The notes below the pieces were generated by a model. The model had not been told where the DNA came from, did no database searches, and saw only the letters and a program-made list of their open reading frames with translations. DNA of 33,254 bases, taken from positions 1 through 33,254 of IMG/VR virus record IMGVR_UViG_3300046715_000183, one strand, 5' to 3'. Shown piece by piece: positions 1-33,254 of the stretch. A program made the position numbers and the translations under genes. Within the stretch, counting starts at the first letter, position 1, and each line of letters opens with the position of its first letter. This DNA is from a virus.

Positions 1-1323
1 GTGCACTTCGAGGATCACGGGCATCAGCAGGCCCTTCGTCAGTCCCTGGCGCTGGAGCTCCGACCAGGCCTGGGTGACGATCTGGCGGGCCATGTCGCCG
101 CCGAAGTTGTTCTCCACGATGATCGCGTCGGCTTGCCGGTCGATGGCGAGTTGGCAGACCTCGGTGCCCCAGGTGTCGGCGCCCATGGTGCGGGATCGGT
201 CGTCCAGGACGTACAGGTGGCCCTCGCTGTCGCGAGCTGCGCAGACCAGGCCGACTTCGTCATTGCGCATCGAGTCGCCGCCGGCGTGGTCGACGGCGAC
301 GACGATGCGGGTGGGGGCGACGCCGGGCCAGGCTTCGGGCTTGACGCGGTGGCCGGTGATCCATGCCCACTTCCAGACGCCGCCTTCGAGGGGGCGGGGC
401 TTTTGCTGGTAGAGGGCGTACCAGACGCGTTCGCCGACGCTCTCGCGGATGTCGGCGAGTTCCGCGGCGTCGTATTGGGCGGGCCAGAGGGGTTCGCCGA
501 TGCTGCGGTGGAGGGGGTCGTCATCGCGGTCGGCGAGGGCGGGGAGGTCGATCTGGAGCCAGCGGTGGGGTTCGTGGGCCAGTAGGCGGCCGGAGAGGTC
601 GTCTTCATGCCACCTGGTGTTGATCAAGATGAGGGAGGCGCCGGGGGCTCGGCGGGTGAAGAACACGGACCGGTACCACTCCCAGATGCGTTCGCGTTGG
701 GCTGGGCTGGCGGCGTCGTCGTGGCCTTTGAAGGGGTCGTCGATGATGCCGAGGTTGAAGCCTTTGCCGTTCAGGGCGCCGCCGACGCCGGCGGTGACCA
801 TGCCGCCGCGGACGCTGGAGCCGCGCCGTTGTTCGAGGTCGAATCGGTTCGCGGCGTGGGAGGCGGGGTGGAGCTTGATTCCGAGGGTGGGTGAGTACTC
901 CTTGAGTTGGTCGCGTACCCATCGGCCGTGGTCGTCGGCGAGGTCGGCGCCGTAGCAGGCGATCATGACGCGGTGTTCGGGGTGGCGACGCAGGTACCAG
1001 AGGGGTCCCCAGCGGGAGGCACGCTGGGACTTTCCGTGCCGAGGAGGGCAGGTCAGCATCACTTGGAGGCGCTCCCCCGCCGCTATACGACGGAAAGCAC
1101 TGTCAATCATGTCCAGGTGCGGGGCCTGCTTCTCCCGACCCTCGGTGAGCACGGCGGCGAGCGCGCCCGGGGAGCGGTCCATGGCGATCTGCCGCTCGAT
1201 GTGCGCGAGCTTGGGCCGCAGTTCGGGGCTGGCCCGTTGGGCGATCCGGCGGCGCTGGTCGGAGGGCAGCGTGCGGTAGTGGGCGAGCAGCGCGGCCTCT
1301 CGGTCAGGCGTCGCTGTCGTCAT
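1..1323 (-). CDS. terL: phage terminase large subunit (C-terminus cut by window edge)
   Basis: ATP-driven motor and nuclease that cuts concatemeric phage DNA and pumps it into the prohead. The reverse strand reads open from ATG at 1323 to the left edge (441 codons, no stop). Visible are a Walker A-like CPPRHGKS (residues 92-99), a Walker B LGIIDDPF (191-198) and the start of the RNase H-like nuclease with VAVDHAGGD (first Asp near 345) and IIVENNFGGD (acidic residue near 404). The end of the nuclease domain is outside the window. The start lies 20 bases inside the small-subunit gene, so the two are co-transcribed. Portal and capsid genes are expected further left. The family call is firm; the packaging type (cos, pac) cannot be judged. 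Confidence 0.93.
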   Translation of the reverse strand, partial: MTTATPDREAALLAHYRTLPSDQRRRIAQRASPELRPKLAHIERQIAMDRSPGALAAVLTEGREKQAPHLDMIDSAFRRIAAGERLQVMLTCPPRHGKSQRASRWGPLWYLRRHPEHRVMIACYGADLADDHGRWVRDQLKEYSPTLGIKLHPASHAANRFDLEQRRGSSVRGGMVTAGVGGALNGKGFNLGIIDDPFKGHDDAASPAQRERIWEWYRSVFFTRRAPGASLILINTRWHEDDLSGRLLAHEPHRWLQIDLPALADRDDDPLHRSIGEPLWPAQYDAAELADIRESVGERVWYALYQQKPRPLEGGVWKWAWITGHRVKPEAWPGVAPTRIVVAVDHAGGDSMRNDEVGLVCAARDSEGHLYVLDDRSRTMGADTWGTEVCQLAIDRQADAIIVENNFGGDMARQIVTQAWSELQRQGLTKGLLMPVILEVH

Positions 1324-1834
1324 CCTCGTCCTCGTCGCCGTCGTCCGGCAGGTCTTCGTATTCCTCGTCGTCCTCGTCGCGGTCGAAGGCGGGGATCTCC
1401 GCATTGTCCTGGTCGGCGATGCTGATCAGCGCGGACAGTTCGGCCAGGTCGCCGCCGCCGAAGGGGATCGCGCCACCGTCCGGGCCGGAAATCTCGGTGC
1501 GTACGGGCACCTTCAGGCCGAACAGGTCGGTCAGGTCGGCGATGTACTTGCGGGCCTGCTCACCGGCCTTGATGTCGCCCTGGCTGGCTTCGTCCCACAC
1601 GGAGCGCAGGAGATTCTCCAGCCGGGCGCCTTGGATGTACCGGTACGTTTCGGCGTCCTGGATCTCCAGGGAGCAGGCCCTCTTCACGGCGCGCGACAGG
1701 TCGGACCGGGCGGTGGCCGGTGAGATGTCGAAGTGCTCGGCGATCTGGGCGGCAGTCCGGCCCTGGACCTTCATGAGGAGCATCTCGCGGCGCCGTTCGG
1801 CTACGAGCGCCATTTTCGCTTTGGACGGTGGCAT
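1304..1834 (-). CDS. putative terminase small subunit (HTH protein)
   Basis: A 176-aa protein whose N-terminal half carries a helix-turn-helix (about residues 25-52, with RTAAQIAEHF followed by ISPATARSDL), then a helical region and a very acidic Asp/Glu tail. Small terminase subunits bind the packaging site through an N-terminal HTH and recruit the large subunit; size, domain order and the 20-base overlap with terL fit. The acidic tail is a plausible contact surface but this is inference. The start is ATG with GGAG 9 bases upstream. No close sequence family is recognised beyond the HTH, so the call rests largely on position. Confidence 0.75.
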   Translation of the reverse strand: MPPSKAKMALVAERRREMLLMKVQGRTAAQIAEHFDISPATARSDLSRAVKRACSLEIQDAETYRYIQGARLENLLRSVWDEASQGDIKAGEQARKYIADLTDLFGLKVPVRTEISGPDGGAIPFGGGDLAELSALISIADQDNAEIPAFDRDEDDEEYEDLPDDGDEDEDDDSDA

Positions 1835-1948
1835 AGGGGCGGGCTCCGTGGGGCGACGGTGGGCATGCGGTTATGACGGCCCCGCGCCTGTCACAGATGA
1901 TCGCCGATATTCGGATATGGGTTCCCCCGGGTGGGGTTGGCGTGCACC

Positions 1949-2314
1949 ATGCCCGGCATGAGCGGATTGAGCAGGCGGGGGTCCGCGGCTGCTGTGGTGG
2001 CTGCGGTGTTGGTGCTGGGGTTGGGCGCGTGCAGCGGTGGCGGGAAGCCGGATCAGCCTGCTGCGACCGTCACGGCCACGGCTACAGCTACGGTCGATAG
2101 AGCGGCCGCACGGAAGGCGTGTGTGGACGCGTGGGTGAAGGCGCTGGATGCGGGTACGGCGGACGCCGATCATGAGCCGGCCGTGTGTGGCCAGGTGCCG
2201 GGGCAGAGCGCGGAGATGTATGCGGAGGCGCTGCTGGAGCACAACAGGGCGAACCGGAAGCGGTTGGACGACTGCCTTGCGGATCCGTCCTGTACTGAGA
2301 TGCCCATTCCATAG
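1949..2314 (+). CDS. small secreted lipoprotein
   Basis: 121 aa from ATG 1949. The N-terminus has SRR, a hydrophobic stretch and the lipobox LGAC, so it should be lipidated and anchored outside the membrane. A Thr/Ala spacer (TVTATATATV) follows, then a helical domain with four Cys residues that could form disulfides. Similar lipoproteins of unknown role are common in Streptomyces. It sits alone, opposite in direction to both neighbours, between packaging and transfer genes; phage-encoded lipoproteins in such lone positions often act in superinfection exclusion, but that is inference. ATG 1958 and GTG 1931 are alternative starts; no strong RBS decides. Confidence 0.75.
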   Translation: MPGMSGLSRRGSAAAVVAAVLVLGLGACSGGGKPDQPAATVTATATATVDRAAARKACVDAWVKALDAGTADADHEPAVCGQVPGQSAEMYAEALLEHNRANRKRLDDCLADPSCTEMPIP

Positions 2315-2346
2315 CGGTGCCGAGTGGGGTGCTGGCTTGGACGTGA

Positions 2347-2386
2347 GTCGGCCCCGACACCGGGGGGATTCGGTGTCGGGGCCGAC
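2347..2386. terminator. bidirectional terminator between convergent genes
   Basis: A perfect 16-bp inverted repeat (arms 2347-2362 and 2371-2386, GTCGGCCCCGACACCG and its complement) with an 8-base loop lies just after the lipoprotein stop and faces the leftward transfer operon. It has no long T tract, as is usual in Streptomyces. Confidence 0.8.
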
Positions 2387-2436
2387 GTGTGCTCGGGTGC
2401 CGGGGGGCTTCCCCGAGCGGTCTGTGGGTGCTGCTG

Positions 2437-2541
2437 CCCCGCGGGGGTGCATATATGCGGGGTGGGTTTGCACGGCCCGGTCTCCCTCGGCGCGGGGACA
2501 CTAAGGCAGTTAAGGACTGCGAAGTCCTTCCGGGCCGTGCA
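2437..2541. repeat. nested inverted repeats in intergenic DNA downstream of the transfer operon
   Basis: No gene is seen in 2315-2598. It holds CCCCGC/GCGGGG (2437-2442, 2457-2462) enclosing the AT-rich palindrome GCATATATGC (2449-2458). Next is a pair of 12-base arms TGCACGGCCCGG (2469-2480) and CCGGGCCGTGCA (2530-2541), which enclose a hairpin AAGGACT-GCGA-AGTCCTT (2512-2529). GCAGT/ACTGC (2507-2511, 2517-2521 region) can pair instead of that inner hairpin, so two exclusive folds are possible. It could be a terminator cluster, a structured RNA or a cis-acting DNA site; nothing in the sequence decides. Confidence 0.55.
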
Positions 2542-2598
2542 TTACTGATCGTGGGGCACGATCGCCCGTTTGTCCGAGGCGCCTTCCCCCTGCGCTGG

Positions 2599-3267
2599 TC
2601 ACTGCCAGGGCGGGCGGCCGCCGTTGGCCCATTGCTCGAGGGCTTGGCCGTCGGTGAGGGTGAGGGCGTTGTGTCCGAGAGTGCCGTTGGTGGCGTAGGC
2701 CTCGGCGGTGAAGCTGCTGGTGGTGATGATGGCGCCGGCGTGGCATCGGTTGGCGATGACGGAGCCGACGATTTCGCGGACGGTGGGGCCGCCGACGTTG
2801 TTGCCGGGCTTGTAGTGCTTGCACTGGAGGAGGATGCGGCGGCCGTCGTGGAGGTGGACGAGGACGTCGACGCCACGGTCTGCGGTTTGTCCGCACTGGG
2901 TGGCGGTGGCGACGTCGGGGTGTTTGCGGGCGAGTTCGGTGATGGCGTGTTCGAAGCGGGTGTGGTCCATGGCGAGGAAGGCGCGCAGGGTGCGCTGTCC
3001 TTGGGCGGGCAGGGCGGCCTGCCGGATGGTGACGGTCCCGATCCGGTTGAGGAGGGGGACCGCCCAGGCGGGTCCTATCGCCCAGGTGATGAGGGTGGAG
3101 ACCAGGACGACGGTGAGGATGGCCGTCTGGACGGGCCAGATGCGGGCTACGGCGATGACGGTGACGGGTATGGCGGCCCACCACCAGCCGAGGCGGGGTA
3201 AACGGAGGTGGCGGCTGGTCTTGGCGGGGCGCTTGGTGCGGCGGGACGGGTTGTGGGTGGCGGTCAT
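2599..3267 (-). CDS. membrane-anchored Mrr-type (PD-(D/E)xK) nuclease
   Basis: 222 aa. A basic N-terminus and two hydrophobic segments (about 28-43 and 46-66) anchor it. A restriction endonuclease-like Mrr domain follows (about 95-222), with FEHAITELA (Glu 106), GVDVLV (Asp 134) and LLQCKHY (Gln 148, Lys 150), the usual catalytic set. Mrr family proteins cut DNA, often methylated DNA; membrane-tethered Mrr-like proteins of unknown role are widespread in Streptomyces. It is the last gene of the transfer operon, 15 bases after its neighbour, with GGAGA before the ATG. It might process transferring DNA or act in defence or superinfection control; the family is clear, the role is not. Confidence 0.82.
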   Translation of the reverse strand: MTATHNPSRRTKRPAKTSRHLRLPRLGWWWAAIPVTVIAVARIWPVQTAILTVVLVSTLITWAIGPAWAVPLLNRIGTVTIRQAALPAQGQRTLRAFLAMDHTRFEHAITELARKHPDVATATQCGQTADRGVDVLVHLHDGRRILLQCKHYKPGNNVGGPTVREIVGSVIANRCHAGAIITTSSFTAEAYATNGTLGHNALTLTDGQALEQWANGGRPPWQ

Positions 3268-3282
3268 GAGGGTCTCCGGTGG

Positions 3283-3816
3283 TCAGCGGGCGGGCGGAAG
3301 TTCGTTGCGGGTGATGGCGACCAGGCCGCGGGTGTCGGCGTTGATGGTGTTGGTGGTCTGGGTGATCTGGCCGCTGTAGTGGTTGTAGATGGTGGGCGGG
3401 GCGGCCTGGACGACTTCCTTGGCGCTCTTCATCAGGGCCTTGAGGGCGAGGACGGGGAGGGCGAGGGCGGCGGGGACGGCGACGACGCAGGCGCAGACCC
3501 AGGCGATGACGGTCTGGTTGGCGTGGCCGGAGGCCACCAGGACGCCGGTCGCGGCCAATCCGGTCATTCCGATGACGACGCTGATGGAGAGGATCGTGGT
3601 GTTGAGGTCGACCGCCTTCTGGCTCATGGCTGGCCGTCCGGGCTGGGGTACGGGCGGCGTGGTGCCGATGACGACCTCCGGGGTGGTGCCCTGTCGGCGC
3701 GCCTGGTGGATGGCGTTGTCGACGGCGGCGCGGATGACGGCGTCGGTGAGCTGGTTGGTGGCCTGCCCGGCCGCGGGGGCGGTGGGCGTGTTGTCGGGCG
3801 CGGGCAGGTGGTTCAC
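3283..3816 (-). CDS. two-TM membrane protein of transfer operon (Spd-like)
   Basis: 177 aa from GTG 3816, preceded by GGAGA at a 9-base spacing. The N-terminal half is soluble and Pro/Ala-rich. Two membrane segments follow: one starting near ILSISVVIGMTGL and one near VIAWVCACVVAVPAALAL. The C-terminal tail is about 45 residues long with an amphipathic stretch. Streptomyces conjugative plasmids carry several small membrane Spd proteins beside traB that spread the plasmid through mycelial septa; this gene fits by position and topology, not by a recognised domain. It follows the TraB-like gene by 29 bases. Confidence 0.72.
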   Translation of the reverse strand: MNHLPAPDNTPTAPAAGQATNQLTDAVIRAAVDNAIHQARRQGTTPEVVIGTTPPVPQPGRPAMSQKAVDLNTTILSISVVIGMTGLAATGVLVASGHANQTVIAWVCACVVAVPAALALPVLALKALMKSAKEVVQAAPPTIYNHYSGQITQTTNTINADTRGLVAITRNELPPAR

Positions 3817-3845
3817 GGGTTGGGGTCTCCTGTCGTGGATGTGGG

Positions 3846-6128
3846 CTAGTTGGCGAGCTGGTAGGTGCCGCGGTTGACGGGGGTGACGGCGCAGGCTTCG
3901 CGGAGTTCGGCCATGGCGTTGTTGACGCTTCCGGGGGCGACGTCTTCCATGCGCTTGCGGACGTCGCGGAGGGCCATGGGGCCGTCGGCGAGGAGGTCGA
4001 GGATGCGGTCCTTGATGCTGCCGCTGGAGGGCTGGTCGTCTTCGTCTTCGAGGAGGTCGCGGGCGTCGCCTGCGTATCCGGCATACTCGGAGCCGCCTTC
4101 TTCGTCTTCTCCGGCGAGGAGGAGCTCGGCGTGGGGCAGCCACTTGGCGTACGCCTCCTGGAAGACCTTGTGCTCTTCCGGGGTGAGGGTCGGGATGGGT
4201 GCGGACTCGTACAGGGCGATGAGCCCGGGGTAGGTCTTGTTCTCCTTGCGGGCGTAGAAGACCCGCTCGAGGAACACGCTGCCGCCCTGGATGACGTTGG
4301 CCATGCCGGCGGTGATGGGCCCGTGCTTGGCCTCTTTGCCTTCGAAGGCGGCTTCGATGCTGCCTGCCGTTTCGGTCTTGAAGTAGCGCGGGATGGGCTC
4401 GGGGTAGATGCCGGGCGGGAGGACGCCGTCGGCGGCCATGTGCTGGGTGGTGGAGGAGTTGGTGCGGCCGAGCCAGACGGTGCCGTTCTTGGCGTTGGCG
4501 CGGACGCGGTCCTTGTCGCCGAGGTCGGCGAGGTGGATGGACTGGGCGGCGAAGCGGATGCCCATGCCGACCTTGCGGCCGGTGGACTGGGCGTCGCCGA
4601 CGTTTCCGGTGACCCACTTACGGAAGGGGCGGGGGACGTCGGCGTCGGCGGACAGGATCCGGTTGAGTTCGTCGAGGGTGGCGTTGGCGATGCGCCAGGG
4701 CTGGCCGGGTTCGAAGGATCCCCATCCGTTGGCTCCGCCCACGTCTTCGCGGTACTTGGCGAGGTCTTTGAAGGCGGCGAGGGTGGCGGCGGTGGCGGCG
4801 ATGCCTTTGCCGAAGTGGTAGACGCGCCCGTCTGCTTCTGGGATGGACATGCCGTTCTGGGCGTCGGCGACGATGGAGACGATGCCGGAGATGCGTTCGG
4901 CGGCAAGCACGTGGTTGAGGGCGACGGACTTGCCGGCGCCGGGGGCGCCGACGTACAGGTCGGTGATGGCGCCCATGACGGGGTCGAAGAGGGGGACGCG
5001 GGCGGCCCGGCCGTCGGGGCGCAGGCCGTTTTGGATGGTGCCGTCGTCGCGCATGGTGAGGTCTTCGATGGTTGCTTCGCGGATGTTCATGAGCGGGTGG
5101 GTTTTGTAGACGGAGATGTGGCCGTCTGCGAGCCCATCGGTCTCGATCATGATCAGGCTGGTGTCCTTGTATTTGAGGGAGCGGGCGATCTGCTTCTGGT
5201 TGAGCTGGATGAACTGGTCTTCGGGGGCGGTGACCAGGAATGCGATCCGGTTGGGTTCGCTGCGGTAGTCGACGAGGTGCATGCCGTCGGCTCCGCCGTT
5301 GGGTCGGGCGAGCTTCTCGTTGAACAGGCGCTCGAGGGGATGCTGATGCGCCTGCTCAAGCTGGTTGAGGGTGGGGCGGGCCTCGAGGAGTTTGCGGCCG
5401 GGCCCGGATCCTTCGATGAGGCTGAGGGTGACGGTGCCGGGGGGCAGGTCGAACACCCCGGCCAGCGCGGTGGGGTTGAGGTCGGGGACGGTTTCGCCTG
5501 CTTCGGCGACGACGATGCCCCAGAAGTCGCGGAAGCCTTCCTGGTACTGGTGGACGCCTGTGAGGAGGGTGGTGCCAGTGGCTTTCGCGTTGGCCCATTT
5601 CTGGGACTGGGCTTCGGCGTAGTTGGCGGGCGGGCGGGGCTGCTCGGGGGCAGCTTCGAGGGCGGGCGTGTTGTCGGTGGCGGGCAGGAGGGCGTGCAGG
5701 TTCAGGGAACGGGTGACGGGGATCGTTACGCCCATGAGGAGACCCCAGCCCACGGGAAGGCCGTATTCCCACAGGTCGGCACCGTCCCGCAGCAGGTTGG
5801 CGACGTACAGGCCGGAGCCGGTGAGGAGGGGCAGGGCCCGCTGGCAGGCCCGGATCAGGCTGAAGCCGATGGGGGTGTCCCGAAACTCGCCGATCCGCCG
5901 GTAGACGGAGGAGGAGGCGAGCAGTCGGCGCAGGGATGCGACGGCGAGCCCGGCGACGGCCAGGTGGGCGGGCCACAGCTGGTCGTAGTGGGGGGCGATG
6001 GCGATGCCGAGGGTGGCGGCGCCGTAGATGGTGCGCTCGAGGCGGGCGCGGCGGCGGATGCTTGCCGCGGGGACGAGGCGGGGGCCGTCGTGTACGGCCA
6101 GGTCGGGCGTCTTGTCGGTGACGGCCAC
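3846..6128 (-). CDS. traB: TraB-like FtsK/SpoIIIE DNA translocase
   Basis: 760 aa from GTG 6128, with AAGGAGG 9 bases upstream. Membrane-associated hydrophobic segments lie near residues 34-68, 98-113 and 121-138. The RecA-like motor has Walker A GAPGAGKS (394-401) and a Walker B-like ANATLDE (481-487). After an acidic linker (674-700) comes a winged-helix domain (about 704-760, with GPMALRDVRKRM and GSVNNAMAELRE). Streptomyces TraB proteins are hexameric, FtsK-like pumps that move double-stranded plasmid DNA between hyphae, and their C-terminal winged helix reads 8-bp repeats in the clt locus. Length, order and neighbours match TraB. A phage genome would not normally carry it. A partition-type FtsK role is the main alternative. 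Confidence 0.85.
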   Translation of the reverse strand: MAVTDKTPDLAVHDGPRLVPAASIRRRARLERTIYGAATLGIAIAPHYDQLWPAHLAVAGLAVASLRRLLASSSVYRRIGEFRDTPIGFSLIRACQRALPLLTGSGLYVANLLRDGADLWEYGLPVGWGLLMGVTIPVTRSLNLHALLPATDNTPALEAAPEQPRPPANYAEAQSQKWANAKATGTTLLTGVHQYQEGFRDFWGIVVAEAGETVPDLNPTALAGVFDLPPGTVTLSLIEGSGPGRKLLEARPTLNQLEQAHQHPLERLFNEKLARPNGGADGMHLVDYRSEPNRIAFLVTAPEDQFIQLNQKQIARSLKYKDTSLIMIETDGLADGHISVYKTHPLMNIREATIEDLTMRDDGTIQNGLRPDGRAARVPLFDPVMGAITDLYVGAPGAGKSVALNHVLAAERISGIVSIVADAQNGMSIPEADGRVYHFGKGIAATAATLAAFKDLAKYREDVGGANGWGSFEPGQPWRIANATLDELNRILSADADVPRPFRKWVTGNVGDAQSTGRKVGMGIRFAAQSIHLADLGDKDRVRANAKNGTVWLGRTNSSTTQHMAADGVLPPGIYPEPIPRYFKTETAGSIEAAFEGKEAKHGPITAGMANVIQGGSVFLERVFYARKENKTYPGLIALYESAPIPTLTPEEHKVFQEAYAKWLPHAELLLAGEDEEGGSEYAGYAGDARDLLEDEDDQPSSGSIKDRILDLLADGPMALRDVRKRMEDVAPGSVNNAMAELREACAVTPVNRGTYQLAN

Positions 6129-6166
6129 GGTGGTGTCCTCCTTCGTGGGGTGGGAGCGGGTCGGGG

Positions 6167-6667
6167 TTAGCGGACGCGGTTGAAGCCGGGCTTGGGCTGC
6201 GCGTACGGGGAGGCCTGGCGGACTTCGTAGATGCCGCCGTACTCGGACTGGTGGGCGTCCTTGACGAAGTTCGCGTTGGCTTCCATCTGGTCGGCGGCGT
6301 TGGCGAGTTCGCCGGAGGCTGCTGCGACGCGTTCGAAGGCGGCAGCGACTTCGAGGGACTGCGCCTGGAAGCGGGTGTCGGCTCCGGCCTGGTTGAGGTG
6401 CCCGGCGAGGCGTCGGGCGCGGGCGGCGTCGCGGTGCATGCGCGCCTTGAGGAGGTGCAGCTGCTCTTTGAGGAGGGCGGCGGCGGTGGCGAGGGCCCCG
6501 ACCTTCAGGGCGAGGGTGACGAAGTTGAGGATGCCGAAGATGGCACCGGACCAGGAGGGCCGGGCCGGTGCAGTGTCGCCGTCCGCGGCGGCTGCTTCGG
6601 AGCCGGTCTGGACGGACGTGGGCTGGATCGCACCGCTGGAGGCGGGGGCTGGGGTGTTGTCGCTCAT
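6167..6667 (-). CDS. single-TM coiled-coil protein of transfer operon
   Basis: 166 aa. A Pro/Ala-rich N-terminus is followed by one membrane segment (about 40-65, FGILNFVTLALKVGALATAAALL) and a long Ala-rich helix with coiled-coil character (about 66-140). It starts at ATG 6667 and lies between the TraB-like gene (38 bases away) and the large basic protein (11 bases away). No domain is recognised. It may be one of the auxiliary membrane proteins of mycelial plasmid transfer. Confidence 0.7.
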   Translation of the reverse strand: MSDNTPAPASSGAIQPTSVQTGSEAAAADGDTAPARPSWSGAIFGILNFVTLALKVGALATAAALLKEQLHLLKARMHRDAARARRLAGHLNQAGADTRFQAQSLEVAAAFERVAAASGELANAADQMEANANFVKDAHQSEYGGIYEVRQASPYAQPKPGFNRVR

Positions 6668-6678
6668 GGCCGGGCCTC

Positions 6679-8913
6679 TCAGGTGTTGTTGTGGATCGGG
6701 GCGGACGGGGTGGACAGGCCGGCGTCGGCGGTGGCGATGTTGTAGGGCCGGTAGGCGTCGTTGAGGTCGTTGTCGGCGGTCTCTGCCATCTCGGCGGCCT
6801 GGAGGCTGGAGGTCTGCATTTCCTCGGCCATGCGAGCCACGAGGTCCATGGCTTCCGCCAGGCGGGCCATCGCGCCGGTGAACAGGGCGCCGATCAGGTT
6901 GTGGTTTGTGGCCAGGTCTTCGGCGAACACGATCAGGGTGTCGCGGAGTTTGATGGCCCGGGCGGCGAGCCTGGCGCACTGGTCGTGGGTCTTGAACGCG
7001 TCGTCCTTGAAGTCGCCGTACTCGTCGATGGCGTCATCGAGGGTGATTTCGGTGGCGTGCTGGGCGTCCATGTGGCGGGCGGCGACGGTGACGTCGTGGC
7101 CGGTGCGGGCGGCCTGCTTCTTGGCCTTGACGATGCGCGCGTCGGGTTTGGCGGATGCGGGGGGCATGGCGATGGGCTCCTTGGGGCGGGTGGTGCCGGG
7201 GCGCGGGAACGTCTTGGTGGATGCTGCGTTAAGGGCAGCCGGGCCGGTGGAGGGGAGGGCGGGGGTGCCGGTACTCAGGGCGTCGGGCTGCCACCGTTTG
7301 GCGCGGCTGCCAGGCACGTGGTCGCTGGTGGCGGTGTAGGTGGTGCCTGCGGCCTGTGCGGCGTTGGCGTAGGGGCTGCGGCGCTGCCGCTGCCCGTAGG
7401 TGCCCGCGCCGGGGCCGGGGTTGTTGCCTGTGGCCTGGCCTGCCCCGGGCGTGGCACCCGGTCCGGGAGCAGCGCCGGGGAACCATCCGCCGCCCGCGGC
7501 CTTCTTCTGGGCGTACGCGCGGGCCTTCGCCCACCACCGCCGGTTCTTCTTCCGCGCGTTGTGCTGGCCTGCGGCGCCCGCGCGCTTCGGCTTCTTCAGG
7601 TTGACCTTCGGCGTGTTGGCGCCGGCGCCTGCGGCCTGCTGCTGCTTCTTGCTCTTGGGTGCGCCCCAGACGGGCGGGGTGCCGTTGCGGCGGCGCTGCT
7701 TGAGTCGCTTACGAGCGGCCCGGTAGGCGTCCTTCCTGAGCGCGTCGGTGAGCGTGGTGCGTCCGGCGGCCTGCGCGGCGTTCTGCTTGCCCGCACCCTT
7801 GCTGTTGCCCGCCCCGCCCTTGCCGAGCCCGCCTTTGCCGGTCTGGCCTGCACCCACCTGGGGCGCGTTGTTCTTCCCCTTGTCCTTGCGGGTAGCGGGC
7901 GTGTTGTTGCCCCACAGTGCAGGGCTGTTGCCGTTCTTGCGGCGGCGCTCGAGACGGCGGGCGGCCGCCTTCTGGGCGTCGTTGGTGAGGGCCTTGCGGA
8001 GCGTGGTCCGTCCGCCGCCGTCCTGCTTGGTGCGCTGCTTGTTCAGCAGGTCTTTCGACCCGCCCTGGGAGCCGCGGTGCGGGCTCTTCTTCGGCCCGAC
8101 CCCCGAACCACCGGTGCCGGCGCCCTTGTTCTTCCGGGAGCCGCCGAGGGGCGAAGCGTTGTTCTTGCCGTGGCCCTTGGAACCGCCGCGCCCGAACAGG
8201 TCGCCGGTCTTCTTCGGTCCGGTGGAGGATCCGCTGTTGCGGCCCGCTCCCCCACCGCGGCCGCCCGATGCCCCGCCGGAACCGGAGCCGGAACGGCTGC
8301 CGAGCGTCTTACGGCCGAACTCCGAACTGGAGGGCGCCCGGTTCGACTTGGCGTGCTGCTGGGCGCCCTTGCCGCGGATGCCCTGCATGGCCGCACTGTG
8401 CTTGGCGCCGGCCTGCTCGAGGGAGTATCCGGCCTGCTGCATGGCCAGCTGGTGCTTGAAGCGGGCCTCGCGCAGCTGCGCGGTCTCGGCGTGGCGGGCT
8501 TGGCGGTTCTCCCACCAGGTGGACAGGACGGTGTGGGTGCCGCGCAGGGCGGCGATGGCGACGGCGAGGGTGGCGGCCATCGACAGGGCGCCCAGGCCGG
8601 GGGATCCCGGGCTGGTGTCGGGGTTGGGGTCGTTGTGGAAGGTGGCGGGGACGTGCCCGGGCTGCGGGCCCGGGACGGGGGCCGGGACGGGGGGCAGGGC
8701 AAGGCCCGGGGTGGGCAGTGCGGCGAGCGCGTCCAGGGGGCTGCGCCGGCCGGTGCGGGCGCCCTCACCAGTCGGGGCCGGAGGTGCGGTGGGGGGCGGC
8801 GGGATGACCGGGCCCATGGTCGTCGTCGGGGTCAGGGTGAACCCGGTCTGGCCCGTCCGGCGAGCAAAGTCGATCACGTTGCTGGGGTCGTCGCTGCCGT
8901 CGTAGTCGCTCAT
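6679..8913 (-). CDS. large basic Gly/Lys-rich membrane protein with duplicated module
   Basis: 744 aa from ATG 8913, after AAAGGGGG. A Pro-rich N-terminus and one probable membrane segment (about 107-124, MAATLAVAIAALR) lead to a helical region (130-180). A very basic, Gly/Ser/Lys/Arg-rich low-complexity core follows (about 180-480). In it a module of about 34 residues occurs twice (near 302-335 and 385-417): both copies start RTTL, carry an Arg/Lys-rich helix and end with NG..P..WG. A soluble helical C-terminal domain (about 590-744) looks folded. The core could bind DNA nonspecifically or phase-separate. Proteins of this make-up occur beside TraB-like genes in actinomycete elements, but no function is known to me. 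Confidence 0.78.
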   Translation of the reverse strand: MSDYDGSDDPSNVIDFARRTGQTGFTLTPTTTMGPVIPPPPTAPPAPTGEGARTGRRSPLDALAALPTPGLALPPVPAPVPGPQPGHVPATFHNDPNPDTSPGSPGLGALSMAATLAVAIAALRGTHTVLSTWWENRQARHAETAQLREARFKHQLAMQQAGYSLEQAGAKHSAAMQGIRGKGAQQHAKSNRAPSSSEFGRKTLGSRSGSGSGGASGGRGGGAGRNSGSSTGPKKTGDLFGRGGSKGHGKNNASPLGGSRKNKGAGTGGSGVGPKKSPHRGSQGGSKDLLNKQRTKQDGGGRTTLRKALTNDAQKAAARRLERRRKNGNSPALWGNNTPATRKDKGKNNAPQVGAGQTGKGGLGKGGAGNSKGAGKQNAAQAAGRTTLTDALRKDAYRAARKRLKQRRRNGTPPVWGAPKSKKQQQAAGAGANTPKVNLKKPKRAGAAGQHNARKKNRRWWAKARAYAQKKAAGGGWFPGAAPGPGATPGAGQATGNNPGPGAGTYGQRQRRSPYANAAQAAGTTYTATSDHVPGSRAKRWQPDALSTGTPALPSTGPAALNAASTKTFPRPGTTRPKEPIAMPPASAKPDARIVKAKKQAARTGHDVTVAARHMDAQHATEITLDDAIDEYGDFKDDAFKTHDQCARLAARAIKLRDTLIVFAEDLATNHNLIGALFTGAMARLAEAMDLVARMAEEMQTSSLQAAEMAETADNDLNDAYRPYNIATADAGLSTPSAPIHNNT

Positions 8914-8959
8914 GGGACCCCCTTTCAGGGTTGACAGTGGGTAGTCGGATGCGGGAGCC

Positions 8960-9021
8960 TCGCGCGCGCACGTCGCGCGCGCACATTGGGGCGGTCATCA
9001 CCTCGTTTTCGGGGGTGATGA
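8960..9021. repeat. tandem 13-mer and hairpin in transfer-operon spacer
   Basis: The 121-bp gap between the genes ending at 9035 and starting at 8913 contains two back-to-back copies of TCGCGCGCGCAC plus one base (8960-8972, 8973-8985), an alternating purine-pyrimidine run, and an inverted repeat TCATCACC/GGTGATGA (8995-9002, 9014-9021) with an 11-base loop. It is the longest spacer inside the operon. It may be a partial terminator or processing site, an internal promoter region or a protein-binding DNA site. Confidence 0.5.
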
Positions 9022-9034
9022 TGATGAACTTTCG

Positions 9035-9247
9035 TCACGGCGTGTGATGCCGGTAGAAGTCGTGGAGGTGGGAGGCCAGCGCGTTCCACACGCCGGTGTC
9101 GCCGGTCTTTTGTGCTTTGCGCGCGAGCATCCGGCAGGCGTCCCACCAGACCGCGGCAACGTAGTCGGGGCCCTTCTCTGCGGCCTCGGCCTGCCTGCGG
9201 TTCCAGTGCTCGGCCTGGTTGCGCTGCGCCAGCTGCTCGGGGGTCAC
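9035..9247 (-). CDS. small conserved-type protein of transfer operon
   Basis: 70 aa, starting at GTG 9247, which overlaps the preceding stop as GTGA, so translation is coupled. It is helical, Trp/His-rich near the end (DACRMLARKAQ, then SHLHDFYRHHTP), with no signal peptide or membrane segment and no recognised domain. Confidence 0.7.
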   Translation of the reverse strand: MTPEQLAQRNQAEHWNRRQAEAAEKGPDYVAAVWWDACRMLARKAQKTGDTGVWNALASHLHDFYRHHTP

Positions 9248-9795
9248 TTGGCCTCCGGGAAGTCCTGGAAGAGATCGGCGATGTTCTCGAGCGGCTCCGG
9301 CTGGCCGCCCGCCGGGGCGAACTGGTGGGGGTAGGGGGCGACGTACTGCGGTGCCGCCTGTACGGGTGTGACCTGCGGGTTTCCTGCCTGGGTGCCGTTG
9401 AAGGCGTGCGCGGACTCGGCCAGCGACTTCTGCGCGGCGGCCTCAACGGTGGCGGCGATCCCCAGGCGCTGACGTCGGTTCTCCTTGCGCTCCACCTCGG
9501 CGGCGCGCCGGGCGGGAAGTTCCAGCACTTCACGCCCGTACACCGCGTTGATGGCCTCGGCTTCCGCGGCCGCCTTCTCCAGCAGCCGGGCGACCCTCCC
9601 AAACCGCCTGCTGACCTTGCGAGCCCGGCGGCCGGCGGACCCGGTCCGGTCTCCTTCGATACGGGTGTTGGCGAGGCGGGCCTGAATGATCTGCGCCATC
9701 TGCCGAACCTGCACGGCGTCGTTGACGAACGTGTCGCGCTGCTCGTCGGTGAAGCTGCGCATCCCCTGCTCGGTCATCAGCTGCTCGATGTCCAC
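9244..9795 (-). CDS. helical coiled-coil protein of transfer operon
   Basis: 183 aa from GTG 9795 after CGGAGG. Residues about 15-125 are predicted by eye to be almost entirely helical, with alternating charged and Ala-rich heptads (RFGRVARLLEKAAAEAEAI). The C-terminal 50 residues are Pro/Gln-rich and end in a short acidic-aromatic tail (LENIADLFQDF) that looks like a docking peptide. It is coupled to the downstream 70-aa gene. No family is recognised. Confidence 0.72.
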   Translation of the reverse strand: MDIEQLMTEQGMRSFTDEQRDTFVNDAVQVRQMAQIIQARLANTRIEGDRTGSAGRRARKVSRRFGRVARLLEKAAAEAEAINAVYGREVLELPARRAAEVERKENRRQRLGIAATVEAAAQKSLAESAHAFNGTQAGNPQVTPVQAAPQYVAPYPHQFAPAGGQPEPLENIADLFQDFPEAK

Positions 9796-9836
9796 CGCTG
9801 GTTCCTCCGTTTCTCGTGTCTGCGCTTCGGGGCGGG

Positions 9837-10838
9837 TTAGAGGTATCCGCCGTTGCCGGCGTTGCGCTGCTTGGTGCGGGACAGGACGGTGCGGACGTAC
9901 GCGTCACTCACGTCGATGCCGTGATGCCAGAGGAAGTCGACGATCTGAGGCGCTGATGCGCCGGGGTCCGCATCACGGGCGATGCGCACCGCCGCAGCCT
10001 TGGACAGGCCGTCGAGGTGCAGCGCCGCATCACGGGTGTGGGGCGCCTCGGTCTGCGGCGCGGCGGGGGGCATCTGGGGCGCATCATGCGTGTGAGCTGC
10101 GGCTTCACTGAACGCATCAGTACGGTCCCGGACGGGCCGGATCGGGGTGTGGGGCGCCGATGATGCGCTGAGTGCGGCGGCCGCATCGCTGGCGTGAGGC
10201 GCCGCGGGGAGGTGATGCGTGATGCGCGGCGCATCATCCGCATCAGCGGCGGTGAGTTCGAGGGGGCGGCGGCGCGTCAGTTCGCGGGCCTTGTCCTGCC
10301 GCATCAGTTCGACGTCGAAGTCGGTGGAGACCTCCGTCATGAGGAGCTCGGCGCCCATCTCGCGCTGCCGCATCTGGATGCGGTGCTGCGCCTCTTCGAA
10401 GGCCATGCCGCGTTCCATGGCGGCGAGGGTGTGCTTCTCGTCGTGGGTGAGGGCGGCGGGGTCGCGCATGTCGGCGAGGGCGAGGACCCAGACGGCTTTG
10501 GCGCCGAAGGGGAGGAACGGGCCGGCGGCGGCCATGGCGAGGCTGTTCTTCTCGATGCCGTGCATGGCGAGGAAGGCGGCGACGATGAGGAGGGTGGCCC
10601 AGCCGAAGGTGGGGACTATCCAGGCGCGTCCGGCGACTCGGAGTCCGCGGGCTTCGGCGATGATGACGGAGCCCCAGATGATGTCGGCGCCGGTGGCGAC
10701 GGTGAGGGCGATGAGTCCGGTTCCGAGGAGGTCGACGAGGCTCCAGGTCGTCCAGGCCAGGGAGGCCAGCGACAGGAAGACCGCCGGGAAGAGGAGCGGC
10801 GACAGGGGCCGCTTGCGGGTGGCCTGGGCGGTGGTCAT
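9837..10838 (-). CDS. SpdB-like four-TM protein with C-terminal HTH-like domain
   Basis: 333 aa from ATG 10838, behind AAAGGA. Four hydrophobic segments (about 14-34, 41-62, 73-93, 101-122) form the N-terminal membrane part. A charged helix (130-195), a long disordered Ala/Pro/His linker (196-270) and a helix-turn-helix-like C-terminus (about 278-322, with GASAPQIVDFLWHHGI) follow. SpdB-type membrane proteins of Streptomyces plasmids cooperate with TraB in intramycelial spread, and some bind DNA. This fits that group by topology and operon. The linker-coding DNA carries a dense array of a 7-mer in several frames, listed separately; its unusual GAT GCG codon choices suggest selection at the DNA level. 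Confidence 0.78.
   Translation of the reverse strand: MTTAQATRKRPLSPLLFPAVFLSLASLAWTTWSLVDLLGTGLIALTVATGADIIWGSVIIAEARGLRVAGRAWIVPTFGWATLLIVAAFLAMHGIEKNSLAMAAAGPFLPFGAKAVWVLALADMRDPAALTHDEKHTLAAMERGMAFEEAQHRIQMRQREMGAELLMTEVSTDFDVELMRQDKARELTRRRPLELTAADADDAPRITHHLPAAPHASDAAAALSASSAPHTPIRPVRDRTDAFSEAAAHTHDAPQMPPAAPQTEAPHTRDAALHLDGLSKAAAVRIARDADPGASAPQIVDFLWHHGIDVSDAYVRTVLSRTKQRNAGNGGYL
9954..10306. repeat. array of 11 TGATGCG motifs inside the SpdB-like gene
   Basis: Exact TGATGCG occurs on the + strand at 9954, 10161, 10213 and 10220. Its complement CGCATCA occurs at 9969, 10026, 10080, 10113, 10230, 10239 and 10300. GATGCG near-matches lie at 9981 and 10182. Copies at 10213 and 10220 abut head to tail, and copies fall in different reading frames, so protein repetition does not explain them. 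Elsewhere in the window the 7-mer is rare, with a further copy at 10900. A random 7-mer would be expected about 0.04 times here. Candidate clt/TRS-type recognition array for the TraB-like motor, or a partition or other protein-binding site. Confidence 0.7.
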
Positions 10839-10861
10839 GGCGGGCGGTGTCCTTTCGGTGG

Positions 10862-11086
10862 TCAGGCGGCGAGGTGGAGGGCGCGGCGGATTCGGCGGGT
10901 GATGCGCTGCCGTCGGGTGGGGGTCCAGCGGGCGGCGGTGGTCTTGAGGGCGTTGTGCCAGTCGCCGGTGAAGGCGGCGGGCGCGCCGTCGTAGATGTCG
11001 GATCCGATGATCTGGAAGACCGCCAGGCGTGCGTCGTTGTCGTCGGCGGGCTCGTACGGTGCGGGGTCGGGTGTCGTGGTGGCCAC
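10862..11086 (-). CDS. small basic-tailed protein of transfer operon
   Basis: 74 aa from GTG 11086, preceded by AAGGAG. The N-terminus is acidic, the middle is ordered (FQIIGSDIYDGAPAAF) and the C-terminal helix is strongly basic (RRQRITRRIRRALHLAA), which could touch membrane or nucleic acid. It has no recognised family and ends 23 bases before the SpdB-like start. Its 3' end carries one more copy of TGATGCG (10900). Confidence 0.68.
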   Translation of the reverse strand: MATTTPDPAPYEPADDNDARLAVFQIIGSDIYDGAPAAFTGDWHNALKTTAARWTPTRRQRITRRIRRALHLAA

Positions 11087-11134
11087 GGCGGGCTCCTTCC
11101 GGTGGTGCGGGACGGGTGATCACTGGTCGGGCTC

Positions 11135-11172
11135 GGCACCGGGCCACCGTGGTGGCTGACCCGGCACCGGGC
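11135..11172. repeat. direct repeats around a short hairpin in operon spacer
   Basis: The 90-bp spacer upstream of GTG 11086 holds GGCACCGGGC twice (11135-11144, 11163-11172). These flank the palindrome GCCACC-GT-GGTGGC (11143-11156). Probably a structured RNA in the operon transcript (attenuation or processing); the palindrome core also resembles the operator at 12265-12280 but with a shorter centre. Confidence 0.4.
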
Positions 11173-11176
11173 TCGG

Positions 11177-11593
11177 TCAGATCGGATTCAGGTCGTAGAC
11201 GGTCTTGGCTATGTCGGTTCGGGGTGTCACGTACGCGTCGTGCTCGGCGACGTCCTCGCCGGTCTGCCGGGCTTGGGCCTGCACGTCGGCGGGCAGTGCC
11301 CGCAGGCACGGGTTCTCGTCCGCGTTCAGGAGCCGGACGATCAGGGCGGCGATCAGGGCGGACACGTCAATCTGCTGGCCGGCCCGGTCGGTGGACCCGG
11401 CGAGCATGGTGACGACGGTCTGCGTGGTGCGGATGTCGAGCCGGTCCACGGCGAGGGCGCGGACGCCGTCGGCGATGAGGTCCAGGCCGGGGTGGAAGCC
11501 GGCCAGGTCGGCGAGCAGCCCGTCCAGGTCGTCGTTCAACGGCGGCACGGCGTTGTCGGCGGTGTGCACGTCGGTGCCGGGGAAGGCGCCCAT
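11177..11593 (-). CDS. hypothetical protein of transfer operon
   Basis: 138 aa from ATG 11593, joined to the upstream gene as TGATG. It is predominantly helical and acidic, with no Cys cluster, signal peptide or membrane segment. The centre (VDVSALIAALIVRLL-like stretch near residues 84-92) is hydrophobic but too short for a clear membrane span. No domain is recognised. Confidence 0.68.
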   Translation of the reverse strand: MGAFPGTDVHTADNAVPPLNDDLDGLLADLAGFHPGLDLIADGVRALAVDRLDIRTTQTVVTMLAGSTDRAGQQIDVSALIAALIVRLLNADENPCLRALPADVQAQARQTGEDVAEHDAYVTPRTDIAKTVYDLNPI

Positions 11594-11910
11594 CAGGCCT
11601 GGCCGCCGTTCCCCAGATAGGCCTCGATCTCACCCATCAGGTCGTCGGTGTCTTCGGCGTCCAGCTCCGGCAGCGGGTCGGCGGGCCGGGTGGCCTCCTC
11701 CATGTCCGTCCGGAAGGAGTTCAGGGCGATCAGGGAGTCCGTCACGGCCTCGATGTCCCGGGCGGACACCTTGACCTCGCCGACGTACTCGCCGTTCGGG
11801 CCGCGGAAGGTGATCCGGCCGGCGATGTCCTGGTCTCCGCTGAGGGCGAGGAACTGCTGGCGCAGCTGCTCCATGCGGAGCTCCTCGTTCGTGTACTCGC
11901 GGTCGGCCAT
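11593..11910 (-). CDS. hypothetical protein of transfer operon
   Basis: 105 aa starting at ATG 11910, which overlaps the upstream stop as TGATG; GTG 11913 is an alternative in the same frame. A charged helix opens the protein, a short beta-rich part follows (ITFRGPNGEYVGEVKVSARD), and the tail is acidic (LDAEDTDDLMGEIEAYL). The middle resembles a small substrate- or partner-binding fold but no family is recognised. Acidic, cytoplasmic. Confidence 0.68.
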   Translation of the reverse strand: MADREYTNEELRMEQLRQQFLALSGDQDIAGRITFRGPNGEYVGEVKVSARDIEAVTDSLIALNSFRTDMEEATRPADPLPELDAEDTDDLMGEIEAYLGNGGQA

Positions 11911-12131
11911 CACGCCACCTTCTTCGCGATGACGAGGAACGCGTCGGTGTCGAGGTCCATGACGACGTCGACGGCGATGCCCTCGGCGCGACGGTCGGCG
12001 GCGAACTCCTCAGCCGGCCACGAGCCACGCGGGCCGCCGGCGGGGAAACGCTCGAGAATGGTCGGCGCCGCCTGGTGGACGAAGTCACCAGGGTGCGGTG
12101 CCATGGGAATGCTTGCCGTGAGATCCTGCAT
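11910..12131 (-). CDS. first small gene of transfer operon
   Basis: 73 aa from ATG 12131, set by AGGAGG at a 10-base spacing. A Pro-rich N-terminus is followed by an ordered half ending VVMDLDTDAFLVIAKKVA. It has no membrane segment. Being first after the regulated promoter, it would be the earliest product when the operon opens. Longer reading in this frame reaches 12599 but crosses the promoter region and is rejected. Confidence 0.7.
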   Translation of the reverse strand: MQDLTASIPMAPHPGDFVHQAAPTILERFPAGGPRGSWPAEEFAADRRAEGIAVDVVMDLDTDAFLVIAKKVA

Positions 12132-12202
12132 GCGGATCTGGCCTCCTGGTAGTGCAGGTGGGGCGGGTCCAAGTCCCTTGCGGTGTTCCACCACCGTTCG
12201 GG

Positions 12203-12245
12203 ACACGCGACCCCGGTCCGGCGATGAGCTGGCCCGGGGTCGTGT
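12203..12245 (-). other. leader hairpin of transfer operon
   Basis: The untranslated leader (about 12132-12254) contains arms CGACCCCGG (12208-12216) and CCGGGGTCG (12234-12242), extended outward by ACAC/GTGT with one mismatch. It is stable enough to act as an attenuator or mRNA stabiliser. No T tract follows. Confidence 0.5.
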
Positions 12246-12260
12246 CGTTGTGCTGATACC

Positions 12261-12289
12261 AGAATCCACCACCTGGTGGACATTGTCAA
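12261..12289 (-). promoter_or_regulatory. promoter of the leftward transfer operon
   Basis: Read on the reverse strand: a perfect -35 TTGACA (12284-12289), a 17-base spacer and -10 GATTCT (12261-12266). The spacer is almost filled by a 16-base palindrome (12265-12280). Transcription should start near 12254 and run through the whole 12131-to-2599 block. Confidence 0.7.
12265..12280. promoter_or_regulatory. palindromic operator between divergent promoters
   Basis: TCCACCA-CC-TGGTGGA, with 7-base arms and a 2-base centre. It lies between -35 and -10 of the leftward promoter and touches the -35 of the probable rightward one, so a bound repressor would block both. The AlpA-type protein (12352) and the GntR protein (12709) are the nearest candidate binders. 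Confidence 0.62.
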
Positions 12290-12306
12290 CCGGGTTCTGA
12301 CATGAT
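12277..12306 (+). promoter_or_regulatory. probable promoter of the rightward control/replication genes
   Basis: -35-like TGGACA (12277-12282), an 18-base spacer and -10-like CATGAT (12301-12306) lie upstream of the gene at 12352. The -35 overlaps the operator at 12265-12280. Weaker match than the leftward promoter. Confidence 0.45.
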
Positions 12307-12351
12307 GAGGGAGCTTCATTGAGCGCCGAGAGAGATAAGGAGGTCCCGCGG

Positions 12352-12579
12352 TTGATGACCATCCCGGAGATTGCGGAGCACCGAGGGCTGAGCCGCCAGC
12401 GCATCCACCGCATCGCCCGCTCCGACCCGAAGTTCCCGGAACCCGTGTTGGAGCCGGGCACGACTCGGGTGAAGTACCCGACCGATGCGGTGGACGAGTA
12501 CTTCGACACGCGGGTCCTCAAGCCGGGCCGGCGTACGGACTTGGAGGAGAAGCAGCAGGGCCGGGACGCAGATGAGTGA
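12352..12579 (+). CDS. excisionase/AlpA-like HTH DNA-binding protein
   Basis: 75 aa from TTG 12352 (or ATG 12355), set by AAGGAGGT (12337-12344). The core MTIPEIAEHRGLSRQRIHRI is a MerR/AlpA-type winged helix-turn-helix, followed by DPKFPEPVLEPGTTR and YPTDAVDEYFDTR, the usual wing of this family. Such proteins act as excisionases or as local transcription switches. It is transcribed away from the transfer operon across a shared operator, so control of that promoter is likely (inference). An upstream TTG at 12319 would ignore the strong RBS. Confidence 0.8.
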   Translation: MMTIPEIAEHRGLSRQRIHRIARSDPKFPEPVLEPGTTRVKYPTDAVDEYFDTRVLKPGRRTDLEEKQQGRDADE

Positions 12580-12708
12580 TCGGCGATCAGGATCGGCACG
12601 TCGCCCCCTGCTGGAGTGTCGCCGGGTAGGTAATCTCGGAACGGAGTTCTACACTAGTTCTCTATCACCGCTGACACCAAGCCCTACACAGAAGAAAGGG
12701 GCGAGTTC

Positions 12709-13437
12709 ATGACCGACAAGGCCGGATATGCGGAGATCGCCGCGTACTACAGGCGGTTGATCTCTGACGGAACGCTCGCCCCGGGCGATGAGATGCCGAC
12801 GCAGAAGCAGGCGCGCGAGAAGTTCGGCGCGTCCATCACCACCGTCAACCGGGCCTTCCAGCTACTTAAGGCGGAACGGCTGACGGTGGCCAAGGTGGGC
12901 AAGGGGACGGTCGTGGCTGAGCGGCCTCGCGTCGCCACGACGGCGACCGCTCGCCTGAAGCGGATCGGCCGGACGGGCGACCCGTACGGCTACAAGGAGA
13001 AGTCCATCAAGCACACCGCGGCGCTCCGGTCAGCGGACGCGGCAGTCGCGGACGCGCTGGGGATCGAGCTGCACGATGAGATCGTGCTGCGCACTCGCGT
13101 CTTCGTGCAGGGACACACTCCAACGATCGCCGCCTTGTCCTGCATCCACGTGCGGGCGTTGGCTGCGGTCCCGGAGCTGCTGAGCACCGAGCCGATGGGC
13201 CGCTTCTGGCAGGAGATCTACACGGAGCGGACCGGGCGCGCTGTGGTCAAGTCGCCGGAGAGGCGCACCGCTCGCTTTGCTTCCCAGAACGAGCTGGACC
13301 TCCTGGAAGTCCAGGCGCCCCAGGGTGTTCCTGTTCCTGTTCTCATCCTGGTGAACGTCTTCCACGACGAAGATGGGCCGCTGGAGTACTGGGAGGACGT
13401 GTACTCCGTCGGCTTGTGGCAGGCCGATGACGAGTAG
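12709..13437 (+). CDS. GntR/HutC-family regulator (KorSA/TraR-like)
   Basis: 242 aa from ATG 12709 after AGAAAGG. The N-terminal GntR winged helix (about 5-68, with LAPGDEMPTQKQAREKFG and TTVNRAFQLLKAE) is joined to a UTRA ligand-binding domain (about 85-235). In Streptomyces plasmids and integrative elements such proteins (KorSA of pSAM2, TraR of pSN22) repress transfer genes and themselves. The upstream DNA has direct GTTCT repeats (near 12645-12660) and a possible -10 TACACT (12649-12654), a likely autoregulatory region. Its small-molecule ligand, if any, is unknown. Confidence 0.87.
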   Translation: MTDKAGYAEIAAYYRRLISDGTLAPGDEMPTQKQAREKFGASITTVNRAFQLLKAERLTVAKVGKGTVVAERPRVATTATARLKRIGRTGDPYGYKEKSIKHTAALRSADAAVADALGIELHDEIVLRTRVFVQGHTPTIAALSCIHVRALAAVPELLSTEPMGRFWQEIYTERTGRAVVKSPERRTARFASQNELDLLEVQAPQGVPVPVLILVNVFHDEDGPLEYWEDVYSVGLWQADDE

Positions 13438-13611
13438 CCCGAGCGCTACCGGCGCCCGTTGTGCACACGAGGAGAGGGGAACGGATGCGTAGCCCGCCCT
13501 GAACAGCAGAAACGGCCGATGGTGGCTAGACCGTCGACCGCTTCCACGCCGGCGTACTGCGAATACGACCCGGCTTTGACCCACCAACCCATGCAAGGAA
13601 GGCAGCCACAG

Positions 13612-13680
13612 ATGACTCTACTTGTTGGCGATCCTCTCGCGCTGCCACCGGTCCAGACCGATCTGGTGGAGGAACGTTGA
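13612..13680 (+). CDS. possible 22-aa leader peptide
   Basis: ATG 13612 follows AAGGAAGG; the reading frame ends at a TGA that overlaps the TTG start of the next gene (TTGA). Codon choice (CTA, CTT, GTT, GAT) is unlike the surrounding genes, so it may serve to load ribosomes onto the next gene, not to make a functional peptide. A longer reading from 13459 lacks support. Confidence 0.35.
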   Translation: MTLLVGDPLALPPVQTDLVEER

Positions 13681-13976
13681 GAGAGCCCGACCCGAGGACG
13701 CTGACGGGCACCCCGCCCGTCGTCACCTTCGCCACCGGAGCTGACCTACTGGTCCGGCTCGGTCTGGCGAAGAACATGACCCGCGAGGGCGTCCGCCGCC
13801 TCTCCAAGCACCCCGACTGGCCGTTCGGACCGGACCGCCCGTACCCGTACTGGGATCTGGCGAACGCCGACGTCATGGAGACCAAGCCGTTCCTGAAGTT
13901 CTTCCGGGACCACCCCGTCGTGGGGCGCGGCCCGGACAAGGAACCACGCCGCGGCAAGGACTCCGGCCAGCAGTAA
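13677..13976 (+). CDS. small HTH-type DNA-binding protein
   Basis: 99 aa from TTG 13677, with GGAGG 5 bases upstream and a TTGA overlap with the preceding mini-frame. The middle (ADLLVRLGLAKNMTREGVRR, then HPDWPFGPD) looks like the single helix-turn-helix of phage and plasmid accessory regulators in which the second helix precedes a Pro-rich wing. The C-terminus is basic. It lies between the GntR regulator and the initiator, so a role in replication control or excision is plausible. No ATG is available in the frame. Confidence 0.68.
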   Translation: MREPDPRTLTGTPPVVTFATGADLLVRLGLAKNMTREGVRRLSKHPDWPFGPDRPYPYWDLANADVMETKPFLKFFRDHPVVGRGPDKEPRRGKDSGQQ

Positions 13977-14127
13977 CGGTCGCGTCTCCGACCAGCTCAG
14001 ATCGCAGCCTGAGCCCGGATACGCGGAACGGCCAGCAGGTCGCAGCACCCACTGGCCGTCAAGCACAACACCAGCGAACGCCAATCCGCTGGACTTCGAG
14101 TCCCACCCGATGAAAGAAGACTCAGGG

Positions 14128-14205
14128 ATGAGATTAACCGGTACCCCCGGTCTGTCGACAAGTGGCCCCCGTATGTTCCTCCTCTTGGCGGAGGCGGTCC
14201 AGTGA
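14128..14205 (+). CDS. possible 25-aa leader peptide with TTA codon
   Basis: ATG 14128 opens a frame ending at a TGA that overlaps the GTG of the initiator gene (GTGA, 14202-14205). Its second and third codons are AGA and TTA, both rare in Streptomyces; TTA needs the developmentally regulated bldA tRNA. It is downstream of an RNA hairpin (arms 14028-14035 and 14052-14059). This layout suits translational coupling of the initiator. A weak AAGAAG is the only RBS. Confidence 0.4.
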   Translation: MRLTGTPGLSTSGPRMFLLLAEAVQ

Positions 14206-15212
14206 GCTACCAGGGCCAGACCTGGGTCGACGAGGTAGCCCTGCCGCACCTGAAGAACGGCGGTGAGCTTCTGGTCATGCTCCGGGTGGCCAACCATGCC
14301 GGAAACGGCCCGACGAAGATGAGTGGCTGCCACGCATCCGCCAAGACTCTCGCCAAGGAGTGCCTGATGGGGCGCTCCACCGTGCTGAACCACCTGCGCA
14401 ACCTTGCCAAGCGGGGGCTGCTCGTACCCGGCGATCCGGGCCTGGTGAAGCACCTGCCACTCGACAAACGACCTCCCGTGTACGACCTGGGAGGCGCGCA
14501 CGAGCCGGGCTGCACCGGCGGCCACACCTACCTCACCGAGTGCCTGACCACGGGTGCTCAAATCGAGCACCCGCAGAAAACCCGCAGGTCAGCGGGTGTC
14601 AAATCTCAGCACCCGCAGCCCGCAGAGGGGGGAGCGGGTGCTCAAATCGAGACGGAGCGGGTGCTCAAATCGAGCACCAAAAGTTCTAAGGAATTGAAAG
14701 AGTTCTCTCCTCTCCCGGGGGCCTCGCCGTCTGCTGCGGAACCGTCCGCTTCGGCGGAGGCCGAAAACGAGAGAGAAGCAGCTGCGCAGAAGGACAACGA
14801 CACCCCCTCGGGGCTCCCGAGCGCAGCTGGCGAGACCAGCGACACGGACAGGGTGATCGACGCCTACATCGCCGCCTACATGAACACGGCCGGCCTGCCA
14901 CCGCGCCCCAACGCCATCCAGTCGGTGCGCACTGACGCCACGGCACTGCTGTCTGTTGGGCGCTCCGTGGGCAATCTGTGTGCATTGGCTGCCGAGTTGG
15001 GCGCCAAGGGCTGGACCGACCTGGTGAAGCACGCGCAGATGAACCCCGAGGCGGCTATCCGCCCTGCAGGCATCAGCAAGCCGTGGTGCGGCGAGTGCAA
15101 CAACGGCCGTGAGCCAATGTCCGCCGCCGAGCGGATGGTGGAGACCGACTCCGGGATGGCCAAGTGCCACTGCCACCCCGGCTACGTCCCTCCGCAGCCC
15201 GTCCGCGCCTGA
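14202..15212 (+). CDS. replication initiator / helicase-loader-like protein with internal origin
   Basis: 336 aa from GTG 14202. N-terminal winged helix (about 40-85, with SAKTLAKECLMGRSTVLNHL and RNLAKRGLL), like the DNA-binding domains of phage and plasmid replication proteins. A long unstructured linker (about 110-215) is followed by a helical domain (220-285) and a Cys-rich tail (CGEC, CHCH) that may bind zinc. The DnaB helicase gene follows, which is the order of initiator (O-like) then helicase in phages. The linker-coding DNA holds four iterons, as the origin of lambda lies inside gene O. The analogy is structural; no sequence similarity to lambda O is claimed. A plain transcription regulator is the alternative. 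Confidence 0.74.
   Translation: MSYQGQTWVDEVALPHLKNGGELLVMLRVANHAGNGPTKMSGCHASAKTLAKECLMGRSTVLNHLRNLAKRGLLVPGDPGLVKHLPLDKRPPVYDLGGAHEPGCTGGHTYLTECLTTGAQIEHPQKTRRSAGVKSQHPQPAEGGAGAQIETERVLKSSTKSSKELKEFSPLPGASPSAAEPSASAEAENEREAAAQKDNDTPSGLPSAAGETSDTDRVIDAYIAAYMNTAGLPPRPNAIQSVRTDATALLSVGRSVGNLCALAAELGAKGWTDLVKHAQMNPEAAIRPAGISKPWCGECNNGREPMSAAERMVETDSGMAKCHCHPGYVPPQPVRA
14551..14678. repeat. four iterons, candidate replication origin
   Basis: Four copies of a unit of the form CGGGTGCTC-N5-GAGCACC start at 14551, 14593, 14635 and 14658. The core CTCAAATCGAG is exact in copies 1, 3 and 4; copy 2 is imperfect; copy 1 is a full inverted repeat with 9-base arms. Spacings are 42, 42 and 23 bp, close to whole helical turns, so proteins would bind on one face. 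A relatively AT-rich stretch follows (about 14679-14715). Copies differ in the residues encoded, so the constraint is on the DNA. Confidence 0.72.
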
Positions 15213-15293
15213 CCCCCAAGAACGTAAGTGGCGGCAGGGGAGCCCGTAGCAAGGCCCCTGCCGCCAAACGACCCCCTGAACGGAGATCTATCC

Positions 15294-16655
15294 ATGAGCG
15301 TACCCTCGCAGGCTCGCAGCGACGCTGACAGCGATTTCGAGCGGCAGCCCCTGCACGACCAGGACGCCGAGCAGTCCGTCCTCGGCGGCATGCTGCTCTC
15401 CAAGGACGCCATCGCCGACGTCCTCGCGATCCTCAAGGCCGATCAGTTCGCCGCCCCCAAGCACGAGACGGTCTTCCGGGCGATCCTGGACGTCTACGGC
15501 AAGGGCGAACCCGTCGACCCGATCACCGTGACCGCGGAGCTCACCAAGCGCGGCGAGATCAGCAAGGTGGGTGGCCCCGGCTACCTGCACCAGATGGTGC
15601 AGACCGTGCCCACCGCCGCGAACGCCGAGTACTACGCCGAAATCGTCCACGAGAAGGCCGTCCTGCGCGGCCTGGACCAGGCCGGCCGCCACATCGCCGC
15701 TCTGGCCAACGCCCAGGAAGGCGAACTCGCCGACATCTGCAACGCGGCACAGACTGCGGTGTACGCGGCCACCGAGGTCTCCCACGCCGACGAGGAAGAC
15801 GTACCTATCGGCGACGTCATGGAAGGCATGCTCGATGAGCTGGACGCCAACCAGAACCGCAAGGACGAACTCACCGGCGCCCCCACCGGCCTGAGGGACC
15901 TGGACTCCCTCACTAACGGTCTTCAGCCAGGCCAGCTCATCGTCATCGCCGCCCGCCCCGCCATGGGCAAGTCCACCCTCGCCGTCGACTTCGCCCGATG
16001 CTGCTCCATCAAGCACAACCGGCCCAGCCAGATCTTCTCCCTGGAGATGGGCCGCAACGAGATCGCGATGCGGATCAACTCCGCCGAAGCGCGGGTCGCC
16101 CTGCACCACATGCGGACGGGCACGATGACCGACGACGACTGGACCCGCCTCGCCCGCCGCACACCCGAGGTATCCGCGGCCCCGCTCTACATCGACGACT
16201 CCCCCAACATCACCTTGAACCACATCCGCGCCCGGGCACGGAAGCGGAAGGCGAAGGGGGGCCTGGCCCTGATCGTCGTGGACTACATCCAGCTCATGGA
16301 GTCGGACACGCGTACCGAGAACCGCCAGCAGGAAGTTTCGAAGATCTCCCGCGGTCTCAAGCTGCTGGCCAAGGAACTCGAAGTTCCCGTCGTGGCACTG
16401 TCCCAGTTGAACCGCGGGCCTGAGCAGCGCACCGACAAGAAGCCGGTGATCTCCGACCTTCGTGAGTCCGGCGCTATCGAGCAGGACGCCGACATGGTCA
16501 TCCTGCTGCACCGCGAGGACGCCTACGAGAAGGAGTCACCGCGCGCCGGCGAGGCCGACCTGATCGTGGCCAAGCATCGCAACGGGCCCACCGCCATCAT
16601 CACCGCAGCGTTCCAAGGCCACTACTCCCGCTTTGTCGACATGGCGCAGACCTGA
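15294..16655 (+). CDS. dnaB: DnaB-family replicative helicase
   Basis: 453 aa from ATG 15294, with CGGAGA upstream; an upstream GTG at 15228 would extend into the spacer. Unwinds DNA at the fork as a hexamer. An N-terminal DnaB domain (about 18-125) is joined by a linker to the RecA-like motor: Walker A ARPAMGKS (220-227), SLEMG (249-253), Walker B LIVVDYIQL (326-334), VVALSQLNR (366-374) and KHRNGPT with the arginine finger (427-433). All catalytic motifs are present. No intein interrupts it. With the initiator gene it gives the element its own fork assembly. Confidence 0.95.
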   Translation: MSVPSQARSDADSDFERQPLHDQDAEQSVLGGMLLSKDAIADVLAILKADQFAAPKHETVFRAILDVYGKGEPVDPITVTAELTKRGEISKVGGPGYLHQMVQTVPTAANAEYYAEIVHEKAVLRGLDQAGRHIAALANAQEGELADICNAAQTAVYAATEVSHADEEDVPIGDVMEGMLDELDANQNRKDELTGAPTGLRDLDSLTNGLQPGQLIVIAARPAMGKSTLAVDFARCCSIKHNRPSQIFSLEMGRNEIAMRINSAEARVALHHMRTGTMTDDDWTRLARRTPEVSAAPLYIDDSPNITLNHIRARARKRKAKGGLALIVVDYIQLMESDTRTENRQQEVSKISRGLKLLAKELEVPVVALSQLNRGPEQRTDKKPVISDLRESGAIEQDADMVILLHREDAYEKESPRAGEADLIVAKHRNGPTAIITAAFQGHYSRFVDMAQT

Positions 16656-16686
16656 CCGAACGCACGCGGCGCCCCTGGGCGTTCGG
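16656..16686 (+). terminator. terminator after dnaB
   Basis: Inverted repeat CCGAACGC/GCGTTCGG (16656-16663, 16679-16686) with a GC-rich 15-base loop, starting right after the dnaB stop. Confidence 0.6.
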
Positions 16687-16718
16687 GCCTAGGGCCGCCG
16701 TTGCTGTGTCCTGCCGGG

Positions 16719-16741
16719 TTGTCGGTGCGGTGTGGAACCCT
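16719..16741 (+). promoter_or_regulatory. RecA-independent DNA-damage (PafBC-type) promoter, copy 1
   Basis: TTGTCGGTG, 8 bases, then AACCCT (16736-16741), 38 bases before the ATG at 16780. This fits the actinobacterial motif TTGTCRGTG-N8-TANNNT except for the first base of the -10. Two further copies at 18703 and 19416 share the layout and the following CTGG. Confidence 0.58.
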
Positions 16742-16779
16742 GGACCAATCCGACACCGCGACGCCCGGGGGGCCTCTGC

Positions 16780-17199
16780 ATGACCGACAGGACTATGCGC
16801 TACTGCCTCGTCACACCCGAGGGAGACATCACTTTCGACGTCAAGACCCTCCACGAGATCCGCGTCCTGGTCGGTGGTAACGGGGTGGGCGAGACCGGCT
16901 TGGAGTTCCTCAACAGCCTGTATCCCGTCGCCGCGTACTACTACGTGCCCTTCGATGTCGACGACCGCCGCATGAACAAGGCCGCCAACGGCATGTTCTG
17001 GGAACTCAACGGGCCCGTGCCGAACGATGACGACCCGGATCGAGAGCCGTTCGACCCGGACGACCGGGTGATCAAGCTGCGTGGCCCGGTTGCGTTCATC
17101 GACCGGCACTCCTGGGGCCTGTCTGGAAGCCAGGAGGCTTCCCTGCGCACGGCCCACGAGACGGCCGTGGGACGTCTCCGCAGGCGCGGCTGGTTGTAG
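16780..17199 (+). CDS. hypothetical protein under damage-type promoter
   Basis: 139 aa from ATG 16780, after GGGGGG at 7 bases. Ordered alpha/beta protein with LVGGNGVGET near residue 30, a Tyr-rich strand (AAYYYVPFDVDD), an MNKAANGMFWELNGPV stretch and IKLRGPVAFID. The pattern of an Asn-containing middle and a late GPV strand faintly recalls the DUF3846 family of small phage and plasmid proteins; this is a weak match by eye. No signal peptide or membrane segment. Confidence 0.72.
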   Translation: MTDRTMRYCLVTPEGDITFDVKTLHEIRVLVGGNGVGETGLEFLNSLYPVAAYYYVPFDVDDRRMNKAANGMFWELNGPVPNDDDPDREPFDPDDRVIKLRGPVAFIDRHSWGLSGSQEASLRTAHETAVGRLRRRGWL

Positions 17200-17219
17200 G
17201 GGGCGACGGCCGGCTAAGG

Positions 17220-17247
17220 CGCCCCCAGGTCTTCGGGCCTGGGGGCG
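17220..17247 (+). terminator. terminator
   Basis: Perfect 10-base arms CGCCCCCAGG (17220-17229) and CCTGGGGGCG (17238-17247) with an 8-base loop, 20 bases after the preceding stop. Confidence 0.78.
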
Positions 17248-17289
17248 TTGTCGTGCCTGGTTGCCGTTGTGCTGCGCACCACACCCCTG

Positions 17290-17325
17290 CTTGTATTGCG
17301 CGTGCAATACAAGATGGGCTAGTGT
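17290..17325 (+). promoter_or_regulatory. palindromic operator with embedded promoter, copy 1
   Basis: Inverted repeat CTTGTATTGC-GCGT-GCAATACAAG (17290-17313). A -35-like TTGCGC (17296-17301) sits inside it and a -10 TAGTGT (17320-17325) follows at 18 bases. The same module occurs at 20060 (+) and 31137 (-). A repressor on the palindrome would cover the -35. An 8-base hairpin (CCGGCTGG/CCAGCCGG, 17343-17376) follows in the leader. Confidence 0.72.
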
Positions 17326-17439
17326 CTGACACGTACCCGGAACCGGCTGGCCCCACTACCAAGCGCAACCAGCCGGCCCGGATCTCATCACCCCAACCTT
17401 CGGGGCCGTGGCACAGCATCCGCTGAGAAGACCCCCACC

Positions 17440-17463
17440 ATGACCCCGAAGGACCCGACTTGA
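17440..17463 (+). CDS. possible 7-codon leader frame
   Basis: ATG 17440 opens MTPKDPT and stops at a TGA that overlaps the TTG start of the next gene (TTGA). Its GAAGGA also serves as RBS for that TTG. Likely a coupling device, if translated. Confidence 0.3.
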   Translation: MTPKDPT

Positions 17464-17624
17464 CCGGCCAGCGCCCCAACTACGACCAGAACCCGCCCCT
17501 CTACCCCACCGCACTCGCCCTCATCGCCCTCTACGCGCTCATCCGGACGATAGGAGGACAACCCGCAGACGTCGAAGCCCTAGCCACCCTCTTCGGCGTC
17601 CTACTCCCCCTGTACCGCCCCTAG
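17460..17624 (+). CDS. 54-aa membrane miniprotein
   Basis: TTG 17460, with GAAGGA 7 bases upstream. After a polar start (GQRPNYDQNPPLYP) a hydrophobic segment follows (TALALIALYALI), then GGQPADVEALATLF and a second short hydrophobic run (GVLLPLY). The size and two-segment profile would fit a small holin-like or membrane-interacting peptide, but nothing identifies it. It is the first product of promoter copy 17290 and is closed by a strong terminator, so it forms a single-gene unit. Confidence 0.55.
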   Translation: MTGQRPNYDQNPPLYPTALALIALYALIRTIGGQPADVEALATLFGVLLPLYRP

Positions 17625-17628
17625 ACCA

Positions 17629-17660
17629 GGGCCCACCCGAACATCCCCCCGGGTGGGCCC
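17629..17660 (+). terminator. terminator
   Basis: Perfect 11-base arms GGGCCCACCCG (17629-17639) and CGGGTGGGCCC (17650-17660), followed by TCTTCCT, 5 bases after the preceding stop. Confidence 0.85.
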
Positions 17661-17753
17661 TCTTCCTGCTCCTGGGCGGTCGACTCGCTCGAGGACTTCG
17701 AGGCCGCTCGGGCCCCACAATCTGAGCAGCACCCACCCACGAAACGGAGACCG

Positions 17754-18152
17754 ATGATCCCCGCCAACGGATCGCACTACGTCCAATTCGAGAAGAACGG
17801 CAAGGGCTACAGCCCCAGCCTTCCCGTCATCGCCTGGGACGACGACGGCTTTCCCCTCGTCATCAACAGGGGCATGCTGCGCCGCGCCTACGACCTCGGC
17901 AGCGTCGCCCGCATACAGCAGGACCATGTCCCGGTTGTCGGAGCCGTGCCGGGAGGTGGCTGGCTCATCGACTGCACCGACGACGAAGGCAACTCCTGGA
18001 CGACACCGATCCTCGCGTGGACCGTGCACGCAGACGGTACGGCGACCCCTCTCACGTCGGACAGCGACGGGGTGACCAGCGACGCGACGGAAGGCCTCGC
18101 GTCGCACCGCATCTACCACCCGGACGCGACGGACGTTCAGAGCAGCGAGTAG
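17754..18152 (+). CDS. hypothetical protein
   Basis: 132 aa from ATG 17754, after GGAGA. Beta-rich, with HYVQFEKNGKGYSPSLPVIA and two Asp-rich turns (WDDDGF, CTDDEGNSW), followed by an acidic Ser/Thr tail. Small single-domain cytoplasmic protein of no recognised family, followed by its own terminator. Confidence 0.7.
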   Translation: MIPANGSHYVQFEKNGKGYSPSLPVIAWDDDGFPLVINRGMLRRAYDLGSVARIQQDHVPVVGAVPGGGWLIDCTDDEGNSWTTPILAWTVHADGTATPLTSDSDGVTSDATEGLASHRIYHPDATDVQSSE

Positions 18153-18165
18153 CGATCCCCTCGTG

Positions 18166-18200
18166 GCCCGGCCATCGCAGCGCGCGGTGGCCGGGCTTTC
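18166..18200 (+). terminator. terminator
   Basis: Perfect arms GCCCGGCCA (18166-18174) and TGGCCGGGC (18188-18196) followed by TTTC; also faces the convergent gene ending at 18216. Confidence 0.82.
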
Positions 18201-18215
18201 GCGTCCGGGGCGCCG

Positions 18216-18383
18216 TCAGTCGGCTTCGGTCCAGGGTCCGGGTGGGCTGGTGGAGTCCTCGAGGCACCACCAGCACTCAAACAGGTCAGGCGCGCGGAAC
18301 TTGGGCGTCCACCATGAGGCCACGGGTTCAAGCCAGACCTTGCATTCGGTGCCGCACCAGCCGCAGATGAACCACGTGTACAC
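18216..18383 (-). CDS. 55-aa Cys-rich, Trp-rich zinc-binding miniprotein
   Basis: GTG 18383 is chosen because GGAGGGG lies 5 bases upstream; a longer frame from GTG 18416 has no RBS. The protein has CGWCGTEC and a later CWWC, which together give a four-Cys zinc knuckle, embedded in a Trp-rich sequence. No DNA-binding helix is evident. One of several Cys-pair miniproteins in this part of the window (18764, 18970, 19212, 20842). Confidence 0.65.
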   Translation of the reverse strand: MYTWFICGWCGTECKVWLEPVASWWTPKFRAPDLFECWWCLEDSTSPPGPWTEAD

Positions 18384-18445
18384 GCTGTCCCCTCCCCCGG
18401 TTTGTGCCGCCGTCACCTTGATATCAGGCGCGGGCCGGGTAGGCG

Positions 18446-18457
18446 ACTACGCGTAGT
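18446..18457. promoter_or_regulatory. 12-bp palindrome between divergent small genes
   Basis: ACTACGCGTAGT is a perfect palindrome in the 170-bp gap between the start at 18383 (leftward) and 18554 (rightward). It could be an operator for either; no clear -35/-10 pair was seen. Confidence 0.4.
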
Positions 18458-18553
18458 ACCGGCCGTCATCCGCCATGGTGTCCGGTTCGCGCCCTGTCCG
18501 CCCGGGCGGTTGCCGCGCATCCTGACCGTGGGGAAGTACCGAGGGGGGCGGGG

Positions 18554-18676
18554 ATGGCGAAACGCAGGCGGCCGCAGCCACGGGATGGCCGGGGCCGGTT
18601 CGTGAAGACGGGATTCCCGGTGTGGCTGGGCATCGTGGTGGCTGTGGTCCTGGCGGCCTACGCCGTCGGGAAGTAG
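18554..18676 (+). CDS. 40-aa single-TM miniprotein
   Basis: ATG 18554 after GAGGGGGGCGGGG. A highly basic N-terminus (AKRRRPQPRDGRGRF) is followed by one membrane segment (VWLGIVVAVVLAAYAVG), ending in Lys. By the positive-inside rule the N-terminus is cytoplasmic. It was too short for ordinary gene calling but has typical Streptomyces codon use and RBS. Role unknown. Confidence 0.6.
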   Translation: MAKRRRPQPRDGRGRFVKTGFPVWLGIVVAVVLAAYAVGK

Positions 18677-18702
18677 CCGGGGAGCGCGAAGTCCGCCCGG
18701 GC

Positions 18703-18724
18703 TGTCAGTGCCGGCTGCCAGACT
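18703..18724 (+). promoter_or_regulatory. PafBC-type damage promoter, copy 2
   Basis: TGTCAGTG (18703-18710), 8 bases, then CAGACT (18719-18724), 39 bases before the GTG at 18764. Downstream bases (CTGG, then CAACGACCC) are shared with copy 3. Confidence 0.58.
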
Positions 18725-18763
18725 GGATGGCACGCCGCCAACGACCCTCAAGGGGAGCCCCGC

Positions 18764-18994
18764 GTGGACGATCAGACCCGGCCCGCCCAGGCAGGCGAGT
18801 TGTGCACGTGCGGGCGGCAGGCCGTCACCGTCATCCCCACCGAGCAGTTCGGCGACGTCGGGCACTGCGGCATCGAAGGCGCCTCCTTCCGGCCCGTCCT
18901 CCCCTGCCCGTGGTGCGGCACCGGCAAAGCGCACACGGAGTCGTGGGGCGACCCGACACGCTGCCCTAGCTACACACTCCGCCCAGGGCCCTGA
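18764..18994 (+). CDS. Cys-rich zinc-binding miniprotein under damage-type promoter
   Basis: 76 aa from GTG 18764, after AAGGGGAG. Cys pairs CTCG and CPWCG bracket a 35-residue segment, as in a zinc ribbon; a further Cys lies in TRCPSY. The N-terminus is short and acidic. The end overlaps the convergent gene that ends at 18970. Function unknown. Confidence 0.66.
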   Translation: MDDQTRPAQAGELCTCGRQAVTVIPTEQFGDVGHCGIEGASFRPVLPCPWCGTGKAHTESWGDPTRCPSYTLRPGP

Positions 18995-19215
18995 GAGGCA
19001 GTCCCACCGCGGCCCCCGGGCCAGTCAGGGTCGTCCTCAGCCGACGGTAGATCCCGATGCCCCTCGTGCCAGGGGTTAGACCAACCACAAACGCCGCAAG
19101 CAAACCGGCCGTTCACTCCAGCGACCTCGGTTCCGCATTCGCGGCACTGCGCGTAAGTAATTTCCTGGCCGTCCAGGAACTGCACGGCCGGCGGGGTGGG
19201 CTGATCGGCTGTCAT
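18970..19215 (-). CDS. zinc-ribbon protein
   Basis: 81 aa from ATG 19215, which overlaps the stop of the upstream miniprotein (ATGA), so the two are coupled. A zinc ribbon is formed by CRECG and CGVCG, 16 residues apart. The tail is disordered and Pro/Gly-rich. Overlaps the convergent gene by 25 bases at its end. A longer reading from 19275 would cross the upstream gene and is less likely. Confidence 0.65.
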   Translation of the reverse strand: MTADQPTPPAVQFLDGQEITYAQCRECGTEVAGVNGRFACGVCGWSNPWHEGHRDLPSAEDDPDWPGGRGGTASQGPGRSV

Positions 19216-19337
19216 GACGGGGACCCTACCCACGTGGTGGGCGTGTTCCTGGATATGGGCCCGCAGTTGGGGCACAGCCAGGCGCCGTTCGGTCCCTGCT
19301 GGGCCTGGGCTCCGCAGTTCGGGCAGTTCACCGCCAC
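19212..19337 (-). CDS. 41-aa double CPNCG zinc-ribbon miniprotein
   Basis: GTG 19337 after GAAGGGGG; a second in-frame GTG at 19331 is possible. Two CPNCG motifs 17 residues apart make a complete four-Cys zinc ribbon. The stop overlaps the next start (ATGA). Too short for routine gene callers but supported by RBS, motif and coupling. Confidence 0.65.
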   Translation of the reverse strand: MAVNCPNCGAQAQQGPNGAWLCPNCGPISRNTPTTWVGSPS

Positions 19338-19415
19338 CAACCCCCTTCTGTCGCCCGCACGCGCCTACATGGCATCAGCCTGCCCCCGATGAGGCTGGAC
19401 GAACAGAGCCCCGGC

Positions 19416-19437
19416 TGTCAGTGCCCGATGGAACACT
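19416..19437 (+). promoter_or_regulatory. PafBC-type damage promoter, copy 3
   Basis: TGTCAGTG (19416-19423), 8 bases, then AACACT (19432-19437), 36 bases before GTG 19474. The leader repeats bases of copy 2 (GGCTGTCAGTGCC, CAACGACCC, AGGGGA), so one leader probably arose from the other. Confidence 0.6.
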
Positions 19438-19473
19438 GGGCGGTGCCGACAACGACCCGAGGGGACCATCCAC

Positions 19474-19725
19474 GTGATCACCGAACGTCAGCCATGGACC
19501 GTTGGCCAACTCCGCGAGGAACTCGCCAAGTACCCGGACGACACCCCGCTCCGCGTCGCCGTGTCCGACTCTGACTATCCTGACGAGATCGCCGACTGGG
19601 ACCACGTTGTACTGGGGGCAGCCCGCGGGCAGGAACAGTCGAACGCCGGGCAGGTCACCATGACACCGTTCCTGATCATCGAGACTTACCCGCTGGACGA
19701 CGAGGGCGCGGAGGTGAAGGCGTGA
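19474..19725 (+). CDS. DUF6225-like small protein
   Basis: 83 aa from GTG 19474, after GAGGGGA. Opens with WTVGQLREELAKYPDDTPL, the hallmark of a small family common in Streptomyces that I know as DUF6225, followed by a strand-rich middle and an acidic end. No activity is known for the family. Coupled (GTGA) to the next gene, whose start (TLGELRAELEKL) suggests it is a diverged paralogue. Confidence 0.72.
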   Translation: MITERQPWTVGQLREELAKYPDDTPLRVAVSDSDYPDEIADWDHVVLGAARGQEQSNAGQVTMTPFLIIETYPLDDEGAEVKA

Positions 19726-19988
19726 CGCTGGGCGAGCTCCGCGCGGAGCTGGAGAAGCTGAAGCATCTGCCCGACGCGTCCGTTGTCGTGCTGGCAGCGA
19801 ACCCCGAGGGCCTGCACTACTCTCCCGCTGGCCTGATGCATGACGGCTGGTACGTGGGTGACGAGATCAGTGGGGAGGTGTATCTGACGGAAGTCCTCCG
19901 GCAGAACATGGAGGATCCGGAGGAGTTCCCTGCGGTGCCGTCCGGGGTGGGTGCGGTGACCGCGGTGTGCCTGTATCCGAAGGGCTGA
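19722..19988 (+). CDS. paralogue of the upstream DUF6225-like protein
   Basis: 88 aa from GTG 19722, overlapping the preceding stop by 4 bases. The N-terminal helix TLGELRAELEKLKHLPDA aligns with the same region of its neighbour and is followed by VVVLAANPEG. The last half is acidic then beta-rich. Probably arose by tandem duplication. No catalytic motif is seen. Confidence 0.7.
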   Translation: MTLGELRAELEKLKHLPDASVVVLAANPEGLHYSPAGLMHDGWYVGDEISGEVYLTEVLRQNMEDPEEFPAVPSGVGAVTAVCLYPKG

Positions 19989-20004
19989 TCTGAGGATTTC
20001 GGTG

Positions 20005-20028
20005 GGGCGGGGCCTGGGGGTCCCGCCC
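20005..20028 (+). terminator. terminator
   Basis: GGGCGGG (20005-20011) pairs with CCCGCCC (20022-20028), followed by TTTGG, 16 bases after the preceding stop. Confidence 0.7.
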
Positions 20029-20059
20029 TTTGGCGTGTCCGGGGGCAACCTCCCCACCT

Positions 20060-20094
20060 CTTGTATTGCGCGTGCAATATAAGCTGGGTAGAGT
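20060..20094 (+). promoter_or_regulatory. palindromic operator with embedded promoter, copy 2
   Basis: CTTGTATTGC-GCGT-GCAATATAAG (20060-20083), with one arm mismatch to copy 1. -35 TTGCGC (20066-20071), a 17-base spacer and -10 TAGAGT (20089-20094) follow the same plan. A hairpin CCCCGCC/GGCGGGG (20111-20117, 20124-20130) lies in the leader, as in copy 1. Confidence 0.72.
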
Positions 20095-20194
20095 GGGTGT
20101 CACACGACCACCCCGCCTTTCCTGGCGGGGGCAACGTCTGCCCGCCATCGGGCCACCCTCACTCGTACACATCCCTGCGACAGCAAGGACCAGC

Positions 20195-20842
20195 ATGATC
20201 CGCACCACGTACCGAGGCCGCGCCATCAAAGTCCTCGCCGCCCGCGGCAAGCCCTACCACCGCAAGATGGTCATCAACGGATACACCGTCAACCACGCCT
20301 GGCAAGGCGACGACACCCAGGGCCTGAACTGGTTCAAGCAGGTCATCGACCAGATGGACGCGGCCGGCGGCCCGGGCAATAGCGCCGAGCGCCTCCACTA
20401 CACGGCCCCGCACTGGTGGGAGCCCGGCACGTTCGACGTCAACCCCAACGGATGCGCCACCCAGCCCGGCGGCGTCTGCCTCTGCTCCCGGTGCGTCATC
20501 GACGACCCGTGCGGCGGCAAGGCCCGCTTCGGGCCTCTCGCTCCGGAGGCCTGCCAGCACTGCCACCAGCGCGCCGACAACCACGACGACGACGTCCACC
20601 TGGAGTGGCACCGCTACACCGAGCCCACCGCCGCGCAGCGGGCCGGACGGCAGGCCACCATCGACGAATTCCAGCAGGACGACGACCCCGACGAAGCGAT
20701 GTGCGACGCGATCTATCCCGAGAAGGTCCGCGGCTACCTGGGCCCGCCGCGCTGCCTGTACTTCGCCGACCACCGCGACGCCCACGACCCCGACTTCCAC
20801 GACGACCACCGCGGCTTCCGCTGGGCCCGCGAGACCGCCTGA
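20195..20842 (+). CDS. Cys/His-rich conserved Streptomyces-type protein
   Basis: 215 aa from ATG 20195, after AAGGA. The N-terminal 60 residues (TTYRGRAIKVLAARG, then GLNWFKQVIDQMDAAGG) are of a kind often seen in Streptomyces phage and plasmid hypotheticals. A Cys cluster follows (CLCSRC, then CQHCHQ), enough for one or two zinc sites, and a His/Asp-rich C-terminus. Joined to the next gene as TGATG. First gene of the operon read from the palindromic promoter at 20060. Function unknown. Confidence 0.75.
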   Translation: MIRTTYRGRAIKVLAARGKPYHRKMVINGYTVNHAWQGDDTQGLNWFKQVIDQMDAAGGPGNSAERLHYTAPHWWEPGTFDVNPNGCATQPGGVCLCSRCVIDDPCGGKARFGPLAPEACQHCHQRADNHDDDVHLEWHRYTEPTAAQRAGRQATIDEFQQDDDPDEAMCDAIYPEKVRGYLGPPRCLYFADHRDAHDPDFHDDHRGFRWARETA

Positions 20843-21000
20843 TGGACGCCGCTACCCCCAACGGCTGCCGTCTGTGCGGCATCAAGCGGCGCGGCCACGC
20901 CATTCAGGTCGGCCGGGACGGCAGCCACACCTGGCAGCAGCCCACCCAGCAGCAGATCAAGGCCCGCATGCTGGCCCGCCGCGCAGACCGCAACACCTGA
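20842..21000 (+). CDS. 52-aa Cys-pair miniprotein
   Basis: ATG 20842 overlaps the preceding stop (TGATG). CRLCG gives one Cys pair; a His-rich part (RRGHAIQVGRDGSHTW) may supply more ligands. The C-terminus is basic and helical. Followed directly by a terminator. Confidence 0.6.
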   Translation: MDAATPNGCRLCGIKRRGHAIQVGRDGSHTWQQPTQQQIKARMLARRADRNT

Positions 21001-21004
21001 CCTC

Positions 21005-21028
21005 TGCCCCGGCCACCGTGCCGGGGCA
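21005..21028 (+). terminator. terminator
   Basis: Perfect 9-base arms TGCCCCGGC (21005-21013) and GCCGGGGCA (21020-21028) with a 6-base loop, 4 bases after the preceding stop. Confidence 0.82.
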
Positions 21029-21122
21029 AGCCCTTGCCCAATCCGCGCCACGCTGGACAGGCACCCGCCCCCACCACCCCCATACCGGCCCCACGCCCGA
21101 CCCAGACACCACGGAGAACTCC

Positions 21123-21464
21123 ATGACCCGCACCCTGGCCCGCATAGCCTCCGCCGCCCTCCTCGCCGGCCTCCTCACCGCCTGCGGGTCCACGCCCGAC
21201 GCCAGCACCGGCCAGGCCCCCGACGCGCCCGCCACCACCGGCGACGTCTCCCAGACCGACACCGCCACCGACACCACCGCCGTCATCGTCGACCTCACCT
21301 GGGCACAGACCAGCGAGACCGACAAGGACAACATGTGCGCTGGTATCGATCTCCTCGGCGCCGGCTGGGCCGCAGCCCAGATGCGTGAAGGCGCCGGCTA
21401 CGACGACTCCGTCGACTGGGAGCAGGCCGCGCTGCTGGTCCAGGACAAGTGCGCACTGCGGTAA
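21123..21464 (+). CDS. small secreted lipoprotein
   Basis: 113 aa from ATG 21123, after GGAGA. Signal peptide TRTLARIASAALLAGLLTAC with lipobox LTAC, then a Thr/Asp/Ala-rich linker and a compact domain of about 60 residues holding two Cys (near NMCAGIDLLG and QDKCALR). Resembles the many short Streptomyces lipoproteins with an MCAGI-type core of unknown role. Second lipoprotein of the element; surface exclusion is one idea (inference). Confidence 0.8.
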   Translation: MTRTLARIASAALLAGLLTACGSTPDASTGQAPDAPATTGDVSQTDTATDTTAVIVDLTWAQTSETDKDNMCAGIDLLGAGWAAAQMREGAGYDDSVDWEQAALLVQDKCALR

Positions 21465-21532
21465 CCGGGATGACGCAGCCCACCAAGCCCTGACCCGCCC
21501 CAACCGTCCGCCTCCCTGCCCTTGGAGCAGCC

Positions 21533-21958
21533 ATGACCGACACCACCAACCGGCAGGCCGCCCCGACGGTGAAGACGCGGATCGTCCTGTGGCCCACCCT
21601 CGAAGGCGACGACTTCGACAGCGGGGACCTATCCCTCACCGAGGCGGGCGCGATCGAACTCGGCGAGTTCGCACGCGACTACGCAGGCGTGCCCCTGCTG
21701 GAGCTGATGCGCCGCCTCCGTGTGGCCGAGTGGAACGCCGCCGAGTACCAGCGGCAGGCCGAGCAGTTGCAGGAGACCGTCCGTCGGACGCCGCCGCTGC
21801 ATGTGATCGAGGAGGTGGACGCCCGGCACAAGCGGATCAAGGCCCTGCTGGCCAAGCCTGGCCCCATCTCGAAGGCGCTGCTCACCGCGGCGCTCGCCGA
21901 GCCCGACGACGCCTGGAACGCCCGGACATCCACCACCGATCAAGGAGCAGCAGCATGA
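21533..21958 (+). CDS. hypothetical helical protein
   Basis: 141 aa from ATG 21533, after TTGGAG. A short beta start (TRIVLWPTLEG) precedes a mostly helical, charged chain with coiled-coil potential (LMRRLRVAEWNAAEYQRQAE). Its stop overlaps the next ATG (ATGA). It leads a chain of coupled genes that reaches 23269. No family recognised. Confidence 0.7.
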   Translation: MTDTTNRQAAPTVKTRIVLWPTLEGDDFDSGDLSLTEAGAIELGEFARDYAGVPLLELMRRLRVAEWNAAEYQRQAEQLQETVRRTPPLHVIEEVDARHKRIKALLAKPGPISKALLTAALAEPDDAWNARTSTTDQGAAA

Positions 21959-22791
21959 CCGAGACCACCGACCCGCAGGCCGTCTGCCGCACGACCCGCC
22001 ATTGCGCCGACCACGGGTGGTGTCACCGCTGCGCCCCCGACTTCGCTGCGGTCATGTCCCGCGTCAACGTCGCGATCCAGCGCACGGACGCCGACGAGGC
22101 GCACTGGGGCCCGCTCTACTCGGCCGTCGGTGACGTCCTGCGTGCCGCCGTGCCGTCTGCGCCCGCCGGCCGGGCCGCGCTGCGCGACCGGATCGCCGCC
22201 CTGTTCCGCTGCCCTCCGGGAGCCGAGCGCCTCGGTGACGCAACACCGGGCGAGATCGCCGACGCGGTGATGGTCCTGCTCGCCGAGCCCGTGGACATCG
22301 ATCCGCCGCACGTGCGCGCTGCGCGGTACGCCGCCGCAGGGAACGAGATGGCCGCCAGCCTCGTTCGGGACGGCTTCGGCGACGACGAGATCGCCGCCAT
22401 CCTGAACGGGTCGGCAGACCAGGTGGCCCCCGCTCGGCACACCTGCCGCAACCGGACCACGGTCGCTGGACCGGACTGGCAGTGCCCGCACTGCTCGACC
22501 CTCCCGAGCCGCATGCCCGTCGAGGCGCCCGCGCCGCTGGCCGACTACGAGCGCACGACCGGACACGCAATCACCTGCCTCGCCGTCGCCGGGGGCGGCA
22601 GCGACCCGCACTGCCCCGGCTGCCAGACAGGCCCGAGCCGTGCGGCCGACGAGGCGCAGCGGCCCGAGGCCGAGCCCTGCGGAGCGTGGGGCGGATGCAC
22701 CCTGGCGCGCGGCCACAACATCGGCCAGGCGGACATCCCCGAGAACCACCGTCCGCCCGCCGTCGGGGCGCAGCAGCCGAAGGAGGCCTGA
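21955..22791 (+). CDS. Cys-rich multi-zinc-site hypothetical protein
   Basis: 278 aa from ATG 21955, after AAGGAG. An N-terminal cluster (CRTTRHCADHGWCHRC), a helical middle (45-165) containing PPHVRAARYAAAGNEMA, and two later Cys pairs (CPHC, CPGC) plus CGAWGGC. The pattern suggests several zinc knuckles. Similar Cys-studded proteins are common in Streptomyces accessory DNA. Coupled on both sides (ATGA upstream, TGATG downstream). Confidence 0.72.
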   Translation: MTETTDPQAVCRTTRHCADHGWCHRCAPDFAAVMSRVNVAIQRTDADEAHWGPLYSAVGDVLRAAVPSAPAGRAALRDRIAALFRCPPGAERLGDATPGEIADAVMVLLAEPVDIDPPHVRAARYAAAGNEMAASLVRDGFGDDEIAAILNGSADQVAPARHTCRNRTTVAGPDWQCPHCSTLPSRMPVEAPAPLADYERTTGHAITCLAVAGGGSDPHCPGCQTGPSRAADEAQRPEAEPCGAWGGCTLARGHNIGQADIPENHRPPAVGAQQPKEA

Positions 22792-23003
22792 TGCAGCGCG
22801 AACTGAACGCGTGCGGGTTCTCCGTCGAGACCATCGCCGCCGAATACGAAACCGACGCCGCCCTCGCCGAGGCCGGACAGGACATGAACGACCCGTACTT
22901 CCTCGCCGCGTTCGCCGCCGAGGACGCGCACCGGACCCTGGACCACGCCGCCGCGTCCCAGCCCGCCGAGGCGCGGCAGGCCGACACCGCGGGGGAGGCG
23001 TGA
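22791..23003 (+). CDS. small acidic protein
   Basis: 70 aa from ATG 22791 after AGGAGG, joined to both neighbours as TGATG. Acidic, helical and Ala-rich, with one Cys. No domain recognised. Confidence 0.65.
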   Translation: MQRELNACGFSVETIAAEYETDAALAEAGQDMNDPYFLAAFAAEDAHRTLDHAAASQPAEARQADTAGEA

Positions 23004-23269
23004 TGGCCCGCCATATCCGCGCCGCCGACGTCGACGCCGTGCTGGCCTACAACGGCTACGAGCCGTCCGAGTTCGTCGACGGCGACTGGGATCCCGGCTA
23101 CCGGATCGCCCAGGACGGCCGACGGCAGGTGAACGTCTTCCACGACGGGCCCGGCGAAGTCGACGGCCTCGAGCGGTACCGGCTCGAACTGCAAGCCGCC
23201 GGATTCTGCGTGATCCCCGACCAGCAGCCTGGCGGCGGTAGGCGCCGCCTCCACATCACCCGCCCCTGA
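23003..23269 (+). CDS. small hypothetical protein
   Basis: 88 aa from ATG 23003, after GGGGGAGG, TGATG-coupled. Opens RHIRAADVDAVLAYNGYEPSE, followed by strand-forming stretches (RQVNVFHDGPGEVDG, YRLELQAAGFCVIPD) and a basic tail; a ligand-binding-like alpha/beta miniprotein. A short hairpin (23283-23308) follows. No family recognised. Confidence 0.68.
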   Translation: MARHIRAADVDAVLAYNGYEPSEFVDGDWDPGYRIAQDGRRQVNVFHDGPGEVDGLERYRLELQAAGFCVIPDQQPGGGRRRLHITRP

Positions 23270-23322
23270 CCCGCCCCGACCCCGGGCGGTGGTTCCGGCC
23301 GCCGCCCGCCTGGAGGAACCGC

Positions 23323-23730
23323 ATGACCACACCCGCCGATGAACTCAGGGCCGCTGCCGAGACGCTGAGGTCGCTCGCCGAAGCGGCCACGCCCGGACCG
23401 TGGCGCCAGCACGACACCCACCTCGGCCAGTACGGGCACACCGCCACCGTCCTGTCCGGCGAACGGAACGCCACCGAACTCCGTGCATGGCTGCCGACGA
23501 TGAGCCAGGAGTCGTGGGACGAGACCCGCAACGTGTGGGCCGACGCCGCCTACATCGCGACCGTGCACCCCGACGTCGGCCTCACCCTCGCCGACTGGCT
23601 GGAGGCCGCCTCGCAGGACTGGGACGGTGACCACTTCGCCAACTGCACCCCGAAGACCTGCGTCCGCACTGCCGCCCTCGCCGTGGCCCGCGCGATCAAC
23701 GCCCTCGAGAACAAGGAGCCCACCACGTGA
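23323..23730 (+). CDS. Ea22-like conserved phage protein
   Basis: 135 aa from ATG 23323 after GGAGG. Has the pattern AATPGPWR near residue 22, then DAAYIATVHPDVGLTLADWLEAA, typical of the Ea22-type proteins carried in phage accessory regions (ATPGPW plus a DAA-[YF]-IA helix). Their job is unknown. Compare the gene at 29582, whose ends are of the same kind. Coupled (GTGA) to the next gene. Confidence 0.72.
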   Translation: MTTPADELRAAAETLRSLAEAATPGPWRQHDTHLGQYGHTATVLSGERNATELRAWLPTMSQESWDETRNVWADAAYIATVHPDVGLTLADWLEAASQDWDGDHFANCTPKTCVRTAALAVARAINALENKEPTT

Positions 23731-24137
23731 GCGAGCAGACGCCCGAGCCGCAGCCGTGCGCCGGCTTCCCCGGCCAGTGCCGCAACCTGATCACCGTTGA
23801 ACCGGACCCGCCCCACCACGGTGGTGGTGTCCGCTGCGGGTGCGACGCCCGCGCTGAGCTCGAGGGCATGGCCTTCAGCCTCGCCACCGGGCTTGGCGGC
23901 ATCGTCGAACCCCAAGGCTTCACCGCCGCCCTGGACCGGCATGCCGCGCAGGTCCTCCGCGCCTTCGCCGACTCGGTGAGCAACCTGCCGCCGGGCGGAG
24001 AAGCACTGAAGGGCGAGTACTGGTACCTGGAAGGCCGCAAGGAGACTGCCGACATGGCCCGGGAGAAGGCCGAACAGTACGAGTACGAGGCCGAGAAGCG
24101 ACTGAAGGAGCCCCGCAAGCCTGAGAGCGGCCGGTGA
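23727..24137 (+). CDS. hypothetical protein with helical tail
   Basis: 136 aa from GTG 23727, overlapping the preceding stop. Four Cys near the N-terminus (CAGFPGQC, then CGC) may bind metal. A helical middle is followed by a charged C-terminal helix (KETADMAREKAEQYEYEAEKRL). Overlaps the next gene by 4 bases. No family recognised. Confidence 0.68.
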   Translation: MSEQTPEPQPCAGFPGQCRNLITVEPDPPHHGGGVRCGCDARAELEGMAFSLATGLGGIVEPQGFTAALDRHAAQVLRAFADSVSNLPPGGEALKGEYWYLEGRKETADMAREKAEQYEYEAEKRLKEPRKPESGR

Positions 24138-24634
24138 CCGATCCGGCCACCCGAGACCGCCTCACCGCCTTACAGTCCCTCCTGGCACAGCCCAGCCCAG
24201 CACCCCTGACCGGACAGCAGGCCATCCTCATCCCCACGGAGAACGCGTTGAGCATCATGGAGAGCTTCCAGCCCGGCCCCGGGAAGATCCTGTACGGCAT
24301 CTGGAACCCGCTGAAGGACGAACTCGAGGGCAACGACCGCAAGTGGATGGAGTGGTGGCCGTCCCAGGCCGCCGCGTTCCGTTCCATGCGGGAGCGTCTC
24401 GCGCCCGCGCCCGGAACCATGGACTTCACCACGGGCAACCAATCAATTGCCCGGCACGTCTTCCGTGAGGACCGGGAGGACGCCCAGTTCTACGGCAGCA
24501 AGGACGGCTCCTGCATCCTGCTGTACGAGAGGCCGGACGCGGACCAGCCGTGCGAGATCATCGAGTTCGGTCCGCGTGGAGGCCTGCGGCGGCGTCCCTA
24601 TCAGCCTGCTACGCAGCCGACTCCTCAGCTGTAG
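24134..24634 (+). CDS. hypothetical protein with a TTA codon
   Basis: 166 aa from GTG 24134 (4-base overlap upstream). Contains ALSIMESFQPGPGKILYGIW and a beta-rich second half with a DGSCILLYERPDADQPCEIIEFG stretch. Codon 13 is TTA (24170-24172), so translation should depend on the bldA tRNA. It ends 26 bases inside the convergent regulator gene. Last gene of the rightward accessory run; no terminator is seen in the overlap. Confidence 0.7.
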   Translation: MTDPATRDRLTALQSLLAQPSPAPLTGQQAILIPTENALSIMESFQPGPGKILYGIWNPLKDELEGNDRKWMEWWPSQAAAFRSMRERLAPAPGTMDFTTGNQSIARHVFREDREDAQFYGSKDGSCILLYERPDADQPCEIIEFGPRGGLRRRPYQPATQPTPQL

Positions 24635-25655
24635 CCGCGCCGGTGACGGTATCCACGGCCTGGTCGTCGACGAGACGGTCCGGGGACAGGGCGAAGTGAT
24701 AGCCGAGTTCGGCGAGGGTTTCCACACCCCACATGTCGCGGATCTGGTCCAGCTGCCGCTGCAGCGAACGGACACCCATCCCCAGCCGGGCCGCGGTCAC
24801 GGTCTGCTTGATCCCGGCCACCGTGTCACGGAGGATCTCCCGCTGGATGCGTGTCGTCCGCACCCCGTCCGGCTCCACCACATTGCGAAGCCAGCCCTGC
24901 CACGGCTCCGCGCGCCGCCACGCATCCTCGAACACCGCCGTGATGAACGCCACCGCCGCCGGGTGGGTGACCTGCCAGGCGGCATGCGGTTCCGCACCCA
25001 CCACCAGGTCCGAGATGAACGCGACCCGGCCGTCCACCACAATGCACCGCTCGAAAGGGCTCACCAGCGTCCGGTACTGGGCGCCCTGAGCGGACATCAC
25101 CTGGGCCCACTCCCTGGTGACCGGGTGCTGGCGTACCGAATCCCGGTACATGGTCCGCAGGGTGACGCCGCGTCGCAGTGCGTCCGCGTCCCGCTCGGCG
25201 GCCTCCTGCATGTGGTCACGGTTACGGGGGCCGCCCGGCTGCGCCGCCATAATCTCTGCTTTCGCCGCCCCCACCACATCCTGGATGCGGGCGTTCACCA
25301 GATCCTTGTCCGCGAGGAACTCGCAGCCCCCCGCCGCTGCCCGGGCCCGCTGGAAGTGCGCGGACAGAGCCTCAGCGACCGCAGGGACCGCGGCGAGCTG
25401 CTCCGCCTGCTTCTGCATCAGGTTCAGTTGCCGCACCGCGTGACGCCGCAATGCTCTTTGCGGGTCCAAAACGAGCGGCCGGCCGCCCTCCACCACCACC
25501 AGGCCCAGGGCCTCGAGTTCGTCATGCTCGGGCCCGCGCTCGGCCTCCAGGAGGCTGCCTTTCGCATATCTGGCGTACAGGCGTGCCGCGGTCTCCGACA
25601 CTGCTCCACCTGCGAAAAGTCTGCTACTCGCAGGCGAATTGGCCTCATCCAACAT
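24609..25655 (-). CDS. PLD-like / LuxR-type transcription regulator
   Basis: 348 aa from ATG 25655, after GGGGGAC. N-terminal winged helix resembling TrmB-type regulators (about 17-65, SETAARLYARYAKG, then LEALGLVVVEGGRPLVL). A helical linker follows, then a phospholipase-D-like sensing domain (about 120-250, with RCIVVDGRVAFISDL) lacking a full HKD catalytic motif. The C-terminal LuxR-like HTH (about 270-322) has AARLGMGVRSLQRQL. Regulators of this build are abundant in Streptomyces. It diverges from a tiny secreted-peptide gene across 269 bases, so regulator and peptide may form a signalling pair (inference). Confidence 0.8.
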   Translation of the reverse strand: MLDEANSPASSRLFAGGAVSETAARLYARYAKGSLLEAERGPEHDELEALGLVVVEGGRPLVLDPQRALRRHAVRQLNLMQKQAEQLAAVPAVAEALSAHFQRARAAAGGCEFLADKDLVNARIQDVVGAAKAEIMAAQPGGPRNRDHMQEAAERDADALRRGVTLRTMYRDSVRQHPVTREWAQVMSAQGAQYRTLVSPFERCIVVDGRVAFISDLVVGAEPHAAWQVTHPAAVAFITAVFEDAWRRAEPWQGWLRNVVEPDGVRTTRIQREILRDTVAGIKQTVTAARLGMGVRSLQRQLDQIRDMWGVETLAELGYHFALSPDRLVDDQAVDTVTGAATAEESAA

Positions 25656-25754
25656 GGAATGTCCCCCGAACCGTGTGGCGTACCTGCGCCAGGCACACAC
25701 ACGCACCGGCGAACAGTTGAGCGTTGTAGGTCTGATACGGAAGCCTACTCGTGG

Positions 25755-25822
25755 GGCGCCCCCCGGCGCCTGTACTCCATGCCCTCCCATTCCCCGACGT
25801 ACGGCTACTGCCAGTGCCGTAC
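25755..25822. promoter_or_regulatory. inverted repeats in the divergent regulator/peptide gap
   Basis: The 269-bp gap 25656-25924 has no gene. It contains GGCGCC twice, separated by CCCC (25755-25760, 25765-25770), and an inverted repeat GTACGGC/GCCGTAC (25799-25805, 25816-25822). Both are possible operator sites for the divergent pair. AGAAGGGA before GTG 25925 is the RBS of the peptide gene. Confidence 0.4.
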
Positions 25823-25924
25823 CAAGGGCCAGGGACTCGCAGCAGGGCGCGGTGGACAGGAACACGGGCCAGGCGCCCCGTTATCGTTCCCGGGACAATC
25901 GAACACTGTAGAAGGGACCCTGTC

Positions 25925-26122
25925 GTGAAGCATCGCTTGCGCCGCGCCGTCGTCACCCTTGCTCTCGCCTCCGCCGCCGTCTTCGCCGTGACAGGCCTGG
26001 CGGCCGCCCCGCAGTCCGACACCGCCTGGGGCGCACCGGCCACCGCGGACGACACCGCGTGGGGTGTCCCGCCCGTCATCGACCCGCCCTTCGTCGACCC
26101 GCTCGACACCGCCTGGGGCTGA
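25925..26122 (+). CDS. secreted peptide precursor with three DTAWG repeats
   Basis: 65 aa from GTG 25925 (RBS AGAAGGG). Signal peptide: basic KHRLRR, a hydrophobic core (VVTLALASAAVFAVTGL) and an AAA cleavage site near residue 28. The mature part of about 37 residues carries DTAWG three times (SDTAWGAP, DDTAWGVP, LDTAWG at the very C-terminus) separated by Pro/Ala spacers. Repetition of a short motif in a secreted precursor suggests processing into signal peptides, as in repeat-bearing pheromone precursors. Divergent to the regulator at 24609. No function is established; a cell-wall or structural peptide is the alternative. Confidence 0.68.
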   Translation: MKHRLRRAVVTLALASAAVFAVTGLAAAPQSDTAWGAPATADDTAWGVPPVIDPPFVDPLDTAWG

Positions 26123-26214
26123 CCGCCCCCACCGCCTGGCGCGCGCTCGTGGGACCGCACAGCGCCGCCAGGACCCCGGGGAACACCCGGCCCGAACCGC
26201 GGGACCGTAGGGGC

Positions 26215-26643
26215 ATGCCCCTCGCCCCGAAGCCCCGCCGCGAAGAGTCCAACCTTGTCGCCCACGCCCGCCGCGAACTCCGCATCATCGGCGAAGACTC
26301 CGACACCATCCGCGGCCTCTGCAACGTCGTCCAAGCGTTCGCCGACATGGGCCACTCCGGGTCCAGCGCCCACTTCGCCGCCCAGTACCTCGAGCGCCTG
26401 CTGCGCTACCAGCCGCTGTCCGACCTCACCGACGACCCCGGCGAGTGGATCGACCGGCACGCCGAAGGCCTCACCACCAGCCCCCTGTGGCAGTCCAAGC
26501 GGAACCCGGAGGCGTTCTCCAGCGACGGCGGCAAGACCTACTACCTGCTGTCCGAGCAGGAGGCCGCCGGCGACCTGGCCACCACGCCGCTGCACCAGTC
26601 CAAGGTGTGCGACCAGGCGGAGCCCGTCGAAGAAGGCGCCTGA
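26215..26643 (+). CDS. conserved actinophage hypothetical protein
   Basis: 142 aa from ATG 26215, after GTAGGGG. N-terminal helix ARRELRIIGEDSDTIRGLC, then FADMGHSGSSA, LLRYQPLSDLTDDPGEW and SPLWQSKRNPEAFSSDGG. This order (a GHSGSSA helix, an L-x-Y-Q-P-L loop, a Trp, then LWQxKR) recurs in small proteins of many actinobacterial siphophages, whose role is unknown. It supports phage descent of this part. Followed by two terminator hairpins. Confidence 0.75.
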   Translation: MPLAPKPRREESNLVAHARRELRIIGEDSDTIRGLCNVVQAFADMGHSGSSAHFAAQYLERLLRYQPLSDLTDDPGEWIDRHAEGLTTSPLWQSKRNPEAFSSDGGKTYYLLSEQEAAGDLATTPLHQSKVCDQAEPVEEGA

Positions 26644-26762
26644 ACGCCTCCGTCCGCCTGGCGGTGCGTGCGAGACTCGCCGTGGCGCTGGTGTCGTGGA
26701 CATCCCCCGTGGCGGCACCAGCCGACACCTCCCGGCCGCAATCCGCATTGCCGCCTGGGAAA

Positions 26763-26799
26763 CCTGTGGCCCGCGTCTCTGGGGAGAGCGGGCCACAGG
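26763..26799 (+). terminator. terminator
   Basis: Perfect 12-base arms CCTGTGGCCCGC (26763-26774) and GCGGGCCACAGG (26788-26799). It follows the gene ending at 26643 after a further weak hairpin GGTGTCG/CGACACC (26690-26696, 26723-26729). Confidence 0.82.
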
Positions 26800-26821
26800 C
26801 ATGCCCGGGTCGGGAACGCAA

Positions 26822-26870
26822 AGAAGTGGCCCGCCATCCCCAGGGGTACGGGGGACGGCGAGCCACTTCT
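26822..26870 (-). terminator. terminator facing the leftward NERD operon
   Basis: Arms AGAAGTGGC (26822-26830) and GCCACTTCT (26862-26870) enclose a second short stem (TCCCC/GGGGA). It lies 25 bases past the NERD stop and may act in both directions. Confidence 0.7.
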
Positions 26871-26894
26871 CCATTGACGTTCACTACCGTACGA

Positions 26895-27551
26895 CTACCC
26901 GCCCTCCCCGTACGGGCGAAGCACCTGATCTACCCGGGACGCCACCGCAGCCGCGCGCCGCTGATCCCGTCCCTGTGGCGCCCCAGCCAGTGTCGGCACC
27001 AGGAACTCGGGTCCCAGGACGTGCACAATGCCGCCCCAGCCCGGCGCCCGCGCCTCCAGCCGGCCGCCCTGAATGCGGGAGCCGTGGATGACGAGGAGCG
27101 GCCACACCGCCTCCGCGGGCATGCCGAGTGCCCGGGCGGCACGCTGCGCGTACGAGGCGACCGCCGCAATCTGCCCGTGCCGGTCCTGGTCCCCGCAGTG
27201 CACCCGCCCGCCGACCAGCGTGGTGGGGCGTTGGGCGTGCCAGCGTTTCGTGTCGAGGACGACGACCGCGGTCGCGCACGGGGAAACGAGGACGTGATCG
27301 AGGTTCGCCCTCGAGCCGGGTAACTGTCGGTCGTGCATGATGCGCCAGCCCCGGGCCTCGAGTTGACGGAGCATGGCGGCGGTCTGCGCTTCGGCGGCTG
27401 CTCCGATGTCCCAGCGGGCCGCCACAGCCTCCGTGGCCGCATCCGCGCCCCCGAACCCCAGGACGGCCAGGAGACGCCGCCACAGGCCCCGCTGCGCCCG
27501 CGCACGGATCGCCGCAGCCTCACGCGCCGCCGACCCACCCGCGGCGCTCAC
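26895..27551 (-). CDS. NERD-domain (nuclease-related) protein
   Basis: 218 aa from GTG 27551, coupled (GTGA) to the upstream miniprotein. Residues about 50-165 match the NERD pattern: AAEAQTAAMLRQLEARGW, SRANLDHVLVSP, then VVVLDTKRWH, which supplies the Asp and Lys of the PD-(D/E)xK-like site. The N-terminus is basic and helical (RARAQRGLWRRLLAVLGFGG). NERD proteins are predicted DNA-processing enzymes, often on plasmids and phages, without an assigned substrate. It may be a host-takeover, defence or repair factor. Confidence 0.8.
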   Translation of the reverse strand: MSAAGGSAAREAAAIRARAQRGLWRRLLAVLGFGGADAATEAVAARWDIGAAAEAQTAAMLRQLEARGWRIMHDRQLPGSRANLDHVLVSPCATAVVVLDTKRWHAQRPTTLVGGRVHCGDQDRHGQIAAVASYAQRAARALGMPAEAVWPLLVIHGSRIQGGRLEARAPGWGGIVHVLGPEFLVPTLAGAPQGRDQRRAAAVASRVDQVLRPYGEGG

Positions 27552-27688
27552 CGGCTCTCCTTCAGTTCCTCGACTGCGGTACCCGGCTGCAGGAGATGGT
27601 GCAGCCGGGCATCAGCGCGCTGGCAGAGGATGCCGAACCGCACAGCGCCGGCGACTGCCACAACGGCACCGGAGATGATCCACAGCAT
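27548..27688 (-). CDS. 46-aa single-TM miniprotein
   Basis: ATG 27688 overlaps the preceding stop (TGATG), and its own stop overlaps the NERD start. One N-terminal membrane segment (LWIISGAVVAVAGAVRFGIL) is followed by a short amphipathic tail. The tight coupling on both sides supports it as a real gene that may tether or assist the NERD protein (inference). Confidence 0.58.
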   Translation of the reverse strand: MLWIISGAVVAVAGAVRFGILCQRADARLHHLLQPGTAVEELKESR

Positions 27689-28287
27689 CAGTTCTTCTCC
27701 TTCGCCCGATCCATGGCCTCGAGCAGCCGGTCCGCATAGTCGGCGGCGACAGCGTGCGGGGAGCAGAAGTCCCGCATCTCGCCCGCGAACTGGCGGGCCG
27801 CCGTCACCTCCGCGCGGAGGGAAGCGAGCTGCTTCCGGTCCACCTCGCCCACCTGCCGGATCACGCCCTCGAGGTCAGCGTGACCGTACGGATCGTCGTC
27901 TTCCATGTACCCGGCATCACACAGTGCACGTCGAACACCGTCCAGCTGGTGTTCCTTGGCACGCCTGGCCTTGTGGGCCAGTCGAAGCCGGGTCTCCAGG
28001 ACAGACTCGGCAGGCTCGGGATGCTCCGCAGAGAACCTCCGCTTCGCCGCCCGGATGACATCGGCGATCGCCGCCTGAGTCTCCTCCGTCAGCTCACCGT
28101 TGACGCGGACACGGATCATCTCGCCGTCGACTTCGAGGGGGTGACAGGTGTCTTCCTCGGTCGCTTCGGTAGCTGACAGGTCCGGCCGTCGCAGGTCCGG
28201 GCGTCGCTCGCATCCGCACTCGTCCACGCACCCGTACACGCTGTGCTCGTCACGCGCGTGCCCACACGGGCACTTCGTCTTGCTCAT
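27688..28287 (-). CDS. Cys-start helical hypothetical protein
   Basis: 199 aa from ATG 28287, after AAGGAG. The N-terminus has a Cys/His knuckle (CPCGHARDEH, then CVDECGCERR). A helical chain with high charge (about 80-199, with RFSAEHPEPAES and RLAHKARRAKEHQL) follows. No known domain. The stop overlaps the next start (TGATG). Confidence 0.68.
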   Translation of the reverse strand: MSKTKCPCGHARDEHSVYGCVDECGCERRPDLRRPDLSATEATEEDTCHPLEVDGEMIRVRVNGELTEETQAAIADVIRAAKRRFSAEHPEPAESVLETRLRLAHKARRAKEHQLDGVRRALCDAGYMEDDDPYGHADLEGVIRQVGEVDRKQLASLRAEVTAARQFAGEMRDFCSPHAVAADYADRLLEAMDRAKEKN

Positions 28288-28478
28288 GCTGCTCCTTGTC
28301 GGGGGTTCCAGGTGTCGGGGCCGGGGATGGTGCGGACTCGGCGTCCGCGGTGCCGGGTGGACCAGATACGGCCCACCGGCTTGCCGGACTTCGGGCAGTC
28401 GCCGTGCCGGTAGAGGACGCCGCGGGCGGACAAGCCCACCTCGTCGTGGCAGTCCGGGCACGGGATACGGATCGTCAT
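28284..28478 (-). CDS. 64-aa zinc-knuckle protein
   Basis: ATG 28478 (coupled, TGA overlap upstream). CPDC and a later HGDC, 19 residues apart, form a possible zinc site; a basic, Trp-containing tail (RIWSTRHRGRRVRTIPG) could bind nucleic acid. Its stop overlaps the next gene start. Confidence 0.62.
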   Translation of the reverse strand: MTIRIPCPDCHDEVGLSARGVLYRHGDCPKSGKPVGRIWSTRHRGRRVRTIPGPDTWNPRQGAA

Positions 28479-28702
28479 GAGGAGGGCCTCCGGTGCCGGG
28501 CCGGGGCCGGGCGAGGACGGCGGGCCCGGGCTACCGCCTCCAGGACGCTGGCCACGCCCATCACGGCGGCCGCAGCCGCAGGGTTCACCCACATCGGCGG
28601 CCGGTAGGTGCCGGTGACGGCTATCCATCCGCCACCGAACACGCCGGCGAGAGCGACGATGACGCCGATCTGATCGAAGAGGCTGCGCAGACGTGGAGGC
28701 AT
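28475..28702 (-). CDS. small two-TM membrane protein
   Basis: 75 aa from ATG 28702. Two hydrophobic segments (IGVIVALAGVFGGGWIAV and AAAAAVMGVASVLEAV) with a Pro/Trp loop between and a basic tail. First gene of the run 28702-26895; all its genes overlap. No family recognised. Confidence 0.66.
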   Translation of the reverse strand: MPPRLRSLFDQIGVIVALAGVFGGGWIAVTGTYRPPMWVNPAAAAAVMGVASVLEAVARARRPRPAPARHRRPSS

Positions 28703-28809
28703 GGCCCCTCCCAGGGGCGTGATGTCACGGTGGGTTACGGATGGTTGATCAGCCGGGGTATCCGACCGAAGGCGGCGTCTAAGATGTCCGGTTCACACAG
28801 CCGAGGTCG

Positions 28810-29289
28810 TCACGCTGCGTTCAACAAGCCGCGCTTACGGGCCGCATCCACAGCCGCCATCCGACGCTCGACACCCCGCGGAACGTGCACGACATCCAGA
28901 CGGCGGTAGATCTCCGACAGCCGAGATCCCAGCCCGTCCGCCGGCATCCCCAACTGGCTGGCAACAACCGAAAGCGGCTCGCCACCCGACACTGCCCGCA
29001 GCACCCTGACCTGCCCGGACGTGAGGCAAGCAGAGCGCTCCGGCATCCGCCACTCATCGGACAGAAGGGCGCCCATGTCCATGCCCAACGCACCACACAC
29101 CTGGGCGAACACGCGCAGCGTGCTGGCCCCGTGCTCCTCAAGCCGTTGTGCTGTAGCGATCGCGATTCCTGCTCGGCGAGCCAGCTCGGCTCGAGACCAC
29201 CGGCGTGCTTGGCGTTCGGCACGGACCCGGTCGCCGATGTCTGCGAGCGTCTCTTCCCAGTCCACGGGCGCCGCGACAGTGCTGCTCAC
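28810..29289 (-). CDS. XRE-LuxR fusion regulator
   Basis: 159 aa from GTG 29289 (GTGA overlap with the upstream gene). An XRE-type HTH (about 17-70, with WSRAELARRAGIAIATAQRL) is joined to a LuxR-type HTH (about 92-145, with LTSGQVRVLRAVSGGEPLSV). Such double-HTH proteins without a sensor domain occur in actinomycete accessory regions. It forms a pair with the LuxR HTH gene at 29286. It may be an immunity-type repressor or an activator; a candidate binder for the palindromes at 17290, 20060 and 31137. Confidence 0.76.
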   Translation of the reverse strand: MSSTVAAPVDWEETLADIGDRVRAERQARRWSRAELARRAGIAIATAQRLEEHGASTLRVFAQVCGALGMDMGALLSDEWRMPERSACLTSGQVRVLRAVSGGEPLSVVASQLGMPADGLGSRLSEIYRRLDVVHVPRGVERRMAAVDAARKRGLLNAA

Positions 29290-29585
29290 GCGTCCTCCCA
29301 CTCGACACGGACCAGGGCCCTGGGGATGGTGATCTGGTCCATGCCGATCAGGCCCAGCCGTATCCCGACCGCTACGGCGTGGGCACGGTTGTCGACGTGC
29401 AGGAGGCTCAGGATCTTCGCTATCTGCGTCTTCACGGTCTGCTCCGTCGTGCACAGCTGCTCGCCGATGGACTTGTTGGAGTGGCCGTTCACGGCGAGCT
29501 GAAGGACCTCGAGCAGGCGCGGGGTCAGGGACGGGACGGGCCCGCCACCCGAAGGCGACAGGCCCACCTGCACAGGGGCGGTCAC
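29286..29585 (-). CDS. stand-alone LuxR-type HTH protein
   Basis: 99 aa from GTG 29585. The last 65 residues form a GerE/LuxR HTH (LTPRLLEVLQLAVNGHSNKS, GEQLCTTEQTVKTQIAKIL). The N-terminus is a short disordered stretch with no receiver or sensor domain, so regulation must come from its level or from a partner. Coupled both ways (4-base overlaps). A partner of the neighbouring XRE-LuxR protein is plausible. Confidence 0.8.
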   Translation of the reverse strand: MTAPVQVGLSPSGGGPVPSLTPRLLEVLQLAVNGHSNKSIGEQLCTTEQTVKTQIAKILSLLHVDNRAHAVAVGIRLGLIGMDQITIPRALVRVEWEDA

Positions 29586-30358
29586 GCGCCACCGCCCCGC
29601 GACGGGTGATAGTTGCGGGTCTCCCGGCAGTTCGCGGGCCGCGGCCCGAGGGCTTCCCGGATGTAGCCGGTGGACATCAGGCTTCCGGCGTCGTCGACCC
29701 GCGCCCACAGCTCGATGAGGACTTCCTCCAGCTCGGTGACGCGGTCCAGGAGGAACGGCACGTCCTCGCGGGCTTCGACGTGGCTCCATCGCTTCCCCAG
29801 GAGGATGTTGTTAACGACTTGTCGCCTGACTTGGAACAGGTCGGCGATGCGCGCCTGCGGAATTCCCTTGTCGGCCAAGTACTTGATCTCGGACACCTGC
29901 CAACCGAGAAGCAGCGCAGCGCCGTTCCGCTCGCCTACGGTCACTGTTCCGTGTGCGCGCTTGTGACTCTCGTTCTCCTTGTGCGTCACGTACTTCAAAT
30001 TGACCAGTCGGTTGTCACCTGCGTCACCATTCAGGTGGGCAACCTCAAGGCCAGGTGGGCAGGGGCCGACGAAGGTCAGCATCACCAGACGCGCAACCGA
30101 TCGGGTGGTGGTCCTTCCATCAGCGGTCGGCAGACCTATGGTCCGGCGCCCATCTGTGCGCGTGGACTGCGCAAGAAGGCGAGGACGATCCGCATGCTTG
30201 CGTTTGTGGTTTCCGGGCTTCAGGTATGAACGAACGTTGCCATGATCGGATACCTCGTACCCTGGCGTTTCGGGCACAGAGGCCCACTCCTCATCCCAGT
30301 GGCCGGGCGTGGCAGCGTCCGCGCGGTCGCGGATCTCGTCGATACGGGTGTCGGTCAT
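29582..30358 (-). CDS. HNH homing-type endonuclease inserted in an Ea22-like protein
   Basis: 258 aa from ATG 30358. Residues about 1-21 (IDEIRDRADAATPGHW) and 196-240 (EDVPFLLDRVTELEEVLIEL) belong to a small phage protein of the Ea22 kind. Between them lies a NUMOD4-like part (WASVPETPGYEVSDHGNVRS), an HNH motif (LEVAHLNGDAGDNRLVNL; His 108, Asn 116 and Asn 120 area) and an HTH DNA-binding part (about 152-192, QVSEIKYLADKGIPQARIA). The inserted DNA (about 29780-30290) has visibly lower GC. No splicing motifs are present, so this is a fusion or insertion, not an intein. The reading frame stays open across both junctions. Confidence 0.78.
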   Translation of the reverse strand: MTDTRIDEIRDRADAATPGHWDEEWASVPETPGYEVSDHGNVRSYLKPGNHKRKHADRPRLLAQSTRTDGRRTIGLPTADGRTTTRSVARLVMLTFVGPCPPGLEVAHLNGDAGDNRLVNLKYVTHKENESHKRAHGTVTVGERNGAALLLGWQVSEIKYLADKGIPQARIADLFQVRRQVVNNILLGKRWSHVEAREDVPFLLDRVTELEEVLIELWARVDDAGSLMSTGYIREALGPRPANCRETRNYHPSRGGGA

Positions 30359-30456
30359 GCGGTGCGGTGTCCTTTCGTGAGGGCGTTGCAGAGGTGGTGG
30401 AGGGTTCGGGAGCCGAGTTGGAGGACGGCCAGCGGCCACAGCAGGAACGCGCTCAT
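30355..30456 (-). CDS. 33-aa hydrophobic miniprotein
   Basis: ATG 30456 overlaps the preceding stop and its own stop overlaps the next start (4-base overlaps both sides). Hydrophobic N-terminal half (AFLLWPLAVLQLG), basic end. Supported by coupling and a GACGAGGCC-type upstream purine run; function unknown. Confidence 0.52.
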   Translation of the reverse strand: MSAFLLWPLAVLQLGSRTLHHLCNALTKGHRTA

Positions 30457-30722
30457 GCGGCCTCGTCGCGCAGGGCGGCCAGGAGCGTGGCCCGGTTCGC
30501 GGCCTGCCGTGCGGGGCTGAGCGGCAGCCGGCCGACGGGCGCAGTAACCCGCCCGGTGGGCACGGCTTCGGCGTACAGGCGGCCGAGGACGCCCGCGGGC
30601 GGGTAGCGGAGGGCCTGCCGTGCCCGGGACACGGTGATCGGCGAGCAGTAGAGGCGGGCCGCGATGTGGGCGTTGGTGTGGCCCTCGCGGATCAGGGCGG
30701 CAATGTCGGCGCGGATTCGCAT
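30453..30722 (-). CDS. small HTH regulator
   Basis: 89 aa from ATG 30722. The first 45 residues are an HTH (IRADIAALIREGHTNAHIAA, then YCSPITVSRARQAL) resembling small DNA-binding proteins seen in many actinophages; the rest is Arg/Ala-rich. It opens the coupled run 30722-28810. The upstream 165 bases hold terminator hairpins and no clear promoter. Confidence 0.75.
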   Translation of the reverse strand: MRIRADIAALIREGHTNAHIAARLYCSPITVSRARQALRYPPAGVLGRLYAEAVPTGRVTAPVGRLPLSPARQAANRATLLAALRDEAA

Positions 30723-30775
30723 GGGCCGGTCTCCTGTCTGCGGTCCCTGGGGCGATGGGTATGGGGGTGGGGGGT

Positions 30776-30847
30776 GGGGTCCTGCCCCGGTGGTTGGGGG
30801 GGGCGGGGCAGGACCCCGGGGTGGCCTCCCCTCGTGGTAGGGAGGCC
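30776..30847 (-). terminator. double terminator
   Basis: Perfect 13-base arms GGGGTCCTGCCCC (30776-30788) and GGGGCAGGACCCC (30805-30817), then GGCCTCCC/GGGAGGCC (30823-30830, 30840-30847). It lies downstream of the leftward gene ending at 30888. Confidence 0.82.
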
Positions 30848-30887
30848 TCGGCGGGCCTCCCGAGGGGGGATGGAAGGCCGCTGGTGG

Positions 30888-31064
30888 TCAGGTGACGCGG
30901 TAGGAGCGGGCGTCGTATCCGAAGTCCGCCCACTCCGCGGCGTGCTGGGGAGCGACCTCGTTGAGGAGATGCGCGCGCACCGTGTCCGCGGTGTCCTCGG
31001 TGACCTGGGTTGCGGTGCCGGGGACGGTATATCCGTCGGGGTCGGTGAGTCGCAGTTCAGGCAC
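30888..31064 (-). CDS. 58-aa acidic protein under palindromic promoter
   Basis: GTG 31064 after AGGGGA. Starts PELRLTDPDGYTVPG and has a helical end (RAHLLNEVAPQHAAEWADFG). Short, acidic, of unknown function; it is the only gene between promoter copy 3 (31103-31137) and a double terminator, so it is its own unit. A longer reading from 31136 crosses the promoter and is rejected. Confidence 0.62.
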   Translation of the reverse strand: MPELRLTDPDGYTVPGTATQVTEDTADTVRAHLLNEVAPQHAAEWADFGYDARSYRVT

Positions 31065-31102
31065 AGGGTCCCCTGGTGGGTGGTGGTTGGTGCGGTGTGT
31101 CC

Positions 31103-31137
31103 AGTCTAGCCATCTTCTATTGCGGACGCAATACAAG
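31103..31137 (-). promoter_or_regulatory. palindromic operator with embedded promoter, copy 3
   Basis: Read leftward: CTTGTATTGC-GTCC-GCAATAGAAG (31114-31137, one arm mismatch). A -35 TTGCGT (31126-31131), a 17-base spacer and -10 TAGACT (31103-31108) follow. Same plan as copies at 17290 and 20060 on the opposite strand. Confidence 0.72.
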
Positions 31138-31155
31138 AACCGGGGGGATCACCAC

Positions 31156-31200
31156 ACGACAAAGGGGCCCAACCCAAAGGCCAGACCCCTCACGTGTCGT
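31156..31200 (-). terminator. probable terminator after the SSB-HNH genes
   Basis: ACGACA-AA-GGGG (31156-31167) pairs with CCCC-TCACG-TGTCGT (31186-31200), a bulged stem touching the HNH stop codon. Confidence 0.5.
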
Positions 31201-31658
31201 CAGCGGCTCACGTAGAACGGCATCAGCTCGCGGCGCTTCGACTCAGCAACGGCCGCTGCTTCCTCTTCCGTGGCGTAGTTCCCGAGGTAGTGCACCATCC
31301 CCTGGAATTTCACTCTGGCCTGCCAACGACCAGACCGGGTCGGGTAGACGCCCCTGAAGCGGGAACGGCCCCGGCCAGAGACGTTCTGGCTGGAGCCGCT
31401 CGCATCGACGATCCGTAAATTGGATCTTCGATTGTCCAGCTTGTTGCCATTGATGTGGTCGCCAATGCGACGATCGCCACGCTCGAGGCCAAGCACCCAT
31501 CGGTGCACCAGCGTGACCGTCTTCTGGTCCCACATCTGCGCGTAGCCGTGGCTGCCTATCGACAGCTTCCGGGAGCCGAGGAGCGCAATGTCCTCAGCGT
31601 CCATGAGTATCGGAACGTAGATGCCCTTCCGCCGGGCCGTGAGGCAGCCGCCTATCAA
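31200..31658 (-). CDS. HNH-AP2 homing-type endonuclease
   Basis: 152 aa from TTG 31658, whose first bases overlap the SSB stop (TTGA); the upstream KGIYVPIL is part of the usual start of this family, so the later ATG 31604 is less likely. HNH core [20 protein letters not shown] and [11 protein letters not shown], then an AP2-type DNA-binding domain ([32 protein letters not shown]). Free-standing HNH-AP2 genes are mobile in phages. Located directly behind SSB without a gap, so it is translated with it. Lower GC than its neighbours. Confidence 0.8.
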
Positions 31659-32194
31659 AACGGAGCCTCGTCTGAGTAGCCACTGCTGCCTGGACCACTT
31701 CCCCACGAACCCGCCGCCTGCCCCGCCTGCTGCGCCGCAGACGACCACGGATCACCAGACCCCGCCGACTGCTGCTGACGGGCCTGCTGGAACTCCTGAC
31801 GGCCGCCGCCCTGGCCGGAGTTACCGGAGGCCTTCGTCACCTTCGCCGTCGCCATCTTCAGCGACGGGCCGATTTCGTCGACCTCCATCTCGAAGACGGT
31901 CCTCTTGACCCCCTCCCGGTCTTCATAGGACCGCTGCTTCAGTCGGCCCTGCAGGATCACCCTCATGCCTTTCTGAAGGGTCTCGGCACAGTGCTCTGCC
32001 TGCTGCCGCCACACCTGGCAGCTCAGAAACAGACTGCCGTCCTTGTCGTCCTCCCACGCGTTCGTTTCGCGGTTGAACTTCCGCGGCGTCGACGCGACCC
32101 GGAACTTGGCAACAGCGGCTCCGCTCGGGGTGAATCTGAGCTCAACTTCGTCGACTAGGTTGCCGACCAGGGTCATGACGTTCTCTCCAGCCAT
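31655..32194 (-). CDS. ssb: single-stranded DNA-binding protein
   Basis: 179 aa from ATG 32194, after GGAG. An OB fold (about 1-115, with [27 protein letters not shown] and [12 protein letters not shown]) coats ssDNA at the fork. A Gly/Gln-rich linker leads to the acidic tip DEAPF, the docking tail for replication partners. Complete and typical in length. Together with the initiator and DnaB it makes a replication set of the element. Starts 43 bases after the HTH protein. Confidence 0.94.
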
Positions 32195-32237
32195 CAGGCT
32201 GCTCTCCTCTGGTTGTTCTTACGCCAGGGCGGCCTGC

Positions 32238-33161
32238 TCATGCCGCCTCTTCCATCTGGGTCTTCGTCAGGTCTTTGTCGCGCTGCGCGTACACGCGGCG
32301 CCACGGCACCTTGCGGCCCTCGGTACGGGCCCGTTCCTTCATGCGCTCCCACTGGCGGGACGCCGCGTCAGGCGTTGTCTCCAGGAGGCCAGCGATCTCC
32401 GCCGGGGTGTAGTCGGTCCACTCGAACAGGTGCACCAGGACTTTCCTGCGGTCTTCCACACCGAGGATCACGGCCTCACCGTGGATCCACCGGTCGGCAA
32501 GGTTGGGGCCCTCCGACGCGAGGGGAGCCGGAGCGTCCGTCTGAGGCAGCGCAGCGGGGTCGTCGATCTGGTCGTCGTCCCACGCCAGCGGACCGAAGAA
32601 TCCTGCCTTAAGAGCCTGCTGGCGTACCTTGTCGGCTGCTACCGCGGACACCTCCGTCACGTACGGGGGCCGCTTCCACAACTCGTCGTACAGGGGAACT
32701 ACTCGGCGGGCCAGATCAGCCGTAATTCGGCTGTTCGTCAGCAACCGCTGGAAGGCCTTCTTGGAGACGCCGATCTTTTCCCGGAGGAAGACTTGCGTCC
32801 ACCCCAGCGTGATCAGCGCCTGTATCCGGCGCCGGGTACCAGTGGCGTCGATCAGGCAGTGCCCCGGGTAGTCCTCCAGCGTCGGCCAGTAGCCCATCAC
32901 AGCTTCCGCGGTCTCCTGGCGCACCTTCTGACTGAACTGGCCGTCCCGCTTCCACATGAGGGCGTCCAGAGAACCGTCGGGCAGGCTGAGCCGGAGCTCG
33001 ATGGCCCTGGTGGGCATCCCGGCAGCGTTCATGGCCCATATCCGCTCACGCGCCGGCTGCGCACTAACGAACGGCTGCCACTGGCCCTGCGACTTCAGCA
33101 TCCGACGGTTACGGTCCCAGCGCGTGTAGGCCTCGCGCTGCTCTGCAGTCATCCCGCTCAT
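32238..33161 (-). CDS. HTH DNA-binding phage-type protein
   Basis: 307 aa from ATG 33161; a longer frame from 33197 is not preferred since GGAAGGGG precedes 33161 and a gene stop overlaps it (ATGA). Contains an HTH region near residues 110-150 (IQALITLGWTQVFLREKIG, SKKAFQRLL) and a second in the C-terminal part (about 240-285, VHLFEWTDYTPAEIAGLLE). Twin HTHs suggest a regulator or site-binding factor of early genes. Family unknown to me. Confidence 0.7.
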   Translation of the reverse strand: MSGMTAEQREAYTRWDRNRRMLKSQGQWQPFVSAQPARERIWAMNAAGMPTRAIELRLSLPDGSLDALMWKRDGQFSQKVRQETAEAVMGYWPTLEDYPGHCLIDATGTRRRIQALITLGWTQVFLREKIGVSKKAFQRLLTNSRITADLARRVVPLYDELWKRPPYVTEVSAVAADKVRQQALKAGFFGPLAWDDDQIDDPAALPQTDAPAPLASEGPNLADRWIHGEAVILGVEDRRKVLVHLFEWTDYTPAEIAGLLETTPDAASRQWERMKERARTEGRKVPWRRVYAQRDKDLTKTQMEEAA

Positions 33162-33254
33162 GCCGCCGTCACCCCTTCCGAAGCATCGGCACGCCACACG
33201 GTGATCGCACGCCCCAGAACGTCCTCGGACACCTGCAAGTACGCGGCCACGTCC
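33158..33254 (-). CDS. partial HTH protein at right edge
   Basis: Reverse frame open from the window edge to TGA 33158-33160, which overlaps the next ATG. The visible 31 residues (DVAAYLQVSEDVLGRAITVW, then RADASEGVTAA) look like the recognition part of an excisionase/AlpA-type HTH. The N-terminus is outside the window. Confidence 0.55.
   Translation of the reverse strand, partial: DVAAYLQVSEDVLGRAITVWRADASEGVTAA

Follow-up and report, generated by a model that had tools for sequence, protein, structure and literature searches.

A heptamer repeat array within the SpdB-like gene of a ZL12-like Streptomyces element, putatively recognized by the C-terminal tail of the encoded protein

The SpdB-like gene and its genomic context

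The stretch of DNA analysed here (33,254 nt; hereafter the window) is a virus-classed record (IMGVR_UViG_3300046715_000183) whose source is Streptomyces or one of its close relatives. The terminase region shares 78% DNA identity with plasmid-phage ZL12, and the two have a gene order in common (terminase, TraB/FtsK, a large protein and the spd gene), so that terminase and tra module together place the window among the ZL12-like Streptomyces plasmid-phages. The relatives, which include pSAM1, pCQ3, pCQ4 and an 87-kb S. seoulensis plasmid, are circular or linear plasmids of 85-93 kb and prophage-like contigs. The window has an SCP2-type tra module, and gene order in SCP2 is the same, with SCP2.27c, a DUF2637 membrane protein (Pfam match E 2e-15), occupying the place of the SpdB-like gene. 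On the minus strand, the module includes a TraB/FtsK-like translocase (3846..6128) of the same type as SCP2 TraA and, directly downstream of the SpdB-like gene, a TraA-like gene (9244..9795) that matches NCBIfam NF041213 with E 3.3e-07 and 30.5 bits, under the curated cut-off of 80. A GntR regulator gene is also present among the genes of the element.

The SpdB-like gene (9837..10838, minus strand) encodes a 333 aa protein (P0001), the architecture of which was derived from its translation and an AlphaFold model. The first 124 residues include four predicted membrane helices (residues 16-38, 42-63, 74-96 and 100-124; 10467..10793), followed by a long cytoplasmic helix (residues 132-190; 10269..10445), a disordered linker with pLDDT<50 (residues 203-272; 10023..10232) and a C-terminal helix-turn-helix (HTH) tail (residues 280-327; 9858..10001) comprising helices 280-290, 296-305 and 312-327, with pLDDT about 93-95. 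The tail is modelled as a three-helix HTH, confidently within the full protein and less confidently on its own, and its recognition helix reads ..DAYVRTVLSR.. in the one-letter code. Its nearest solved folds are HTH domains (best Z 7.2, for the Pax-6 paired domain), a resemblance at the level of fold only, and the StbA DNA-binding domain appears among the Foldseek matches listed for the tail. PDB sequence matches of the tail consisted solely of DARPin/designed-protein look-alikes at E 0.01 or worse and were disregarded. The full protein model returned no Foldseek match, and a Pfam search of P0001 gave no hit to PF10935 (DUF2637), even at E 5. The several modelled membrane helices, together with the position of SCP2.27c in an SCP2-like tra operon, are nonetheless those of an SpdB-type protein.

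The TGMKGCG array

A first-pass annotation, made from the letters of the window alone, had reported eleven copies of TGATGCG at 9954-10306 inside the SpdB-like gene, in both orientations and in mixed reading frames, and had held that the encoded protein does not explain them. The count is exact: four copies lie on the plus strand (9954, 10161, 10213 and 10220) and seven on the minus strand (9969, 10026, 10080, 10113, 10230, 10239 and 10300), those at 10213 and 10220 abut as had been described, and the eleven occupy all three frames of the gene. The annotation had proposed counting the 7-mer against shuffled codons; 20,000 synonymous-codon shuffles of the gene yielded a mean of 1.04 copies and a maximum of 5, so the observed 11 stand far above what the protein sequence can account for. 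Over the whole window TGATGCG occurs 16 times (window shuffles mean 5.8, largest 13), with just 5 copies in the 33 kb remaining outside the array, a number near chance. No arrays were detected in the other window genes tested, and in elements of 85-93 kb for which positions were fully listed there is one TGATGCG cluster per element. KOPS-like polarity over the whole element was considered and rejected, given the single cluster and the near-chance counts elsewhere.

The earlier count, correct for TGATGCG, is too low for the fuller word. One-base neighbours of TGATGCG, plus TGCGGCG, were scored in 13 genes, and since TGCGGCG (70 observed vs 16.6 expected), TGCTGCG (26 vs 7.3) and TGAGGCG (19 vs 6.2) exceed expectation alongside TGATGCG itself (116 vs 20.5), the word was defined as TGMKGCG. 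The window gene contains 18 such sites between 9946 and 10390 (2.7 expected and a maximum of 9 in synonymous shuffles), the extended definition adding 9946, 10054, 10173, 10195 and 10384 on the plus strand and 9990 and 10023 on the minus strand. Linker codons bear most of the array, the long cytoplasmic helix bears 2/18 extended sites and the segment encoding the membrane helices bears none. Flanks beyond the seven bases are unconserved, sites are separated by 7-197 bp, their spacing is evenly distributed modulo 3, and no helical phasing of sites is apparent (resultant 0.07 at 10.5 bp).

Codon choice at D-A pairs had also been described as forced, and this is borne out by the 14 relatives with the same tail, in which 75/93 linker and tail D-A pairs use GAT and 74/93 are coded GAT-GCG, compared with 0/32 D-A pairs using GAT in other window genes. 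It is very improbable that the array is a by-product of a repetitive disordered linker with biased codons, DNA without function of its own: six of the 11 TGATGCG do share one frame, coding x-D-A, but synonymous shuffles fall far short of the observed counts, the sites use both strands and all frames with even spacing modulo 3, the D-A codon bias is missing from other window genes, and unrelated linkers carry the same word. A codon or linker artefact was accordingly rejected on the synonymous shuffles and the D-A codon comparison. The DNA array is under selection.

Elsewhere in the window, and again within coding DNA, four to five repeats around GCGGGTGCTCAAATCGAGCACCCGC at 14551-14675 constitute candidate origin iterons; they sit inside a replication-initiator-like open reading frame (14202-15212, plus strand).

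Tail types and their words among relatives

The comparative analysis drew on IMG/VR, GTDB genomes and plasmids and comprised 38 distinct homologous genes. These have a conserved membrane half but C-terminal tails of several kinds, unrelated to one another or only distantly related, and the word over-represented in the second half of each gene goes with the kind of tail: TGATGCG in type A, to which the window gene belongs, TGAAGCG in A', TGTTCGC in B, GATCGCG in C, GGCTCAG in D, CGGTACC in F (19 counts, both strands counting for this near-palindrome) and CGATCCG/ATCCGGA in G. Linker amino acids follow the word, with DA in type A, NT in B, and EP and AE in D. A pair test among 37 relatives, which asked whether a gene's top word is also enriched in its partner, found the word shared by 83% of pairs whose tails have an identity of at least 60, and still by 61% of those among them with N-termini less than 65% identical. 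Among pairs with tail identity below 40 the word was shared in 0/974, including 0/56 of those with N-termini at least 75% identical. Two natural domain swaps follow the same rule: the N-terminus of relative L016 is 86% identical to type B, yet its tail and word are of type D, and that of L024 is 81% identical to a type D gene, yet its tail and word are of type C.

Relative to a control set of 114 genes from the same loci (largest single-gene score 8.1), 24/38 spd genes scored individually above the control 95th percentile and 14/38 above the 99th (Mann-Whitney p 3e-13 for spd against control genes). Arrays of types B, C and E are weaker; types A, D and F are each supported by themselves, B and C rest on between-gene agreement, and the type E word showed no consistency among L019, L069 and L070. 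The TraB gene of ZL12 has no array, ZL12's own spd gene gives a weak GTTCGAA signal and nothing more, and the jumbo-phage-like homolog L062 has no array. The densest array seen, CGGTACCG palindromes at nine places, lies in a single spd gene with a unique tail (L033, 7986-8969). At another locus (L023, 1597-1920), a cluster of TCCCCGCA/GCGGGGAC repeats, with 11-13 copies in 450 bp and a spacing unlike that of a regular CRISPR, is located upstream of the spd region. TCATGCG is depleted in type-A genes, including that of the window (1 vs 15 expected, 13 genes).

Since tail and array are adjacent DNA, part of the co-variation among close relatives reflects common descent. Common descent of neighbouring DNA alone is nevertheless insufficient, as seen from site turnover and, best of all, from chromosomal cases. 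The 125 sites of 14 type-A genes fall on 35 aligned positions, of which a pair of genes shares 43% on average. A search of 393 Streptomyces genomes with a profile of the tail only recovered chromosomal membrane proteins, most of which the N-terminal profile missed, and in five of their genes (L096, L098, L101, L103 and L105) TGATGCG, with 4-6 copies each, ranks first among all 7-mers of the entire gene when these are scored against synonymous shuffles. More distant tails, with a YVRTVNSR or similar helix, go with the same word family at a weaker level (14 vs 3.3, six genes). Correspondence extends to the recognition helix, YVRTVLSR occurring with TGATGCG in 14/14 type-A genes and YVRTVLAR or YVRTALKR with TGAAGCG in 2/2 relatives, so that in near-identical tails a recognition-helix residue, S versus A/K, coincides with TGATGCG versus TGAAGCG, a contrast resting on the two A' genes; chromosomal proteins with YVRTALSR retain TGATGCG. 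The HTH fold of the tail and its co-variation with the repeat indicate that the reader of the array is very probably the SpdB-like protein's own C-terminal tail. A chromosomal membrane protein with another kind of tail (L099), which has two tail-like domains in tandem, carries 21 copies of CGGACA against 4.7 expected.

Proposed task, precedents and extent

Taken together, the sequence comparisons suggest that the array is probably a binding site of the SpdB-like protein encoded by the same gene, serving to dock the element at the membrane. We infer binding, docking and a role in transfer or maintenance along the following lines. The SpdB-like protein would sit in the membrane by its four helices, and its floppy linker of ~70 residues would bear a small HTH reading TGMKGCG as a monomer, and TGATGCG best. 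Given clustered copies in either orientation and at any spacing, many membrane-held tails could grip one DNA at once, and the element would thereby be docked at the membrane beside its own TraA/TraB-type transfer proteins. Docking would serve transfer and mycelial spreading, and perhaps stable inheritance too; the odds that transfer or spreading is the actual task of the array appear balanced. The lack of helical phase and the even spacing modulo 3 are as expected of a flexible tether, and non-palindromic, unphased sites in either orientation could suit leashed monomers, whereas a soluble dimer would probably need fixed geometry. Tail and array occupy adjacent codons, and recombination therefore moves both together; words differ between elements, even close relatives, and the difference would prevent confusion between elements that share a cell. 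Intramycelial spreading requires Spd proteins (PMC12857230, PMC4170104), and SpdB2 of pSVH1 binds DNA non-specifically and interacts with TraB (as cited in PMC4170104). In Bacillus subtilis, the FtsK-type motor SpoIIIE is aided by a membrane tether (PMC6593407).

The main rival to docking for transfer is maintenance, which we regard as rather unlikely. In such a centromere-like partition system, the membrane-held tail would anchor the low-copy plasmid-prophage for segregation and not for transfer, and the diversification of words among close relatives does resemble ParR/parC compatibility groups (PMC9426499), while spdB2 affects the stability of SLP2 (as cited in PMC4170104). The gene belongs, however, to the tra/spd operon of an SCP2-like module, and pZL12 and pSLE1 already have ParAB (PMC4487206); because ZL12-like elements carry ParAB elsewhere, maintenance may be covered (PMC4487206). 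In annotated relatives, no partner NTPase was noticed next to the gene, and one of these, L066, has a ParB-like gene upstream. This ParB/RepB/Spo0J-like gene (8454-8801, NBC_01238 plasmid) directly precedes the SpdB-like gene.

Autoregulation or silencing, with the tail shutting down the spd-tra operon by binding its own gene, either as a roadblock or by holding it at the membrane, is an unlikely task for the array. Sites within a transcribed gene early in the operon would provide feedback at no cost through self-binding, but the first of them comes only ~450 bp after the start of the gene, and across 14 genes the first 40% is free of sites; for promoter control there is a GntR regulator, and a dozen dispersed monomer sites bound by a membrane protein would make an odd operator.

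The first-pass annotation had seen in the repeats a recognition array placed in coding DNA, which stands, and had named TraB as its candidate reader, which on the present evidence does not, as the word follows the SpdB-like tail. Under that proposal the winged helix of the TraB/FtsK-like translocase would read the heptamers as a clt, loading the translocase. Streptomyces TraB is known to bind 8-bp repeats at clt (PMC4170104, PMC12857230), TraA of pWTY27 binds 7-bp TGACACC repeats that extend into its own gene, and the TraB of the window carries a winged helix at its C-terminus and shares an operon with the array. Against this, TGATGCG is kept where TraB is ~24% identical to that of the window or undetectable (L010, L013, L028 and L011), and is also found alongside the classical annotated traB of pCQ3 and pCQ4. 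Conversely, a single TraB family whose C-terminal helix (RTFRDLCAxL) hardly varies spans words A, A' and B, accompanying TGATGCG in L011, TGAAGCG in L036 and TGTTCGC in L017, as well as the type E relative L019. The S. pseudovenezuelae plasmid NZ_CP107756 encodes a TraB 66% identical to that of the window, with an equal winged-helix core (APGSVNNAM); TGATGCG is absent from its DUF2637 gene, which carries a different array (CGGTCTC, 15 vs 6.7 expected). TraB and array thus dissociate both ways, with equal TraBs beside different arrays and different TraBs beside equal arrays, and on this comparison a TraB reader was rejected as highly improbable.

For recognition by the SpdB-like tail, the nearest precedent of a site inside its reader's own gene is SpdA2/sps of pIJ101 (PMC4170104), in which a Spd protein likewise has its site, here putative, within its own coding sequence. 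The sps site is a 12-bp palindrome in one to three copies, common to many plasmids (PMC4170104). In contrast, the window word is no 12-bp palindrome of the SpdA/sps type but a non-palindromic heptamer with unconserved flanks, present in about a dozen copies and swapped with the tail, and its putative reader is membrane-anchored. The Streptomyces TraB/clt systems (TRS of pSVH1; clt of pIJ101, pJV1 and pWTY27) resemble the present case in their clustered short repeats of 7-9 bp on a conjugative element, in element-specific words and in reading by the HTH of a membrane-associated transfer protein, as proposed here. Unlike clt, the array lies inside the spd gene, ~4 kb from traB, tracks the SpdB-like tail, and has both orientations and irregular spacing. 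SpdB2 of pSVH1 and DUF2637 spread proteins such as SCP2.27c are likewise integral membrane Spd proteins, SCP2.27c in the same place of an SCP2-like tra operon; a sequence-specific site array is undescribed for them in the literature searched, and the DUF2637 model misses the window protein. To our knowledge, StbA and ParR are soluble proteins whose arrays lie outside the genes that encode them; RacA is a chromosomal protein with sites spread over the chromosome, and is not itself a four-helix membrane protein. These share with the proposed system a DNA-binding protein on a repeat array, of direct repeats in R388 StbA/stbDRs (PMC3098194) and ParR/parC (PMC9426499), and, in B. subtilis RacA, a DNA-membrane tether aiding an FtsK/SpoIIIE-type motor (PMC6593407), the tether role being that proposed here. 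StbA of R388 has a role in positioning plasmid DNA and lies next to transfer functions (PMC3098194), and ParR/parC word families can set compatibility (PMC9426499). The literature searched, with key subscription papers outside its reach, nowhere described word arrays in spd genes and contained a single paper, on another subject, mentioning DUF2637.

SCP2-type DUF2637 genes may work in the same way as the SpdB-like gene. The DUF2637 gene of S. cellulosae contains CCGCTTCG (7 vs 0.3 expected) and that of NBC_01689 contains CGGGAACG (6 vs 0.3); SCP2 itself has GCCGAAGC (9 vs 2.2), a less certain case because of an alanine-glutamate coil. No array was found in spdB of pIJ101, a plasmid that has a clt site (PMC3583192). 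An array is missing from 27 of the best-scoring 30 Streptomyces chromosomal DUF2637 copies, so arrays are not a general codon effect.

The joint swapping of tail and word suggests self-DNA recognition by a mobile element through one gene, in which DNA sites shape the protein, the amino acids of the linker (DA, AEP and NT runs) tracking the word. If the tails read the words, the several tail-word pairs would constitute a ready protein-DNA recognition code. Self-DNA recognition by Streptomyces elements is understood just for a few plasmids whose clt is read by TraB. We tentatively extend the proposal, in a form that may well prove too broad, to many actinobacterial conjugative elements, which might use a one-gene self-recognition cassette made of a membrane Spd protein, its exchangeable DNA-reading tail and an array in its own linker codons, the cassette and not TraB deciding which element is docked and moved. 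This extension covers plasmid-phages, SCP2-type theta plasmids and chromosomal elements; if true, the cassette would also serve elements like pSAM2, which have no described clt, and exchangeable tail and address would offer a simple answer that predicts which elements interfere.

Three of the 30 chromosomal DUF2637 copies (L129, L121 and L123), with ..EEDHIA tails and close relatives devoid of arrays, contain strong arrays built from other words: GTTCACA (9 vs 0.5), CGAGCAA (5 vs 0.1) and CTTCGA (6 vs 0.2).
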